Shown: positions 1-56,474 of the stretch, piece after piece | Numbering within the stretch: position 1 is the first letter of the stretch | Layout of the letters: the number at the start of each line of letters is the position of its first letter | Source of the DNA: a virus | Strand: one strand, 5' to 3' | IMG/VR virus record: IMGVR_UViG_3300038701_003045 | Location: 1-56,474 of that record | Length of the DNA stretch: 56,474 nucleotides | Translations under genes and position numbers: made by a program | Notes under the pieces: model-generated | What the model was told of the DNA's origin: nothing | The model's input: only the letters and a program-made list of their open reading frames with translations | The model's database searches: none

Positions 1-1
1 A

Positions 2-436
2 TTTGTTTCTACATTCTTAAATGCTGAGGACACAACACTTCCAACTGATATCACTTATTATAATGCAGCACTTGTATATGATCCTACTGTTGATGTATCT
101 GAGCAAAATACTGCATCATGGGGATTATCAGCGAATGTTGACTCTACGTTTGCGGTAAATGAAAAGATTACAGGCGAAACAAGTGAAGCGACTGGTATCG
201 TTTATTGGGCTAATACAACACATATTAAAATTAATAACATAAGAGGATCTTTTTCTAACGGAGAAACTATTATTAATGAAAGTTCCACCAATTCTTCAAT
301 AAATATAATAAAGAGCAACGATATTACTTCATCAACTGGTGATATTATCAAATATAATATTTCATATGATGGAATAGATAGAAGCTCAAATATATCAGAA
401 GACGTTAAATTTATAATTAATCTAGAAAGTAATTGA
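2..436 (+). CDS. 8: baseplate wedge protein gp8-like, C-terminal part (5' truncated by window)
   Basis: An open frame enters from the window edge and ends in a TGA that overlaps the next ATG (TGATG). The 144 visible residues are Thr/Ser/Asn-rich beta-type sequence with repeated hydrophobic-glycine phrases (FAVNEKITGETSEATGIV, GSFSNGETI). This is the style of the C-terminal half of gp8 in marine T4-like phages. gp8 is a baseplate wedge subunit and would sit here, just before the DUF4815 protein. Assignment rests on position and style; another wedge protein is possible. Confidence 0.55.
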   Translation, partial: FVSTFLNAEDTTLPTDITYYNAALVYDPTVDVSEQNTASWGLSANVDSTFAVNEKITGETSEATGIVYWANTTHIKINNIRGSFSNGETIINESSTNSSINIIKSNDITSSTGDIIKYNISYDGIDRSSNISEDVKFIINLESN

Positions 437-3400
437 TGGCAGATAAAATTCAAACTAATCTAAATACATCTCCTTATTGGGATGATTTTGATGAAACAAA
501 GCAATATGTAAAGGTTTTATTTAAACCTTCTGTCGCTGTTCAAACAAGAGAATTAAATCAGATCCAAACTATGCTACAACAACAAATAGCTAACTTTGGT
601 TCGCATGTATTTAAAGAAGGTTCTATTGTTGATGGAGTTGCTATTACATATAATTCGGCACATCCATATGTTAGATTGAACAACCTATTTTCATCTAATG
701 TTGCTGCTGCAATTGATACAATTACAGAAGAAAATCTTATTGTTTCTGCCAATACAGGTGTTAGAGCTGTTTCGAATATCACTAAAACTGGTTTCTTAAC
801 TCAATATCCTGATACAAATAGATTATACCTCTCTTATCTTACAACAGGTAAAGACGGATCTAACAACGATGTATCTACATTCGAGTCTGGTGAAACTCTT
901 ACAATCTATAATGGTGATCAAAGTAAATTAGGAACTCTGGATAGTAATAACATTGTAGATACAATTGATGTTGTGACAGCTAATTCAACTGTTAATGCAA
1001 TCGGTACTGCATATAGTGCAACAACATCCGATGGTGTTATCTTCCAAAAAGGATATTTCTCTAAAGTTCTTCCACAAACAGTTCTTGTTAGCGAATATGA
1101 TACAAATACAGCAAATAAAGTTCTTGGTTTTGACACATCCGAAAGCATTGTTGAAGCATCACAAGATGAGTCATTAACAGATAATGCTGCGGGTCAACCA
1201 AATGCTGTTGCTCCTGGTGCTGATAGACTTAAACTATCTCCAGTATTAAAATCATATGATAAAACAGCAATATCTTCAAACTCATCATTCTTCACAATCG
1301 CTGAGTTTAATGACACAACATTAGTTCAAGAAAGTACTGGTTCTGATTACGATGTTCTCGGTGATGCTCTTGCTAAAACAATCAGCGAAGAGTCTGGTGA
1401 TTATGTTGTTAAACCATTCCCGGTTGAAACATTAACACATGCATCTAATTCAAATCTTATGAATTACGAAGTATCTCCTGGTATTGGTTATATTTCAGGA
1501 CATAGAGTTGAATTCCTGGGTGCTAAAAAGATTGAAGCGAATAGAGCTGTTGAGACTGATGAAGCACAAGCGCAGATCATTACAGCCAACTACGGAAATT
1601 ATGTTGTTGTTGATGAATTTATGGGTAACTTTGATATCAATGACATTTCAGAGATTACAATTTACGACTCACCACAAAATGCTATTTCTACAGTTTCTGG
1701 CTCTGGATCAGCTCCAAGCGGTAACGCTGTTGGTACAGCGAATATTAGAAGTGCAGTTTATAGCTCAGGAACTAAAGGTACTCCTGAATGTCAATATAGA
1801 TTATATCTGTTCAACATTAATATGAATAGTGGAAAATCATTCTCTAATGATGCTAAATCATTCTATATTAGTGGTTCATTCGGTAAAGCTAAAGCTGATG
1901 CTGTATTAGAAAACAGTAAGTCTGTTATCAAGGATAGCATTAAGAATTCTCTATTGTTTGATACTGGTATCAATTCAATCAAGAGATTAACTGATTCTAA
2001 TGGTGTTAATGATACTCAGTTTATCATTAAAGATAGTGCTACAGCTACTCTTCAATCGAATGGGTTTGTCACATTTACGCTAAATACACCATATGCTGGT
2101 GGTAATGAAAAGCTTAATTACTCTACCGGAACATTATCTGATGTTAATGAATTAAAGCTTGATATCTCATTATCGACTGAAGCATATTCAGCTAACCAAA
2201 CAGGAACAATCACAGCATCAGGAACAACAGTTACTGGTACTGGAACAACATTCACATCCGACTTTGCTGTTAATGATTTTATTAGAAGTGCTAGTTCAGG
2301 TGCTGTAAGAAGAATTACAGACATTGCATCAGACACATCTCTAACAATTAATGCTTCACTCACTGAAAGTGGTGTTAATTACCAAAGATATTGGCCACAA
2401 GGTCATGTTATGGATTTAGCTGGTGTTGGTGGTTCTGTTAATATCATTTCAAACACTCAGTTCTCTGTTTCAACAGATATTTCTACATCCGGCGGTTCTG
2501 GATCACAGACAGTTTATGGTGATTATGAAGTTATTAGAACTGGTGCTGTTCCTATCACTAAGAATATCAATAAAGATACATTTGTTAAAATTGACTGCTC
2601 ATCCGCTGGTGTTGATGGACCGTTTAATTTAGGTCTTATTGACGTAGCAAGCATCAGTGCAATCTATATTGGTTCTGATTACAGCGAGTCAAATCCTGAT
2701 CGTTCACTATGGTTCGATTTAGATACTGGACAAACATTGAATGAATATGGTCATGCATCTATTGTATTAAAGCCACAATATAAGTCAAACATTTCTTCAG
2801 CAAGCAGAATTCTTGTTAAACTTAATCACTTTGTAGCTGATTATTCAGCGGGTGCTGGTTTCTTCTCAGTGGATTCATATCCTCTTGTTGAAGAAGGCGA
2901 TACAGCCAATAGCACTAATATTCATATCGGTTCTATTCCTACAATTAACGGATTAGATACAAGAAGATATATTGACTTTAGACTTCAAAAATATAATACA
3001 GCAAACACATCTACTACAATTGCTGGAGCTACTGTTAACCCAGCTGCAGCCAATAGCAGTTATATTAAAGCATCTACTGGTTCTTATCTTCCATATCCTG
3101 ATAGTAACTTCCAAGCAGATGTGGAATATTACCTATCACGTATAGATATTTTATCTATCACTAAGGATGGTGAATTGGTTATAACCGAAGGACAAGCTTC
3201 TTCAACTCCTAAATCACCTATTAGTCCTGTAGATTCTATGCCAATTGCTAATATTTACGTACCTGGCTACCCATCTCTTACAACAAGAGAAGGCGAAGAA
3301 TTTAGTCGTATAGATATTAAAACACGTATCAGTCTTCTTTATAATAAAGGATATGATATGAAGGATATTGGCGCACTGGAAAGTCGTCTTAATAGATTAG

Positions 3401-6159
3401 AATATTACACAGCTCTAAACCTTCTGGAACAATCTACTAAAGATTTAACTATCACTGATTCTAACGGCCTTGATAGATTTAAGAATGGTTTCTTCGCTGA
3501 ACCATTTGCTAGTCATAATTTAGGTAATGTATCTGATTTCGAATATAAGATTTCTATTGATCCATTAGCTAAAGTTGGTAGACCTTTCTTTGACAAGCAC
3601 TCAATCGATTATCAGTTGAATTCAAATAATTCAACAAACATTCAGGTATCTGGTTCTAAAGTAACATTACCATATTCACCTGTATTGTACGCAGAACAAC
3701 CATATGCAACTAAATTCAGAAATTGTACTGAATCGGTATGGCAGTGGAACGCCGACGTAACATTATATCCTGAACATGATCACTTCAGAAACGAGGTGTC
3801 AATTCCTGCTGTTAATGTTGACATAGACTTGGCGACTCCTTTCGAACAGTTCGCTAACTCACCATTTGGTACAACATTTGGTGATTGGAGAACTGTTAAC
3901 ACATCAACAAGCACATCAACAAGCACATTTACACCATTCGTCGGCGAAGGCGATAGAGCCACTGGTAATATAACAACAACTACGACCGCTCTTACTAACC
4001 AACAAAGAGTTGAAAGTGTATTGAATGTTGATGTAAGTTCACAGAATTATAACTTTGGTTCGTTTGTTAAAGATATTTCTATTAATCCATATATGAGAAG
4101 TCGTGAAGTAGCATTCATCGCTACAGGATTAAAACCAAATACTGAAATTCATGCCTTTTTTGATAGAACAAATGTTGATGAACATTGTGCTCAAGGTACT
4201 TTATCGGGCGTTACAAACGTGTTGGAAGGACAAGAAAATAGAATTGTTTCTAGAACAGTAAATTACGGAACAACTATGGTAACTGATGGCTCTGGTACTT
4301 TATATGGTATCTTTAGAATTCCTGATGATAGCTTTAGAGTTGGTGATAGAGAATTTATTCTATGCGATGTTGATGACATGGATACGGGTTCAGATGCTAT
4401 CCTGACTTCAGGTAAGTCTATCTATAATGCTTCTAATATGTCAATTTCGTCACAAGAAATTACTCTAAATACAAGAACACCTAATATATCATCAACTTCG
4501 TCAATTGCTTCTAGAACTCTTGTTGATACAAGTCAATCTGTACAAGAATTCCAAGTAAATGGTGGTGAAGGCGGAGACCCAATTTCTGAGTCATTCCCAG
4601 TCGAAGCGCCTAATTCAACTGTTGTATTCTTTGATAAACTTGATCTTTACTTTAAAAGTAAGGACGACACAATGGGTGTTACTGTTTATATTACTGAAAT
4701 GTCAGCAGGTGTTCCTAACAGTAAGAAGATTATAGCTAAAAAGCATTTAACATCAGCTGAAGTTAATGTTTCTGATGATGCTTCTGCAGTAACAACTTTC
4801 AATTTTGATGATGTGTTTGCCCTTACAACTGGCAACTTCTATTGCTTCCAAGTTAAACCTGATTCAGATTCTCCTGAATACAATATTTGGATGGCTGAAA
4901 CAGGACAATCAGATGTTGTTACTGGTCAACAAGTATTCTCTAATCCATATATTGGCGTTGCGTTTGTTTCTGCTAACCAAAATACATGGACAGCTCTACA
5001 AAGCGAAGATATCAAATTTAGCTTATACAGAGCATCATTTAATACTGGTACTGGAACAGCATCATTTGAAAATGAAGATGATGATTTCTTAACAGTGGAT
5101 GGATTAACAAAAGCTAATTCTTCTATTGCTGTTCAGGTTGGCGATATTGTTTACACAGCCAACTCAACCGATGGACTATTAACATCTAACACAGATCCTG
5201 TTGGTTATGTTCAAAAGGTTGATGATGCGAATGATACTCTTATTATCCATTCATCTAATGGATTATTTGCAGCGAATGATAGATTAAGAATTCACAGAGA
5301 ATTCCACAATGATCAATCAGCATTTAACTCAAATACACTTATTGCATCTGGTAACGTTGTTAGCGTTGATAATAAGTTATATTCAGCTGTTGTACCAAGA
5401 TTTGCTACAATATCTCCAGCTGGAAGTAAGATTGATTATTCATATAAAGGTACTGATGAGACATATAACCTGGATGATAATTTCTTCAAGGTTGTTCCTG
5501 AAACAGAAAATGAAAAATTAGATAAAATGAGAAATGTTGTTTCTAAATCTAATGAAATTGTTTCTATGTCAGGAAACAAATCATCTCTATTCAATATTAG
5601 TCTTACATCTACTAATGATTATGTATCTCCTGTAATTGATATGATACGTAAATCATCTTTCGTTATTGAAAATATCATCAATAATGACAGCACTGATGAG
5701 CATACAAGATATGGTAATGCTCTATCTAGATATCTAAGCAAGCCAATTGTTCTTGCTGAAGGCCAAGATGCTGAGGATATACAAGTTTATGTGGGCGCAT
5801 ATAGACCATTCGGTTCTGATATTAAAGTTTATGCTAAATTCTTACATAACGAAGATTATGAAAGCATCAATGATAAAGTATGGACTGAATTGGATTATAA
5901 GACAGGTGAATATGTATATTCAACAACAGGTAATACAACAGATTATAGAGAATATTCATTTGGTATTCCTACAACTGCTCCTGTTACGAATGCTGCATAT
6001 TTAAATGAAAACAATAGCGGAGTAGTTGAGTACACTGATGCTGCAGGTGAAATTTATCAAGGATATAAGACCTTTATGATTAAGGTCGTTCTATTATCGT
6101 CATCTAAAGCTCAAGTACCGTTGCTTACTGATACAAGGGCTGTATGTTTACAGATTTAA
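436..6159 (+). CDS. giant DUF4815-type baseplate/tail-fibre structural protein
   Basis: The product is 1907 residues. The N-terminus (YWDDFDETKQYVKVLFKPS, then AVQTRELNQIQTMLQQQIA and HVFKEGSIVDG) matches my knowledge of DUF4815, found in large virion proteins of T4-like marine phages that replace the gp9-gp12 region of T4. The rest is long beta-rich, Asn/Ser/Thr-rich sequence with modules such as GTGTTFTSDFAVNDFI, typical of fibre or baseplate periphery. I chose ATG 436, which overlaps the previous stop, over the in-frame TTG at 433. Its role is probably linking the baseplate to host-recognition proteins. Function is inferred from context. Confidence 0.75.
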   Translation: MADKIQTNLNTSPYWDDFDETKQYVKVLFKPSVAVQTRELNQIQTMLQQQIANFGSHVFKEGSIVDGVAITYNSAHPYVRLNNLFSSNVAAAIDTITEENLIVSANTGVRAVSNITKTGFLTQYPDTNRLYLSYLTTGKDGSNNDVSTFESGETLTIYNGDQSKLGTLDSNNIVDTIDVVTANSTVNAIGTAYSATTSDGVIFQKGYFSKVLPQTVLVSEYDTNTANKVLGFDTSESIVEASQDESLTDNAAGQPNAVAPGADRLKLSPVLKSYDKTAISSNSSFFTIAEFNDTTLVQESTGSDYDVLGDALAKTISEESGDYVVKPFPVETLTHASNSNLMNYEVSPGIGYISGHRVEFLGAKKIEANRAVETDEAQAQIITANYGNYVVVDEFMGNFDINDISEITIYDSPQNAISTVSGSGSAPSGNAVGTANIRSAVYSSGTKGTPECQYRLYLFNINMNSGKSFSNDAKSFYISGSFGKAKADAVLENSKSVIKDSIKNSLLFDTGINSIKRLTDSNGVNDTQFIIKDSATATLQSNGFVTFTLNTPYAGGNEKLNYSTGTLSDVNELKLDISLSTEAYSANQTGTITASGTTVTGTGTTFTSDFAVNDFIRSASSGAVRRITDIASDTSLTINASLTESGVNYQRYWPQGHVMDLAGVGGSVNIISNTQFSVSTDISTSGGSGSQTVYGDYEVIRTGAVPITKNINKDTFVKIDCSSAGVDGPFNLGLIDVASISAIYIGSDYSESNPDRSLWFDLDTGQTLNEYGHASIVLKPQYKSNISSASRILVKLNHFVADYSAGAGFFSVDSYPLVEEGDTANSTNIHIGSIPTINGLDTRRYIDFRLQKYNTANTSTTIAGATVNPAAANSSYIKASTGSYLPYPDSNFQADVEYYLSRIDILSITKDGELVITEGQASSTPKSPISPVDSMPIANIYVPGYPSLTTREGEEFSRIDIKTRISLLYNKGYDMKDIGALESRLNRLEYYTALNLLEQSTKDLTITDSNGLDRFKNGFFAEPFASHNLGNVSDFEYKISIDPLAKVGRPFFDKHSIDYQLNSNNSTNIQVSGSKVTLPYSPVLYAEQPYATKFRNCTESVWQWNADVTLYPEHDHFRNEVSIPAVNVDIDLATPFEQFANSPFGTTFGDWRTVNTSTSTSTSTFTPFVGEGDRATGNITTTTTALTNQQRVESVLNVDVSSQNYNFGSFVKDISINPYMRSREVAFIATGLKPNTEIHAFFDRTNVDEHCAQGTLSGVTNVLEGQENRIVSRTVNYGTTMVTDGSGTLYGIFRIPDDSFRVGDREFILCDVDDMDTGSDAILTSGKSIYNASNMSISSQEITLNTRTPNISSTSSIASRTLVDTSQSVQEFQVNGGEGGDPISESFPVEAPNSTVVFFDKLDLYFKSKDDTMGVTVYITEMSAGVPNSKKIIAKKHLTSAEVNVSDDASAVTTFNFDDVFALTTGNFYCFQVKPDSDSPEYNIWMAETGQSDVVTGQQVFSNPYIGVAFVSANQNTWTALQSEDIKFSLYRASFNTGTGTASFENEDDDFLTVDGLTKANSSIAVQVGDIVYTANSTDGLLTSNTDPVGYVQKVDDANDTLIIHSSNGLFAANDRLRIHREFHNDQSAFNSNTLIASGNVVSVDNKLYSAVVPRFATISPAGSKIDYSYKGTDETYNLDDNFFKVVPETENEKLDKMRNVVSKSNEIVSMSGNKSSLFNISLTSTNDYVSPVIDMIRKSSFVIENIINNDSTDEHTRYGNALSRYLSKPIVLAEGQDAEDIQVYVGAYRPFGSDIKVYAKFLHNEDYESINDKVWTELDYKTGEYVYSTTGNTTDYREYSFGIPTTAPVTNAAYLNENNSGVVEYTDAAGEIYQGYKTFMIKVVLLSSSKAQVPLLTDTRAVCLQI

Positions 6160-6160
6160 A

Positions 6161-6331
6161 ATGAACGATAAATATTTAGTAAGATCAGAAAAAAATCCAG
6201 GAGCCATTTTAAACACAGATAATGTGGCTCTTGATCAATATAAAAAGGTCAAAAGACAAAAATTAAGCATGCAAAATGAAATAAATATATTAAGAGAAGA
6301 AATAAAACAGATTAAGGAAATGTTAAAATGA
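6161..6331 (+). CDS. small conserved structural-operon protein, 56 aa
   Basis: A short frame beginning MNDKYLVRSEKNPGAILNTD with a Lys/Glu-rich C-terminal helix (INILREEIKQIKEMLK) fills the gap between the giant structural protein and the next fibre gene. Its start lies 2 nt after the preceding stop and its stop overlaps the next start (ATGA), so it is well placed for translational coupling. I recall similar short proteins in fibre loci of T4-like marine phages, but no function is known to me. The C-terminal heptad-like helix suggests a coiled coil. Confidence 0.7.
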   Translation: MNDKYLVRSEKNPGAILNTDNVALDQYKKVKRQKLSMQNEINILREEIKQIKEMLK

Positions 6332-6993
6332 GTATGTATTATTCTAATGTAAATGTTACTACTGATAATTTTACTACTTGGTTTACAAGAACTAATCAAT
6401 TATTGGATGCATTAAACACTAAGATCGTAACAACAGATTCAAATACAACAATTGGTAATACTGCTATCTCAGGTACATTTACCTCAAATACAGTATACAC
6501 TAAGGCTCTTACTGGTGGATCATTTGGTAACACTCAATCTTTACCAATTGGTTCAAATACATCTATTACCGGAACGCTTTCTGCAACTGGTAATACATCA
6601 ATTGGCGGCACATTAATCGTTAATGGTAACATTACGATGGCAAATGGAGAGCAGGTATGGCACTCCAATAATGATGGAGTTGGTTCTGGTTTAGACGCTG
6701 ATTTAGTTCAGGGAAGACAGTCAAATGCTTCATTAGAGGCCAATACAGTTGTTTTAAGAAATGAAAATAACGACATATTCTCTAATACTCTTCACATGGC
6801 ATCTACGCAAACATCTAGTAACAATGATACGATATTCTATTCAAGCGCTAATAATTCTATATTAAAGAATGATTCGGTTGGTTTTAGAACATCATTAGAT
6901 GTTTATTCAAAGACTGAAACAGATAGTCAAATTTCAAATACTGCGGCAGTTACAGACGCAGCTGCAGTAGCATACGCAATAGCATTAGGATAA
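6328..6993 (+). CDS. tail fibre-like virion protein
   Basis: 221 residues, almost all Thr/Ser/Asn/Gly-rich beta sequence. It has repetitive phrases (GNTAISGTFTSNTVYTKAL, GTLSATGNTSIGGTLIVNG) like those of phage fibre shafts, and the segment GLDADLVQGRQSN resembles the common LDGxxA/LLDG fibre motif. The C-terminus is helical and Ala-rich. It lies inside the host-recognition operon and overlaps the 56-aa gene by 4 nt. I infer a structural shaft or connector; no enzymatic motif is visible. Confidence 0.6.
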   Translation: MSMYYSNVNVTTDNFTTWFTRTNQLLDALNTKIVTTDSNTTIGNTAISGTFTSNTVYTKALTGGSFGNTQSLPIGSNTSITGTLSATGNTSIGGTLIVNGNITMANGEQVWHSNNDGVGSGLDADLVQGRQSNASLEANTVVLRNENNDIFSNTLHMASTQTSSNNDTIFYSSANNSILKNDSVGFRTSLDVYSKTETDSQISNTAAVTDAAAVAYAIALG

Positions 6994-6996
6994 AAA

Positions 6997-7329
6997 ATGG
7001 CAAACAATTTTAAAAGAAAAACATCAAGAGGAATTGGAACTGTAGCAACAACAATCGGCTCCTATACTCCGGCTGCGAACACACAAGTAACTGTTATCGG
7101 CTTATCTGCGGCAAACATTACTACATCTCCAATAAGTGTGACATTCAGCCATCATAATGGTGCTGATGTTACAACAATAGTTAAAGATGCAACAATTCCA
7201 GCCGGCGGCGCGTTAGTTGTTGTTGGTGGAGATCAAAAGATGGTTTTAGAACCAGGTGATATTATCAGTGTTACTTCTTCAGCTGCATCGTCTGTTGACG
7301 CAATCATGTCAATATTAGAAATTACATAG
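6997..7329 (+). CDS. small virion structural protein, 110 aa
   Basis: A beta-rich 110-residue protein starting MANNFKRKTSRGIGTVATTIG, ending at TAG 7327-7329. Proteins of this form, with a basic N-terminus followed by a predicted beta-sandwich (VTVIGLSAANITTSPISVTF, PAGGALVVVGGDQKMVLEPGD), recur in fibre/neck regions of T4-like marine phages. It sits 3 nt after the previous gene in the fibre operon. A decoration or fibre-attachment role is inference only. Confidence 0.55.
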   Translation: MANNFKRKTSRGIGTVATTIGSYTPAANTQVTVIGLSAANITTSPISVTFSHHNGADVTTIVKDATIPAGGALVVVGGDQKMVLEPGDIISVTSSAASSVDAIMSILEIT

Positions 7330-7336
7330 GAGCTAA

Positions 7337-8473
7337 ATGGCATATATAGGTAACGCATATCAACCAAAAATTGTACCAGACGAAGTTATTGATACCAAAA
7401 TCAATAGAGCTGATGGTGAGCTAACTGGTGACTTAAACGCTGGTAATAATGCTATTAATAACATTTCGTCTGTGACTGGTGAGAATAATGAAATTGATTT
7501 TAGTGGTGATGCAATCAAAGGTATTTCTTCTATAAATGGCGACGTTTTAAGCGGTTTTAGAAACAAGATTATTAACGGTAATTTTGATATTTGGCAAAGG
7601 GCAACAAGTCAAACATCATCAGGTTATGGATCAGCAGATAGATGGAGTAACATCCATACAGGATCAACTAAGACTGTCTCACGCCAAGATTTCACAGTAG
7701 GTCAAACAGATGTCTCAGGAAATCCTAAGTATTTTATGCGGCATGTTGTTACATCTGTAGCTGGCGCTGGTAACTATGCAATTGCTATTCAAAAGATAGA
7801 AAACTTTAGACAATTTGCTGGCAAAACTGTCACTGTTACGTTTTATGCTAAGGCAGATAGTGCTAAAAATATCTGTAATGAATTTTATGTATATCATGGT
7901 TCAGGGGGCAGCCCAACATCTCCTGTTTCTGGAATTGGGTCAACTACTCAAAATCTAACTACATCATGGCAAAAGTTTTCTTACACAGTTGATATTCCAT
8001 CTGACAGTGGCGTTACATATGGAACTAACGATGATCACCATTTAGAGCTGTTATTTTGGTTTGACGCAGGGACAACTCACGATGCCCGAACAAATTCACT
8101 AGGGCAGCAATCAGGTACGTTTGACATTGCCCATGTGTCTGTTGTTGAAGGTGATGCAACACTAGAAGATGACCCGTTTTCACCGAGACATATTCAACAA
8201 GAATTGGCTTTGTGTCAGAGGTATTTCCAAAGAGTTGAAAAAACACGTGCATCGGGGTCTAATGCGGGTGGTAGCAGTACAACGATGTTTAGTCATAATA
8301 TTCCAAAAATGCGACAAGCGCCTACTTTGTCGCATATTAATGTCACCGCAGCGTATAATTGGAGCAACCGACATTTTGCAAACCCTACTGATAGTCACGT
8401 AGCTGTTATTGCTGACGTGACTTCGGGCTATTGGTACTACAATGATGGCTACGATGCGGATGCAGAAATTTAG
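7337..8473 (+). CDS. host-recognition fibre protein with carbohydrate-binding-like domain (copy 1)
   Basis: 378 residues starting MAYIGNAYQPKIVPDEVIDT after a good Shine-Dalgarno (TAGGAG). The core begins near residue 75 with FRNKIINGNFDIWQRATS, a phrase common in phage receptor-binding fibres. It continues as a jelly-roll-like beta region (TVTFYAKADS, TTSWQKFSYTVD) and closes with GTFDIAHVSVVEGDATLEDD and PFSPRHIQQE. The gene at 10793 repeats the same core with divergent ends, so these are paralogous adhesins. The divergent C-terminus probably carries receptor specificity. Confidence 0.7.
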   Translation: MAYIGNAYQPKIVPDEVIDTKINRADGELTGDLNAGNNAINNISSVTGENNEIDFSGDAIKGISSINGDVLSGFRNKIINGNFDIWQRATSQTSSGYGSADRWSNIHTGSTKTVSRQDFTVGQTDVSGNPKYFMRHVVTSVAGAGNYAIAIQKIENFRQFAGKTVTVTFYAKADSAKNICNEFYVYHGSGGSPTSPVSGIGSTTQNLTTSWQKFSYTVDIPSDSGVTYGTNDDHHLELLFWFDAGTTHDARTNSLGQQSGTFDIAHVSVVEGDATLEDDPFSPRHIQQELALCQRYFQRVEKTRASGSNAGGSSTTMFSHNIPKMRQAPTLSHINVTAAYNWSNRHFANPTDSHVAVIADVTSGYWYYNDGYDADAEI

Positions 8474-8481
8474 AGGATATT

Positions 8482-8853
8482 ATGTCATTTACCAAATTCA
8501 CAGCATATAGAAGAATTGGCAAATCTAAAAAATATATTTTAGAAGAAGATCTTTATTGGGATATTGGTAAAAAAAATTCTGGATATCCACTTAAAATAGA
8601 AAAAGGAACAGTGTTTGATATTTCTGTTCCCAGACTTTTAGAATTTATTCAAAGTCCACATGATAAGAAAGTGTTATTAGGCGCTGCTATTCACGATGAA
8701 TTACTTAAACGTGATTTTGATGTTCCATTCGCATCATCAGAATTTAGAAGATCATGCATCGCAAGAGGATCCAATTCAGCAAAAGCCTGGATGTTATTCT
8801 ATACTACACTTGGATATACATCAATAAATAGATATATAAAGAGGAAATTTTAA
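8482..8853 (+). CDS. DUF1353 family protein
   Basis: 123 residues with the layout of DUF1353: YRRIGKSKKYILEEDLYWDIG, KIEKGTVFDISVPRLLEF and a C-terminal helical part ending YIKRKF. Phage DUF1353 proteins often occur in tail-fibre loci; their biochemical role is not established. It starts after GAGGATATT and its TAA overlaps the next ATG (TAATG), so it is co-translated with the host-recognition genes. The charged, compact sequence is unlike its low-complexity neighbours. Confidence 0.7.
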   Translation: MSFTKFTAYRRIGKSKKYILEEDLYWDIGKKNSGYPLKIEKGTVFDISVPRLLEFIQSPHDKKVLLGAAIHDELLKRDFDVPFASSEFRRSCIARGSNSAKAWMLFYTTLGYTSINRYIKRKF

Positions 8854-9188
8854 TGGCAAAAGATTTTAGTATAGCAACTGGTTACACTTTAAGATCGTCT
8901 AATGCAACCATGGAAATTGGTAACATATTTAGACTTCAGGATGATGATGGTAGCGAAGACGATTTTTGGATTCATGTTAACACAAATAGATTTTACATTT
9001 TAACTGGTTACGGAGCAACTGATGCATGGAGCGGAGCCAACCCATTTATGCTTGATAATGCATCAGGTTTAGCATATGCGTATGATCAGCAATTAGCATT
9101 TTTAACAGACATTCCAACATTCACAGCAAGCACATCTGATCCTTCTGGTGGATCAGATGGGGACATTCACTTAAAGTATATTGATTAA
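8853..9188 (+). CDS. small fibre-locus protein, 111 aa
   Basis: 111 residues, coupled by TAATG overlaps to both neighbours. The C-terminal phrase ASTSDPSGGSDGDIHLKYID is a widespread ending in phage fibre-associated proteins. The N-terminal half (ATMEIGNIFRLQDDDGSEDD, then FWIHVNTNRFYILTGYG) looks like a small beta barrel. Likely a virion or fibre-tip component; function unknown. Confidence 0.55.
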   Translation: MAKDFSIATGYTLRSSNATMEIGNIFRLQDDDGSEDDFWIHVNTNRFYILTGYGATDAWSGANPFMLDNASGLAYAYDQQLAFLTDIPTFTASTSDPSGGSDGDIHLKYID

Positions 9189-10192
9189 TGGTATTTTCAC
9201 TTAAAAAAGATGGTGTATGGAGAAACGCAGTTACTGCTTATGTTAACGTAAATGGCACATGGAAAGTTATCGATGAAGCCAAAAGAAACGATAACGGTAC
9301 ATGGAAACTTTTTCATCAAAATATCATCGAAGAAACAGCTACAAATGCAGTCAATTTAAACGCTCAGAATTTATTTTCTTCTAGTGACTGGTCTAATTCA
9401 GTTCCTAAAAGAGTTATTATTCCTTCGGGAGTAACTATTGGTTCCACAAATACTTCTTTGCCAGCATTTAGAACTGGTACTGGCAGAGGCGGCACATTAG
9501 AAGTAATCATTGAAGGAGAAGTTCAAGGAGCTGGCGGCGCTGCTAATGGTGGAGCAGGCGGCGGAGCAGTGCTTATTGAACAGGCAACTGATGTTATTTT
9601 AACAGGTGCAGTTCGCGGTGGTGGAGGCGGCGGTGGTAATGGTGGTACAGGCGGTACTGGATATTATCAAACTAATGAAGATAGTGGTTGGCAGTATTCG
9701 CGTGCAGGACATCAAACATGGGTCAAAAACCAGTATGGTTGGTCATGGTACTGGTATAGTTCTTATCTCGGCAGCAGTAGCGGTACGACTATGGGTCACG
9801 GCGGATATACATATCACAGAGGTTCTTTAGCGTACCAAAATTACCAAGAAAGCGGCGACCACGAAAATTTCTATTACATTAAAAGAACACGTACATTAAC
9901 TCATTATACTTCTGGTGGAGCGGGTGGTAATGGTGGCGTTGGTCAAGGATATGGACAAGCACAAGGCGGCCCAGCTGGTGGAGCTGCTGGAGGAACTAAT
10001 GCTGGTACAGGTGGTACTGGTGGTTGGGGAGCAACCTGGGGTGCAAACGCTTCAAATGGTGCTACAGGAGCTTCGGGAAATTATGCGGGTGGTACTGCCG
10101 GTGGCGCAGGTGGAGCTGCTGGTTACGCGTTTAGTGGTAATTCATTATTAACACTGACAAATAGTGGTACTGTAAATGGCTCAACAGTATAA
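9188..10192 (+). CDS. glycine-rich distal tail adhesin (gp38/PGII-like)
   Basis: 334 residues. The N-terminal ~45 residues carry two repeats (KDGVWRNAVTAYVNVNGTWK, then KRNDNGTWKLF). A beta-rich middle follows (NSVPKRVIIPSGVTIGSTNT), then a long Gly-rich C-terminal domain with runs such as RGGGGGGGNGGTGGTG and GGPAGGAAGGTNAGTGGTGG, broken by aromatic loops (YGWSWYWYSSYLG). This is the composition of polyglycine-II-helix adhesins such as gp38 of phage S16. The aromatic insertion between Gly blocks is a likely receptor-contact loop. Family resemblance is by composition, so function is inferred. Confidence 0.6.
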   Translation: MVFSLKKDGVWRNAVTAYVNVNGTWKVIDEAKRNDNGTWKLFHQNIIEETATNAVNLNAQNLFSSSDWSNSVPKRVIIPSGVTIGSTNTSLPAFRTGTGRGGTLEVIIEGEVQGAGGAANGGAGGGAVLIEQATDVILTGAVRGGGGGGGNGGTGGTGYYQTNEDSGWQYSRAGHQTWVKNQYGWSWYWYSSYLGSSSGTTMGHGGYTYHRGSLAYQNYQESGDHENFYYIKRTRTLTHYTSGGAGGNGGVGQGYGQAQGGPAGGAAGGTNAGTGGTGGWGATWGANASNGATGASGNYAGGTAGGAGGAAGYAFSGNSLLTLTNSGTVNGSTV

Positions 10193-10196
10193 TTTA

Positions 10197-10204
10197 TATA
10201 AATA
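10197..10204 (+). promoter_or_regulatory. T4-type late promoter
   Basis: TATAAATA, the T4 late promoter core recognised by sigma-gp55, lies 19 nt before the start of the 189-aa gene and is followed by AAAGGA as ribosome site. Confidence 0.7.
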
Positions 10205-10222
10205 TATAAAAAAGGATGCAAA

Positions 10223-10792
10223 ATGGTAGAAAACGACATTAAAGATGTTCAGTATCTTAATAAAGAAAAAACAATGATTAAAGCTACTATTGATGGACAA
10301 GAGCTTAATATTCCTGTTGATACTGGTAATAGACATGACATTATGATTAAAAATTGGATTGCTGACGGTGGTAAACCTAAAAATGCGCCAACTGTTTATC
10401 CTTATCCGACAGAAGCTTCAGCTGAGCAAGCGATGGCTAACTTTATTAATAACTTTACTGATGAAATCACTGGATATGCTCCAAATGATGAGAAAGTTGC
10501 ATGGCCTGTTAAAGAAATTGCAGCTAAGAATTATATCGCAGGAACAGCTACTGATGAAGAAAAATATATCATTGAAACAGAGGCTGATCTAACTGAAGAA
10601 GATTATATGGATTTAGCAAATAAGATTGTGTTTAAAGCTGGTGTTTATAGAAAAGTTGTAGCTAATACAGCAGGATTAAGACGTAAAACACTTAATGCAA
10701 TTAAAAATGGTAAACCAAAGGATTATGAAGCTATCTTAAATAGCGCTATTACGACAGCAAATCAAGTAGCAACAAGTTTAGGAGTAAAATAA
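10223..10792 (+). CDS. unknown fibre-locus protein, 189 aa (possible chaperone)
   Basis: 189 residues, mostly charged and helical, unlike its beta-rich neighbours. It lies between two fibre-like genes behind its own late promoter and AAGGATGCAAA ribosome site. Composition and place resemble tail-fibre assembly chaperones, which are soluble and sit next to the fibre they fold, but I see no diagnostic motif. The N-terminus VQYLNKEKTMIKATIDGQE could be a small beta domain; the rest (EEDYMDLANKIVFKAGVYRK) is helical. Confidence 0.6.
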   Translation: MVENDIKDVQYLNKEKTMIKATIDGQELNIPVDTGNRHDIMIKNWIADGGKPKNAPTVYPYPTEASAEQAMANFINNFTDEITGYAPNDEKVAWPVKEIAAKNYIAGTATDEEKYIIETEADLTEEDYMDLANKIVFKAGVYRKVVANTAGLRRKTLNAIKNGKPKDYEAILNSAITTANQVATSLGVK

Positions 10793-12049
10793 TTGGCATA
10801 TATTGGAGCATCTCCTGGCAATGTAGCTAAAATTGATTATTTCTATACTGCTGCAGCAAGCCAAACTATTTTCAGTGGACCGGATAATAACAACAATCTT
10901 TTAAATATAAATTTAGGCAACGTTGATGTTTACATTAATGGTATTTTGATTAGTGATCAGAACTATTCAGTTCTATCCAATTCTGTTACCTTTAATAATG
11001 CATTGACTGAAGATGATGTTGTAACTATTAGATCATTTGGTACCTTTGATGTTGCAGACACATATTCTAAAGGCGAAGTTTACACTACAGAAAAAGTTGA
11101 GGATATGACTTCTCAATTTAGAAACAAAATCATTAATGGTGATTTTGATATTTGGCAACGCGCAACAAGTCAGACTGCAGCAGGATATGGTTCTGCTGAT
11201 AGATGGAAAATGGAATTAGGCACCGGAGCAGCAATTACCATGTCTCGTCAAGATTTTACACTGGGCCAAACCGATGTTCCGGGAAATCCTAAACATTATG
11301 TGCGTTTAGATCGTACCACAACTGGTACTAGTGATTCTGTATTAGCACAGAGAATTGAAGGTCTTTCTAAATTTAGTGGTAAAACTATTACGCAAACTTT
11401 TTGGGCTAAAGCCAGTTCTGCAATGACGCTGTTTTCGTTTTTTCAACAAAATTATGGTACAGGCGGTTCTCCTACTGCAACATCTAACATTCACAATACG
11501 ACGTTTAGTATAACAACATCATGGCAGAAATTTACACGTACGCTTGTTGTAGATGACTTTACGGGCGATACACTTGGGACAGACGGGAACGATTTCTTAG
11601 AGATGCGTATGGTTTGGAATACAGCAAATAATGCAATTGGACAGCTGGAAATTGCCCATGTTTCCGTTGTTGTTGGCGATGCTACAAATGAAACTGATCC
11701 GTTTAGTCCTAGACATATATCAGTTGAACAAACAATGTGTGATTGGTATTATAAAATATTAGGTGGCGACGGCCATGAAAGTTATATGAATCTAATGCGT
11801 GTTACTGATGCAAGCAATATCTATGAAGCAGGTATATATCACGGCCGCATGCGAACAACACCCACTGCGACAATAACATATACAGATATGCATAAACCTT
11901 ATGCTCTTATCGATACCATTGCTTCTAACGTAGTATATCAGCAAAGTTTTGATAAGCTTATTGTTCGCGTTACACCTACGACTGATAGCACAAATGCAAG
12001 AGTAGGAAGATATACAGCTTTTAAACTAACACTAGATGCAGAATTATAA
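10793..12049 (+). CDS. host-recognition fibre protein with carbohydrate-binding-like domain (copy 2)
   Basis: 418 residues starting at TTG 10793, supported by the strong TAGGAG ribosome site 8 nt upstream and by MAYIGASPG matching the MAYIG start of copy 1. After an N-terminal attachment domain (YTAAASQTIFSGPDNNNN) the paralogous core starts near residue 109 (FRNKIINGDFDIWQRATS). It ends with GQLEIAHVSVVVGDATNETD and PFSPRHIS, as in copy 1. N- and C-terminal ends are unrelated to copy 1, a sign of domain shuffling between fibres. Confidence 0.7.
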   Translation: MAYIGASPGNVAKIDYFYTAAASQTIFSGPDNNNNLLNINLGNVDVYINGILISDQNYSVLSNSVTFNNALTEDDVVTIRSFGTFDVADTYSKGEVYTTEKVEDMTSQFRNKIINGDFDIWQRATSQTAAGYGSADRWKMELGTGAAITMSRQDFTLGQTDVPGNPKHYVRLDRTTTGTSDSVLAQRIEGLSKFSGKTITQTFWAKASSAMTLFSFFQQNYGTGGSPTATSNIHNTTFSITTSWQKFTRTLVVDDFTGDTLGTDGNDFLEMRMVWNTANNAIGQLEIAHVSVVVGDATNETDPFSPRHISVEQTMCDWYYKILGGDGHESYMNLMRVTDASNIYEAGIYHGRMRTTPTATITYTDMHKPYALIDTIASNVVYQQSFDKLIVRVTPTTDSTNARVGRYTAFKLTLDAEL

Positions 12050-12059
12050 GGAAAAAAGA

Positions 12060-12287
12060 ATGTTCGGAAAGAAAAAGAAAAAAGAAGAAATTGTAGTGCC
12101 GGCCAAACCAAAGGTGCAAGCTCCTAAAAAACCTTCTAAAAAGGATTTTGAGCTTCTTGCTTCTAAAGGTTTTAAAATCGACACTGATGCTAATACTGAA
12201 AGCTCTATTAAATTCTTTCAGAAAACAAATGGTTTAAAGGTAACCGGCACTCTAAATAAAGCTACATTAGATAAGCTAAAGGATTAA
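12060..12287 (+). CDS. small peptidoglycan-binding-like protein, 75 aa
   Basis: I chose ATG 12060, which has AAGGA 9 nt upstream; an in-frame ATG at 12036 lies inside the previous gene and lacks a site. The product has a very basic N-terminus (MFGKKKKKEEIVVPAKPKV) and a C-terminal half (FKIDTDANTESSIKFFQKTN, GLKVTGTLNKATLDKLKD) with the spacing of a PG_binding_1 repeat. It precedes the neck genes. A cell-wall-contacting virion or lysis accessory role is possible but unproven. Confidence 0.6.
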   Translation: MFGKKKKKEEIVVPAKPKVQAPKKPSKKDFELLASKGFKIDTDANTESSIKFFQKTNGLKVTGTLNKATLDKLKD

Positions 12288-12288
12288 T

Positions 12289-13038
12289 ATGTCTACTCAT
12301 AAACCAGCTACAAGAAGTGAATTTAAAGAATTTTGCTTAAGACAATTAGGTAAACCTGTGATTGACATCAATGTAACTGATGAGCAAGTAGAAGATGCCG
12401 TGGAAGTTGCATTATCATATTATATTGATTATCATTATGACGGAGCGCTTCCAACTTATGTTAAGCATCAATTAACTCAAACTGATGTTGATAACGGATA
12501 TATTACACTTCCTGAAGAAATTATAGGCGTAAAGAAGGTATTTGAATTGGGAAGCACTGGCTCTTCATCTAATATGTTCTCTTATGACTATCAATTTGTT
12601 CAATCTATGGTTGGTGATTTAAGTATGGCTGAAAGTTTAGTGCCCTATTTCACTACAAGAATGCAATATGAGCAAATCAGAGAAATGCTTGTAGGTCAAT
12701 TCCCTATTAGATATAATAGACACTTCGATGAATTACATTTAGATGTCAATAAAGCGAAACTTGCTGTTGGTAATTACATCTTAATCGATGCGTGGACTTC
12801 TATTAATCCGGATACTGAAACTGATATTTGGTCAGACAGAATACTTCAAAAGCATACTACATCCTTAATTAAAAAGGTATGGGGACAATCAATGTCTAAA
12901 TTTGAAGGTGTTCAATTGCCGGGTGGTACAACTCTTAATGGTAGATTGATATATGATGATGCGATTACAGAATTGCAGCAAATTGAAGACGAATATAGAG
13001 ATAATTATTCTATTCCTGCTGAAGATCTGATCATGTAA
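12289..13038 (+). CDS. 13: neck protein gp13
   Basis: 249 residues. The sequence around RSEFKEFCLRQLGKPVIDIN, then VEDAVEVALSYYIDYHYDG, and the ending YRDNYSIPAEDLIM fit T4-like gp13. gp13 forms the neck with gp14, closes filled heads and provides the tail-docking surface. It starts 1 nt after the previous stop and heads the conserved 13-14-15-16-17 series, which confirms the call. Confidence 0.85.
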   Translation: MSTHKPATRSEFKEFCLRQLGKPVIDINVTDEQVEDAVEVALSYYIDYHYDGALPTYVKHQLTQTDVDNGYITLPEEIIGVKKVFELGSTGSSSNMFSYDYQFVQSMVGDLSMAESLVPYFTTRMQYEQIREMLVGQFPIRYNRHFDELHLDVNKAKLAVGNYILIDAWTSINPDTETDIWSDRILQKHTTSLIKKVWGQSMSKFEGVQLPGGTTLNGRLIYDDAITELQQIEDEYRDNYSIPAEDLIM

Positions 13039-13045
13039 TTCTTTT

Positions 13046-13053
13046 TATAAATA
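13046..13053 (+). promoter_or_regulatory. T4-type late promoter
   Basis: TATAAATA at 13046 with an overlapping second copy at 13052-13059, 12-18 nt before the gp14 start; AAAGAG serves as ribosome site. Confidence 0.7.
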
Positions 13054-13070
13054 TAAATAAAAAGAGATAA

Positions 13071-13700
13071 ATGGCGTCAAATCAATATTTTAACTTTTAT
13101 ACTGCTAATAATGAACAAAGTCTAGTTGATGATCTGGTCTCCGAGAGCATAAAGCAATTTGCTCATGACATGTATTATCTTCCTAGAACTGGTGTCAATA
13201 AAGATGAAACATTAAATGAATTTGAATATAATTCGTTTAATACTGCGTTGCCATGTGAATTCTATATTAAATCAAGTTCTTCCTTCGAAGGACAGGGCAT
13301 GTTATTAGAAAAATTCGGCCTTCAAATTAAAAATCAAATCACATTAACAGTTAGTGTAAAATCGTTTAAAGAGTTTATTAAGCCAACAACACTCAAAGAA
13401 CGTGTGCTGGAAGGTGATTTAATTTATGTTCCTATGTTGAAAGCATTGTATGAAGTTACTTATGTTGAAACATCTATGCCTTTCTATCAATTAGGTGACC
13501 TACAAAGTTGGGATATAACATTAGAATTGTATGAAAGCGCTAATGATGTGTTTAATACTTCAATGGCTGAAATCGATGATACTTATAATGCTATGGATGA
13601 TATAGCGAATGATCCTTATGATCAAGGTGATGATTTTGAAACATCGTCTAATACTGTTCTTGATTTCTCTGAAGTTAACATATTCGGCGACGGATTTTAG
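13071..13700 (+). CDS. 14: neck protein gp14
   Basis: 209 residues. MASNQYFNFYTANNEQSLVD, then ESIKQFAHDMYYLPRT with a following FEGQGMLLEKFGLQIKNQ, match the T4-like gp14 family by my reading. gp14 joins gp13 in the neck and is needed for head-tail joining. The acidic C-terminus (EIDDTYNAMDDIANDPYDQG) is common in this family. Expressed from its own late promoter. Confidence 0.85.
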   Translation: MASNQYFNFYTANNEQSLVDDLVSESIKQFAHDMYYLPRTGVNKDETLNEFEYNSFNTALPCEFYIKSSSSFEGQGMLLEKFGLQIKNQITLTVSVKSFKEFIKPTTLKERVLEGDLIYVPMLKALYEVTYVETSMPFYQLGDLQSWDITLELYESANDVFNTSMAEIDDTYNAMDDIANDPYDQGDDFETSSNTVLDFSEVNIFGDGF

Positions 13701-13708
13701 GAGATTAA

Positions 13709-14482
13709 ATGGATTATTTTTACAATGAAGGGTTAAAAAAAGCTGTTCAAATATTTGGTAGCAGATTTAATGATATGCAAGTTAAAAGAGAATCATCGGA
13801 TGGTGTTGAGTTTGAGATGATTGATGTTCCTATTTCGTACTCTCCTATTCAAAAAGAATTAGCAAGAATTCAAGCAGACTTGGAAGGCAAGAAAAATGTC
13901 AACATAATCTTACCTCGTATGTCATTTGAAATTCTCGGTATCGCTAAAAATACACAAAGAATAATTAATAAAAGAAATAGAATTTGTGATGGTTCTAGAT
14001 ATGCGCCTGTACCATATGATATCAATTTTGAATTAAATGTTATAGCAAAAAATATGGAAGATGCTCTTAAAATTGTCGAGCAAATTTTTCCATTCTTTAA
14101 TCCTTCTCTTGGATTGAGTGCTAAATTACTAGATGATTCTGATGAAATTTTTGAGGTTCCTCTTGTATTAAATTCGTCTCAAATGATTGATACATATGAA
14201 GGAGACTTTTTAACACGTCGCGCTATTATGTGGAAACTTGATTTTACATTGAACTATATGTTCTTTGGTCCTCCTATTACACAGGGTGTTATCAAGTTTG
14301 TTAAAGTTAACACATATAATTCATCTGATATGAGTGAAGTTGATATAGAATATACAGCTCAACCAGGTCTAACAGCAAATAATGAACCTACAACAGATGT
14401 AAATGAAAGCGTCGCTTATTCTGAAATAGATGCCGACGACGATTATGGCTTCATATTTAATATAAATGAAGACCCAGATTAA
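13709..14482 (+). CDS. 15: tail terminator / proximal sheath stabiliser gp15
   Basis: 257 residues with the gp15 hallmarks: a YNEGLKKAVQIFGSRFNDM N-terminus, DVPISYSPIQKELARIQADL, and NRICDGSRYAPVPYDINFEL, followed by FPFFNPS. gp15 forms the hexameric ring that caps the tail tube and sheath before head attachment. It follows gp14 after a GGAG ribosome site, as in T4. Confidence 0.87.
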   Translation: MDYFYNEGLKKAVQIFGSRFNDMQVKRESSDGVEFEMIDVPISYSPIQKELARIQADLEGKKNVNIILPRMSFEILGIAKNTQRIINKRNRICDGSRYAPVPYDINFELNVIAKNMEDALKIVEQIFPFFNPSLGLSAKLLDDSDEIFEVPLVLNSSQMIDTYEGDFLTRRAIMWKLDFTLNYMFFGPPITQGVIKFVKVNTYNSSDMSEVDIEYTAQPGLTANNEPTTDVNESVAYSEIDADDDYGFIFNINEDPD

Positions 14483-14499
14483 AATGAGGGAGTTATAAA

Positions 14500-14916
14500 A
14501 TGGATAAAAAAGACCCAGTATATGATAGCTTTAATTTAAAGCCAATTGAAAAACCAATTGAATTGGTGCCTATAGACAAAAGCAATGGTGATAGAGTTAT
14601 TGATGATATTGATGAAGCTAGAACTAGCACAAAAAACTTAATTGAAATTGGTGAAAGCGCATTACAAGATTTGAAAGCTCTGAGCGGAGTTTCCGAAGAT
14701 ATGAAGACCTATGCAGAATTAAGCAAATTGATTAAGGTTCTTGTTGATGCAAATGAAAGTTTAGTGAATACAGCTAAAGAACGTGATGACATCGTTAATA
14801 GAGATGGTAAAGTAGCTGATCAAACAATTAACAATAACTTATTTGTTGGCTCTACAACGGATGCTATAAAACTATTAAAAGAAAAAAGAGAGCAGGAAGA
14901 AAATAACAATGATTAA
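14500..14916 (+). CDS. 16: terminase small subunit gp16
   Basis: 138 residues. KDPVYDSFNLKPIEKPIELV and the coiled-coil centre (DMKTYAELSKLIKVLVDANE) fit T4-like gp16, which forms rings that recognise DNA and stimulate gp17. It starts after GGGAG. Unusually, gp17 does not follow directly: a separate gene is inserted, overlapping the gp16 end by 8 nt. Confidence 0.8.
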   Translation: MDKKDPVYDSFNLKPIEKPIELVPIDKSNGDRVIDDIDEARTSTKNLIEIGESALQDLKALSGVSEDMKTYAELSKLIKVLVDANESLVNTAKERDDIVNRDGKVADQTINNNLFVGSTTDAIKLLKEKREQEENNND

Positions 14917-15415
14917 GTTTAATGAATTTCTTAATGAAGGCAGAGATGCTCCTTTATATCATGGCACTACTTCTTCATTCGCGGTGAGTATTATTGAAGG
15001 TAATTCTATTAAAGCACATACAGATCATTTCTCAAAAAAAGTGTTTAATAATATCGATCATAAACATCCACACATTAAAAATGAAAAAGGTATTTCCTTA
15101 ACTAGAGATGTAAAATTTGCTTTATCATGGCCAGGAAAATACGGTATAGTATTTGAATTAGATCAGAGAAAGCTTGCTCAGAGACATAAATTAATACCTA
15201 TCAAAATTGAAGGCGTATTACGTGGAGGTAATCGTAATGAATATGCGCATATGGCTGAAGAATTTATTATAGGTGATATTAAAGATTTAGATAAATATTT
15301 AACTAAAATTATAATTAAATCAGAAACCATAATTGATAGAATTGAGCAAAAAATAATAGATCATCCTTTATTATATGATTATAAAGCTAAAAGGTTTATA
15401 AATGGTTCAAAATAA
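14909..15415 (+). CDS. ADP-ribosyltransferase-like protein with capsid-targeting-like leader (copy 1)
   Basis: 168 residues inserted between gp16 (8-nt overlap) and gp17 (14-nt overlap). The first ten residues, MIKFNEFLNE followed by Gly, resemble T4 capsid-targeting leaders of internal proteins (MKTYQEFIAE, cut after Glu by gp21). Next come PLYHGTTSSF, GISLTRDVKFALSW and EEFIIGDIKDLDKYL, the arrangement of H-x-E type ADP-ribosyltransferase folds. I infer an Alt-like enzyme packaged in the head and injected. Fold call from motifs only; activity and target are unknown. Confidence 0.6.
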   Translation: MIKFNEFLNEGRDAPLYHGTTSSFAVSIIEGNSIKAHTDHFSKKVFNNIDHKHPHIKNEKGISLTRDVKFALSWPGKYGIVFELDQRKLAQRHKLIPIKIEGVLRGGNRNEYAHMAEEFIIGDIKDLDKYLTKIIIKSETIIDRIEQKIIDHPLLYDYKAKRFINGSK

Positions 15416-17009
15416 TACTGGATATAATAGAAATCCCAATCTTCCTAAAGCTGGTACGAATAAAGATTTCTCTTTAAATGATATTGATGAATTAGAAAAA
15501 TGTATGAACGATCCTATTTACTTTGCTAAAAAGTATTTTAAAATCGTTCACACTGATCGAGGTTTAATACCATTTGATTTATATCCATATCAAGAAGAAG
15601 CCATTAAAATATTTCAATCACATAGAAATATGGTAATGTGTGCTTCCAGACAGTGTGGTAAAACTTCATTTGCTACAGTTGTTCTTTTGCATACAGCTTT
15701 ATTTAACGATCAAAAAAATATTGCTATTCTTGCCAACAAAGCGGCAACCGCTATGGAAATTTTAGAAAGAGTTAAAAGAGCTTATGAGCATTTACCAGCA
15801 TTTCTAAAAGGTGGCGTGAAAGAATGGAATAAGAGATCTGTTGAATTTGAAAATGGTTCTAAAATTCTAGCTGAAGCTTCATCTGCAGATAACATTCGTG
15901 GTAAATCTGTATTCCTTCTTTATATTGACGAGCATGCCTTTATCGATGGTTGGGATGAATTCTCGGCTTCCGTTCTACCGACGCTTTCATCCGGTGAAAC
16001 AACAAAGATGATCTTTACATCTACTCCAAACGGTCTAAATCATTTTTATTATTATGTTGAGGGAGCTCGTAAAAAGAAAAACGGATTTGGTCTTATTGAA
16101 GTTCCTTGGTATGACGTTCCTGGGAGAGACGAAAAATGGAAAGCCAAAGCTCTTGAAGGTCTTAATAATGATCAGCAAAAGTTCGATCAGGAATATAATC
16201 TTGAATTCCAAGGTTCATCCGGCACCCTTATCTCTGGTGCCGCTCTTAAACTTTTGGAATTTAAAGAACCACTTGTTAAAGACCAATATTTACAGCAATA
16301 TGAAGAGAAAACCGGAAACCATCAATATATAATGACAGTTGATGTGTCTAGAGGTAAAGGACTTGATTATTCAGCATTTCATATTATTGATATTACAGCG
16401 GATCCTCATAAATCTGTCTGTGCTTATAGAAATAATATGATCACACCTACTGATTTTGCTGATGTGTGTTATAGAATGGCTACTTATTATAATAGTGCAT
16501 TAATACTTGTTGAAATTAATGATTTAGGACAACAAGTAGCTGATATTCTATTTGAATATGAAATGGATTTGATTTTCACTGAAACAAAGGGTAGAGGCGG
16601 TAAACAAGTCTCATACAGTTCATCCGCTGATAATGGTCTTAGAACAACTCATGGCTCTAAATCTGAGGGTTGTGCGATGCTTAAATTATTAATTGAGCAA
16701 AATAAATTAATAATAAATGATAAGCATACAATTGAAGAATTGAAAACATTCTCTATTAAAGGTAAATCTTACGAAGCTGAAAAGGGCAAACACGACGACA
16801 TGGTTATGTGTCTGGTTTTCTTTGCTTGGTTAGCTTCTGTCGGATTTATCGATCAGGTTAATAATGATTCAATTATGGATAAGCTCAGAGAAAAATCAAA
16901 TGAAGACCTTGAATATGATCTATTACCATTTGGAATTATCCAGGATGGTAGAGAAGAAGTTGAAGCTGTCGACTACGATCCTGGAATTTTTGGTGGATTA
17001 TTTGATTAG
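15402..17009 (+). CDS. 17: terminase large subunit gp17
   Basis: 535 residues. The N-terminal ATPase has Walker A SRQCGKT at 82-88 and Walker B LLYIDEH near 175, with the coupling motif FTSTPNG. The C-terminal RNase-H-fold nuclease begins with TVDVSRGKGLDYSA, then LVEINDLG, and the distal acidic motif KHDDMVM. gp17 is the packaging motor and headful nuclease. It overlaps the upstream ADP-ribosyltransferase-like gene by 14 nt; ribosome site AAAAGG. Confidence 0.95.
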   Translation: MVQNNTGYNRNPNLPKAGTNKDFSLNDIDELEKCMNDPIYFAKKYFKIVHTDRGLIPFDLYPYQEEAIKIFQSHRNMVMCASRQCGKTSFATVVLLHTALFNDQKNIAILANKAATAMEILERVKRAYEHLPAFLKGGVKEWNKRSVEFENGSKILAEASSADNIRGKSVFLLYIDEHAFIDGWDEFSASVLPTLSSGETTKMIFTSTPNGLNHFYYYVEGARKKKNGFGLIEVPWYDVPGRDEKWKAKALEGLNNDQQKFDQEYNLEFQGSSGTLISGAALKLLEFKEPLVKDQYLQQYEEKTGNHQYIMTVDVSRGKGLDYSAFHIIDITADPHKSVCAYRNNMITPTDFADVCYRMATYYNSALILVEINDLGQQVADILFEYEMDLIFTETKGRGGKQVSYSSSADNGLRTTHGSKSEGCAMLKLLIEQNKLIINDKHTIEELKTFSIKGKSYEAEKGKHDDMVMCLVFFAWLASVGFIDQVNNDSIMDKLREKSNEDLEYDLLPFGIIQDGREEVEAVDYDPGIFGGLFD

Positions 17010-17025
17010 AGCTGCTGGTATTCTC

Positions 17026-17364
17026 CTATGCTCCTAAGTATGATGTAATTGTATCAACATCGCATTTAAATTGTTTACCATTTTTCAAGAAAATGAATGG
17101 CATTTTATGAGCACGATTATTAAAGTCGACCAATTTAACACCATCACGAGCTTCAACAAGACCGTACATGGCACAAATGTCTTTTACTTTTTCAGTCTGA
17201 GCTTCTTTTTTGCCTTCTTTTTCAGCGATTTCGATTTTCATAGTCAAAGAAAAATCATTAAATTTACCACCTTTTGGTGTAATAGTAAGATTATGACGTT
17301 TAGCCAAAGCTTCAAGCTCTTTAACGATTTCTTTAGAAAGTGTATTTGCTGTATTCTTATCCAT
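17026..17364 (-). CDS. conserved hypothetical protein, 112 aa
   Basis: Minus-strand gene tucked between gp17 and gp18. I chose ATG 17364, preceded by GGAGATT, over an upstream frame start at 17418 that would lie inside the promoter. The product, starting MDKNTANTLSKEIVKELEAL, has a Lys-rich middle (AEKEGKKEAQTEKVKDICAM) and a C-terminal part, DFNNRAHKMPFIFLKNGKQF. No catalytic motif is visible. A strong early promoter precedes it, so it is probably an early gene surrounded by late genes. Confidence 0.7.
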   Translation of the reverse strand: MDKNTANTLSKEIVKELEALAKRHNLTITPKGGKFNDFSLTMKIEIAEKEGKKEAQTEKVKDICAMYGLVEARDGVKLVDFNNRAHKMPFIFLKNGKQFKCDVDTITSYLGA

Positions 17365-17395
17365 AAATAATCTCCATTGTTTGTTTGTTGAATTT

Positions 17396-17425
17396 AATAT
17401 ATACAAATTTTCAAGCAATGTAAAC
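17396..17425 (-). promoter_or_regulatory. early sigma70-type promoter
   Basis: On the minus strand TTTACA (17424-17419), a 17-nt spacer and TATATT (17401-17396) form a near-ideal promoter reading into the 112-aa gene. It is interleaved with the late promoter of gp18 reading the other way. Confidence 0.75.
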
Positions 17426-17465
17426 AGTGAATTTTATAAATATTAATAAAAATAAAGGAGAATAA
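17418..17465. repeat. 48-bp perfect direct repeat, copy 1 (divergent early/late promoter cassette)
   Basis: Identical over 48 bp to 24011-24058. It holds the -35 of a minus-strand early promoter, the plus-strand TATAAATA and the ribosome site. A further 12 bp (17396-17407) also matches 23989-24000, with 10 unmatched bases between. The repeats flank gp18 plus the inserted minus-strand block. Confidence 0.95.
17435..17442 (+). promoter_or_regulatory. T4-type late promoter of gp18
   Basis: TATAAATA 27 nt before the tail sheath start, followed by AAAGGAG. Confidence 0.8.
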
Positions 17466-17468
17466 ATA

Positions 17469-19469
17469 ATGGCATTTAGCATTTCACCCGCTGTTAGCGT
17501 ACGCGAATACGACTTATCAGCCTACATATCTAATGTATCTATTACAACTGGAGCATTGGGAGGTGTTTTTAGATGGGGACCTGTTAATGATGTGGAGTTA
17601 ATTTCATCGGAACAGGAATATGTTTTAAGATATGGTGAACCTAATTCTAACAATCATGAGACATTTTTTACTGGAGCTAACTATTTAGCGTATTCAGATA
17701 AGTTATATGTTTCCAGAGCAGCTGATGCGAATGCATTTAATGCTGGTGTTGGTTCTGCTAACACTGTTGCTAACACACAAATTAAAAACGAAGTAGATTT
17801 TGAATCAAATAAAGATACATTAGATGCAACATCATATTTCTTTGCTAAATATCCAGGTGTTATTGGTAACTCTCTTAAAGTTTCTGTATGTGATTCTGCA
17901 AATGCTTTCGAGCAAACATTATCATCAACAGCTAACCTAGAAATTGATTTCACTGTTAACTCTAATGTAGCAACATTTACAGTTACTGGTGCTAATACAG
18001 CTGAAACTGCTACAGAATCAAACACAATCAACTCTTCTCTTAATGTAGGTGACTATGTTACTGCTGGTAATACTACAATTGGTAAACAATACATGAAAGT
18101 TACTAGTGTTGGTGATGTTACTGCTAACAGTACTGTTGCTACATTTGATGTTGGTCTTTCAACACCATATTCTTTATCATCAGATATCACTCAATCTACT
18201 ATTAAAAGAAATTGGGAATATTACAACTCAGTTGACTTATCTCCAGGCACATCTCCGTACACTGAAGAAAGAGGTGGTGCAGGTGACCAAATGCATATCG
18301 TTATTGTTGACGAAGATGGTGAATTCACTAAGACTCCAGGTCAAATTCTTGAAGTGTTTGAAAATGCTTCTAGAGCAACTGATGCTAGAGGCGAACAAGG
18401 TGGATCAATTTACTACAAAGATATGATTAATAATTCATCTAAATATGTTTGGGCTACAAATGATAGAGCCGGTGCTGTTTCTAATACAGCTGTTAATATG
18501 ACAGCTATCGATACTGCTCCATTAAGTGCATCATTTGATCAAGGCACAGACTCTGTATCAGAATCAGCGATTTCATTAGCTGATCTTGCTACTTCATATG
18601 ATTTATTTAAATCGGCTGAAAAATATGACATCTCTGTTATCCTAACAGGTAAATCTGTTGGTGGTACTCATGGTGAAGGACTAGCTAACTACATCATCGA
18701 TAACATTTGTACAACTCGTAAAGATTGTGTAGCTGTTATCTCACCTGAATTTGACGATGTTGTAAATAACCCATACGGTGAAGTCGAAGCTGTTGTTCAA
18801 TTTAGACAAGCCCTACGTTCAACATCTTACGCATTCCTAGATTGTGGTTATAAGTATCAGTATGATAGATATAATGATGTATATAGATGGGTACCATTAA
18901 ATGGTGACATTGCTGGTACATTCTCTAGAACTGATATTGACAGAGACCCATGGTGGTCACCAGCTGGTTATAATAGAGGTGCTATTAAGAATGTTACTAA
19001 ACTAGCATTCAACCCAGATAAAACTGACAGAGACATTCTTTATAAGAATTCTATCAACCCTGTTATGATTAAAGGTAATAGAGGTCCAGTATTATTCGGT
19101 GATAAAACACTTCTTGCTAAAACGTCTGCATTCGATAGAATTAATGTTCGTAGATTGTTCATCGTTCTTGAAAAAGCGATTGCTACAGCTGCTGAAGATC
19201 TACTATTTGAATTTAACGATTCATTCACAAGAACACAATTCAGAAATCTTGTAAACCCATACCTAAGAAATATTCAAGGTAGAAGAGGTATTTACGAATT
19301 TAAGATTGTTTGTGATGAAACTAACAACACAGGTGAAATTATTGATAATAACCAATTTATTGGTGATATCTACATTAAGCCTGCTAAGTCAATTAATGAA
19401 ATTGTACTTAACTTTGTTGCAGTTAGAACAGCTGTTGAATTTGAGGAAGTTGTTGGTCAATTCGGCTAA
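17469..19469 (+). CDS. 18: tail sheath protein gp18
   Basis: 666 residues. AVSVREYDLSAYISNVSITT and GALGGVFRWGPVNDVELISS at the start, and the C-terminal block EFNDSFTRTQFRNLVNPYLR with IVCDETNNTGEIIDNNQF and DIYIKPAKSINEIVLNFVAV, are the conserved T4 sheath signature. gp18 makes the contractile sheath. It has a late promoter, an AAGGAG ribosome site and a terminator directly downstream, so it is a single-gene transcription unit, unlike the gp18-gp19-gp20 run of T4. Confidence 0.95.
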   Translation: MAFSISPAVSVREYDLSAYISNVSITTGALGGVFRWGPVNDVELISSEQEYVLRYGEPNSNNHETFFTGANYLAYSDKLYVSRAADANAFNAGVGSANTVANTQIKNEVDFESNKDTLDATSYFFAKYPGVIGNSLKVSVCDSANAFEQTLSSTANLEIDFTVNSNVATFTVTGANTAETATESNTINSSLNVGDYVTAGNTTIGKQYMKVTSVGDVTANSTVATFDVGLSTPYSLSSDITQSTIKRNWEYYNSVDLSPGTSPYTEERGGAGDQMHIVIVDEDGEFTKTPGQILEVFENASRATDARGEQGGSIYYKDMINNSSKYVWATNDRAGAVSNTAVNMTAIDTAPLSASFDQGTDSVSESAISLADLATSYDLFKSAEKYDISVILTGKSVGGTHGEGLANYIIDNICTTRKDCVAVISPEFDDVVNNPYGEVEAVVQFRQALRSTSYAFLDCGYKYQYDRYNDVYRWVPLNGDIAGTFSRTDIDRDPWWSPAGYNRGAIKNVTKLAFNPDKTDRDILYKNSINPVMIKGNRGPVLFGDKTLLAKTSAFDRINVRRLFIVLEKAIATAAEDLLFEFNDSFTRTQFRNLVNPYLRNIQGRRGIYEFKIVCDETNNTGEIIDNNQFIGDIYIKPAKSINEIVLNFVAVRTAVEFEEVVGQFG

Positions 19470-19490
19470 ATACTTTATCCATACACAGAA

Positions 19491-19518
19491 AAGCCCCGAA
19501 ATTAACGGGGCTTTTTTT
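19491..19518 (+). terminator. intrinsic terminator after gp18
   Basis: 8-bp stem AAGCCCCG/CGGGGCTT with loop AAATTAA and a T-run. It sits between convergent genes and, with AAAA on the other side, may also act on the minus strand. Confidence 0.9.
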
Positions 19519-20068
19519 ATTTCTTAATCATATATCCATATATGTATTTTTTAGGAACCTTTTTTGGAAATCTCAGCTCTGATGCTGCATAATATTCCTG
19601 ATCACTCTTTTTCCATTTTTCATATTTTTCTTTATCTGTTAAAATAGATTTATCTAAATTACCTCTTAATGATTTATCCATATTTGATAAAATATCAGTT
19701 AAAGGTATTTTTAAAACGATGATTACTCGTTCGTATCCTGGAACATGAATGGCTTTTCCATTTCTAAATGTTGTTTCACCGCCTGACATAGATGCATATC
19801 CATATGCGGTATTTGGCTCTAATGCAAGAGAAACCCAATTTGCAGTGTGTCCAGAAGTTGGTGCGGATATTCCATTACTAAAAATACTATCGGCATTTTT
19901 ATAATTAGTTCCGTGATATAAAATTAAACTTTTTCTATCTTTCCACCATCCAATTTTAGGGCTTGGTTCCCATTTAAATTTTTTCATATTTGGATGGTGT
20001 CTAATTTGTTCTTCTTTAAGATATCCTTCTCTGATTTCTTCAAGAAAAGATTTTAAGAGCTTTGACAT
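19517..20068 (-). CDS. ADP-ribosyltransferase-like protein with capsid-targeting-like leader (copy 2)
   Basis: 183 residues from ATG 20068; an in-frame TTG at 20080 is less likely. The N-terminus MSKLLKSFLEEIREGYLKEE looks like a T4 capsid-targeting leader with a gp21-type (L-x-E) cut site. The fold motifs are LILYHGTNYKNADSIFSNGI, NWVSLALEPNTAYGYASM and the distal EYYAASELRFPKKV. The arrangement parallels the gene at 14909 with little direct identity. A late promoter at 20262-20255 feeds this gene, which suits a virion-packaged protein. Convergent with gp18 across a terminator. Confidence 0.6.
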   Translation of the reverse strand: MSKLLKSFLEEIREGYLKEEQIRHHPNMKKFKWEPSPKIGWWKDRKSLILYHGTNYKNADSIFSNGISAPTSGHTANWVSLALEPNTAYGYASMSGGETTFRNGKAIHVPGYERVIIVLKIPLTDILSNMDKSLRGNLDKSILTDKEKYEKWKKSDQEYYAASELRFPKKVPKKYIYGYMIKK

Positions 20069-20217
20069 TTTATTTCCCAAAAATCAAGAATTATAATTGC
20101 TGCATAAGAAAAGAATATAAATGAATAATGAAATGCTCCCATTCCTGTACATAATATTCCCGTAAAAACTAAAAATAGTAAAAAAATGAAATCGTACGAT
20201 AGGATAATTTCTCTCAT
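20053..20217 (-). CDS. small membrane protein, 54 aa
   Basis: Starts at ATG 20217 after AAAAAGGCATATATT. It has two hydrophobic segments: DFIFLLFLVFTGILC, then HYSFIFFSYAAIIILDF. The end overlaps the start of the ADP-ribosyltransferase-like gene by 16 nt, so the two are probably co-translated from the late promoter upstream. A two-helix inner-membrane protein is likely; a role in lysis or DNA entry is a guess. Confidence 0.65.
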   Translation of the reverse strand: MREIILSYDFIFLLFLVFTGILCTGMGAFHYSFIFFSYAAIIILDFWEIKCQSS

Positions 20218-20253
20218 AATATATGCCTTTTTGCTAGAGTTGATGTTATACTA

Positions 20254-20772
20254 TTATTTATAAATTTTAATTAATTTATCAACCCACCAATCAGGACTAT
20301 CACCTAAATCGGTATTTTCACATTGAACATCTACATGAGACAACTTCTTTAAATATTTTCCGCCATCGCCAGGATCAGACACAGAAACAACTTTTCTGTT
20401 ATGTCTAATCACATTAAACCAAGATTTAACTGATTGATTTGGATTATTTGACAGTAAAGCTACAGCCGAACAACCCCATTCTGTTAATCTACAAGCATCG
20501 AATATACCCTCAGTGACAAATAAAGTATCTGAATAATTCCAGCTTTCTAATCCCCATATGGATACGGCCTTCTTGTTTCTATATGTGTAATATCTACCTT
20601 TGATATCATTTGATTTAAATTTATCTGCTTTTGGATTATATGTTTGATATCCAGTTAATTGACCTGACAAATTCCACAAAGGGAATGTAGCTAAACAGTC
20701 TTCTTCATTTAGCCACACTTTATGAATATTAAAATCAATATGTCTGGATATCAAATGTTCTCTAATCAGCAC
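20254..20772 (-). CDS. Toprim-domain protein
   Basis: 172 residues from GTG 20772, which overlaps the stop of the upstream 55-aa gene. The first half is a small beta-rich domain (CLATFPLWNLSGQLTGYQTY). The second half is Toprim-like: LFVTEGIFDACRLTEWGCSA holds the conserved Glu and VVSVSDPGDGGKYLKKL the acidic second motif, here DPG-D rather than the usual DxD. No Zn-finger or helicase part is seen, so it is shorter than gp61-type primases. Nuclease, primase-like or inactive are all possible. Confidence 0.65.
   Translation of the reverse strand: MLIREHLISRHIDFNIHKVWLNEEDCLATFPLWNLSGQLTGYQTYNPKADKFKSNDIKGRYYTYRNKKAVSIWGLESWNYSDTLFVTEGIFDACRLTEWGCSAVALLSNNPNQSVKSWFNVIRHNRKVVSVSDPGDGGKYLKKLSHVDVQCENTDLGDSPDWWVDKLIKIYK
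20255..20262 (-). promoter_or_regulatory. T4-type late promoter (minus strand)
   Basis: TATAAATA reading leftward, 38 nt before the 54-aa membrane protein start and inside the end of the Toprim gene. It would give late expression of the membrane protein and the ADP-ribosyltransferase-like gene. Confidence 0.7.
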
Positions 20773-20929
20773 CGTAGGATGTCACTTCCACATATACATT
20801 ATCGTTTTCTTCAATGATTCTGTAAGATGGAGAACGAACTATCATTACTGGATTGTTCTCCATTCTTTTAATAAGCTTTTCAGCAGCTTCTCTGTCGTCA
20901 ACTTTATACTTATCTTTAGTCATGCTCAT
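20762..20929 (-). CDS. small hypothetical protein, 55 aa
   Basis: Frame MSMTKDKYKVDDREAAEKLI ending SYGAD. Its start (20929, or in-frame ATG 20923) overlaps the end of the 214-aa gene and its stop overlaps the GTG start of the Toprim gene, so it fits the overlapped minus-strand operon. A helix then a beta hairpin are likely. Function unknown. Confidence 0.6.
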   Translation of the reverse strand: MSMTKDKYKVDDREAAEKLIKRMENNPVMIVRSPSYRIIEENDNVYVEVTSYGAD

Positions 20930-21560
20930 GTTCTTCAACTTCTACATTTCCATTATTGTAGATTGTTACAATCGCATGATTGCCAAACATAGCTTCAAGA
21001 ACATCATTTTCGATACCAGAAATAAAATTAGATAGTAATTTAAAATCTGAATCTAGATTTTCCATAGATTTGCTATCATATTTTTTCATGAATTCTTCAG
21101 CTGTTTTAATATTAGCTTCATGGTCTTCAATTTTATAATATGGCTTTCTTCCTCTGGCTTGATCAATGTTCATCCAAGTGTATTTTTTTGTAAGCTTTTC
21201 AGCGTAAGCTAATGGGTTTTCCCAAAATAGTTTAACATCTTCAATAGCTTCTTTCTGAGCTTCGATATAAGAATCAGTATATGTCTCCGAAGATTCATAA
21301 TTGTAATCGTTTTCATCGCCCTCAAGTTTAAATACGATATCACCTATTGAAAATTCGCAAGGCTCTCCATCATTAAAATATGGTGTATATTGAGCCCATT
21401 GAATTTTAGCTACCATAGGATTTCGTTCAAAGAATGATTTACAATACTTTGAAATAAATCCCTTGCTTTTTTCTTTCATTTCATTACGAAGCTTTTCCAT
21501 TTCTGCTTTAATTCTATCATGTTCAGCATGCACTTCAGCCATTTCTAATTCAAATGTCAT
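20916..21560 (-). CDS. conserved hypothetical phage protein, 214 aa
   Basis: The first 35 residues are a charged coiled coil (AEHDRIKAEMEKLRNEMKEK). Then follow AKIQWAQYTPYFNDGEPCEF and a helical C-terminal half that ends in His/Glu-rich EVEEHEHD. I recall proteins with the WAQYTPYFNDG block in several unrelated phages, without known function. It overlaps both neighbours by a few bases in the minus-strand operon. Confidence 0.65.
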   Translation of the reverse strand: MTFELEMAEVHAEHDRIKAEMEKLRNEMKEKSKGFISKYCKSFFERNPMVAKIQWAQYTPYFNDGEPCEFSIGDIVFKLEGDENDYNYESSETYTDSYIEAQKEAIEDVKLFWENPLAYAEKLTKKYTWMNIDQARGRKPYYKIEDHEANIKTAEEFMKKYDSKSMENLDSDFKLLSNFISGIENDVLEAMFGNHAIVTIYNNGNVEVEEHEHD

Positions 21561-21889
21561 TTTTTCTTCCCTTTTTTATAATATAAATCAAATACGAATT
21601 TCCAAAAAAATTCGGGTTTTCTTCGTTTGTAATAAGATGATTTTTTACCATCCACATATGTCCAATGATAACCAATACAAATTTCAAATTTCTTCTGTTT
21701 ATACCACCATTTTAGTTTTTCTTTAAATGATAGCTTAGATATCATCACATAATCATCGTCATATTCCCAATTAAACTCATGAAGTTTCCCGTCATGAATA
21801 CAAGTACCATGAAGAGGATGATCCCAATAATTACTTACATACAAAGGCTTTAGCTCTTTATAATGAACTATAAATGATTTCTTTACCAT
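21557..21889 (-). CDS. hypothetical protein, 110 aa
   Basis: 110 residues, rich in Lys, Tyr and Trp (KLKWWYKQKKFEICIGYHWT), ending in KKGKKK. Start overlaps the upstream gene end, stop overlaps the next start by 4 nt. Strongly basic at the C-terminus; nucleic-acid contact is possible. Not recognised. Confidence 0.6.
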   Translation of the reverse strand: MVKKSFIVHYKELKPLYVSNYWDHPLHGTCIHDGKLHEFNWEYDDDYVMISKLSFKEKLKWWYKQKKFEICIGYHWTYVDGKKSSYYKRRKPEFFWKFVFDLYYKKGKKK

Positions 21890-22161
21890 AAATGCTCACT
21901 AAATAATTGTGTTGATTTTTCAAATTCTTCTTTACTAATTTGACCCCATTGATGAGCAACAATAAGAGCTGCTTCTCTACCAAGAAATACACCACGATGA
22001 TCTAGAAAGCCCTGATGTTCTTCATGCTTTTCAATCACATTTTCCATAGACCATAAAATATCAGCATGTCTTGCTGGAGCTGGCATTGAAATAGTCAATC
22101 CATTTATTTGGCATGCTGCAGCAACGATTCCGCGTTCGGGTTTTCTTTCAATATGTGTCAT
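21883..22161 (-). CDS. hypothetical protein, 92 aa
   Basis: 92 residues with GIVAAACQINGLTISMPAPA, RHADILWSMENVI and GFLDHRGVFLGREAALIVAH. It resembles a small conserved phage family I have seen in large lytic phages, of unknown function. Overlaps both neighbours (4 and 7 nt) in the operon. Less AT-driven amino-acid use than adjacent unknown genes suggests real selection on the protein. Confidence 0.65.
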   Translation of the reverse strand: MTHIERKPERGIVAAACQINGLTISMPAPARHADILWSMENVIEKHEEHQGFLDHRGVFLGREAALIVAHQWGQISKEEFEKSTQLFSEHLW

Positions 22162-22430
22162 TTTAAACTCTTTACAGCTGTAATTAAATCAGTAGGAACA
22201 TCCATTCGATAATCCCATTTAATATCATTAAATGTAGTATATCTAGAATTTTTATCATTTCTGATATGATATGATAAATCATTATGTTCATTTAAACCTA
22301 TATCTACGTATCCATTATCATTTTTATACGTAATTGAAACCTCATCTGGAGATGCAGATATAATAAAATGATCATGTGATAAATCAAAAATCTCATTAAT
22401 GATTTTGTTTATTCCAAGATGTAAGATCAT
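22158..22430 (-). CDS. hypothetical protein, 90 aa
   Basis: 90 residues, predicted beta-rich centre (ISASPDEVSITYKNDNGYVD) with an N-terminal helix (INKIINEIFDLSHDHF). Abuts the YqeY-like gene by a 1-nt stop/start overlap. No recognised family. Confidence 0.55.
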   Translation of the reverse strand: MILHLGINKIINEIFDLSHDHFIISASPDEVSITYKNDNGYVDIGLNEHNDLSYHIRNDKNSRYTTFNDIKWDYRMDVPTDLITAVKSLK

Positions 22431-22825
22431 TAGTAAGTTTTAGCAATATCAGATGCTAATTTCCCGTCAAATAATCCTGCATATTCAGTGTTTAGAAGCT
22501 TCATCTTATCTCCTAATTGAAGATGCTGGTTTTTATCAAAGACAGCTTTAATTTCAGATTCAGACATTTGAGCTGGAAGAAGGCTATCGATAATTTTAAG
22601 CTCAAATTCCATCTTTTCTTCAGCAGCCTTTTCAATATTCTTTCGAATGCTTTTCAAACCCTTAATAACAAGCTTATCAGGAAAAGTCTTTTCTTTGTCT
22701 TCAAATTGAGAATACTTATTTTCAATTTCGCCCAATACGAAAGAAAGAAACTTTCGAGTAAAACCAGCATCTCGAATTTTGATAGCTTGTTTATGTTTTT
22801 CTTTAATTGTTTCGTAAATAGTCAT
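22430..22825 (-). CDS. GatB/YqeY-like domain protein
   Basis: 131 residues of charged helices in the YqeY pattern: IKEKHKQAIKIRDAGFTRKF, VLGEIENKY, and LKIIDSLLPAQMSESEIKAV, then IAKTY. The family occurs alone or at the end of GatB and is linked to tRNA or amidotransferase function, with no firm activity for the stand-alone form. In a phage with its own tmRNA a translation-related role is tempting but unproven. Overlapped with the 90-aa gene. Confidence 0.65.
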   Translation of the reverse strand: MTIYETIKEKHKQAIKIRDAGFTRKFLSFVLGEIENKYSQFEDKEKTFPDKLVIKGLKSIRKNIEKAAEEKMEFELKIIDSLLPAQMSESEIKAVFDKNQHLQLGDKMKLLNTEYAGLFDGKLASDIAKTY

Positions 22826-22834
22826 AATAATTTC

Positions 22835-23197
22835 CTAATCAAAATTTAAATCATTTAATTCAGCGAATTTCTTTTGCCCTTTACCTAGCATCCAAGGTTT
22901 AGCTTCTAGATTTTCCATCCAATCTTCAATTGTAGGAATTTTGCCGCCGCAATCTTCCTTCACATGATCTTCGGCAATATCTCGAACAGAAATAATTTTC
23001 CCTTCAAGATTTGTAATATAAGCTCCAAATAACTGCTCGCATAGAAAAATACCAAATGTATTATGTAAAATAGCACGATGACCGAAATCAGCATATGCAG
23101 CTTTAGTAGAATCAAACCAATTATGAATTGGCATATAGTCTTCTACACATCCGCCATATCTTTTAACACTATTTTTTGCATGAATATAAGGTTTCAC
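22835..23197 (-). CDS. DUF6915-like protein
   Basis: 120 residues: HAKNSVKRYGGCVEDYMPIH, NWFDSTKAAYADFGHRAILH, FGIFLCEQLFG and RDIAEDHVKEDCGGKIPTIE, then DWMEN. This string of conserved His, Asp and Glu matches the DUF6915 family as I remember it, seen in bacteria and phages without a known reaction. The His/Asp/Glu-rich core suggests metal binding. Starts after AGGAGAATTTT. Confidence 0.65.
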   Translation of the reverse strand: MKPYIHAKNSVKRYGGCVEDYMPIHNWFDSTKAAYADFGHRAILHNTFGIFLCEQLFGAYITNLEGKIISVRDIAEDHVKEDCGGKIPTIEDWMENLEAKPWMLGKGQKKFAELNDLNFD

Positions 23198-23206
23198 AAA
23201 ATTCTC

Positions 23207-23383
23207 CTAAGATTTATATAATTCTTCAAGGTTTTCGTTAATGATAGCTTGTTCTTCAGCGCTCAAAGAAACTTGAGATTTTTTTAAATTTTCATATACT
23301 TCTTTAATAACGCCTTCATCATAATCCAATTTCATATCAATTTCGTCATATGATTTTAAATAAGGGTCTTTTTCATTAGCCAT
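23207..23383 (-). CDS. small hypothetical acidic protein, 58 aa
   Basis: Frame MANEKDPYLKSYDEIDMKLD ending EELYKS, acidic and helical. Start overlaps the stop of the 105-aa gene by 8 nt, matching the operon style, and AAGGAT precedes it. Function unknown. Confidence 0.65.
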   Translation of the reverse strand: MANEKDPYLKSYDEIDMKLDYDEGVIKEVYENLKKSQVSLSAEEQAIINENLEELYKS

Positions 23384-23693
23384 TATTGCTATCCTTAGTT
23401 TTTACTAAATAATTGCATCTATTAATATGATTTCCCAATTTAAATGGGCATTTTTCTTTGTTAAAATTTATAATATGAGTATCATGTTCATGATACCATG
23501 ACAAAGGATTGAAGCGAATCATTGCTCTATCTTTACGCCAAGACATATTAAACGAATCTTCATATAAGAATTCAGGATTGCCATCTTCATCTAGACGCAT
23601 TAATCCATAATATGGTAATGTTTCACCACGCTTATAATTTCTGTCTCTGCGTCCATGATGAACTGGACTATGTTTTTGTGCGTCATAAGCCAT
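23376..23693 (-). CDS. hypothetical protein, 105 aa
   Basis: First protein gene after the tRNA-like RNA, starting after AAGGAGCTAAA. Residues include HSPVHHGRRDRNYKRGE, NMSWRKDRAMIRFNPL and CPFKLGNHINRCNYL with two Cys and several His, so metal binding is possible. Probably transcribed with the RNA from the early promoter at 24017. Not recognised. Confidence 0.6.
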   Translation of the reverse strand: MAYDAQKHSPVHHGRRDRNYKRGETLPYYGLMRLDEDGNPEFLYEDSFNMSWRKDRAMIRFNPLSWYHEHDTHIINFNKEKCPFKLGNHINRCNYLVKTKDSNNG

Positions 23694-23709
23694 TTTAGCT
23701 CCTTAAAAT

Positions 23710-23978
23710 TGGTGAGCGAGGGAGGAATCGAACCTCCAATCTACATCGCTATAGATTTGCCAAATTCCCTTTATTATACGTCCTTTAACAATATACCTTA
23801 GATGCTACAAGTCGGTCTTTCACAAATAAGTTTCAAAAGTTTTAGTTTGTATTTACAACTTAATAATAAAAAATTACCAGCTTTTTATTATACCGCTGCA
23901 GTTTCATATTTACAGTATTAATAATGATCAAGTTATCAATCTGTAACCCAGAAACATGGGTTTTGAGAATACTCACTC
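23710..23978 (-). ncRNA. 269-nt RNA with tRNA-like acceptor stem, T-arm and encoded CCA
   Basis: The 3' end is tRNA-like: T-arm GGAGG-TTCGATT-CCTCC (23737-23721), acceptor strand CTCGCTC (23720-23714), A, CCA (23712-23710). The only matching 5' strand is GAGTGAG at 23978-23972, giving 7 pairs with one G-U, 269 nt away. Just inside, ATTCTC (23970-23965) pairs with GGGAAT (23769-23764), and a 6-bp variable-arm-like hairpin AATCTA/TAGATT (23757-23738) abuts the T-arm. No D-arm or anticodon arm is visible. The 5' end lies ~11 nt after an early promoter -10. It could be an intron-bearing type II tRNA or a new tRNA-like RNA. Confidence 0.55.
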
Positions 23979-23988
23979 TATGTTTTAT

Positions 23989-24018
23989 AATATATACAAA
24001 AACTCTATGGATGTAAAC
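23989..24018 (-). promoter_or_regulatory. early sigma70-type promoter of the tRNA-like RNA
   Basis: Minus strand TTTACA (24017-24012), 17-nt spacer, TATATT (23994-23989), the same architecture as at 17396-17425. The predicted start is within a few bases of the RNA 5' end. Confidence 0.75.
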
Positions 24019-24058
24019 AGTGAATTTTATAAATATTAATAAAAATAAAGGAGAATAA
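24011..24058. repeat. 48-bp perfect direct repeat, copy 2 (divergent early/late promoter cassette)
   Basis: Identical to 17418-17465; carries the early -35 for the minus strand, the late TATAAATA and the AAGGAG ribosome site of gp19. Identity continues into the shared ATGGCATTTA gene starts after a short AT-rich difference. Confidence 0.95.
24028..24035 (+). promoter_or_regulatory. T4-type late promoter of gp19
   Basis: TATAAATA 28 nt before the tail tube start, inside the duplicated cassette. Confidence 0.8.
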
Positions 24059-24062
24059 TATA

Positions 24063-24608
24063 ATGGCATTTAACATTAATGAAATGCGTGCTAATTTAGT
24101 GGGTGGCGGTGTAAGACCATCTTTATTTGAAGTTGTAATCACAAATCCCGTTGTTTCTTCAGCTGATATTAAAGTACCTTTCATGGCTAAAGCTTCCCAA
24201 ATTCCTGGACACAGTATTGGTAAAATTGAAGTACCATACTTTGGTCGTAAAATTCCTATCCAAGGTGACAGAGTAGTTAATGATTGGACAACAACAATCA
24301 TCAATGATAATTTTGATGTTAGAGAAGCTCTTGAAACATGGTCAAATGCTATTAACTCTCAACAAGGCAATATTGCTACTAGAGGTAATAACCCAGCTGC
24401 ATATACGTCTCAAGCTGCTGTTAGACAGTTCGCTAAAGATGGTACAGTATTAAGAACATACGAAGTAAATGGTATCTGGCCAATTGAAATTGCTCCTATT
24501 GATCTATCATGGGAATCTGTTGACCAAATTGAAGAATTCCAAGTTACTTGGGCATGTTCTGACTTTGAAGTTGTTGGTGGTACTACTGGTAATGCTGGTG
24601 GAGCATAA
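24063..24608 (+). CDS. 19: tail tube protein gp19
   Basis: 181 residues: GGVRPSLFEVVITNPVVSS, KASQIPGHSIGKIEVPYFGR, IPIQGDRVVNDWTTTIIND and the C-terminal WESVDQIEEFQVTWACSDFE are the typical T4 tube sequence. gp19 hexamers stack inside the gp18 sheath. It is separated from gp18 by a 4.6-kb minus-strand block. Its TAA overlaps the next ATG. Confidence 0.95.
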   Translation: MAFNINEMRANLVGGGVRPSLFEVVITNPVVSSADIKVPFMAKASQIPGHSIGKIEVPYFGRKIPIQGDRVVNDWTTTIINDNFDVREALETWSNAINSQQGNIATRGNNPAAYTSQAAVRQFAKDGTVLRTYEVNGIWPIEIAPIDLSWESVDQIEEFQVTWACSDFEVVGGTTGNAGGA

Positions 24609-24856
24609 TGAAAAATTTTAAAAATTTTATTAGAGGTCCTCTTAATGAGGATGTTGATCCGGATTTAAAGAGAAATATTGATGCTTTAGAAAAACTTATA
24701 GATAAAGTAGAAAGACTTACAGCTCCTAATTCTCTTTTAACTAGACAAGTTAAAAGAGAAAAAGGTGATGTATCAATTTTAAAGAATATCAATAAAAAAG
24801 CAAGAGAATTTGAAATGGATCTTGGTCATTTGCATATATCAGTAGATAACGACTAA
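24608..24856 (+). CDS. small protein with capsid-targeting-like leader, 82 aa
   Basis: Coupled to gp19 by TAATG. The start MKNFKNFIRGPLNEDVDPD resembles the T4 leader M-K-x-[YF]-x-[ENR]-F-[IL], with L-N-E as a possible gp21 cut site. The rest is helical (LKRNIDALEKLIDKVERL). Position between tube and portal is unusual for an internal head protein, so this is a candidate only; an assembly factor is equally possible. Confidence 0.55.
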   Translation: MKNFKNFIRGPLNEDVDPDLKRNIDALEKLIDKVERLTAPNSLLTRQVKREKGDVSILKNINKKAREFEMDLGHLHISVDND

Positions 24857-24866
24857 TACTGATGTC

Positions 24867-24876
24867 GACGCGCGTC
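24867..24876. repeat. GC-rich palindrome before gp20 promoter
   Basis: GACGCGCGTC, a perfect 10-bp palindrome in a strongly AT-rich background, one base before the late promoter of gp20. Could be a protein-binding site or simply the preserved part of an older junction. Confidence 0.5.
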
Positions 24877-24877
24877 C

Positions 24878-24885
24878 TATAAATA
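24878..24885 (+). promoter_or_regulatory. T4-type late promoter of gp20
   Basis: TATAAATA 26 nt before the portal start. Confidence 0.7.
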
Positions 24886-24911
24886 ATTAAAAGTAATAGG
24901 AAAATATATCA

Positions 24912-26633
24912 ATGGTACAACTGTTAGGTTTTAAATTTGAAAAGGTGAACGAAGAAATTCCTTCACCTATTCCTTCTGTAGACGAAGAAGGTTCTATTGT
25001 TATTGAAAAAAACTGGGCTCCCGGCACACATGATGCTTATGGTGTTGCAGCAAATTTTGATAACAAGGTTAGTTCTGAAACCGAATTAATAACAAAATAT
25101 AGAGAAATGGCTGAATTGCCAGAAGTAGATTATGCAATCGATGACATCATTAATGAAATCATGTCAATTGAGAAGCCTAATGATATTGTTTCGATCAATT
25201 TGGATGATTTAGATTATACAAAAAGCATTAAAACAAAAATTACAGATGAATTTAATCATATATTATCTATCTTAGATTTCAATAACTCTGCTTATGAAAT
25301 CGCTAAGAACTGGTATGTTGATGGTAGATTAAATTTTGAAATCATTATTGATGGTGAAACCTATAAGCAAATAGGAATTAAAGAGCTTAGATATATTGAT
25401 CCAAGAACTATTAGAAAGATTAAAGAAGTTAAAAACTCAGAAGGTCGTGCTCATGCTATCATGAAGACTGTTACTGATGAGTATTTCATTTATTCTCCTA
25501 CTGGTTTTGATAGAAAAGCATTTAATACTGGATCGTTCCAAACAAATGATGTTATCAAAATGGCAGCTGATTCTGTTGTTCATATTACATCAGGTCAAAT
25601 GAATCATAATAAAACAATGGTTCATTCTTTCTTGCATAAAGCTATTAGACCATTAAATCAATTAAGAGCTCTTGAAGATGCTGCGGTTGTTTATAGAATT
25701 TCCAGAGCGCCTGAAAGAAGAATTTTTTATATTGATGTTGGTAACTTGCCTAAGGCTAAAGCTGAGCAACATCTTCAAAATGTTGCAACTAAGTATAAAA
25801 ACAAATTAGTTTATGATCAAAAATCTGGTGATATCAGAGATGATCGTAAATTTATGACTATGACTGAGGATTATTTCCTTCCAAGAAGATCTGACGGTAA
25901 AGCTACCGAAATCACAACTCTTCCTGGCGGACAAAATCTTGGTGAATTAGATGAAGTTCAATATTTCTTAAGTAAATTTTATCGTTCGCTTAATATTCCA
26001 GTGTCAAGATTAGAAAATCAAACAGGTTTTTCTTTTGGTAGACAATCCGAGATATCAAGAGATGAAGTTAAATTTGCTAAATTTGTTGGTAGATTAAGAA
26101 AAAGATTTTCTCAATTATTTATCAAGCTATTGAAAACTCAATTAGTTCTGAAAAATGTTATTTCTCTTGAAGAGTTTAATGAAATTAAAAATGATATCAC
26201 ATTTGAATATTCAGCTGATAATATCTTTGCTGAAAATAAAGAGCAAGAATTAATTGCTTCTAGATTAGACCTATTGGGCAACATTGATAACTATAAGGGT
26301 GTTTACTATTCTAAAGAATACATTCAAAGAAAGATTCTTAGAATGACACAGGAAGATATCGATGAAAACGAGAAGCAAATTGAAAAAGAGAAGAATAGCA
26401 ATGAATATGAAGAAGATAATGATATGATTGCTAATAACTCTAATTATCTTGGATATAAGCAGCAAGAAAGAGATGAGCTTGAGGAAGAGCCTCCTAAACC
26501 AGCGGTAAAACCTAATAATATTACAAAAAAGGAAGAAGCCACTGAAAAGGAAGAACCTGAAGATAAGCCTAAAAAAGTTGCTCCAAAGATAAAAAAGACT
26601 AACGATGAAAGCGATAAAGATAAAAAGCTTTAA
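24912..26633 (+). CDS. 20: portal vertex protein gp20
   Basis: 573 residues. Conserved stretches include MAELPEVDYAIDDIINEIMS, VDGRLNFEIIIDGETYKQIG, ELRYIDPRTIRKIKEVK, YRISRAPERRIFYIDVGNLP and RLENQTGFSFGRQSEISRDE. gp20 forms the dodecameric portal, initiates prohead assembly and is the DNA gate. The C-terminal 90 residues are a Lys/Glu-rich tail. Own late promoter. Confidence 0.95.
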   Translation: MVQLLGFKFEKVNEEIPSPIPSVDEEGSIVIEKNWAPGTHDAYGVAANFDNKVSSETELITKYREMAELPEVDYAIDDIINEIMSIEKPNDIVSINLDDLDYTKSIKTKITDEFNHILSILDFNNSAYEIAKNWYVDGRLNFEIIIDGETYKQIGIKELRYIDPRTIRKIKEVKNSEGRAHAIMKTVTDEYFIYSPTGFDRKAFNTGSFQTNDVIKMAADSVVHITSGQMNHNKTMVHSFLHKAIRPLNQLRALEDAAVVYRISRAPERRIFYIDVGNLPKAKAEQHLQNVATKYKNKLVYDQKSGDIRDDRKFMTMTEDYFLPRRSDGKATEITTLPGGQNLGELDEVQYFLSKFYRSLNIPVSRLENQTGFSFGRQSEISRDEVKFAKFVGRLRKRFSQLFIKLLKTQLVLKNVISLEEFNEIKNDITFEYSADNIFAENKEQELIASRLDLLGNIDNYKGVYYSKEYIQRKILRMTQEDIDENEKQIEKEKNSNEYEEDNDMIANNSNYLGYKQQERDELEEEPPKPAVKPNNITKKEEATEKEEPEDKPKKVAPKIKKTNDESDKDKKL

Positions 26634-26656
26634 ATTTCAACTAAAATAGTATTTTT

Positions 26657-26664
26657 TATAAATA
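26657..26664 (+). promoter_or_regulatory. T4-type late promoter of head operon
   Basis: TATAAATA 22 nt before gp67; AAGAGG ribosome site follows. Confidence 0.75.
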
Positions 26665-26686
26665 TTAATAAAAAGAGGATAATAAA

Positions 26687-26899
26687 ATGTCATTAGAAAA
26701 CCTATTAAAAAACATTCACGAAGGTGATTATGTATCAGCCAAAAAAGATTTCTTTGAAGAAATCAATGAAAGAGTTTCATCTCGCATCGAAGAAAAAAGA
26801 TTATCTATTCTAGAAGGCGACGACGCTGACGAAGATGATGATAAAGATGACGAAAAAGATTCTAAAGATAAAAAAGATTCTGACGAAGACGACGAGTAA
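26687..26899 (+). CDS. 67: prohead core protein gp67
   Basis: 70 residues. The N-terminal part MSLENLLKNIHEGDYVSAKK parallels T4 gp67, and the C-terminus is almost pure Asp/Glu/Lys (DADEDDDKDDEKDSKDKKDS), the same unusual composition. gp67 is a scaffold-core protein cut to peptides by gp21; IHE-G and ILE-G fit the cleavage rule. First gene of 67-68-21-22-23. Confidence 0.85.
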   Translation: MSLENLLKNIHEGDYVSAKKDFFEEINERVSSRIEEKRLSILEGDDADEDDDKDDEKDSKDKKDSDEDDE

Positions 26900-26922
26900 A
26901 TTTTAACAAAAGGAAGCTATTA

Positions 26923-28194
26923 ATGAAAAATATATCGGAAGTTGAAGCTCCAGATACAAAAAAATTAAAAAAATTTAATAGCATGTTTGGCAAAAAAACT
27001 ACTCATGATGATAAAACTGGGATGGTAAACAAATCATCTAAAAAAGATAAATCTATCCCAGCAAATAAAGAAAAATTATCTGAAGGCATGGGAAGCGAAT
27101 GGACTAAACATGTCTCAGACTTAAATAATGAAAATGAAAAAATCGTTAAAAGAACATATGGCGATTATAGAACTACAACCGGAAAAGCCAATAAAGAAAA
27201 CATTGAATCTATTGCTGCTTCGATGAATGAATCTATTGATGATTATAGAAGAATTTATGCTTATAGTGTATCTGGTATTTTAGATGAAATCGAAGAATTA
27301 GCTAAAACACTTGAATTCCATACATTACGTTCTAATGGAGAAATGCCAACAAGATCTGCATATCTAGATTGGAAAAATACTGTTAGAATGCTTGAAGATG
27401 TTAGAGATAAAATGCTTATCTCTGTACCTGAAATCGCAGAAGGTACAGATGAAAGACCACAGGATGAAAATGGACCTGTTGCTGTATCTGAAAATCTACA
27501 GGAAAGAGCTTCATTTAATGGTAGAGGTAGTGGTAAAACGTTCTTCGTAACAGATTTTAATGGTATTCCTGATAAAAGTGAAATGCCATCTACATGGACT
27601 CTTATAAAAATTGGAAAACCAGCTAAAAAAGATTATGGTGATGCTGTTTATAAACTATCTGGTCCTAGTGAAGTATGGGAAATCATGGATTATGATATTG
27701 CCGTAGCTAAAGATAAAAGTGGTAGACCTCATCCTAAAGATGGTTCATATGGAGCATTTTTTGATTCAAGAGGTAATCTAAAAGAATCTGAAGAACTTAA
27801 AGAAAACGCTAAGATTTTATCAGCAGTTTTAAGCGGTATTAAAAAAGAAAAAATAAAAACAAATAGCGATCTTGAAAGATATTTTGATTTTACTGGTGGC
27901 GACATTGTCGCTAAACACACAAAGGGCGATAACGAATTTAATAATGTTCTTAATTCGATTAAAGCACAAGTAAAAAAGAAGCTAAATTTAAAAGAATCTG
28001 AAGAACTTGAAGAAAGCTTTTCAGCTGGAAATATTAAGTTAAATGATAATTCTAGTGTTAAATTATCTGCAACTGATGCAAAATTAATTAATGCTTTATT
28101 GTCATCAAGTAAAAATTCAGATAAAATGAAACAGATAATGATGAAAAATTCTAATGAATTCAAATCATTGTTAAGTCTCGCAAAGGAAGTTTAA
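26923..28194 (+). CDS. prohead core protein in gp68 position, enlarged
   Basis: 423 residues between gp67 and gp21, where T4 has the 141-aa gp68. Highly charged, with several L/I/V-x-E sites suited to gp21 (KLSE-G, EIAE-G, NLQE-R, EELEE-S). The middle (IDDYRRIYAYSVSGILDEIE) is the most conserved-looking part; beyond residue ~195 comes an extra domain (GSGKTFFVTDFNGIPDKSEM, TWTLIKIGKPAKKDYGDAVY). GSGKT here lacks Walker context and is probably chance. A scaffold-core or internal protein is inferred from place. Confidence 0.65.
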   Translation: MKNISEVEAPDTKKLKKFNSMFGKKTTHDDKTGMVNKSSKKDKSIPANKEKLSEGMGSEWTKHVSDLNNENEKIVKRTYGDYRTTTGKANKENIESIAASMNESIDDYRRIYAYSVSGILDEIEELAKTLEFHTLRSNGEMPTRSAYLDWKNTVRMLEDVRDKMLISVPEIAEGTDERPQDENGPVAVSENLQERASFNGRGSGKTFFVTDFNGIPDKSEMPSTWTLIKIGKPAKKDYGDAVYKLSGPSEVWEIMDYDIAVAKDKSGRPHPKDGSYGAFFDSRGNLKESEELKENAKILSAVLSGIKKEKIKTNSDLERYFDFTGGDIVAKHTKGDNEFNNVLNSIKAQVKKKLNLKESEELEESFSAGNIKLNDNSSVKLSATDAKLINALLSSSKNSDKMKQIMMKNSNEFKSLLSLAKEV

Positions 28195-28841
28195 TGTCAT
28201 TAAAATTAATAACAGAAGAAAACTTTGATGTTAAATACATCACTGAAGAGCTTGAAGAAGGTAAAAAGCCTTCTCTCTTCATTGAAGGAATTTTCATGCA
28301 AGGTAACAATAAGAATAGAAACGGTAGAGTTTATCCTGCTTCTATTTTAGAATCACAAATGAATCACTATAGAGATAATTTTATTTCTAAAAACAGATCA
28401 CTAGGAGAACTAAATCACCCAAGTGGTCCTACTATCAATCTTGATAAAGTATCACACATGATTGTAGAGATGAGAAGAGAAGGTGATGACTTTTATGGTA
28501 AAGCCAAAATTCTAAATACACCAATGGGTAATATTGCAAGAAACTTAATTGAAGATGGTGCTTCATTGGGAGTTTCAACTCGTGGTCTTGGATCATTGAA
28601 AAACTCTAATGGAGCTATGATCGTTCAAGAAGATTTCGTTTTAAATACTGTTGATATTGTATCACAGCCTTCAGCACACGATGCTTGGGTAAATGGTATT
28701 ATGGAAAATAAAGAATGGATTTGGGAAGGTGACTCTCTTAAAGAGGTTACATTAAACGAAATTAAGAAAGAACTAGATAAACCTGCGCTTTCTGAAGAAG
28801 AAATTTTGAGAAACTTTAATAAATTTCTCAAAACTTTATAA
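28194..28841 (+). CDS. 21: prohead core protease gp21
   Basis: 215 residues. The herpesvirus-like serine protease fold is marked by H75 in GELNHPSGPTINLDKVSH and S128 in DGASLGVSTRGLGS. The N-terminal LFIEGIFMQGNNKNRNGRVY is typical of phage prohead proteases. It digests the core and trims gp23 and internal proteins after L/I-x-E. TAATG overlap with the upstream core gene. Confidence 0.95.
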   Translation: MSLKLITEENFDVKYITEELEEGKKPSLFIEGIFMQGNNKNRNGRVYPASILESQMNHYRDNFISKNRSLGELNHPSGPTINLDKVSHMIVEMRREGDDFYGKAKILNTPMGNIARNLIEDGASLGVSTRGLGSLKNSNGAMIVQEDFVLNTVDIVSQPSAHDAWVNGIMENKEWIWEGDSLKEVTLNEIKKELDKPALSEEEILRNFNKFLKTL

Positions 28842-28843
28842 TT

Positions 28844-28851
28844 TATAAATA
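28844..28851 (+). promoter_or_regulatory. T4-type late promoter of gp22
   Basis: TATAAATA 24 nt before gp22. The leader down to the ATG is almost identical to that of gp23. Confidence 0.8.
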
Positions 28852-28875
28852 ATAATAAAAATTAAAGGAGATATA

Positions 28876-29745
28876 ATGCCTGTTGATAAGATCAAAAATA
28901 CACACGATAGTGGTGAAGCTGAAGTGAAAAAAGTTACTGGTGCTCACAAGAGACCAAAAGATAAGAATGTAGGCGATAAAAACGTTGATGCATCAGCAGC
29001 TGAAAAAGTTTCTGTAATGCCATCAGGTGCCGTAAGAAAAGAAGACTTAGACATTCTATTCGATGGTTCTGAGCTATCAGAAGACTTCCAAAGCAAAGCT
29101 TTCACATTATTTGAAGGTGCTATTTCGGCTAAAGTAGAAGAAATTAAAGAATCACTTGAGAGTGAATACGAAGAAAAACTTGTTGAAAGCGTATCTTCAT
29201 ATGAAGACAAACTTTCTGATTTCTTAGATATCTTTGTAGAAAACTATATGACTGAAAATGAATTAGCTATCGAAAATGGTATTAAAGCTGAAATCGCTGA
29301 ATCATTAATCGACGGTCTAAAAACTCTATTCAATGAAAATAACATTGAAGTTGAAGAAGATAAAGTTGATATTGTTGAAACTCTATCACAAAGAGTTGCT
29401 GAGCTTGAAACTGATTTAAACGAATCATTAGAAGCACAAAGAGAAAAAGAAAATCTTATTGAGTCATTCGAAAAGAATAAAATTCTTGACGAAATGCTAG
29501 AAGATCTTGATGACGTATCTAAAGAAAAAGTTAGAAAACTAACTGAAAATATGTCATTTAATGGTTCAGAAGGATTCACTGAATCAGTTAACATCCTAAA
29601 GGAATCCGTAACAACTAAAGTTTCTGCTCAAGTTAAAGAAGATATGCTAAACGAAGCAGTTAACATTAAAGAAGGTACTGATGCTGTTGTTCTTGACCCT
29701 AAGATGACTTCAATCATCAATGCACTAAGATCAAATACACAGTAG
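28876..29745 (+). CDS. 22: prohead scaffold core protein gp22
   Basis: 289 residues, acidic and helical with long coiled-coil stretches (KVEEIKESLESEYEEKLVES, ELETDLNESLEAQREKENLI) and the C-terminal EGTDAVVLDPKMTSIINAL seen in T4-like gp22. It is the major scaffold of the prohead and is removed by gp21. Own late promoter for high dosage. Confidence 0.9.
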   Translation: MPVDKIKNTHDSGEAEVKKVTGAHKRPKDKNVGDKNVDASAAEKVSVMPSGAVRKEDLDILFDGSELSEDFQSKAFTLFEGAISAKVEEIKESLESEYEEKLVESVSSYEDKLSDFLDIFVENYMTENELAIENGIKAEIAESLIDGLKTLFNENNIEVEEDKVDIVETLSQRVAELETDLNESLEAQREKENLIESFEKNKILDEMLEDLDDVSKEKVRKLTENMSFNGSEGFTESVNILKESVTTKVSAQVKEDMLNEAVNIKEGTDAVVLDPKMTSIINALRSNTQ

Positions 29746-29758
29746 AAAATACTAAATT

Positions 29759-29766
29759 TATAAATA
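29759..29766 (+). promoter_or_regulatory. T4-type late promoter of gp23
   Basis: TATAAATA 24 nt before gp23, leader nearly identical to that of gp22, with AAAAGGAG. Confidence 0.85.
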
Positions 29767-29790
29767 ATAATAAAAATAAAAGGAGATATA

Positions 29791-31095
29791 ATGTCAATTG
29801 TTAATGCAGAAGTTTTAAAGAAATGGGAGCCAGTTCTTAACGAAGAATCTGCTGGTGTTATTACTGACCCAGTTAGACGAGCTGTTACTGCTCAGCTTCT
29901 AGAAAACACAGATAAAGCGTTTAGCGATGGTTTATTTGAAAGCGTTTCAAACGGACTTCAAGAAGCTGCACCATCAACTAATACGGGCAATGTTGCTAAC
30001 TACGACCCTGTTCTTATTTCTATGTTAAGACGTACAGCACCTAAGTTAATCGGTTACGAAATCATGGGTGTACAAGCAATGACAGGTCCTACTGGACAAA
30101 TCTTTGCTATGAGATCACGTTACAACGACAAAGATGGTGATGAAGCATTCTACAACGAAGCAAATACTGGTTTCTCTACAATTACTGGTGGTAATACTGA
30201 AATCGTTGGTGATGCATCACTTAACTTAGGTTCAACACCTACAGGTAATGCTGAAACATACAACGCAGCTGGTGGTATGTCACTAGAACAAGGTGAAGCT
30301 CTTGGTACTTCAGGTAATGCTGATTTTGCTGAAATGAGTGTGTCAATCGAACAAATCTCAACAAAAGCTGACACTAGAAAGCTAAAAGCTGAGTACACAC
30401 ACGAATTTGCACAAGACTTAAAAGCTATCCATGGTCTTGAAGCAGAAAAAGAATTAGCTAACGTTCTTTCTACAGAACTTGTAGCTGAAATTAACCGTCA
30501 ACTAGTAAGAAGCGTATATGTTACTGCGGTTTCTGGTGCTCAAACTGGTACTACAACAGCTGGTACATTCGATCTAGACACTGACTCTAACGGTCGTTGG
30601 ATGGGTGAAAAGTTCGCAGGACTTCACTTCTTCATTGATACTGAATGTAATGCGATTGCTAAGTCTACAAGACGTGGTAAAGGTAACATCCTTGTTACTT
30701 CTTCAAACGTTGCTTCTGCTCTACAAATGGCTGGAGTTCTTAAGTATAACGAAGCAGCAGCTAACCTAACAATTGATGATACTGGTGTTACATATGCAGG
30801 TACAATTAACAACAAGATTAAGGTGTTTATTGATCCGTATGCTACTTCAGATTATATCGTGAATGGTTATAAGGGTGCAAACTCTTGGGACGCTGGTATG
30901 TATTACTGCCCATATACACCATTGCAAATGGTTAAAGCTACTAACACTGGTTCTCTTACTCCAGTTGTTGGTTTCCAAACAAGATACGGTCTTGTTGCTA
31001 ACCCATTCTCTAAAGGTGCTACAGCATCTGATGGTACACTTGAAGCTAATTCTAACGTTTACTACAGAAGAACTAACGTTTCAAATATTATCTAA
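29791..31095 (+). CDS. 23: major capsid protein gp23
   Basis: 434 residues of a T4-type HK97-fold capsid protein. Residues 1-58 are the scaffold-binding prepeptide; GLQE-A at 58/59 fits gp21 cleavage. Next come YDPVLISMLRRTAPKLIGYE, GVQAMTGPTGQIFAMRSRY and KLKAEYTHEFAQDLKAIHGL, and NVYYRRTNVSNII at the end. No gp24 vertex gene is in the window. A strong terminator follows. Confidence 0.97.
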   Translation: MSIVNAEVLKKWEPVLNEESAGVITDPVRRAVTAQLLENTDKAFSDGLFESVSNGLQEAAPSTNTGNVANYDPVLISMLRRTAPKLIGYEIMGVQAMTGPTGQIFAMRSRYNDKDGDEAFYNEANTGFSTITGGNTEIVGDASLNLGSTPTGNAETYNAAGGMSLEQGEALGTSGNADFAEMSVSIEQISTKADTRKLKAEYTHEFAQDLKAIHGLEAEKELANVLSTELVAEINRQLVRSVYVTAVSGAQTGTTTAGTFDLDTDSNGRWMGEKFAGLHFFIDTECNAIAKSTRRGKGNILVTSSNVASALQMAGVLKYNEAAANLTIDDTGVTYAGTINNKIKVFIDPYATSDYIVNGYKGANSWDAGMYYCPYTPLQMVKATNTGSLTPVVGFQTRYGLVANPFSKGATASDGTLEANSNVYYRRTNVSNII

Positions 31096-31120
31096 GAATA
31101 ATAACAATAAAGATAATAAG

Positions 31121-31147
31121 AAAAGGGAGCTTTCTAGCTCCCTTTTT
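31121..31147 (+). terminator. bidirectional intrinsic terminator after gp23
   Basis: 10-bp stem AAAAGGGAGC/GCTCCCTTTT with loop TTTCTA and T-run; A-run on the left makes it usable for the convergent minus-strand genes too. Confidence 0.9.
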
Positions 31148-31448
31148 CTGTATTTAAATAGTCCATCTCAGTATGTTTATTTTTATAAACTTCATCACCA
31201 ATTTTTTCAACACGATGAGTAACATTACATTCTACACTATATGAACCATCGTTCTTTTTAATGATAAATTTATCATTAGTATTTTTATATGAAAAGTTTT
31301 TTTCATGTCCATAATCTTCAATTTCGCCTATTTCAACTGATATACAAACAGACATTGAAAATGGATATCCTCGCACAAAAGTATTTAATTCCTCTTGAGG
31401 AAGCTCATTTAGAGGCGACATGGCTAATAAAAATAATAAGGTTTTCAT
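31134..31448 (-). CDS. hypothetical protein with hydrophobic N-terminus, 104 aa
   Basis: 104 residues starting MKTLLFLLAMSPLNELPQEE, a short hydrophobic N-terminus that could be a weak signal peptide. Two Cys (SVCISVEI, SVECNVTHR) fit an exported protein. It is coupled by TAATG to the secreted protein upstream, and its stop lies within the gp23 terminator. Function unknown. Confidence 0.6.
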   Translation of the reverse strand: MKTLLFLLAMSPLNELPQEELNTFVRGYPFSMSVCISVEIGEIEDYGHEKNFSYKNTNDKFIIKKNDGSYSVECNVTHRVEKIGDEVYKNKHTEMDYLNTEKGS

Positions 31449-31840
31449 TATACACCTTTGCTAGTAAAAAACTCATCAATTGTTTTATATACAGTATCAT
31501 CAATGAATTTAAATGCAACAGCGCATTGATCTTTATTAATCAGAACAACTTTATACTTAGATGTTTGAGATGTGCTGCCCGAAAAAACCATAATAGAAGT
31601 AGCATCTTTAAATGCTTCAGGATTTCCGTAATTTTCAATTAATAGAGATGCTATTAGTCTATAATTATCTTCAGAGTGTTCACGGTCAATAACATAATCT
31701 ACATTAAAATCATCTTTGTTTTTGCTAATAGCTGTATATGTACTAACAGCTGGATAGCATTGAATATCAGTTTCAGATTGCGAGAAAGCTACACCTGTAA
31801 AAGTAAATGTAAGCAAAAGGCTCATAATTAATTTTTTCAT
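31448..31840 (-). CDS. secreted/periplasmic protein, 130 aa
   Basis: The first 21 residues (MKKLIMSLLLTFTFTGVAFS) are a textbook Sec signal peptide with an AFS-Q cut. The mature ~110 residues hold two Cys (DIQCYPAVS and KDQCAVAF), compatible with a periplasmic disulfide. I do not recognise the fold. An envelope role such as superinfection exclusion or lysis control is possible; nothing in the sequence proves it. Confidence 0.7.
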   Translation of the reverse strand: MKKLIMSLLLTFTFTGVAFSQSETDIQCYPAVSTYTAISKNKDDFNVDYVIDREHSEDNYRLIASLLIENYGNPEAFKDATSIMVFSGSTSQTSKYKVVLINKDQCAVAFKFIDDTVYKTIDEFFTSKGV

Positions 31841-31842
31841 TT

Positions 31843-32013
31843 TTATTCTTTCAGTTTGAATGGAATTCTATTTTTAGATATCTCAACTAATTCCATTGGC
31901 TTTAAATTTAATATAGAAAAATTAATAGAATTAAAAGATGTAATTTCAGCATCTTTCAAAGTTGCCATAGTTCTATACAATTCTTTACTGGGAATAACTA
32001 TATCAACTAACAT
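31843..32013 (-). CDS. small hypothetical protein, 56 aa
   Basis: Starts at ATG 32013 with GGAAG 5 nt upstream, inside the end of the phosphoesterase gene; an upstream in-frame ATG at 32028 has no site. Sequence MLVDIVIPSKELYRTMATLK looks like a small ferredoxin-like or beta-alpha unit. Function unknown. A plus-strand frame over the same bases has no ribosome site. Confidence 0.5.
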   Translation of the reverse strand: MLVDIVIPSKELYRTMATLKDAEITSFNSINFSILNLKPMELVEISKNRIPFKLKE

Positions 32014-32530
32014 TTTGCTTCCAATCATTAACTATATCGGTTAATAGAACTGGCTCATAATTAATTTTTTCAACTGAAACATTAACATGTTTATCAGACG
32101 GAGAATCATTATCATGAATATGTCCATGAATATTTAATTCATATCTTCCGAAGCCAGTATCATGTATTGGCATATGTGAAAGAACAACCTTCACATCACT
32201 TATAGTAAAGTGTCTCCAAAGCATAATCTTTTTAAAATTGTTTGAAATAGGGTAATCTTTTGGATTGTCGTGATTTCCAAGAATAAGTCTTTTATGACCA
32301 TTCAATCTAGAAATAATTTCTTCAGCTTCTTTTTTAGAATTGAAATAAACGTCACCCAAATGATATATGATATCATTACTGGAAACTTTATTATTCCAGT
32401 TTTCAATCATTTGTTCATTCATATCTTCTACTGAAGAAAATCCTTCTCGTACATATTTACCTTCATTCTGAAAATTAAGAATGTTTTTATGTCCGAAATG
32501 TGTGTCTGATATTATCCAAATTTTTCTCAT
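32003..32530 (-). CDS. calcineurin-like metallophosphoesterase
   Basis: 175 residues with the complete two-metal motif set: SDTHFGH at 8-14, GDVYFN, GNHDNP, and NIHGHIHD near 135. This small single-domain type is common in large phages; the substrate is unknown (phosphodiester or nucleotide). The early promoter 32564-32536 predicts a start almost on the ATG, so the mRNA may be leaderless. One of three phosphoesterases in this window. Confidence 0.85.
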   Translation of the reverse strand: MRKIWIISDTHFGHKNILNFQNEGKYVREGFSSVEDMNEQMIENWNNKVSSNDIIYHLGDVYFNSKKEAEEIISRLNGHKRLILGNHDNPKDYPISNNFKKIMLWRHFTISDVKVVLSHMPIHDTGFGRYELNIHGHIHDNDSPSDKHVNVSVEKINYEPVLLTDIVNDWKQNVS

Positions 32531-32535
32531 ATGTT

Positions 32536-32564
32536 AATATAATACATATAGAAATAAATGTACA
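32536..32564 (-). promoter_or_regulatory. early promoter
   Basis: Minus strand TGTACA, 17-nt spacer, TATATT (32541-32536), with the ATG of the phosphoesterase only 5 nt beyond the -10. Confidence 0.6.
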
Positions 32565-32849
32565 CTATTTATTTAAAACTTTAGCTCGTTCAACGAATGC
32601 TTCGATTTTATCTAAACTAATTCCACATGTTTTGTTATGTTGGTATAGTAAAGAAATGAAATCCGCAACTTCCTGATTGGTTAATGTTTCAGGATCAGGA
32701 ATTGTTTTAATCTGTGGACAATTATATAATGATTTTGGAGGTTCTATAACTTCTATTTTAGTTATAGTTCTAAATTCTTTCATAGCTTTATTTGATGCGC
32801 AACTTCCTAAAGCTAAGCATAAAGTAACAACGAATGCAATCTTATACAT
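32565..32849 (-). CDS. outer-membrane spanin subunit (Rz1-like lipoprotein)
   Basis: 94 residues with a lipobox: KIAFVVTLCLALGSCASNK, Cys17 being the lipidation site. The mature part has NCPQIKTIPDPETLTNQEVA and LLYQHNKTC, the CP-x-P / NKTC look of Rz1-type spanins. It would sit in the outer membrane and bridge to the i-spanin encoded directly upstream (TAATG overlap). Together they fuse the envelope membranes in the last step of lysis of a Gram-negative host. Confidence 0.75.
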   Translation of the reverse strand: MYKIAFVVTLCLALGSCASNKAMKEFRTITKIEVIEPPKSLYNCPQIKTIPDPETLTNQEVADFISLLYQHNKTCGISLDKIEAFVERAKVLNK

Positions 32850-33217
32850 TAATTCAATCTCCTAAATAATTCTTTTATAGATTCAGGAGCTGCTTCTTTA
32901 CTATCATCTCCCAAATCATTAGTAATATTAAACAGAGACTGCTCTAATTCCTCTAATTCTTTGTTCTTTTCTTCCAATATATTTGTTTTAAGCTCATCAA
33001 ATTTCTTCAATTTGCTTATTACTTCATTTAGATTACTAATTTCATCCGTCTTTTGATTTATTATAAATCTATTTGTAGCGTTTTCTTCAATGATATTCTT
33101 TAAACTCCAGCCAGAATATAGTACTAAAAGCACCACAATAAATCCCAAAATCCACTTAATTGTTTTGGGATTTAAAATGTTCTGTAAAAATGTCTTAATA
33201 GTTAATAATTCTATCAT
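32849..33217 (-). CDS. inner-membrane spanin subunit (Rz-like)
   Basis: 122 residues: one N-terminal membrane helix (WILGFIVVLLVLYSGWSL, about 21-38), then a periplasmic coiled coil (INQKTDEISNLNEVISKLKK to EEKNKELEELEQSL). Type II topology and the overlapping lipoprotein gene make an i-/o-spanin pair. The endolysin is 20 kb away, so the lysis genes are not clustered. Confidence 0.75.
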   Translation of the reverse strand: MIELLTIKTFLQNILNPKTIKWILGFIVVLLVLYSGWSLKNIIEENATNRFIINQKTDEISNLNEVISKLKKFDELKTNILEEKNKELEELEQSLFNITNDLGDDSKEAAPESIKELFRRLN

Positions 33218-33240
33218 TGATATCTCTTTCCTATTATTAT

Positions 33241-34581
33241 TTATTGTTCAAATAGGGCTTCAAAACGATTTTTAACAGTTTCAACATTAGTTTCTGCTGC
33301 TTCGGGTGTAACAGCTGATTGTTCATCACAATTGTATATTTTCATCTTCGATCTATCTACGCCTACAGTAAAGCTAGAATGATTATCCTTAGATGCATAT
33401 CTATTTTTCAATTGCTTAACTTTTAATAGATTAATACGTTCTAATTCTTCGGTTGATATCAATCCTAAGAAGAAATCCAATGTATGAACAAAACCCATAG
33501 ATTCAGCTGTTTCTGTGATATCAAAGTCATTAGATTTAAGGCCATCACGGTTAACCTGAGTAGCGGTCCACCCAATTACATCATTTTCTACACATAAACC
33601 ACGTACTTCTTCACCAATAGATTTGATATATTCATACATACCTTTATTAGTTTTATGTCTAAATGATGACATAATATTGATATAGTCAATAATTAATACA
33701 TCCGGTTTAAAGTTTTTCTTAAGTTTAAGCTCAGATAATAGGTGTCTAATATGACCAACATTTGCCATTGATGTTGGATATTCTTTAACAATCAATTTAC
33801 CTGTTATCTTATTACTAAGAACATTGACAATTCTATCAAAGTCTGACTTCTCCATATTCTCTACTTTAGCAATATCCAGATCAAACAGATTTGCATCAAT
33901 ACGCTTAGAGATTTGTTCTTCAGCCATCTCAAGAGTGATGTATAGAACATTATAACCCATTGCCATATAAGCCGCAGCTAAATGACACATAAACATTGTT
34001 TTACCTACAGCAGTACCAGCCAATAGAGCACTTAGTGTCTTTTTAGGCAAACCACCATTTGTAATAGTATTAAGTAAATCAATATCAAATGGTATCTTAT
34101 TCAGTTTTTGATTATAAAACTCAAATCGTTCTTCAGCATCAGCAAAATAATCATGGCCAATATGATTATCAAATGTGATACTTAAAGCTTTTTTTAAGAT
34201 TTCAGGAATTTCACCCTTGTCATCTGTTTCTGATTTTGCCACGGCTTCTATAAGAGCATTATCTAATCCGCGTTGTTTACAATATTCTTCAGTATTATTA
34301 ATAAGCCAATCATAGTCATATGATTCATTATCTTCAGTAATCTGATTAATGGTTGAAATAGCTTCCTGATATAATTTTTCAGGAAGCTTTTTAGTTTCAA
34401 TTTCAGATAATAATGTAGATTTACCAGGCAATGAATTGTATTTTTTAATGTGATCATTTATTAAATGATGAACAACCTGGTGCCTATCTTCTTCGAAATA
34501 TTCTGTCTCTACGTGGGCAATAGCAACTTTTGAAAACTCTTCGTTTTTGATAAGTTGAGATAGAATTATTTCTGGTGTCAT
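33241..34581 (-). CDS. 41: replicative DNA helicase gp41
   Basis: 446 residues of a DnaB-type hexameric helicase. Walker A is AGTAVGKT at 188-195 and Walker B DVLIIDYINIM. The N-terminal ~150 residues are helical. The loop and arginine-finger region (IGWTATQVNRDGLKSNDFDI) follows. gp41 unwinds at the fork and activates the gp61 primase, which is not in this window. Clustered with uvsX and gp43. Confidence 0.93.
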   Translation of the reverse strand: MTPEIILSQLIKNEEFSKVAIAHVETEYFEEDRHQVVHHLINDHIKKYNSLPGKSTLLSEIETKKLPEKLYQEAISTINQITEDNESYDYDWLINNTEEYCKQRGLDNALIEAVAKSETDDKGEIPEILKKALSITFDNHIGHDYFADAEERFEFYNQKLNKIPFDIDLLNTITNGGLPKKTLSALLAGTAVGKTMFMCHLAAAYMAMGYNVLYITLEMAEEQISKRIDANLFDLDIAKVENMEKSDFDRIVNVLSNKITGKLIVKEYPTSMANVGHIRHLLSELKLKKNFKPDVLIIDYINIMSSFRHKTNKGMYEYIKSIGEEVRGLCVENDVIGWTATQVNRDGLKSNDFDITETAESMGFVHTLDFFLGLISTEELERINLLKVKQLKNRYASKDNHSSFTVGVDRSKMKIYNCDEQSAVTPEAAETNVETVKNRFEALFEQ

Positions 34582-34584
34582 ATA

Positions 34585-35676
34585 TTAACCTTCGTCTTCT
34601 GTGTCGCCTACATAATCTTCAAACTCATCAACTTCTTCTTGAATAAGCTTACCATGAGCAACTGCGTATTTATTTTCTACGTACTTCTTAAATGCTTCTT
34701 TACCAATTAAAGCAGTCCATAGTTTAGAATCATATTCAATTTCTTTTCTTTTGTATTTTACGTCTTCATTAATTTCACCTGTTTCTTGATCAATTAAACA
34801 ATATGATTGTGTAGTTGCTTTAATGATAAAATTACCTTCAACAGCCAGATCAAGCAATCCAGACCATTTAATAATACCACCAGAGAATGATACTGTAATC
34901 GGAATTTTACTTTTCTCTTTAGTATAACGCGATTTTTCAACATTAATGATGAAGTTATACCCTTTAAGATCTGTACCATCTTTGTCTTGTTGACGACCTA
35001 GAATGAATACATTATCAGCTGCAAGAAGTGTACCTTGTCCACCAGCAACAACTTTCTTACTATACATTTCCATTGTATCATAAGTATGCTGAACTACGTG
35101 CATAGAAATATTTTTAATTCTCAGATGAGGTGTAACAATTCTAAATAGAGATTTATTCTCTTTAGCTCTTGTCATATCAGCTGCAGAATTTTCTTTCAAC
35201 GCATCGGCAGCTTCTTTCTTAGAAGCCAGATTACCCAATGAATCAATACCGATAAATACATTATCTTTTTCATCAATAAGTTCTAATTTCTTAGCAATAT
35301 CGAATTTAAGATCTTCGTATGTAGTAATAGGTACGTGAATTACCTTTGCGGGATCAATCCCAACAGCCTCAAAGTATGATGGCGGAGTACCAAATTCTGA
35401 ATCATAGAAAAGAATACTAGCCTCAGGATCATCAGCGTGAGCATCAAGAAATGCTTTAGCACAAAGTAGTAAGAATAGTGATTTAAAGTGTCTTGAAGGA
35501 CCACACCATGCTGTTAATCCAGAGCTTATTCCACCATCAAGTCTAGCTGATAATGCAATATTCAGCATTGGAACTTGAGTAGGATAGAATTCTCTTTTAT
35601 TGTATGTTTCGGACTCAGACAAAAGTCCTGTATATTTTAGTGATGTTGCTTTAGCTAAATTTGCTCTTAGACCCAT
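34585..35676 (-). CDS. uvsX: UvsX RecA-like recombinase
   Basis: 363 residues. Walker A-like GPSRHFKS at 59-66, where T4 UvsX has a similar atypical P-loop, and the Walker B region NVFIGIDSLGNLASKKEAAD. KYTGLLSESETYNKREFYPT is the usual N-terminus. It drives strand exchange for recombination-dependent replication. It starts after TAGGAG, 8 nt after the 67-aa gene. Confidence 0.93.
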   Translation of the reverse strand: MGLRANLAKATSLKYTGLLSESETYNKREFYPTQVPMLNIALSARLDGGISSGLTAWCGPSRHFKSLFLLLCAKAFLDAHADDPEASILFYDSEFGTPPSYFEAVGIDPAKVIHVPITTYEDLKFDIAKKLELIDEKDNVFIGIDSLGNLASKKEAADALKENSAADMTRAKENKSLFRIVTPHLRIKNISMHVVQHTYDTMEMYSKKVVAGGQGTLLAADNVFILGRQQDKDGTDLKGYNFIINVEKSRYTKEKSKIPITVSFSGGIIKWSGLLDLAVEGNFIIKATTQSYCLIDQETGEINEDVKYKRKEIEYDSKLWTALIGKEAFKKYVENKYAVAHGKLIQEEVDEFEDYVGDTEDEG

Positions 35677-35684
35677 TAATTCTC

Positions 35685-35888
35685 CTATAGTAGTTTTTCG
35701 ATATCTTTGATAAAATTATCAATTTGTTTGTGTCGTGTTTCATGTGGCCAATTAATGATATCACTATCATCGCCTCTTAATTTCTGCAAAAATGGCAACA
35801 CTTTTTCATAGATAGCATTCTTGCTATCAGTTTCTTCTTTTTTTACATCTTCTTCTGAAGTAAATGTAAAGCCGAAATCTTCACTCAT
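35685..35888 (-). CDS. small conserved T4-like protein, 67 aa
   Basis: 67 residues: an acidic N-terminus (MSEDFGFTFTSEEDVKKEET) and a helical C-terminal half (LPFLQKLRGDDSDIINWPHE). Small proteins with the INWPHxxR block sit between gp43 and uvsX in many T4-like marine phages; I know of no assigned function. Partnership with the replication genes is suggested only by position. Confidence 0.7.
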   Translation of the reverse strand: MSEDFGFTFTSEEDVKKEETDSKNAIYEKVLPFLQKLRGDDSDIINWPHETRHKQIDNFIKDIEKLL

Positions 35889-35900
35889 TAATTCCCTTTC

Positions 35901-36995
35901 TTAATAAAATTGTGATAAATCTGATTTGTCTTCTAGAGAGATACCAGCTGGAATTGATAGAGAAGACACAGGCTTTAAAACAGTTCTTTCAAATTGTAGA
36001 TCGTAATCTATGTATTCATCTAAACCAAACTCTTCGGGCATTTCATCTGGAGCAGCCACAACATTTTCTTTAATAGGATTAGGTAGCTTTAGATATAAAA
36101 ATCTTATTTTATCTCCATCTTGAATAAGTGGTAACTCATTTTCTAGTTTATAGTCAGCAACTAATTTGTTATAAAGAAGAGATCCTCTAACTCTAAATGG
36201 AGTACCTTTGGTGTATAGGTTTTTTGGACATCCGTATTTAAGAAGACCATTCACTCCGCCAGGATTTGCTACACGATCAAATGGTAGCTGATCAAATTCT
36301 TCTCTACATTTATCGATATGAGTTCTTAGTGCAGGAGCATCGCCTTTTAGAATTAAAGGAATACTGTCTTTAATGTAATTTCTACAAACTTCAGGAGTTG
36401 ATGACTTTACAGCTTCAATACCCTTCATTTTAATTTTCATTTCATTATAGAAGGTGCCTTCTTCATACATAATACCCATTACGTAGTTTTTAGCTTTTCG
36501 CCAAATAGCCTGTCCAATAATTTCCAGCTTCATATGGAATTTCTTTTGATAAGCATTTGTACACTTATACAAATCTTCCATAGCAGCGGTAATAATCTTC
36601 TCTTCAATATGTTCTGAAAATTTAACCAAAAATTCAGCTGCTTCCTTGTCAGAAGCTCCATTTGGAAATGCTTTTTGAATTACTTTTTCCATATCGAAAT
36701 AAGCCGAATCAGTATCAACCGCAATAACATAATCATGCCCAGCTGTTCCCATTAGTTTATTTAGATATTCGTTGGCATATTTTTCTACATATTTTGAAGC
36801 TAATTGACCTGTAAGGGTAATAGACTCAGCAATGTCGTAGCTAAACCATCTTGAATAAGAGTTGGCAAGCCCACCATAAAAAGCATTCGCAAAAATTTTA
36901 GTTGCTAATTGTTTTCCGTTATATTCTACTTTTTTACTTTTAGTGGTTTCATATAATTGTAATAATTCTGCATCTGATAATTCTTCTAAATTCAT
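35901..36995 (-). CDS. 43B: DNA polymerase gp43, C-terminal fragment (43B)
   Basis: 364 residues starting MNLEELSDAELLQLYETTKS. It contains polymerase motif B (KIFANAFYGGLAN, 33-45), motif C (VDTDSAYF, 93-100), the KxKR-like KAKNYVMGIMYEE and thumb. The last residues DKSDLSQFY resemble a clamp-binding tail. It lacks exonuclease and motif A, which are in the adjoining ORF. The ATG overlaps the upstream stop (TAATG), so the two halves are probably made together and assemble. Confidence 0.9.
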   Translation of the reverse strand: MNLEELSDAELLQLYETTKSKKVEYNGKQLATKIFANAFYGGLANSYSRWFSYDIAESITLTGQLASKYVEKYANEYLNKLMGTAGHDYVIAVDTDSAYFDMEKVIQKAFPNGASDKEAAEFLVKFSEHIEEKIITAAMEDLYKCTNAYQKKFHMKLEIIGQAIWRKAKNYVMGIMYEEGTFYNEMKIKMKGIEAVKSSTPEVCRNYIKDSIPLILKGDAPALRTHIDKCREEFDQLPFDRVANPGGVNGLLKYGCPKNLYTKGTPFRVRGSLLYNKLVADYKLENELPLIQDGDKIRFLYLKLPNPIKENVVAAPDEMPEEFGLDEYIDYDLQFERTVLKPVSSLSIPAGISLEDKSDLSQFY

Positions 36996-38527
36996 TAAGC
37001 CCCTGGAACTTTTAATTTTCTTCTTAGAATTTCGCCTTTGATTTTCTCTAAAGTGTTTTCTTCTTCAAGCATAACATCTTTATATTCTTTACGTCTATCA
37101 AAAACTTCTTCCATAATTTGAGCGAAATATGATTTATGTGCTCTTGAGAAAATAGTTCCCTTGGCAGTAATACATAAATCATTTGTAACTAACTTTTCCT
37201 GAAGCTCATCATATAATCGTTCATTAATGATTCTATCGGGATTATCGACTCTATCATATTTATCGATCTTCCCTACATATGCATCAGGAGAAATGTTATA
37301 TGCCATTATAATATGTGGGTACAGAGATGTAAAATCAAAAGACATAATATATGGATATAATCCTGGTTTTACTTCTTTTACATAACCACCAGCAATAACA
37401 CGTTCTATTTCATTTGTTTCTTTTTTCTTATGATGAATTACTGTATTGGTTTCCATCATCTTATTATGAATAACAACATCACATGGTTTCACAGTAGCGA
37501 AAGCATCTTGTAAATTTGTTCGTGTAAAGTGAGATAGTGAGAAAATAAGATCAATAAATTTCAACTCATTCTCTAATTCTGAAACACGTACAACGTCAAT
37601 AATGTTGTATGTATAATATAGAGCTGGATTTTCTTTATATAATCTTGCTAGTGTTTTATATTTTGAATAGTCTAGTTTCTTTTTCTTCAAAACTAAGTGA
37701 GAGATATAATCAAGTTTATAGCTTTCAACGTTTTTAAATGAAAACTTCTTGTAGCAATCCATATAATCAAGAGTAGGAATACCGACAATATCATAATGTG
37801 TTTGCTCTTTACCGAACATCATGAATTTATGTTCTTCAATCATATTATATGGTGATAAACATTTTGCATAATCATCACCAAATAATCTATTAAGTCTACG
37901 GATCATATAAACATGGTCATAACCGTTAATGTTCCAACCAGTGATAACATCGAAGGCCAGTCTTTGCCACGTTTCTACAAATTTTAATAGAAGGTCTCTT
38001 TCATCTCTACATAGAATATAAATAACATTCTTTTTAACGCCCTCTTCATCAAGAATTTCTTGAATAGGAAGAACGTCTTTTAAGCCGAAACAATATATTT
38101 CATTATCAGAAATAGCTTCAATCGTAACAGAATTGATTTCTTTATCAGCTGTTTCAATATTAGCATATCCACCTTCAGAATCAGTCTCAATATCGTAATT
38201 ACCCTTTCTAACAAGAGAATTATCCGAGACTAAATCTTTATAATTGTCATATATCCAAACATAGTCAAAATATGTAGAGCCATACAAATCAAAGTTTGAA
38301 ATTTGTTCATGCTCTCTAATAAATTGACGTGCTTCCCAAGCGCTCTCAAAATCAATTCGATTAACGTATTGACCATCCATATTTTTGTATTTTGTTTTTT
38401 CGGTGGACCGTGTAAACATATACGGTTTGATTTTGATTTCTTGATCGAACTTAATGCCATCCTGGTAACCAGATAATAACATTTTGGATTTATACATTTT
38501 AAAAAATGTGTAAAATTTATTTTTCAT
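36995..38527 (-). CDS. 43A: DNA polymerase gp43, N-terminal fragment (43A)
   Basis: 510 residues: N-terminal domain, 3'-5' exonuclease (Exo I YDIETDS with D112/E114; Exo II DVITGWNINGYD; Exo III YTYNIIDV), and polymerase motif A (SFDFTSLYPHI, D398). It ends in the fingers region with EILRRKLKVPGA then a stop. Motif B and C follow in a separate, overlapping ORF. Split gp43 is known in some Aeromonas T4-like phages, where a homing gene lies between the parts; here nothing lies between. Confidence 0.92.
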   Translation of the reverse strand: MKNKFYTFFKMYKSKMLLSGYQDGIKFDQEIKIKPYMFTRSTEKTKYKNMDGQYVNRIDFESAWEARQFIREHEQISNFDLYGSTYFDYVWIYDNYKDLVSDNSLVRKGNYDIETDSEGGYANIETADKEINSVTIEAISDNEIYCFGLKDVLPIQEILDEEGVKKNVIYILCRDERDLLLKFVETWQRLAFDVITGWNINGYDHVYMIRRLNRLFGDDYAKCLSPYNMIEEHKFMMFGKEQTHYDIVGIPTLDYMDCYKKFSFKNVESYKLDYISHLVLKKKKLDYSKYKTLARLYKENPALYYTYNIIDVVRVSELENELKFIDLIFSLSHFTRTNLQDAFATVKPCDVVIHNKMMETNTVIHHKKKETNEIERVIAGGYVKEVKPGLYPYIMSFDFTSLYPHIIMAYNISPDAYVGKIDKYDRVDNPDRIINERLYDELQEKLVTNDLCITAKGTIFSRAHKSYFAQIMEEVFDRRKEYKDVMLEEENTLEKIKGEILRRKLKVPGA

Positions 38528-38766
38528 TATTCTCCGTGAGTTTCACAAGGTATTATTTTACTATTTTTATCTAATTTAACTGAAAGTTGTCTTGGTAAAG
38601 ATATATATGATACACCATCAATGCATCTTATTTTAGGCTCATAGGCCCATTCTACTTTTTTAGTTTTATTTTCAGTTTTATTTTCATTAAATGTTTCAAC
38701 AAGGAAAACAGCGAAAATTAAAAGAAAAAAAGATATTATAAATACTAAACCATTATCGATTTTCAT
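38527..38766 (-). CDS. single-pass membrane protein, 79 aa
   Basis: N-terminal membrane helix (LVFIISFFLLIFAVFLVETF, 7-27), then a charged linker and a ~40-residue C-terminal part with two Cys (PKIRCIDGVSYISLPRQLSV, IIPCETHGE). Probably a membrane-anchored periplasmic domain. It ends on the start of gp43A and has a late promoter 22-29 nt upstream. Function unknown. Confidence 0.6.
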   Translation of the reverse strand: MKIDNGLVFIISFFLLIFAVFLVETFNENKTENKTKKVEWAYEPKIRCIDGVSYISLPRQLSVKLDKNSKIIPCETHGE

Positions 38767-39374
38767 TATAATGTCCTCATTTTAACATATTTATAAAGGC
38801 TTACAAGATCATTAATTTCAAAAGGTTTGAAATTATGTCTTTTAGCCATTTCTCCAGGAATAGTGATACACATATAAGCATCTAAATAAATCGATTTAGG
38901 CACATCTTCTGTGATACTTTTCAGAATAAAATCAATTTTTTGCTTGATTTTTTCTTTATTCATGGAATTAATATTCCATTTTCTATTCCATGAACTATTA
39001 TATCCATTAATAGATTTCTTTTCGCCTTTAACAAAAATTCTATCAGAACCAACAAACGAATATCCTTCGTTTTCAGATGCAAAATCAGATACAATTTCTT
39101 GCTTTAATTCAATTGCATTTTCATTTGTGACTCCTGTATATAATACTTTAGAAGACCATCCTTCATATTTAGTATTAATTAGAGCCATCATAAATCCAGA
39201 TTTTAAAGCTCTTGCGTCTTTATCATCCATCATTTGCTGATATGCGTATTTAGCTCTCGAATATTGCTTCGCCAAACTAGCACTGGACGCGCTAATATCT
39301 GTGTTAAAAATCCCAACATAAAAAAGATTATGTTGGGGATTTGTGTATAAAACGATGTCTTGTAATTTTTTCAT
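38766..39374 (-). CDS. hypothetical protein, 202 aa
   Basis: 202 residues: KLQDIVLYTNPQHNLFYVGI, AKQYSRAKYAYQQMMDDKDA, VLYTGVTNENAIELKQEIVS and a helical C-terminus. The phrases LFYVGIFN and LYTGVTNENA are faintly reminiscent of GIY-YIG folds but key residues are missing. A 13-bp hairpin lies within codons ~11-22. The early promoter upstream predicts a start at the ATG. Confidence 0.6.
   Translation of the reverse strand: MKKLQDIVLYTNPQHNLFYVGIFNTDISASSASLAKQYSRAKYAYQQMMDDKDARALKSGFMMALINTKYEGWSSKVLYTGVTNENAIELKQEIVSDFASENEGYSFVGSDRIFVKGEKKSINGYNSSWNRKWNINSMNKEKIKQKIDFILKSITEDVPKSIYLDAYMCITIPGEMAKRHNFKPFEINDLVSLYKYVKMRTL
38788..38795 (-). promoter_or_regulatory. T4-type late promoter (minus strand)
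   Basis: TATAAATA reading leftward inside the end of the 202-aa gene, 21 nt before the 79-aa membrane protein; GAGGA ribosome site between. Confidence 0.6.
39308..39342 (-). other. strong hairpin inside the 202-aa gene near its start
   Basis: AAATCCCCAACATA pairs with TATGTTGGGATTT (13 bp with one bulged base) across a short T-rich loop, about 30-65 nt after the start codon of the gene read leftward. The T-run lies in the loop, not after the stem, so it is not a normal terminator. Confidence 0.5.
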
Positions 39375-39380
39375 ATTGTA

Positions 39381-39409
39381 ATATTAATACATTTTTATGT
39401 GAAAGTACA
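39381..39409 (-). promoter_or_regulatory. early promoter
   Basis: Minus strand TGTACT (39409-39404), 17-nt spacer, TAATAT (39386-39381); the ATG of the 202-aa gene starts 7 nt after the -10. Confidence 0.5.
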
Positions 39410-39901
39410 TAGTTTTTTTATTTCATATGTTTGAATTCCGGCTTCGTCGAACATTTCCTTAGAGGTTTCGAAAGACTTTCTCCATTTTTCTGAGTCTACA
39501 TCAGGATTGACCATGAACCATACTTCCTTAATACCAGCTTGAATCATAGTTTTGCTACAATCACTGCATGGAGGTAATCCGTATATAAACACAATACTGT
39601 CATTGATAGATACGCCATTTTTAGCAGCATTGAGAATCACATTTAATTCAGCATGAATAACTAATTTATATTTGGTTTCTCTATCGAGCAATCTTTCGTC
39701 ATCTGAGATGCCAGCCGGAAAGCCATTATATCCTGTTGATAAAATTCTTTTATCTAAAGAAACACAAATAGCTCCAATTTTGGTTCTATCCTTAGACCAG
39801 CTAGAAATGAGCTTCGCCTGCTCCATGAAACGATGAGCCCATTTTCTACCTATTAAAGATGAATCAATAGTTACGTCATTCTTGGGTGTATAACTTGTCA
39901 T
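39395..39901 (-). CDS. cd: dCMP deaminase
   Basis: 168 residues from ATG 39901, inside the end of gene 42; a longer frame would read out of gene 42. The zinc-dependent cytidine deaminase motifs are HAELNVI and GLPPCSDCSKTMIQAG. It converts dCMP to dUMP, feeding ThyX (also in this window) for dTMP, and competes with gp42 for dCMP. Overlap with gene 42 implies balanced expression. Confidence 0.92.
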   Translation of the reverse strand: MTSYTPKNDVTIDSSLIGRKWAHRFMEQAKLISSWSKDRTKIGAICVSLDKRILSTGYNGFPAGISDDERLLDRETKYKLVIHAELNVILNAAKNGVSINDSIVFIYGLPPCSDCSKTMIQAGIKEVWFMVNPDVDSEKWRKSFETSKEMFDEAGIQTYEIKKLCTFT

Positions 39902-40595
39902 AATCAAACTTCTTAATAGTAGTATCGCCAGTTTCAATAAAATGATGTAAAAGATAGAAATCTTTTTCATACATATGAAGCGATGATACTTGCCAATTAA
40001 TGTCTCCAACTTCTACTTCAAGTTGCTCTGCCATTAATTCCAATACATATTTTTGCCAATATCTATCATTACGATAACCAGCCCAAATATCATTACTTCT
40101 CATTTGTACCGTAGCATGAATTTTACCATCTCTAATTACATAGTTTACAGCATTTGTACAAATAAAGTCACTCATACCATTTCTTTTATACTCTTCCCAA
40201 ATAGAAGGTCTTGTATAAACCATTGTAGCACGTCTTGAATCTGGATTTGTTTCCAATTCATAGACAGCTTCAGCATACTGTGAAAAATATAATGGTGAGA
40301 AAATCAAATGACCGTAATTGGAATTAATATTTCCATGATCATCTGCTGCGTATTTCCATGCTTTTGGAGCAGGTCTATCATCATAAATGTCGTTAATATT
40401 GGTAGATAGTGAATTATACCAAGCGATTTCAGTTTCGGCATAGTTTTTATTTAAAGTTCCGAAGATACATTCTTCATCAGCTTTAAATGATTCTCCAACA
40501 AGTTCAATAGTTTTTGAACCTGTTTTATCCATTACAAACTCTTTTCTCTGATATTTAGATGCAAATGCTATTCTAATATCTTTTACGTCTTTCAT
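39876..40595 (-). CDS. 42: dCMP hydroxymethylase gp42
   Basis: 239 residues closely matching T4 gp42 rather than thymidylate synthase: FVMDKTGSKTIELVGESFKA, INSNYGHLIFSPLYFSQYAE, ELETNPDSRRATMVYTRPS, DFICTNAVNYVIRD (nucleophile C146), QMRSNDIWAGYRNDRYWQKY with the Asp typical of the hydroxymethylase, and SSLHMYEKDFYL. It makes hydroxymethyl-dCMP, so this phage probably replaces or modifies its DNA cytosine. Coupled by TAATG to the HNH gene upstream. Confidence 0.9.
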   Translation of the reverse strand: MKDVKDIRIAFASKYQRKEFVMDKTGSKTIELVGESFKADEECIFGTLNKNYAETEIAWYNSLSTNINDIYDDRPAPKAWKYAADDHGNINSNYGHLIFSPLYFSQYAEAVYELETNPDSRRATMVYTRPSIWEEYKRNGMSDFICTNAVNYVIRDGKIHATVQMRSNDIWAGYRNDRYWQKYVLELMAEQLEVEVGDINWQVSSLHMYEKDFYLLHHFIETGDTTIKKFDYDKLYTQE

Positions 40596-41257
40596 TATTT
40601 ATTTTCCTTACAGTTTTTATTATGATATCTTGTCCATGCACTTATTCCAACTATTTTTTTACAGTATGGACATTCTTTTCTTTTTTGGGGTCCTTTATTT
40701 TTATCTTTCATGGCATTTGAAATAGCACTTACATGTTTGGGATCCAATTTTCTCCCTGTAAGTTTTTCTTTAATGGCAATAATAGATTCTTCTTTTAAAG
40801 GATTATTTTTATGTCTTTCTATAGCAGATTTAGACATTAATAATTTAGTTTCGGCTGTATTTTTTCTTCCTATTTTCTTTTTAATAAGTTTTTCTCTTAT
40901 TTCTTTGTTGCTCCACATTTTTTTATTTAATATAGACTGGTTTTTGCTCCATTCTTTTTTAATATTTTCATATAATTTTGAATTTAAATTACAATCTTTA
41001 TATCGTTTTCTCATAAACCAAAATGCTTTACACATTTTTTGTTTATTTTCTCCGATATACATTTTAGTTAAAAGCAAATGACATATAAAATGCTCTCTGG
41101 GAGTTAAAAGAACTAAATTATTTTTTGAATTATCTTTACTTATGCAATAGGGTATTATATGATGACTTTCGTAGTAAATATTACCTTTTTTTCTTTCTTG
41201 CTTTTTTGCATAATATATTATTTTATAATACCAATTTGCATATTTATTTTCTATCAT
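40595..41257 (-). CDS. free-standing HNH homing endonuclease
   Basis: 220 residues. The N-terminal HNH domain is YYESHHIIPYCISKDNSKNN then LVLLTPREHFICHLLLTKMY. NUMOD3-like repeats follow (TAETKLLMSKSAIERHKN, TGRKLDPKHVSAISNAMKD), with a C-terminal zinc finger CPYCKK...HNKNC. Such genes nick conserved phage genes and spread by homing; gene 42 directly downstream or a site nearby is a likely target. Its ribosome site is buried in a hairpin with an internal late promoter. Confidence 0.88.
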   Translation of the reverse strand: MIENKYANWYYKIIYYAKKQERKKGNIYYESHHIIPYCISKDNSKNNLVLLTPREHFICHLLLTKMYIGENKQKMCKAFWFMRKRYKDCNLNSKLYENIKKEWSKNQSILNKKMWSNKEIREKLIKKKIGRKNTAETKLLMSKSAIERHKNNPLKEESIIAIKEKLTGRKLDPKHVSAISNAMKDKNKGPQKRKECPYCKKIVGISAWTRYHNKNCKENK

Positions 41258-41260
41258 TAC

Positions 41261-41296
41261 ACCCCTCTTTATATTTATTTATAGCAAAAGAGGGGT
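41261..41296 (-). promoter_or_regulatory. RBS-sequestering hairpin with embedded late promoter (HNH gene)
   Basis: Minus strand ACCCCTCTTT pairs perfectly with AAAGAGGGGT (10 bp); the 3' arm contains the GAGGGG ribosome site 4 nt before the ATG. TATAAATA (41283-41276) lies in the loop. A transcript from upstream forms the hairpin; a late transcript begins at or past the loop and lacks the 5' arm. Confidence 0.85.
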
Positions 41297-41303
41297 AATT
41301 GAT

Positions 41304-41672
41304 TTAAGTTCTAAATTTTAATGGTATATGATTTACTGGGGTATCTGGTGTTATTTCCTTATTAAAAATATCTTTATTTGGGTCTTGCCCATCAATTTCT
41401 CCTCTCATATAAGCAGCAGCAAATGACATATAATTAATACCGTCTTTTAATGAATCTTCAATAGATTCAAACTTAGGATCTTGTTGTGCTTCTGTTAGGG
41501 AAATAATTCTTAGATATTTAGCATGAATAATATCCATTATACTATCTAAGCCTCTAGGGTAATACATTGCTTGCTTTACCCTAGAGTTTGGATTTTGGTA
41601 ATCTCTACCTTTGCTTACTTGAAGATTAATACACTCTTCAAGAACGCGTACAGATTCATTCTTTTCTTCCAT
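41304..41672 (-). CDS. nucleotide-modification-associated domain 1 (DUF1599) protein
   Basis: 122 residues of helices: VLEECINLQVSKGRDYQNPN, YPRGLDSIMDIIHAKYLRII and EDSLKDGINYMSFAAAYMRG. This is the pattern I associate with the DUF1599 / Nmad1 family, tied to phage modified-nucleotide pathways. It lies just upstream of the HNH and gene 42, which supports a link to hydroxymethylcytosine metabolism. Reaction not established. Confidence 0.75.
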   Translation of the reverse strand: MEEKNESVRVLEECINLQVSKGRDYQNPNSRVKQAMYYPRGLDSIMDIIHAKYLRIISLTEAQQDPKFESIEDSLKDGINYMSFAAAYMRGEIDGQDPNKDIFNKEITPDTPVNHIPLKFRT

Positions 41673-41680
41673 ATTGTTCC

Positions 41681-41821
41681 TTATACTTTTGTTTTAGCAA
41701 CGGCTCTAATATCAGAACGTGTAATGCCGATATCGCTTAATTCGCGATCTGACAAACTTGAAAGTTCTTTAATAGTACGACGTACTTGTCGTTGCTCGTT
41801 AAAAAATGCAAAAAAATTCAT
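41681..41821 (-). CDS. DUF1127 (YjiS-like) small protein, 46 aa
   Basis: MNFFAFFNEQRQVRRTIKEL followed by SSLSDRELSDIGITRSDIRA matches the DUF1127 core (RxxxELxxLsdreLxDIGixRsdI). These small Arg-rich proteins abound in alphaproteobacteria, where some bind RNA and influence metabolism. A strong AAGGAG lies 10 nt before the ATG. It may have been captured from the host to alter host regulation. Role in the phage is inference. Confidence 0.85.
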   Translation of the reverse strand: MNFFAFFNEQRQVRRTIKELSSLSDRELSDIGITRSDIRAVAKTKV

Positions 41822-41859
41822 TATTCTTCTCCTTAATAATAATATGATTAAGACGGTCA

Positions 41860-42171
41860 TTAATCAGAAACGATTAAGTTTGTTCCGTCACTTGTGAATG
41901 TTAGTGGTTCATTATAAAGCACTGATACTGGATTACCGTTAATCCAAAACGTTGCCTTACAATTATATTTATCAGTATTTTCAGTAAATAAATCAGCATC
42001 TACTTTTTTAAATTTACCATACCAATAGTATAAACGATCAATTTGATAGTTCATATTTCCATTTGGGCTAAGTCTGGTTTTATCAACTTTATAAACTGAA
42101 CCTTTATTTAAATATTTGTATTCATCAGTGAGACAGACGACATAGTCGCCTGGATAAGCATATTGTTGCAT
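41860..42171 (-). CDS. hypothetical protein, 103 aa
   Basis: 103 residues, beta-rich: YAYPGDYVVCLTDEYKYLNK, GSVYKVDKTRLSPNGNMNYQ. The first half looks like a small SH3-type barrel of the kind found in many phage accessory proteins. Located in the early-expressed accessory cluster behind the promoter at 42344. Function unknown. Confidence 0.6.
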   Translation of the reverse strand: MQQYAYPGDYVVCLTDEYKYLNKGSVYKVDKTRLSPNGNMNYQIDRLYYWYGKFKKVDADLFTENTDKYNCKATFWINGNPVSVLYNEPLTFTSDGTNLIVSD

Positions 42172-42172
42172 A

Positions 42173-42319
42173 TTATTCCTTTAATAAAATTTCTTTGTTA
42201 AACGAAACAAATGGATCGATGCATTTAATTAATGTTTTCCATTTGTCAATTTCTTTTTTTGAAAAGGTTTCAAAAACAGCCTTAAAGTTTTTACTGTTGC
42301 TCGTAAAGTGAATTTCCAT
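42173..42319 (-). CDS. small hypothetical protein, 48 aa
   Basis: Frame MEIHFTSNSKNFKAVFETFS ending NKEILLKE, first gene after an early promoter and preceded by TAGGAGT. Its stop is 1 nt before the start of the 103-aa gene. Function unknown. Confidence 0.6.
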   Translation of the reverse strand: MEIHFTSNSKNFKAVFETFSKKEIDKWKTLIKCIDPFVSFNKEILLKE

Positions 42320-42343
42320 TAATACTCCTAATTTAACTTTATA

Positions 42344-42372
42344 ATTATAACACGATTCACTTTGATAGTAAA
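42344..42372 (-). promoter_or_regulatory. early promoter
   Basis: Minus strand TTTACT (42372-42367), 17-nt spacer, TATAAT (42349-42344), reading into the 48-aa and 103-aa genes. Confidence 0.75.
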
Positions 42373-42374
42373 TA

Positions 42375-42584
42375 TTAAATATTATTTAATTTTTGTCTAC
42401 CAGCTTCAGTTAAAACATAACTGTTATTTGGCCGTCCTTTTCCTGGCTTATTTTTAATTTTCACGATTTCAATTAAATTTTCTTTAATCAAAAGTTTAGT
42501 ATGATAAAATGATGGTGGATCAGTTTCAATATTAGAAAGAGTTCGCTTCATCCATTCATTAGAGTTAAGTTTTGACTTATTCAT
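42375..42584 (-). CDS. winged-helix DNA-binding protein, 69 aa
   Basis: I chose ATG 42584 (AAAGGT upstream); a longer frame runs into the phosphoesterase gene. Residues SNEWMKRTLSNIETDPPSFY and HTKLLIKENLIEIVKIKNKP, GKGRPNNSYVLTEAGRQKL form helix-helix-wing of a MarR/PadR-type winged helix. A transcription regulator of phage or host genes is likely; no effector domain is present. Confidence 0.65.
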   Translation of the reverse strand: MNKSKLNSNEWMKRTLSNIETDPPSFYHTKLLIKENLIEIVKIKNKPGKGRPNNSYVLTEAGRQKLNNI

Positions 42585-42585
42585 A

Positions 42586-43206
42586 TTATTTACCTTTCTT
42601 AATTTCTCCTTTTGACAAATCATCCATATCAATGTCAATGTATGATAATTCGTTTAAACAAATGAATCTAGTTCCTAAAATAACTTCATCAAAATTAAAG
42701 TGCCAATGACCAAATATCCATAATTTAGGTTTATGTAGCATAAACATATTTTGCAATGCGTCTCTAGTTCTTGAATTATCTTTAAATTTACCCAATCCAG
42801 CTTTAGACATAATTGAATCTGAAATAATATCAGGACATTCATGTGACACTACGATATCGGGTTTATATTCTGAATATTTTTGATATAAATTATATAATTC
42901 CTCGAATGAAAGCTGTTCATCTCGCCACCAATTAACACCTTCATATCTCATAGCTCTATCAATTGAAGAAGCTCCTCCAATGTAAAAAATATCATCTTCA
43001 AAAGTACCATCTTTAATCCAATTAGGTTCTTTTTTACAAAGCTTAGGATTATCATGATTACCGCGAATAAATTTATGATTTGTATCTCTTAATGTATTAT
43101 CAACAAATCCAATTCCATAATCACCGACTTGAATGCTTTCGTCACACGAATCGATGATTGTTTTATATTGGTCTAATTTACCGTGTATGTCTCCAATAAA
43201 TCTCAT
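42586..43206 (-). CDS. metallophosphoesterase (calcineurin-like)
   Basis: 206 residues with FIGDIHGKL, VGDYGIGF, IRGNHDNP, SHECPD and FGHWHFN, the full phosphoesterase set. It resembles stand-alone phage protein/nucleotide phosphatases. Its start overlaps the end of the RNA ligase 2 gene by 4 nt, suggesting a link to nucleic-acid end repair, where 2',3'-phosphate removal precedes sealing; that link is inference. Confidence 0.82.
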   Translation of the reverse strand: MRFIGDIHGKLDQYKTIIDSCDESIQVGDYGIGFVDNTLRDTNHKFIRGNHDNPKLCKKEPNWIKDGTFEDDIFYIGGASSIDRAMRYEGVNWWRDEQLSFEELYNLYQKYSEYKPDIVVSHECPDIISDSIMSKAGLGKFKDNSRTRDALQNMFMLHKPKLWIFGHWHFNFDEVILGTRFICLNELSYIDIDMDDLSKGEIKKGK

Positions 43207-44246
43207 TCATCACCAAATGTTAGTTTATTTAAATATTCAAAATACCAAACGCGAGCTCTTTTAGAAATTTCTCTATTAAGAGTCTTTTCATTAAAGTCAT
43301 TTTCAGTAATTGTAAGAGCTTCTTCAGTTCTAACATCATTAATGAACCAAGAAAGAAAATCGCCAGTAGATTTAATTGAAACTTCTTTACCAGTTTCTTT
43401 AAGGTAATCTACACCTTGATTTAAACGATTTTCGGTAACAACTGTATCAATGAAGGTATTAATACTTGCGATTTTTTCAAGATCAACCGGAGCTAGTGAT
43501 TTCACCTTAGAAACAGAATGTTTTTCGCCTTTAACTTTAAAGCAATATAATTTGTCATCATGAATTGCAGTCCAAACGACGCCTTCGCCAACACCGCTAA
43601 TTCCAAAATGTTTTGCGGCTGGACATTCCGCTTCAACTTTTTCAGTGATTTCAATAAGAGCGTTTTGAACAAGCTTTGGGTTATTAAAATCAATTTTAAT
43701 GTTCCAAGTTTCAAATTGAGAAGATGAGTATACATTTTTAATTTTATTTAAATAAGTTTTTATGCCAAAATCAGCAAAATATTCTTCTGTATCTTCTCCA
43801 TCAATAACACTAATACGAAAAACTACAAAGATTTTATTCTCAAGATCAGAAACAGCTACACCCTTTTGAATACCAGGACCGCACCATTCTCCATAAACCA
43901 CAACTTTTCTTTTATGATGTGATCCAAATCCTAAGTTAATAAAATATTTTAAAACATCATCTTTAACAGATTCGGTCCATGTAGCAAATCCAAGATTATC
44001 ATTTCCTGGAGTTAATTCACGATTTCGTGATTGACATGTAATAGATTGTGTTTCTTCATCAAAGACCCATGAAGCATTGGTACCATGAATTTTCACAGTT
44101 CCATAAAATTCAATAGTTGGTTGAGTAACTGCTTTGGAACGAATGATTTGTCCGTTCTCGTCTCGATCTGCATTTTTATAAAAAGTATCATTGGACACTT
44201 CATGAATTACATCTCTAAATTGTTTAATTTTTCCAAATTTAATCAC
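43203..44246 (-). CDS. rnlB: RNA ligase 2 (Rnl2-like)
   Basis: 347 residues from GTG 44246 with AGGAG 7 nt before. Nucleotidyltransferase motif I is VKIHGTN (Lys52 nucleophile); then YGEWCGPGIQKGV (motif III region), GVGEGVVWTA (IV) and CFKVKGEKHSVSK (V). The family seals nicks in duplex RNA and helps the phage repair RNA. The 5' leader contains a terminator-like hairpin and a 12-codon ORF. Confidence 0.87.
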   Translation of the reverse strand: MIKFGKIKQFRDVIHEVSNDTFYKNADRDENGQIIRSKAVTQPTIEFYGTVKIHGTNASWVFDEETQSITCQSRNRELTPGNDNLGFATWTESVKDDVLKYFINLGFGSHHKRKVVVYGEWCGPGIQKGVAVSDLENKIFVVFRISVIDGEDTEEYFADFGIKTYLNKIKNVYSSSQFETWNIKIDFNNPKLVQNALIEITEKVEAECPAAKHFGISGVGEGVVWTAIHDDKLYCFKVKGEKHSVSKVKSLAPVDLEKIASINTFIDTVVTENRLNQGVDYLKETGKEVSIKSTGDFLSWFINDVRTEEALTITENDFNEKTLNREISKRARVWYFEYLNKLTFGDE

Positions 44247-44264
44247 ATTTCTCTCCTAAAAAAT

Positions 44265-44291
44265 AAGGAGATTCCATAAAGAAATCTCCTT
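44265..44291 (-). terminator. terminator/attenuator-like hairpin in the RNA ligase 2 leader
   Basis: Minus strand AAGGAGATT pairs with AATCTCCTT (9 bp) and is followed by ATTTTTT. It lies between the early promoter and the gene, so it would act on the gene's own leader. The 5' arm holds an AAGGAG ribosome site for a 12-codon ORF (start 44277, MESPYFLGEKCD) that ends across the ligase start. Confidence 0.65.
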
Positions 44292-44301
44292 TATTAATTT
44301 T

Positions 44302-44330
44302 AATATAATACATTTTCTAATAAATGTAAA
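44302..44330 (-). promoter_or_regulatory. early promoter
   Basis: Minus strand TTTACA (44330-44325), 17-nt spacer, TATATT (44307-44302), reading into the RNA ligase 2 leader. Confidence 0.75.
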
Positions 44331-44332
44331 TA

Positions 44333-45043
44333 TTAAATATCATATAATGCGCAAATATATTCTTTAACAAATCCTGATCTTACAATATCATCAGCTTCCA
44401 TTTTAATTACCGGAACATTCAATTTAGAAAATACCTCCAGAATTTTAGAAGCCCCTGATTCTTCGTTATATCTTTTGCTTGTAAGATCGTCTTGTCCCGT
44501 ATCACCGAGAATTATAAGTTTACTATCCTCTCCCATTCTAGTAATGATTGTATTTAGTTCTTGGAAACTCATGTTTTGAAATTCATCAACAATAATGATT
44601 GTGTTTTCAAGAGTTCTTCCTCTTAAAAAAGAAGATGGAGCAAATTCAATCATATCTTTATGATTGAGAATGCCCCAAGCGTCGTCTCTATTATACAATT
44701 TATTTACAATTTCAATGTAAGGAACTTCGAATTCCTTCATTTTTTCCTTAACATTTCCTGGTAAGAAACCCATATCTCTACTAGATACTGCTGATCTTAA
44801 AATTAAAACCTTCTTATAAAAATCAGGATTAAGATCAATTTCAGTCAAAGCCATATATAACGAAATGAAAGTTTTACCAGTGCCTGGAAATCCATGAACC
44901 AATGCAACATCATTATCTTCAAGAGATTTAATCATTAACTCTTGATTTTTCGTTTTAGCTTCTACTTCAATTATATCTAAACTTACATTAGAGCTATTGG
45001 AATTTTTCTTTTGTCTTTTTTTCTTTCTAGGTTTATTGTACAA
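44333..45043 (-). CDS. PhoH-like ATPase
   Basis: 236 residues, start TTG 45043 supported by AAGGAGT 8 nt upstream. After a very basic N-terminus (PRKKKRQKKNSNSSN) comes Walker A HGFPGTGKT at 51-58, then LRSAVSSRDMGFLPGNVKEK, Walker B IIIVDEFQNM and LILGDTGQDD. PhoH-like P-loop proteins are common in marine phages and are thought to act on RNA; the true role is unsettled. Confidence 0.88.
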   Translation of the reverse strand: MYNKPRKKKRQKKNSNSSNVSLDIIEVEAKTKNQELMIKSLEDNDVALVHGFPGTGKTFISLYMALTEIDLNPDFYKKVLILRSAVSSRDMGFLPGNVKEKMKEFEVPYIEIVNKLYNRDDAWGILNHKDMIEFAPSSFLRGRTLENTIIIVDEFQNMSFQELNTIITRMGEDSKLIILGDTGQDDLTSKRYNEESGASKILEVFSKLNVPVIKMEADDIVRSGFVKEYICALYDI

Positions 45044-45081
45044 ATATGACTCCTTATTTTTCGCAGAATCATAACAAAAAT

Positions 45082-45306
45082 TTACACCTCTATATTAGAC
45101 CCAGGATTAAGCTTTTTTACTGTACGTAATATATCCTTAAATCCTTCGTCCGGCTTAAGACCACCGACACCTGAAACTAGATGCGATGGGTTCATTTTCT
45201 GATAGAATAACTTATTTTCTTTCAGAAATTCTTCTCTTTCTTTTAAAGAAAGAAATAGTGTGACTTCTTCATTGTTTTTAGAGTTGACAAAAGTATATGT
45301 TGGCAT
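45082..45306 (-). CDS. small conserved phage protein (FmdB-like N-terminus), 74 aa
   Basis: 74 residues beginning MPTYTFVNSKNNEEVTLFLS, with the pattern of the small FmdB/zinc-ribbon-like family in T4-like cyanophages but without the Cys pairs. C-terminus HLVSGVGGLKPDEGFKDILR suggests a flexible interaction tail. Lies between phoH and a 46-aa gene, coupled by TAATG. Function unknown. Confidence 0.6.
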   Translation of the reverse strand: MPTYTFVNSKNNEEVTLFLSLKEREEFLKENKLFYQKMNPSHLVSGVGGLKPDEGFKDILRTVKKLNPGSNIEV

Positions 45307-45446
45307 TATTTATCCAAGTGTTTTCTTTTTCTATTACGTTGTTGCTTTTTAATGATATGCTCATTTTTGGTTTTCTTCTTAGAGTTTTCGGATTTGTAAT
45401 CCTTATCTTCGTCTAAATCTTTTAAAAACCTTTTAAATTTACTCAT
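45306..45446 (-). CDS. small basic protein, 46 aa
   Basis: Frame MSKFKRFLKDLDEDKDYKSE ending KRKHLDK, very Lys/Arg-rich at the C-terminus. Its start overlaps the stop of the 159-aa gene and its stop overlaps the next start (TAATG), the operon's usual style. Nucleic-acid binding is plausible; not recognised. Confidence 0.6.
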   Translation of the reverse strand: MSKFKRFLKDLDEDKDYKSENSKKKTKNEHIIKKQQRNRKRKHLDK

Positions 45447-45925
45447 TATTTGCTCTTAGTTTTTTTCTCTTGTTCTTCTGCGAAAAATAGTTCTGGTAAT
45501 GTTTCCTTAATAAATTTTTCGTTTAGATTTTTGAATGGAAGTTCTTTAGCTAAAATAGCTAAAATTAAATCAGCATCTTTTCTACCAACGGATTCCAGAA
45601 TATCAATGAAAATTGATTCTTTTCTTGGACTTGCTACACCGCTCTCCTTACTAATATTGAACAATTTTCTTCTATTGATAATATTATAAAGAATACCGAA
45701 TTCGTCATGACTCGATCTTTTCCAAAGGTTATCAGGAATTGTCTTGTCAGGTAAATCTAGATTGAAGTTTTTATGATAGACTAATTGCAATAATTTTGCA
45801 ATAGTACCAATTCGCTTACATGCGATTCTAACAGCTTGAGCTCTCTCATCTTTATTTTTAATGTTTGAAATATCTTTTAAAATATCATAAATTTGTCTTT
45901 TACTTGTCTCAATTCGCGTGCTCAA
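45446..45925 (-). CDS. conserved T4-like hypothetical protein (DUF6433-like), 159 aa
   Basis: 159 residues, helical, with IETSKRQIYDILKDISNIKN, HKNFNLDLPDKTIP and LPELFFAEEQEKK at the end. A protein of this type sits beside RNase H in many T4-like marine phages; family name from memory. It overlaps rnh by 4 nt. No catalytic motif; a replication accessory is a guess from place. Confidence 0.65.
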   Translation of the reverse strand: MSTRIETSKRQIYDILKDISNIKNKDERAQAVRIACKRIGTIAKLLQLVYHKNFNLDLPDKTIPDNLWKRSSHDEFGILYNIINRRKLFNISKESGVASPRKESIFIDILESVGRKDADLILAILAKELPFKNLNEKFIKETLPELFFAEEQEKKTKSK

Positions 45926-46779
45926 TTTGTTAATTCTCCTACTTTTTCATATAAATTACCTAAATTTCTTCCTAAGAAGTATTTAGACACATCATTATTT
46001 TTATCTTTTTCATTTGAGTATTCTTCTAAAATACTCTTTGTAATAGATTTAGGAATTTTTCTTAAATCAATAATTTTTCTATTCCTATTATATTTATTAA
46101 TTTGATCAGTTTCTGAAATAAAATATGATAGTCCTAGATCTTTTTTTTTCTCATACCATTCATCAAGCATTTTCATTCTAACTGATTTTTGTCGTTTATT
46201 ATCATCTAAGAATGTATCATCATCGGAAAAAATATTAGGAATGCCATCTCCGCCATCGCCTTTAATAATATGATTAAATAAGTGTCTTTCAGGATCGTCA
46301 ACATTTATATTCTTATCATTAAAGAAATCGTGAATTCTAATGTTATCTTTAACTATTTCAAGTTGAACAAAATCTTTATCTGATGAAATAACAATATGAT
46401 TTTCAGGAGAAGCATAGGATAATGTTGCAATAATATCGTCAGCTTCAGTTCTGTCTAAATGAATTGTTGGCCAATTAAAATATTCTTTTAAATCATCTCT
46501 AACTTCATTAATATCTTTAATTAGAATTTCCCAATTAATTTTTGATTTTTTTCTATCTTTTTTTCTATTGGCTTTATAAAAGGGGAAAATATCTTTACGC
46601 CATGAATTTTTACCGTCACAACATATAATAAGTTTTCCATAATCTCTTTTGAATGCTGAGTTGATTCTTCTCAATGAATCTATAACTTCGTATCGTAGTT
46701 CTTCAAAATCTACCTTATTACCAGTTGCTATTGCAAAATACTTATGCATAGCTATATGAGAAAAATCAACTAATATCAT
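45922..46779 (-). CDS. rnh: RNase H (T4 rnh, FEN-1-like 5' nuclease)
   Basis: 285 residues: MILVDFSHIAMHKYFAIA, LIICCDGKNSWRKDIFPFYK with ANRKKDRKK, LDRTEADDIIATL, HIVISSDKDFVQL and KGDGGDGIPNI carry the acidic metal ligands of the FEN family. It removes RNA primers from Okazaki fragments. The insertion around FSDDDTFLDDNKRQKSVRMK is as in T4. Confidence 0.9.
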   Translation of the reverse strand: MILVDFSHIAMHKYFAIATGNKVDFEELRYEVIDSLRRINSAFKRDYGKLIICCDGKNSWRKDIFPFYKANRKKDRKKSKINWEILIKDINEVRDDLKEYFNWPTIHLDRTEADDIIATLSYASPENHIVISSDKDFVQLEIVKDNIRIHDFFNDKNINVDDPERHLFNHIIKGDGGDGIPNIFSDDDTFLDDNKRQKSVRMKMLDEWYEKKKDLGLSYFISETDQINKYNRNRKIIDLRKIPKSITKSILEEYSNEKDKNNDVSKYFLGRNLGNLYEKVGELTN

Positions 46780-46786
46780 TTATTTC

Positions 46787-47899
46787 CTATTTAAATACTT
46801 TAGTCCAAAGTAGAACTACATTATCATTACAACGATCAGGAATTTTAATAAAATCTGTATTAACCTGTTCGAACACTTTTCTTCGATCTGTCATTGAGCC
46901 ATTTAGAATTGTTTCAATAACAGCTTTTCCTTTTCGACCAACTCGTTTAGATTTACTTTGCTTCTCATCGAAGTTAGTAATTGCTGAACGATGGACCTTA
47001 AGCTTTTCGCCTTTCTTAGCAACGAATTTTGTAAGAACTTTGTATTTCACATTATATGTAAATAGTTCACTTGCATTCAAAATACGTTCAGGATCAATAG
47101 ATACAATTTGATTTTCAGTATCTTCCTTACAATATTTAAGATGCTTCAAAATTGTTTCTGAAGAAATCTTTTTCGGTTTGCGAGGCTTACGAGCTGTTTT
47201 CTTATTATCTGAATATCGTGAAACATCTGATAAAATATCCTCAATGTATTTTTTCATTTTTTTCAATTGAGGTTTAGAATAACAAGCATAGCCTTCTTTA
47301 AGTTCTTTATCTTTTCCAATAAGAACAGCATCGAGTTCAGCCAAAAGTGGAGTATAATATGATTCAATTGAAGCACAATATACTTTCGGAACATCATTTT
47401 GTGATAAGTAATTATATGTAGAAAACTCAGAATCTAGCTTATCATAAGCTTCATCAATTTCAGCAATCGCTAGATCACCTTTAGTTTCTTTATATGCTTT
47501 CACAACTTCAACTTTAGTTGTATCGACTTTGATAACTTCGGTGCTCATGAGATGACCGATATGATTTTGAAGGCTTTCTTTACAATAATCGGGAACTTTA
47601 TTTTCATTCAAAATCAATCTAGCAATATAGCAACATGTTTTATTGATATATGATTCTTTCAATTTTGAAATATGGGATGCTTCATCTTCTGAAACATATT
47701 CTAGAAGCCATTTAATAACATCTTTACGAGATGTCATATAATTATACCAATTGAATGCCAAAATCATTTCGATATTGGTGGAATTTTCATTCACCGTAGG
47801 TTCTTCACCCATTGATTTTTTATCAATAATATTTTGTTGAATTTTAGACTTGCGAGGAGCTTTCTTAGCTTTTTTGATAAGAGTCATGCTTTTAGCCAT
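46787..47899 (-). CDS. conserved T4-like hypothetical protein, 370 aa
   Basis: 370 residues with a Lys-rich N-terminus (IKKAKKAPRKSKIQQNIIDK) and a second basic patch mid-protein (KKTARKPRKPKKISSETILK). The central region FNWYNYMTSRKDVIKWLLEY and C-terminus DRCNDNVVLLWTKVFK recur, from memory, in marine T4-like phages beside rnh. DNA or RNA binding is likely from charge; function unknown. Its own early promoter lies upstream. Confidence 0.65.
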   Translation of the reverse strand: MAKSMTLIKKAKKAPRKSKIQQNIIDKKSMGEEPTVNENSTNIEMILAFNWYNYMTSRKDVIKWLLEYVSEDEASHISKLKESYINKTCCYIARLILNENKVPDYCKESLQNHIGHLMSTEVIKVDTTKVEVVKAYKETKGDLAIAEIDEAYDKLDSEFSTYNYLSQNDVPKVYCASIESYYTPLLAELDAVLIGKDKELKEGYACYSKPQLKKMKKYIEDILSDVSRYSDNKKTARKPRKPKKISSETILKHLKYCKEDTENQIVSIDPERILNASELFTYNVKYKVLTKFVAKKGEKLKVHRSAITNFDEKQSKSKRVGRKGKAVIETILNGSMTDRRKVFEQVNTDFIKIPDRCNDNVVLLWTKVFK

Positions 47900-47932
47900 A
47901 ATATAAATCCTTTTGATTATTTGATAAAGTCA

Positions 47933-47960
47933 TTATAATATATTTATGGCTAAAAGTAAA
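47933..47960 (-). promoter_or_regulatory. early promoter
   Basis: Minus strand TTTACT (47960-47955), 16-nt spacer, TATAAT (47938-47933), 34 nt before the 370-aa gene. Confidence 0.75.
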
Positions 47961-47963
47961 TAG

Positions 47964-48902
47964 TTATTTTTTTAAAATATTGATCCATTGTTTGGTCATC
48001 AATTCCACACCAAAAATCTCGTTGCATATACTGGATTGTGTGGTATTGTCCAGACCATTTTTTTCAATATGATCAATGAGATATAGCAATATATGAGCAA
48101 AATTATTCGCATGCTCATTAATATCTTCGCTCCATTGATAGTTCGTGCCGAATGTTGCACACGTATCTGATAGAGCCGCGTAATTTGGATTTGCTACATG
48201 GAGACCAGCACACATTGCTTCAATAGCAGCCAAACATGATGTTTCAGGCCATATAGAAGGGTATGCAAAAATATGGTTCTCTGTTAGTGCCTTTCTAACA
48301 GTTTCATTTGATTTATATCCGTAATAGTTGATATTAGGATGTCTCTTTGCTCTTTCAAAAAGATCGTGATATTCTTTATCACGTTCAGCCCATCCATAAA
48401 TCTCAAATGAAGAATAGATATTCAATTCAATATTTTTAGTTTTGCTTAATGTTTCAAATACTGGTAATAAAATTCTCAAGCCTCTATGAGGAGTTGTATG
48501 ATATATCAGCTTAACTTTTTCGGGCGGTCCTTCTGGTGCTCTAATATCAAATGGTTCAATTGCGTTCTTAATTACAACTGATTTTGAATATGGAATACCC
48601 AGAGACATATTAAAATATTGCATTTGCCAATTAGAGACAAATACAAATTTATAAAATTGACTTTGAAATTCTTTGTCGGCTAGTCTAGCATACATCGGAT
48701 CATTTGGTAGATCATGACATACTAAAATAGTTTCATGATCTTTAGATAATTCATCTGGAATTCTTGAATGAATAATTTCATATCCCTTAAAATACTTTTT
48801 TGGAATGTTGTTTATCATTCTATTAATCATAAGCTCTGTACCGCCCATGGCATTTTCACAGAGCTCGTTTATAATAAGTTCACCATCTACAATTTTAGAC
48901 AT
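47964..48902 (-). CDS. GT-B glycosyltransferase
   Basis: 312 residues. The donor-site signature PETSCLAAIEAMCAG has the E-x7-E of retaining GT4-type enzymes. Upstream lie VFVSNWQMQYF, IKNAIEP and KVKLIYHTTPHRGLRIL; the N-terminal ENAMGGTELM supplies the Gly-rich acceptor loop. With gp42 present, glycosylation of hydroxymethylcytosine is one possible job; modifying host or virion glycans is another. Confidence 0.85.
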   Translation of the reverse strand: MSKIVDGELIINELCENAMGGTELMINRMINNIPKKYFKGYEIIHSRIPDELSKDHETILVCHDLPNDPMYARLADKEFQSQFYKFVFVSNWQMQYFNMSLGIPYSKSVVIKNAIEPFDIRAPEGPPEKVKLIYHTTPHRGLRILLPVFETLSKTKNIELNIYSSFEIYGWAERDKEYHDLFERAKRHPNINYYGYKSNETVRKALTENHIFAYPSIWPETSCLAAIEAMCAGLHVANPNYAALSDTCATFGTNYQWSEDINEHANNFAHILLYLIDHIEKNGLDNTTQSSICNEIFGVELMTKQWINILKK

Positions 48903-48924
48903 GCTATTCCTTTAGTCATCATTT

Positions 48925-49206
48925 TTAATCTTTCGAATCAAAATAGGTTTTCTTGAAAATATCGGGTTTACATGGATAGAATTCGCCATCAACACCCTTA
49001 ATAATCATATCACCTTCAGATGCAATATGATCTACTTGGTTTTCAACACCTGTGCCATCTTCTAATGTCGTAATGCGAAGCTGACCTGGTGTTTCTTTAC
49101 CAGCATTTTTTCCTAGCCAGGCTTTAAGTTCGCCTGACAAAGGATATTTATATGGAGCTGCCTGAATTTTTACAGGTTTTTTTACGTATGTTTTGATAGC
49201 ACTCAT
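48925..49206 (-). CDS. conserved phage protein, 93 aa
   Basis: 93 residues with the widespread C-terminal phrase EGDMIIKGVDGEFYPCKPDI-F, found in many phages. N-terminus TYVKKPVKIQAAPYKYP is also typical. Members appear in accessory regions, no reaction known. Coupled (1-nt overlap) to the gene for the WYL_2-type protein. Confidence 0.7.
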   Translation of the reverse strand: MSAIKTYVKKPVKIQAAPYKYPLSGELKAWLGKNAGKETPGQLRITTLEDGTGVENQVDHIASEGDMIIKGVDGEFYPCKPDIFKKTYFDSKD

Positions 49207-49769
49207 TATTTAACTTCAATCTTAAATACATTTTGGTAATTGAATGAGCGCCAAGCTTCTTTATCAAGGTCCCATACTACGAAAAGATTAGGATCTTCGC
49301 TCTTCTTGCGTTCCTTTTTCTCTTTTGTCGCTTCTGTTGGAGCTGGAAGATGTAGCGCATTAAGAGTACAATGCATTTCTCGTTGGCTTCCATCACTTTT
49401 AGTAAAGTGTACAGCAACACCTTTTGAATTAGAAATCAAAGCATCTCTTAGTTGTTTAACACTAATCATTCCTGGTACGTCACCAACGATTTGTTTGTTG
49501 CCTAAACTATCATAACCGATAGATGCATTAGGAACAAATGTTAATGCTTCAGCTACGCTATAACTAGAATCGGCATTCTTTTGTTGTGTTGTTACCTGAA
49601 TAACAACTCCGGAACCTTCTACTTCCATAGCCTTTGTGGATTTCATCCAGCCTTCTTCTTCGCTTGATACTTTACAAATCAATTGAAATGTATCACCATT
49701 ACCTGTCGCTTTAATATCAGAAACTTTATTTTTAGCATCTTCAATGTTTACATTATCTAAGGTTTTCAT
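49206..49769 (-). CDS. WYL_2 (SH3-fold) domain protein
   Basis: 187 residues. The C-terminal 95 residues match the phage WYL_2/Sm-like SH3 pattern: MISVKQLRDALISNSKGVAV, GSQREMHCTLNALHLP and NLFVVWDLDKEAWRSFNYQN. The N-terminal ~85 residues (DTFQLICKVSSEEEGWMKST) form an extra beta-rich domain I do not recognise. Such SH3 proteins often sit near replication genes; nucleic-acid or protein binding is inferred. Confidence 0.7.
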   Translation of the reverse strand: MKTLDNVNIEDAKNKVSDIKATGNGDTFQLICKVSSEEEGWMKSTKAMEVEGSGVVIQVTTQQKNADSSYSVAEALTFVPNASIGYDSLGNKQIVGDVPGMISVKQLRDALISNSKGVAVHFTKSDGSQREMHCTLNALHLPAPTEATKEKKERKKSEDPNLFVVWDLDKEAWRSFNYQNVFKIEVK

Positions 49770-49777
49770 GTATTCTC

Positions 49778-50050
49778 CTATCCTTTTAAAATATTTGTAT
49801 ATTCGCCATTTTCTTCATATAAGTTATTTCTAATGTGATTTTGAAGCTCTTCATATCCACCGATATAAACACCATCCACAAGTACCACAGGAACACTTCT
49901 AATTGAAGGCGAAACATTTTCAATTAAGTGTTGAACTACTTCTGGAGCATCAGCTGATTTATATTGATATGGGATTGATTTTTGCTGTAATGCTCTTTCA
50001 GCTAATTTACAATAAGAGCAATTTGACTTTCCATATATTACGATATTCAT
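49778..50050 (-). CDS. glutaredoxin
   Basis: 90 residues with the redox motif CSYC at 11-14, SVPVVLVDGVYIGGYEEL (cis-Pro and GG). It probably supplies reducing power to ribonucleotide reductase or holds thiol balance. Starts 4 nt inside the end of the zinc-ribbon gene. Confidence 0.9.
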   Translation of the reverse strand: MNIVIYGKSNCSYCKLAERALQQKSIPYQYKSADAPEVVQHLIENVSPSIRSVPVVLVDGVYIGGYEELQNHIRNNLYEENGEYTNILKG

Positions 50051-50244
50051 TCGTCTTCCTTTATTATATAATTGAAATTGTTTTTACATGACAAGCAAGT
50101 AAAGCTTATCTTTGAAGTTTTTTGTGATATTATTTTATTTGATTTAATAATTAAAGAATTTGGAGCTTCACAAACTACACATTCGCCTTCAATTATTGGT
50201 AGGGTTTCGCCTTCTACTTCATCATGAAAACTTTTTATCAACAT
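50047..50244 (-). CDS. zinc-ribbon protein, 65 aa
   Basis: Chosen start ATG 50244 with GAGGA 7 nt before; a longer frame from 50301 would lie in the GIY-YIG gene. Two knuckles, ECVVCEAP and FTCLSCKNNF, make a four-Cys zinc ribbon of about 40 residues. Nucleic-acid or protein binding is likely. Overlaps the GIY-YIG gene end. Confidence 0.65.
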   Translation of the reverse strand: MLIKSFHDEVEGETLPIIEGECVVCEAPNSLIIKSNKIISQKTSKISFTCLSCKNNFNYIIKEDE

Positions 50245-50650
50245 TAGATAATCCTCTTTGAGTAACTCTGCAGGATATCCAACCATTATAATAATCATCA
50301 CTTAAAAGAACATTTCTTAAAAATTGTTCCCTAGCTTCTAGATAACTCATTTCAGCTTTATTTTCACATAAGTATAAAATTTCACGTTTATAATCTTTTA
50401 AGCTGTCTTGATTTGATGTTTCTTCCTTTAAGAGTTCATTAGAACCATAGTAAGTAAGCCAATCGGAATCTACTTTAGATATTCTTCTTCGCTTTTTACC
50501 CTTAAGAGGTGGTCTTTTCACAGTGTTGAAAAATATTTTTTTCCCAATATACTTTTTATTGGTAATTGTGTTTGTAATACAATACACAAAGCCTATAACA
50601 TTTTCGGGAATATCTTCTTTTTCAAATTTTTTATTTTTATAATACCACAT
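50222..50650 (-). CDS. GIY-YIG-type nuclease-like protein
   Basis: 142 residues from ATG 50650, beginning just beyond the tmRNA. ENVIGFVYCITNTITNKKYI and GKKIFF match the GIY-YIG N-terminal strands (VYxIT..KYIGK), then DWLTYYGSNELLKEE and AREQFL with the Glu. Such small phage nucleases are free-standing homing or repair enzymes. A TATAAATA ends 5 nt before the ATG and there is no ribosome site, so translation may be leaderless. Confidence 0.7.
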   Translation of the reverse strand: MWYYKNKKFEKEDIPENVIGFVYCITNTITNKKYIGKKIFFNTVKRPPLKGKKRRRISKVDSDWLTYYGSNELLKEETSNQDSLKDYKREILYLCENKAEMSYLEAREQFLRNVLLSDDYYNGWISCRVTQRGLSNVDKKFS

Positions 50651-50655
50651 ATAGT

Positions 50656-50663
50656 TATTTATA
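50656..50663 (-). promoter_or_regulatory. possible T4-type late promoter between tmRNA and GIY-YIG gene
   Basis: TATAAATA on the minus strand directly after the tmRNA 3' hairpin; the ATG follows after 5 nt. Confidence 0.45.
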
Positions 50664-50671
50664 AAAATGGT

Positions 50672-50955
50672 GAGGGGATTCTGTTGCCAAGTTCCCCTCA
50701 AACTCCGTTAGGCAGCTAGCTGCTCAACATATGCATTGTTATCGTTTGCATTTACGTGTTTTAGTCTTTTACAGTAACAACACTGAAGCGCAAATAGATC
50801 TATTGTTTTAGTCGATCCTATTTCAGCCCCATCAAAAAGAGCGCAGTTTTTACTTTTCACTCCCGCAACCATCCGTCTAAAAGACAGCCTGCGCTCTTTG
50901 TGGTGGAGCTGCCGGGTATTGCACCCGGGTCCTATAAACAAATCAAAATACTTGT
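50672..50955 (-). ncRNA. ssrA: permuted two-piece tmRNA (alphaproteobacterial type)
   Basis: Read leftward, the acceptor piece comes first. T-arm CCGGG-TGCAATA-CCCGG (50928-50912), then CAGCTCC, A, CCA (50911-50901). An intervening segment (50900-50831) is closed by an 11-bp hairpin. The coding piece starts GGGGCTGAAATAGGATCGAC (50830). GGGGCTG pairs with CAGCTCC and keeps the G3-U70 wobble recognised by alanyl-tRNA synthetase. The tag frame from GCA 50749 reads ANDNNAYVEQLAA, stop 50710-50708. A 7-bp hairpin (50699-50672) ends the gene. The 5' boundary is approximate. Confidence 0.92.
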
Positions 50956-50997
50956 TTACGCTCATTCATTCTTTATTATTTATTAAAAAAATCATCC

Positions 50998-51309
50998 TTA
51001 ATGTAGATTGACATGATCAGAATTCCATTTTATATAAGGACCAAGCATTGCTTCTAGTAAAGAAAGCTGGTCATCAACATATTGTAAATTCTCTCTCAAT
51101 TTTGAACTATCGGAATATTTTTTATTTAAAAAGCTATATACTTGATTTGAAATCTCAATATTACAGTCCATAGCTGTTTGCAAATCAAGATCACAATAAT
51201 CGTATTCAGTGATGGTAATGTCACCATCAATGGCATTACCTTTCACTTTTATTTCGGTTTTCATACCCTCAATAATAACTTCAATTGTTTCGTTAAAATC
51301 AATACTCAT
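50998..51309 (-). CDS. hypothetical protein, 103 aa
   Basis: 103 residues: beta-rich start (NETIEVIIEGMKTEIKVKGN, ITITEYDYCDLDLQTAMDC) then a helical C-terminus (KLRENLQYVDDQLSLLEAML). Lies between the tmRNA and the HTH-phosphoesterase gene. Not recognised; no catalytic motif. Confidence 0.6.
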   Translation of the reverse strand: MSIDFNETIEVIIEGMKTEIKVKGNAIDGDITITEYDYCDLDLQTAMDCNIEISNQVYSFLNKKYSDSSKLRENLQYVDDQLSLLEAMLGPYIKWNSDHVNLH

Positions 51310-51312
51310 ATT

Positions 51313-52515
51313 CTATTCCACAAAAAATTCTGTTAATCTTGCAATTTGTCCATTTTTGTCATTGTGAATAAATGCTTCAATAGCAGGGAAATTCATATAA
51401 CCATTTCTAGAATGCCAGCCGTCAGCCGGAGAAGGACTTCTTACAGTTTCTATATATACACTATTTTCAGGGTCTTGTACATAGGAAGGCGACAAAATAG
51501 TGAAGCCAATGTGATCTTTTTCAATCAATTGCTTATTAACTTTTCTATGTTTGTGATGAGTGTGGTGTGTGTATAGATATGCAAATTTAGTTTTACCCCA
51601 ATGCTGGCGAGCTTCCATTTGCATAAGATTAGCTAAATCTTTTTCTTTAGCGCCATCGCCATGAGTAAATCCAATAAGATTGTTACCATAAACGATATAT
51701 TTTCTATGATTAATGGATACTGATTTGTTATCTTCGCCAAATGAAACTCTTTCGACATTATTAAACCAAGAAGAAATAGTATCGGCTAACATCCAACCAG
51801 ACATATAATCATGATTTGATGGACAGAAAACAACATGGACTTCAGAGAATGTCATCATAACTTCAATTGCTTTAATGTAAGCTTTCTTAGCCGCCAAGAA
51901 CATTTCCCACCATTGACCATCTGTGTCTTGCGGGGTTCCTGAAGTTGTAGTTCTATTTGGTTTATCGATATGAATGATATCATTACCAATAACAAATACA
52001 ATCTTTTCAAATCCAAATGCTGATGATGCTCTTGATACAAGACGTTCAATTCCTAATTGAAGTCTTTCGACTGCTTTTTCAGTATTATATTCATCGCCAC
52101 CTGTTTCATATGATTTGGCAAGCTTACCAATATGAACATCAGCTGCATCGATAATAAGTAGATTATTTTCGTCTTTAAATATGTTTTTATTAAACATATC
52201 ATTTGAATAAACCGGTGCGTGATTTTTCATTTCTTCAATGAATGAATCTCGAATATCTTCATATGACATCTGCTTGTTATTCTTCCATAGCAAACTGATG
52301 TTTTTACCTTTTACCCATGCCATTGAAACTTCATCATAAGGAATGCCATTCTCTTTACATTCTTTATAAACTGTAGCTTCAGGATCAGCATAGTATCGAT
52401 CAATTCTACGACTAAGCGTGCGAGGATCGATACCTAATTCTCTAGCAGCCGCAGCTTTTGTTTGATATTTTTCTAAAGCTTCGAACGCTTGTACTGATTC
52501 TTCTCTTGTTATCAT
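51313..52515 (-). CDS. HTH-metallophosphoesterase fusion
   Basis: 400 residues. Residues ~1-35 form a Fis-type helix-turn-helix (SVQAFEALEKYQTKAAAARE, LGIDPRTLSRRI). From ~120 on, a large calcineurin-type phosphoesterase has AADVHIGKLA, VIGNDIIHID, CPSNHDYMSG, GFTHGDGAKEK and YTHHTHHKH. Fusions of this kind occur in many phages and may direct a nuclease or phosphatase to DNA; substrate unknown. It overlaps the HAD gene by 4 nt. Confidence 0.85.
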   Translation of the reverse strand: MITREESVQAFEALEKYQTKAAAARELGIDPRTLSRRIDRYYADPEATVYKECKENGIPYDEVSMAWVKGKNISLLWKNNKQMSYEDIRDSFIEEMKNHAPVYSNDMFNKNIFKDENNLLIIDAADVHIGKLAKSYETGGDEYNTEKAVERLQLGIERLVSRASSAFGFEKIVFVIGNDIIHIDKPNRTTTSGTPQDTDGQWWEMFLAAKKAYIKAIEVMMTFSEVHVVFCPSNHDYMSGWMLADTISSWFNNVERVSFGEDNKSVSINHRKYIVYGNNLIGFTHGDGAKEKDLANLMQMEARQHWGKTKFAYLYTHHTHHKHRKVNKQLIEKDHIGFTILSPSYVQDPENSVYIETVRSPSPADGWHSRNGYMNFPAIEAFIHNDKNGQIARLTEFFVE

Positions 52516-53096
52516 TTGAGCCTTTCTTCAAGATGTTTCCAAGATATTCTTGGTAATTTAGATGTTTTATTATATGGTTGATTAAATAAGTACGCTTCTA
52601 TATTATTATTTAACGCATCTTCAACATTACTTGGTTTATCATCGATAAAAACTACTCTATAATCATAGTCTTGATATTGTTTAAATACACTAATTTTGTC
52701 TTCGTATAGATCTAATTGATGATGTTTACCAAAATGTGGCCATGCTTGCTTAAGATTTTTAATTCTTGCTAATTTTGCATATTTACATGCAGAATATGAT
52801 GACGCTGTATGAGGTTTAGGATATCCTTTAGCAATATGACCAGTCAATGCTTCATACATACCTGGCATAGAGGGTAAATCCTGAAAGTGAAGTGAATTGT
52901 TAAATAATTTAATATAATGATTTAAGATAGTAGGACTAATTCCGTATCTTGCGCAAATGTCATAGTCATCAACTTTTGCGTTATCTTTTTCCCAATTAAA
53001 ATGGCCATGTTCTGGAAAGTGATTCTTTTTGATCCAAATTTCGAATCCTCTCACCCAATTTAGTATCACGCCATCTACGTCTAATAGTAATTGCAT
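52512..53096 (-). CDS. HAD-superfamily phosphatase (5' nucleotidase-like)
   Basis: 194 residues: motif I LLLDVDGVILNWV with D-x-D, a helical cap (FNWEKDNAKVDDYDICARYG), and the late motif VVFIDDKPSNVEDA. Resembles phage 5'(3')-deoxyribonucleotidase-like proteins. A role in dNMP pools or end processing is inferred. It runs with the HTH-phosphoesterase as an operon. Confidence 0.75.
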   Translation of the reverse strand: MQLLLDVDGVILNWVRGFEIWIKKNHFPEHGHFNWEKDNAKVDDYDICARYGISPTILNHYIKLFNNSLHFQDLPSMPGMYEALTGHIAKGYPKPHTASSYSACKYAKLARIKNLKQAWPHFGKHHQLDLYEDKISVFKQYQDYDYRVVFIDDKPSNVEDALNNNIEAYLFNQPYNKTSKLPRISWKHLEERLK

Positions 53097-53111
53097 TTTT
53101 TTCTTTCATTT

Positions 53112-53119
53112 TATAAATA
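53112..53119 (+). promoter_or_regulatory. T4-type late promoter of the lone plus-strand gene
   Basis: TATAAATA 17 nt before the 114-aa gene, with AAAGGA between. Confidence 0.7.
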
Positions 53120-53136
53120 TAATAAAGGATTAATTA

Positions 53137-53481
53137 ATGAACATTGAAGAATATGGTAGTGGATTTAATGAAATGACATTTAAATTCACTAATACAAAAT
53201 TTAATCAAAGTACTTCAATTAGTGGAACCTTTATTGATTTCGCTGGTAACATTCATGGTAGTAAATCTCAAACCATTTTAATAATGGGTGGAGATGATAA
53301 AGGAGCTTATTCTATTAATGATCATGAAGCTGGTAGTTTCTTTATGACACAAAATCAAAGAAAAACACTTATGAGAATATTAAAAGGTCTAAGCTCCTTT
53401 ACTGATAATGCTACTATAAGTTCCGATAACGGCACACTACAAGAAATGTGCGTATCAATTTATAATAATTATATCGGTTAG
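53137..53481 (+). CDS. hypothetical late protein, 114 aa, isolated on plus strand
   Basis: 114 residues, beta-rich: FNEMTFKFTNTKFNQSTSIS, TFIDFAGNIHGSKSQTILIM, SFFMTQNQRKTLMRILKGLS. It has a late promoter and AAAGGA, and its stop overlaps by 4 nt the convergent endolysin stop. The only rightward gene in the 25-kb leftward region, so it is a late unit inserted among early genes. Possibly a virion or lysis component; not recognised. Confidence 0.65.
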   Translation: MNIEEYGSGFNEMTFKFTNTKFNQSTSISGTFIDFAGNIHGSKSQTILIMGGDDKGAYSINDHEAGSFFMTQNQRKTLMRILKGLSSFTDNATISSDNGTLQEMCVSIYNNYIG

Positions 53482-54350
53482 TCTGTGTAATTCATAAGAT
53501 ATGAGCTATAAACCCATCCTTTATAACCACCTGGAGTTTTGATAAAGGACCAATTTCCTTGTGTTTTAAGAACATCAACAACTAAATTGTGATATACTTT
53601 ACCAATTTTATCTCCACCAGGAGATCTTCTTACATTTAAACTATCATCTTCATCAGGCAGTGTTACTATAAATTTGCCTTCCGATTTTTCTTCTTCAATA
53701 GAAGTAACATTACTTGCTTCTTCTACTTCATCATCTGTATCTGCATCTCTACCTTTAAAGAAATCCCATAGCTCATCTGGCATACATGGACCTGGGTCTT
53801 GTTTTCTAAGTGGCGAAATGTCGTCATGTCCTAATACGTCATCCAACTTATAGGCTTTCATTAAGAACGGAACTAATTCCTTAAGAACTTCGATTTGTTT
53901 GTCAGTAAATCCTGCCCAATATTTCTTTCTGCCGCCATTTTTATGCTTAGCAAAAACATAATTGTAGTCGCTTTTTGCGATTTTACCATACCATGTTTTA
54001 AAACCACCATCTACTTTTTCAACTGGTCCTGGGGAAGTAACTTCAATACCAATAGAATATCTATTTAAACCACTGATATTTTTCCATTTTGATTTTCCAG
54101 CATGCCATAAAACATCAGTAAATTTACCAATTTGTGTAATTTCTCCTTCTGGAGATAGTACTAAATGACATGATGCTTGAGTTGAAGCTGTTGATAGTGT
54201 TCTTACATCGCCTTCAAAATTATCTGATGCCGTATAATGCATTACCAGATATTTTGGCTTCATAGCGCCTCTGGATTTCTTTTTAGTGTCCAAGTGATTA
54301 ATTTTATCATCACTATCGTATAATTTGTGTCCTTTTACCTTATAACTCAT
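53478..54350 (-). CDS. endolysin: N-acetylmuramoyl-L-alanine amidase with SH3 domain
   Basis: 290 residues. The amidase_2/PGRP domain has the zinc ligands and neighbours LVMHYTASDNF (H38), ASCHLVLSPEGEITQIG (H62), VLWHAGKSKW and VLGHDDISPLRKQDPGP. After an acidic linker (RDADTDDEVEEASNVTSIEE) a C-terminal bacterial SH3 domain (DSLNVRRSPGGDKIGKVYHN, GYKGWVYSSYLMNY) binds the wall. No signal peptide, so it needs a holin not identified here. Its ribosome site is gated by a hairpin. Confidence 0.92.
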   Translation of the reverse strand: MSYKVKGHKLYDSDDKINHLDTKKKSRGAMKPKYLVMHYTASDNFEGDVRTLSTASTQASCHLVLSPEGEITQIGKFTDVLWHAGKSKWKNISGLNRYSIGIEVTSPGPVEKVDGGFKTWYGKIAKSDYNYVFAKHKNGGRKKYWAGFTDKQIEVLKELVPFLMKAYKLDDVLGHDDISPLRKQDPGPCMPDELWDFFKGRDADTDDEVEEASNVTSIEEEKSEGKFIVTLPDEDDSLNVRRSPGGDKIGKVYHNLVVDVLKTQGNWSFIKTPGGYKGWVYSSYLMNYTD

Positions 54351-54357
54351 TGTATAT

Positions 54358-54387
54358 CCTTCCTATAAAATAATATTTATAGGAAGG
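54358..54387 (-). promoter_or_regulatory. RBS-sequestering hairpin with embedded late promoter (endolysin)
   Basis: Minus strand CCTTCCTATAAA, loop TATTAT, TTTATAGGAAGG: a perfect 12-bp stem. The 3' arm carries the GGAAGG ribosome site 8 nt before the endolysin ATG. TATAAATA (54381-54374) spans the 5' arm and loop, so a late transcript begins beyond the 5' arm and is open, while read-through from thyX is closed. Confidence 0.92.
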
Positions 54388-54398
54388 ACTGTTTTAGT

Positions 54399-55091
54399 TT
54401 ATTGTGTTAGTGCTGCCCATGATACCGGGAACAATGGTTCAATAACATTTCCCCATTGCTTAGCTAAATCCTGAATTTCTTTTTGAGAATGTGCATCAAT
54501 ACGTGCTTTATAAGATCTTGCCCATGCAGCTAAAGAACCAGTTACGTAATATGATGTATACATAGATTGAGGTAAAATCATACGTGCTTGTTCTGGAGCC
54601 ATTCCTTGAACGATTAGTGCATTATAATTTTCTACGGATTGATCATGAATTGTCTTTAAAAGGTTAGTAAAATGAGTTTGATCATTTTCACCAAAGTCAT
54701 CTGAGCTGCCTTGCTTAGCTCCATTTGTGGGAGCTTTACGCCAAGAATCTGGAACGAAAAATTCAGGCTCATCCGAAACATAACGACGGCTTACTTCATT
54801 ATAAGCAAAACCAACCGTATGTTTAAATCTTTGACGAGCAACAAAAATAGGAACTGTTTCTCTGATTGTAATTTGAGGGTGAGCAAAAGGTGTCCAATGT
54901 CCATGCTTAGCGAGATAACTAATTAATTTAGTATCTTTTTCTGATAAAATTTTATCCTTTAATGGAAATAAATCCATGTCAGCAGCATATGGTTCTTCTC
55001 GTTCCCATGATGATTCTTTATCAAAAGAAACTCTAGCGGCGTTTACTACACGTAAATCATCGCCTAAATGATCGATATATTTAGCTTCCAT
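54399..55091 (-). CDS. thyX: FAD-dependent thymidylate synthase ThyX
   Basis: 230 residues. YAADMDLFPLKDKIL, YLAKHGHWTPFAHPQITI and the signature region RQRFKHTVGFAYNEVSRRYV mark ThyX, although the canonical RHRxxSxNExSxRY is altered (Val and Ala at the R and S places). C-terminal GMAPEQARMILPQSMYTSYY and GSLAAWARSYKARID are typical. It makes dTMP from dUMP supplied by the dCMP deaminase. Confidence 0.9.
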   Translation of the reverse strand: MEAKYIDHLGDDLRVVNAARVSFDKESSWEREEPYAADMDLFPLKDKILSEKDTKLISYLAKHGHWTPFAHPQITIRETVPIFVARQRFKHTVGFAYNEVSRRYVSDEPEFFVPDSWRKAPTNGAKQGSSDDFGENDQTHFTNLLKTIHDQSVENYNALIVQGMAPEQARMILPQSMYTSYYVTGSLAAWARSYKARIDAHSQKEIQDLAKQWGNVIEPLFPVSWAALTQ

Positions 55092-55312
55092 TATTTCAAC
55101 GCACTCATGTAGGTTTCGATAATCGCTTCTTGTTCTTCAACTTCAGCGGGATCCATTCGTCTGATAGATACAACTTTTCGCATTGCTTTTGTATCATAAC
55201 CTTCGTCCTTGGCTTCTGTATAAATTTCGCCAATGTCGTCAGCAAGATTTTTCTTTTCTGCTTCTAAACGTTCAATACGTTCGATAAAAGATTTAAATCG
55301 ATTTGAGCTCAT
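55091..55312 (-). CDS. GapR-like (DUF2312) nucleoid protein
   Basis: 73 residues: FKSFIERIERLEAEKKNLAD, DIGEIYTEAKDEGYDTKAMR, VVSIRRMDPAEVEEQEAIIE then TYMSALK. This covers essentially the entire DUF2312/GapR family, an alphaproteobacterial protein that, in Caulobacter, encircles overtwisted DNA and aids replication. A phage copy may stimulate topoisomerases on phage DNA or compete with host GapR. 1-nt overlap with thyX; early promoter upstream. Confidence 0.9.
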   Translation of the reverse strand: MSSNRFKSFIERIERLEAEKKNLADDIGEIYTEAKDEGYDTKAMRKVVSIRRMDPAEVEEQEAIIETYMSALK

Positions 55313-55339
55313 ATATTCTCCTTGTTTTATTTATTATTC

Positions 55340-55368
55340 ATAATAACATAGTTTTAAAATAAAGTAAA
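55340..55368 (-). promoter_or_regulatory. early promoter
   Basis: Minus strand TTTACT (55368-55363), 17-nt spacer, TATTAT (55345-55340), reading into the GapR-like gene, then thyX. Confidence 0.7.
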
Positions 55369-55372
55369 TACT

Positions 55373-55528
55373 TTATTCAATAATTTCGACAATAAAACCT
55401 AAATGTTCATTAAGTTCTTTCATTGTCATACGTCTGATCTGAGTTCTTTTAATAAACTCAGATCTAGACATTTTTTCACCATTAATTGTATATAATAGTT
55501 GTTTTTCTTTTTCAGCTGAAGTATTCAT
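55373..55528 (-). CDS. small hypothetical protein, 51 aa
   Basis: Chosen start ATG 55528 with GGAAGGA upstream, inside the end of RNA ligase 1. Sequence MNTSAEKEKQLLYTINGEKM, SRSEFIKRTQIRRMTMKELN looks like a small DNA-binding or regulatory peptide (KRTQIRRMT). Not recognised. Confidence 0.55.
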   Translation of the reverse strand: MNTSAEKEKQLLYTINGEKMSRSEFIKRTQIRRMTMKELNEHLGFIVEIIE

Positions 55529-56474
55529 TTTTAAAATCCTTCCATCTTTTTTCTTTAGATGCTGATGACAATAAGAATTGTTTAACAACATCTGAAGCAT
55601 TTAGATTTCTATTCCATATAGAAAATATAAGTGTCTTATTTTCTTTGCTTATATTCTCATCTAATGCAAAATTCTTCTTTGCATCTTTAGAATCTTTATC
55701 AATTGAATCATAAATTTTGTTAAGATTATCAATCATATAAGTCATAATATAATCTAACTCATCTGATGTTTCTTTAACAATTTGCAGGTCATGTTCATCC
55801 ATTTTTGGTAATAAATCATCCAATTCATTACGTAAAATAATTTGAGAAAGAACATGATCACGGTGAACATTTTCTTTCATTTTATGCAAATCAATATACC
55901 AATCGGATTTGATCTTTAACATATTACCATCAGAGAAAAATACAATATGTCCTTCTTCGTCTGAAGTATCTGAATTATGTTCAACCACATTTTCAATTGT
56001 TGAAAACTCACGTAGTGGAGCAACTTCAAAGTCACAAGATTCTGCTGCACGCTTTATGCTTTTGTATGAAGCATATTTACCAGTGATATTATGTCTAACT
56101 CCTGTTAGAACAAGTTTTGGCTCTTTATACTTAACAACAATTCTATTATCTGGCGAAATCCATTCAAAAATTGGTGTTGCATTATATCCTATTGTAGCAA
56201 GAGTAAAAAGTCTATAATGGGCATCAGAATGATTAACAAAATCAGCTACTTCTTCATGAAAATCTGGTGCCGCCATTTTAGTTCCCCAGATAATTTCGCC
56301 ATCCGATAAAAATGGAGCAATCATTGAACCATCCATCTTATCAATTACATTGAAAGGACCTCTAAAAGCAGATTGTTCTTTTAGAATAGATTCACTTTCT
56401 TTATAGTTAAAGAATTTATGGAATGGTCTTCTGATAACATGACCTTCGTTGTTCAAAGTTAATCCTCTGAATTC
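55512..56474 (-). CDS. rnlA: RNA ligase 1 (T4 RnlA-like), 5' truncated by window
   Basis: 321 codons open to the window edge. The nucleotidyltransferase motif is VIDKMDGSMIAPFL (KxDGS). Upstream EFRGLTLNNEGHVIRRPFHK and FFN match the T4 RnlA entry, then FEWISPDNRIVVKYKEPKLV, EEGHIVFFSDGNMLKIKSDW (motifs IIIa-V). T4 RnlA repairs host-cleaved tRNA anticodon loops. The apparent internal start is not real: the frame continues beyond the window. Confidence 0.9.
   Translation of the reverse strand, partial: EFRGLTLNNEGHVIRRPFHKFFNYKESESILKEQSAFRGPFNVIDKMDGSMIAPFLSDGEIIWGTKMAAPDFHEEVADFVNHSDAHYRLFTLATIGYNATPIFEWISPDNRIVVKYKEPKLVLTGVRHNITGKYASYKSIKRAAESCDFEVAPLREFSTIENVVEHNSDTSDEEGHIVFFSDGNMLKIKSDWYIDLHKMKENVHRDHVLSQIILRNELDDLLPKMDEHDLQIVKETSDELDYIMTYMIDNLNKIYDSIDKDSKDAKKNFALDENISKENKTLIFSIWNRNLNASDVVKQFLLSSASKEKRWKDFKNEYFS

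Follow-up and report, generated by a model that had tools for sequence, protein, structure and literature searches.

Three major forms of the tmRNA gene have been distinguished, namely the standard, intron and permuted forms (PMC11915505). In phages, the two-piece tmRNA of Melnitz was described in 2022, and 53 two-piece tmRNAs, 50 of them marine or aquatic, have been counted in a phage database (PMC9004378). The tmRNA of mycobacteriophage DS6A amounts to little more than a tRNA-like domain (TLD) and lacks a tag (PMC4131195). Here, we compare with these systems a tmRNA gene located in the window, by which we mean the entire 56,474-nt stretch of DNA analyzed, an IMG/VR virus record with a GC content of 32%.

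Anatomy, pairing and tag of the permuted tmRNA gene

On the minus strand, where the first-pass annotation had recognized the parts of a circularly permuted tmRNA and proposed Rfam and ARAGORN as checks, the Rfam model alpha_tmRNA reached 131.5 bits, with a cut-off of 50 (E = 1.1e-35, positions 50669–51011), and the Rfam model tmRNA_permuted scored 125.6 bits against a cut-off of 47 (positions 50708–50963, the same strand). ARAGORN likewise reported a permuted tmRNA, at positions 50617–50995, with the tag ANDNNAYVEQLAA that had been read before. All parts that had been named were present. The location first given (50672–50955) was right, and its limits were too narrow; the gene is slightly longer, and its 5΄ limit lies near 50967, or at 51011 according to the covariance model (Table 1). 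The window thus contains a complete permuted tmRNA gene of the alphaproteobacterial type, with its own tag, in a T4-like phage.

Table 1. Coordinates of the window gene, its parts and neighbors, and of related units in other contigs
Feature	Position	Strand	Basis
Window: entire permuted tmRNA gene (precursor RNA)	50669..50967, 5΄ end approximate	-	Rfam, ARAGORN
Window: acceptor piece	50901..50967	-	sequence, covariance-model alignment, T-stem covariation
Window: P2 helix 3΄ strand, in acceptor piece	~50963-50933	-	covariance-model alignment
Window: GGAC, T-arm, acceptor 3΄ strand CAGCUCC, encoded CCA (GGAC-T-arm-CAGCTCCACCA)	50932-50901	-	sequence
Window: intervening segment, 70 nt	50831..50900	-	coordinates, fold
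Window: coding piece (GGGGCUG and D-arm, P2 5΄ strand, PK1-like hairpin, tag, putative terminal pseudoknot)	50669..50830	-	sequence, covariance model
Window: acceptor 5΄ strand GGGGCUG and D-arm, GGGGCTGAAATAGGATCGAC	50830-50811	-	sequence
Window: tag frame, resume codon GCA to TAA, ANDNNAYVEQLAA and stop	50708..50749	-	ARAGORN
Window: terminal structure, writable as H-type pseudoknot	50669..50706	-	sequence
Window: gp47-like recombination exonuclease, upstream, synteny anchor	51313..52515	-	PHROG 704, E=1e-64
Window: 103-aa ORF immediately upstream of tmRNA, without family match	50998..51309	-	ORF list, PHROG search
Window: single-domain GIY-YIG-type nuclease, downstream, synteny anchor, ATG at 50650	50222..50650	-	PHROG 447/7363
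L151/L167: TLD, tag and terminal structure	8118-7850	minus	sequence, at window's tmRNA locus
L155: 167-nt unit	2400-2234	minus	sequence
L159: 167-nt unit	from 6377	plus	sequence
L161: 167-nt unit	2535-2369	minus	sequence
L173: 167-nt unit	from 3066	minus	sequence

In the RNA, the parts follow one another in the order P2 3΄ strand, T-arm with CCA, intervening segment, GGGGCTGAAATAGGATCGAC, P2 5΄ strand, PK1-like hairpin, tag and terminal structure; that is, the acceptor piece, whose CCA ends at 50901, lies 5΄ of the coding piece, whose GGGG starts at 50830. The acceptor stem GGGGCUG/CAGCUCC is formed across both pieces with 7/7 pairs, including the G3-U70 pair to which the earlier annotation had drawn attention. 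The 70-nt intervening segment, which is presumably removed during maturation, contains an 11-bp hairpin (arms at 50899–50889 and 50846–50836) with a folding energy of –23.0 kcal/mol. The final element, initially taken for a hairpin, is present and is read here as a pseudoknot with the helices GAGUU/AACUU and UGAGGGG/CCCCUCA and the motif GGCAACAGAA, the pseudoknot pairing being inferred by eye. PK1 is represented by a short, PK1-like hairpin, and the terminal helix and its motif are present and conserved; covariation was assessed for the acceptor and T stems. The gene resembles the alphaproteobacterial permuted tmRNA (RF01849/RF04321) in gene order, TLD, G3-U70, the hydrophobic-Ala-Ala end of the tag and the terminal GGCAACAGAA structure. 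It differs in its phage location, its unique tag and a shorter region from the tag to the terminal structure, which appears as a 48-position deletion in the model alignment.

We aligned 29 distinct phage tRNA-like domains (39 columns) and found that 100% of the cells in the acceptor and T stems were paired, that 8 of the 12 pairs had changed on both sides, and that G3-U70 was invariant (29/29). The covariation score was 0.599, compared with 0.133 after shuffling, and pairing fell to 50–56% when the partners were slid by 1–3 columns. These sequences were gathered partly with patterns demanding GGGG or GGGA and (T)CCACCA, so that the constancy of the outer acceptor pairs reflects how the data were selected; free of this bias are the covarying pairs at acceptor positions 4–6 (in cultured phages) and throughout the T stem. 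The contiguous TLDs alone (21 distinct sequences) covary too.

The same strand also holds an 85-aa ORF (50708–50965) that shares its stop codon with the tag, and its protein might be the real product, the likeness to an RNA being incidental. The 131.5-bit match and the covariation of pairs across relatives rule this out: because the acceptor and T stems covary, the ORF is unable to explain the stem pattern, and we assign this explanation a negligible probability.

The tag of the window gene has a resume codon, an open frame and a hydrophobic-Ala-Ala end. In line with the initial claim of a tag of its own, ANDNNAYVEQLA, back-translated with all codons, occurred in no other viral contig, and the exact tag occurred in none of the genomes of 84,980 species of bacteria and archaea, in a search without a positive control. 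The tmRNA-core pattern used in the host search also matched 0 genomes, again without a positive control. ARAGORN found 34 distinct phage tags among 66 contigs from the 20-mer matches listed, and 32 of the 34 end in Ala-Ala; an end that is kept while the middle of the tag varies is as expected if a degron is selected. The wide variation of phage tags, together with the absence of the exact tag from the other viral contigs and the bacterial genomes scanned, might indicate that proteins carrying this tag meet a fate other than that given by the host tag, such as faster or slower proteolysis of host proteins. However, its LAA end is an ordinary ClpXP-type degron, bacterial tags drift too, and the sequence gives no sign of a different reader, and we consider such redirection very unlikely.

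Genomic context and permuted tmRNAs of other phages

The contig carries a T4-like phage gene set (terminase, sheath, portal, major capsid, DnaB helicase and DNA polymerase), which agrees with the earlier assignment of the gene to a phage. Judged by the capsid protein, the closest cultured phage is Rhizobium phage RHph_I1_18 (66.5% amino acid identity), then Stenotrophomonas phage DLP6 (58.9%), and Caulobacter phage Cr30 and Melnitz are also among the nearest. The gp47-like gene, the 103-aa ORF, the tmRNA gene and the GIY-YIG-type gene, whose assignment is based on a sequence motif, are all encoded in the same direction. The GIY-YIG gene is directly preceded by a late-promoter sequence of the T4 type (TATAAATA, 50663–50656); a promoter scan around the tmRNA gene yielded nothing above chance. 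The tmRNA was the only Rfam match in the window, and no riboswitch appeared even at a relaxed threshold; control by a riboswitch as in Melnitz was accordingly rejected. A phage-encoded SmpB was also rejected, as SmpB was found neither in the window nor in 15 phage records, and a host partner is therefore needed.

Prophages frequently integrate in ssrA (PMC9004378), and the gene might accordingly be cellular, either through contig contamination or as the remnant of an attachment site at which a prophage had integrated. However, it is complete and lies between phage genes of a T4-like genome. Its best match among the sequences compared is a phage sequence: the tag and terminal region shows 79.5% identity over 88 nt to the trailing piece of L167. 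This contig belongs to record IMGVR_UViG_3300035698_007159 (G001; L151/L167, 13,345 bp), where 13 proteins of the window have matches in conserved order and the same neighbors flank a tmRNA-derived gene. The synteny and the phage context rule out a cellular origin unless the relatives are also assembly artefacts, and we regard it as highly improbable. Amino acid identities to the window in L167 are 70% for gp47 and 72% for the GIY-YIG-type protein; gp47 of another relative, L157, is 68% identical to that of the window and 75.6% to that of L167.

The first-pass annotation had called a permuted tmRNA in a phage unusual. This does not stand, because of the 53 cases already counted (PMC9004378), the annotation of some permuted tmRNAs in GenBank phage records (Melnitz, Marzo) and the number of contigs found here. 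The 20-mer GGGGYTGAAATRGGATCGAC matched at least 120 viral contigs, and a CCA-ending acceptor strand with 7/7 pairs was located 7–383 nt upstream in at least 119 (119 among the matches listed). Two-piece phage tmRNAs are thus already known and are common in environmental phages. Among cultured phages, permuted tmRNAs are present in DLP6, RHph_I1_18, HTVC008M, Melnitz, Marzo and Pseudomonas phage SM1, and blastn added Stenotrophomonas phages of the Moby/Mendera group. Several relatives of the window phage showed none, most of those records being fragments.

Two of these permuted tmRNAs are unannotated, that of DLP6 (L132/L147, record 102807–103150, tag ANDDSFAPMAIAA) and that of SM1 (L208 342–762, tag ANDTSFDVRLAA); the gammaproteobacteria, to which the hosts of both phages belong, have one-piece tmRNAs of their own. 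Very short permuted phage tmRNAs occur at L005, L014, L016, L023, L031, L037, L042, L054, L061, L075, L079 and similar loci, with approximately 27 nt from the D-arm to the resume codon, apparently no PK1, and a tag of the ANDNFAPSGYALAA type.

The window phage shares with Melnitz and the SAR11 myophages (PMC9004378) its T4-like character and a permuted alphaproteobacterial-type gene with its own tag, but represents another lineage. Its tag differs from those of Melnitz (ANDNYVPVDYALAA) and HTVC008M (ANFNEYALAA), its gene lies between gp47 and GIY-YIG whereas that of Melnitz lies upstream of the late-transcription coactivator, and no glutamine riboswitch was found in the window. The genes of the two nearest cultured phages by capsid, RHph_I1_18 (tag ANDNSVQVRLAA) and DLP6, are likewise permuted; unlike the window gene, they are located in tRNA clusters.

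Contiguous tRNA-like domains with and without a tag

At the position of the window's tmRNA, G001 carries a contiguous 73-nt tRNA-like domain, GGGAGTG...GGATCGAC...GGAC...CACTTCCACCA, with 7/7 acceptor pairs and G3-U70. Its RF00023 score of 43.7 bits is just below the cut-off of 47, and it folds with –24.5 kcal/mol (z-score –3.3). A decayed second 5΄ half, GGATGTGAAAT, is located approximately 70 nt 3΄ of the CCA, followed by an intact tag frame (ANDNTNMLSLAA and a stop codon) and a terminal structure. In L157, a contiguous tRNA-like domain lies behind gp47 and is directly followed by an ORF-like stretch; the 97 nt left of the contig contain no tag. In the simplest history, a permuted tmRNA would have turned into a contiguous TLD before L157 and L167 split, the tag piece being kept in L167. 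The form with a contiguous TLD differs from the permuted gene and is possibly new. Judged by its description (PMC4131195), the DS6A tmRNA shares with the window gene a phage tRNA-like domain of tmRNA; its form is like that of the relatives' compact genes and unlike the window gene, which, being permuted and tagged, falls outside the TLD-only (DS6A-type) class of contiguous TLDs without a tag.

A related arrangement was found in two pairs of contigs, L155/L159 and L161/L173, as a 167-nt unit consisting of a TLD (70 nt), a spacer (21 nt), a tag (42 nt; ANDNWNIDYR[L/T]AA and a stop codon) and a terminal structure (34 nt). Between the two pairs, the TLD is 94%, the spacer 90%, the tag 88% and the terminal structure 94% identical without gaps, while the flanks are unrelated (37%); the differences in the TLD include a compensatory T-stem change. 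Over the whole unit, alpha_tmRNA scored 25–26 bits, below the cut-off of 50. The order acceptor 5΄ strand, D-arm, P2, T-arm, CCA, tag and terminal structure is neither standard nor permuted. Because it is conserved as a unit between unrelated flanks, it appears to be more than a mere relic, although recent transfer could explain the conservation in L155/L161 as well. We tentatively suggest, as a possible rather than a probable reading, that the permuted tmRNA was rebuilt in relatives of this phage into a third topology, represented by L167 at the window's locus and by L155/L161. In it, a self-contained TLD, which runs from the 5΄ acceptor half through the D-arm, a short P2 hairpin and the T-arm to CCA, would precede the tag and terminal structure and be kept with them as a unit with its own function, either trans-translation with a coding piece that is unpaired with the acceptor stem or interference with host tmRNA.

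Tag-less TLDs of 62–84 nt with G3-U70 occur in many environmental phages, several of them amid tRNA genes. Pattern searches found alphaproteobacterial-type examples in L157, L160, L170 and L203/L204; these fall below the RF00023 cut-off (L203, 38.4 bits) or are unlisted. Approximately 14 of the 22 matches to the first compact-TLD pattern, with 3–5 of 7 acceptor pairs, were discarded as chance. A second, standard-type pattern gave 29 matches (L174–L202), of which 27 are domains of 79–84 nt with 7/7 acceptor pairs and G3-U70, and two (L176 and L201) were discarded as chance matches with poor acceptor pairing. The 12 standard-type contigs put to Rfam (L174, L175, L177, L178, L179, L180, L183, L187, L189, L190, L196 and L197) scored 67–81 bits with RF00023 (cut-off 47). 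The cultured Streptomyces phages BRock (L205 391–471, 64.5 bits) and LuckySocke (L206 391–471, 57.1 bits) also carry unannotated TLD-only tmRNAs above the RF00023 cut-off, located between tRNA genes.

Other RNA elements were observed in these contigs. Pistol ribozyme matches are present in L179 (6093–6154) and L187 (5916–6012), which both also carry a TLD-only tmRNA. In L170, a manA RNA-like match (7004–7179; 47.6 bits, cut-off 55.2) lies directly upstream of the TLD-only tmRNA, which heads a cluster of some 20 tRNA genes.

Proposed function and its meaning for the phage clade

We consider it probable that the window gene encodes a working circularly permuted tmRNA of a T4-like phage, that is, a phage-supplied trans-translation RNA using the host machinery. 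From established knowledge of tmRNA, we infer its transcription, processing, charging, use of host SmpB, proteolysis of tagged proteins and benefit to the phage. The tmRNA would probably be cut from a polycistronic gp47-GIY-YIG RNA by host tRNA-processing enzymes, the intervening hairpin keeping CCA next to GGGG up to its excision, and the mature form would consist of the acceptor and coding pieces joined by the acceptor stem and P2 pairing. Given the retained G3-U70, host alanyl-tRNA synthetase could charge this molecule, which host SmpB would deliver to ribosomes that have stalled on truncated mRNA. There, the phage tag (A)ANDNNAYVEQLAA would be added to the nascent chain before its release, and the LAA end, which fits a ClpXP-type degron, might lead to degradation by host proteases. 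The likely gain for the phage would be that ribosomes are freed and amino acids recycled while mRNA is being cleaved in the infected cell.

The RNA might instead act mainly as a competitor of host tmRNA that takes SmpB and stalled ribosomes and thereby blunts or alters host trans-translation, the tag being minor. Strong inhibition of tmRNA by a molecule that consists of the TLD alone, perhaps through titration of SmpB, has been reported (PMC4131195), and the tag-less domains of many phages and of the window's relatives at the same locus are consistent with such a role, as is the failure to find a phage SmpB in the window and 15 phage records. However, the window gene has kept its coding piece, an open tag ending in LAA and a putative terminal pseudoknot, none of which a pure decoy needs, and we therefore hold a mainly competitive role to be unlikely and favor trans-translation. 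Tagging is nevertheless not indispensable in this phage clade, because the form into which the gene has been rebuilt in the same-locus relatives may lack tagging activity.

With the window gene, a known group gains a further phage, whose tag is unique. Within one phage clade, some members have a full tagging tmRNA at this locus and others a rebuilt tRNA-like domain, and the latter, by the precedent of DS6A, may block host tmRNA. This comparison offers a way to test whether it is ribosome rescue or its suppression that benefits phages, and also whether a tag piece that lies behind a CCA end, unpaired with the tRNA-like domain, can work.
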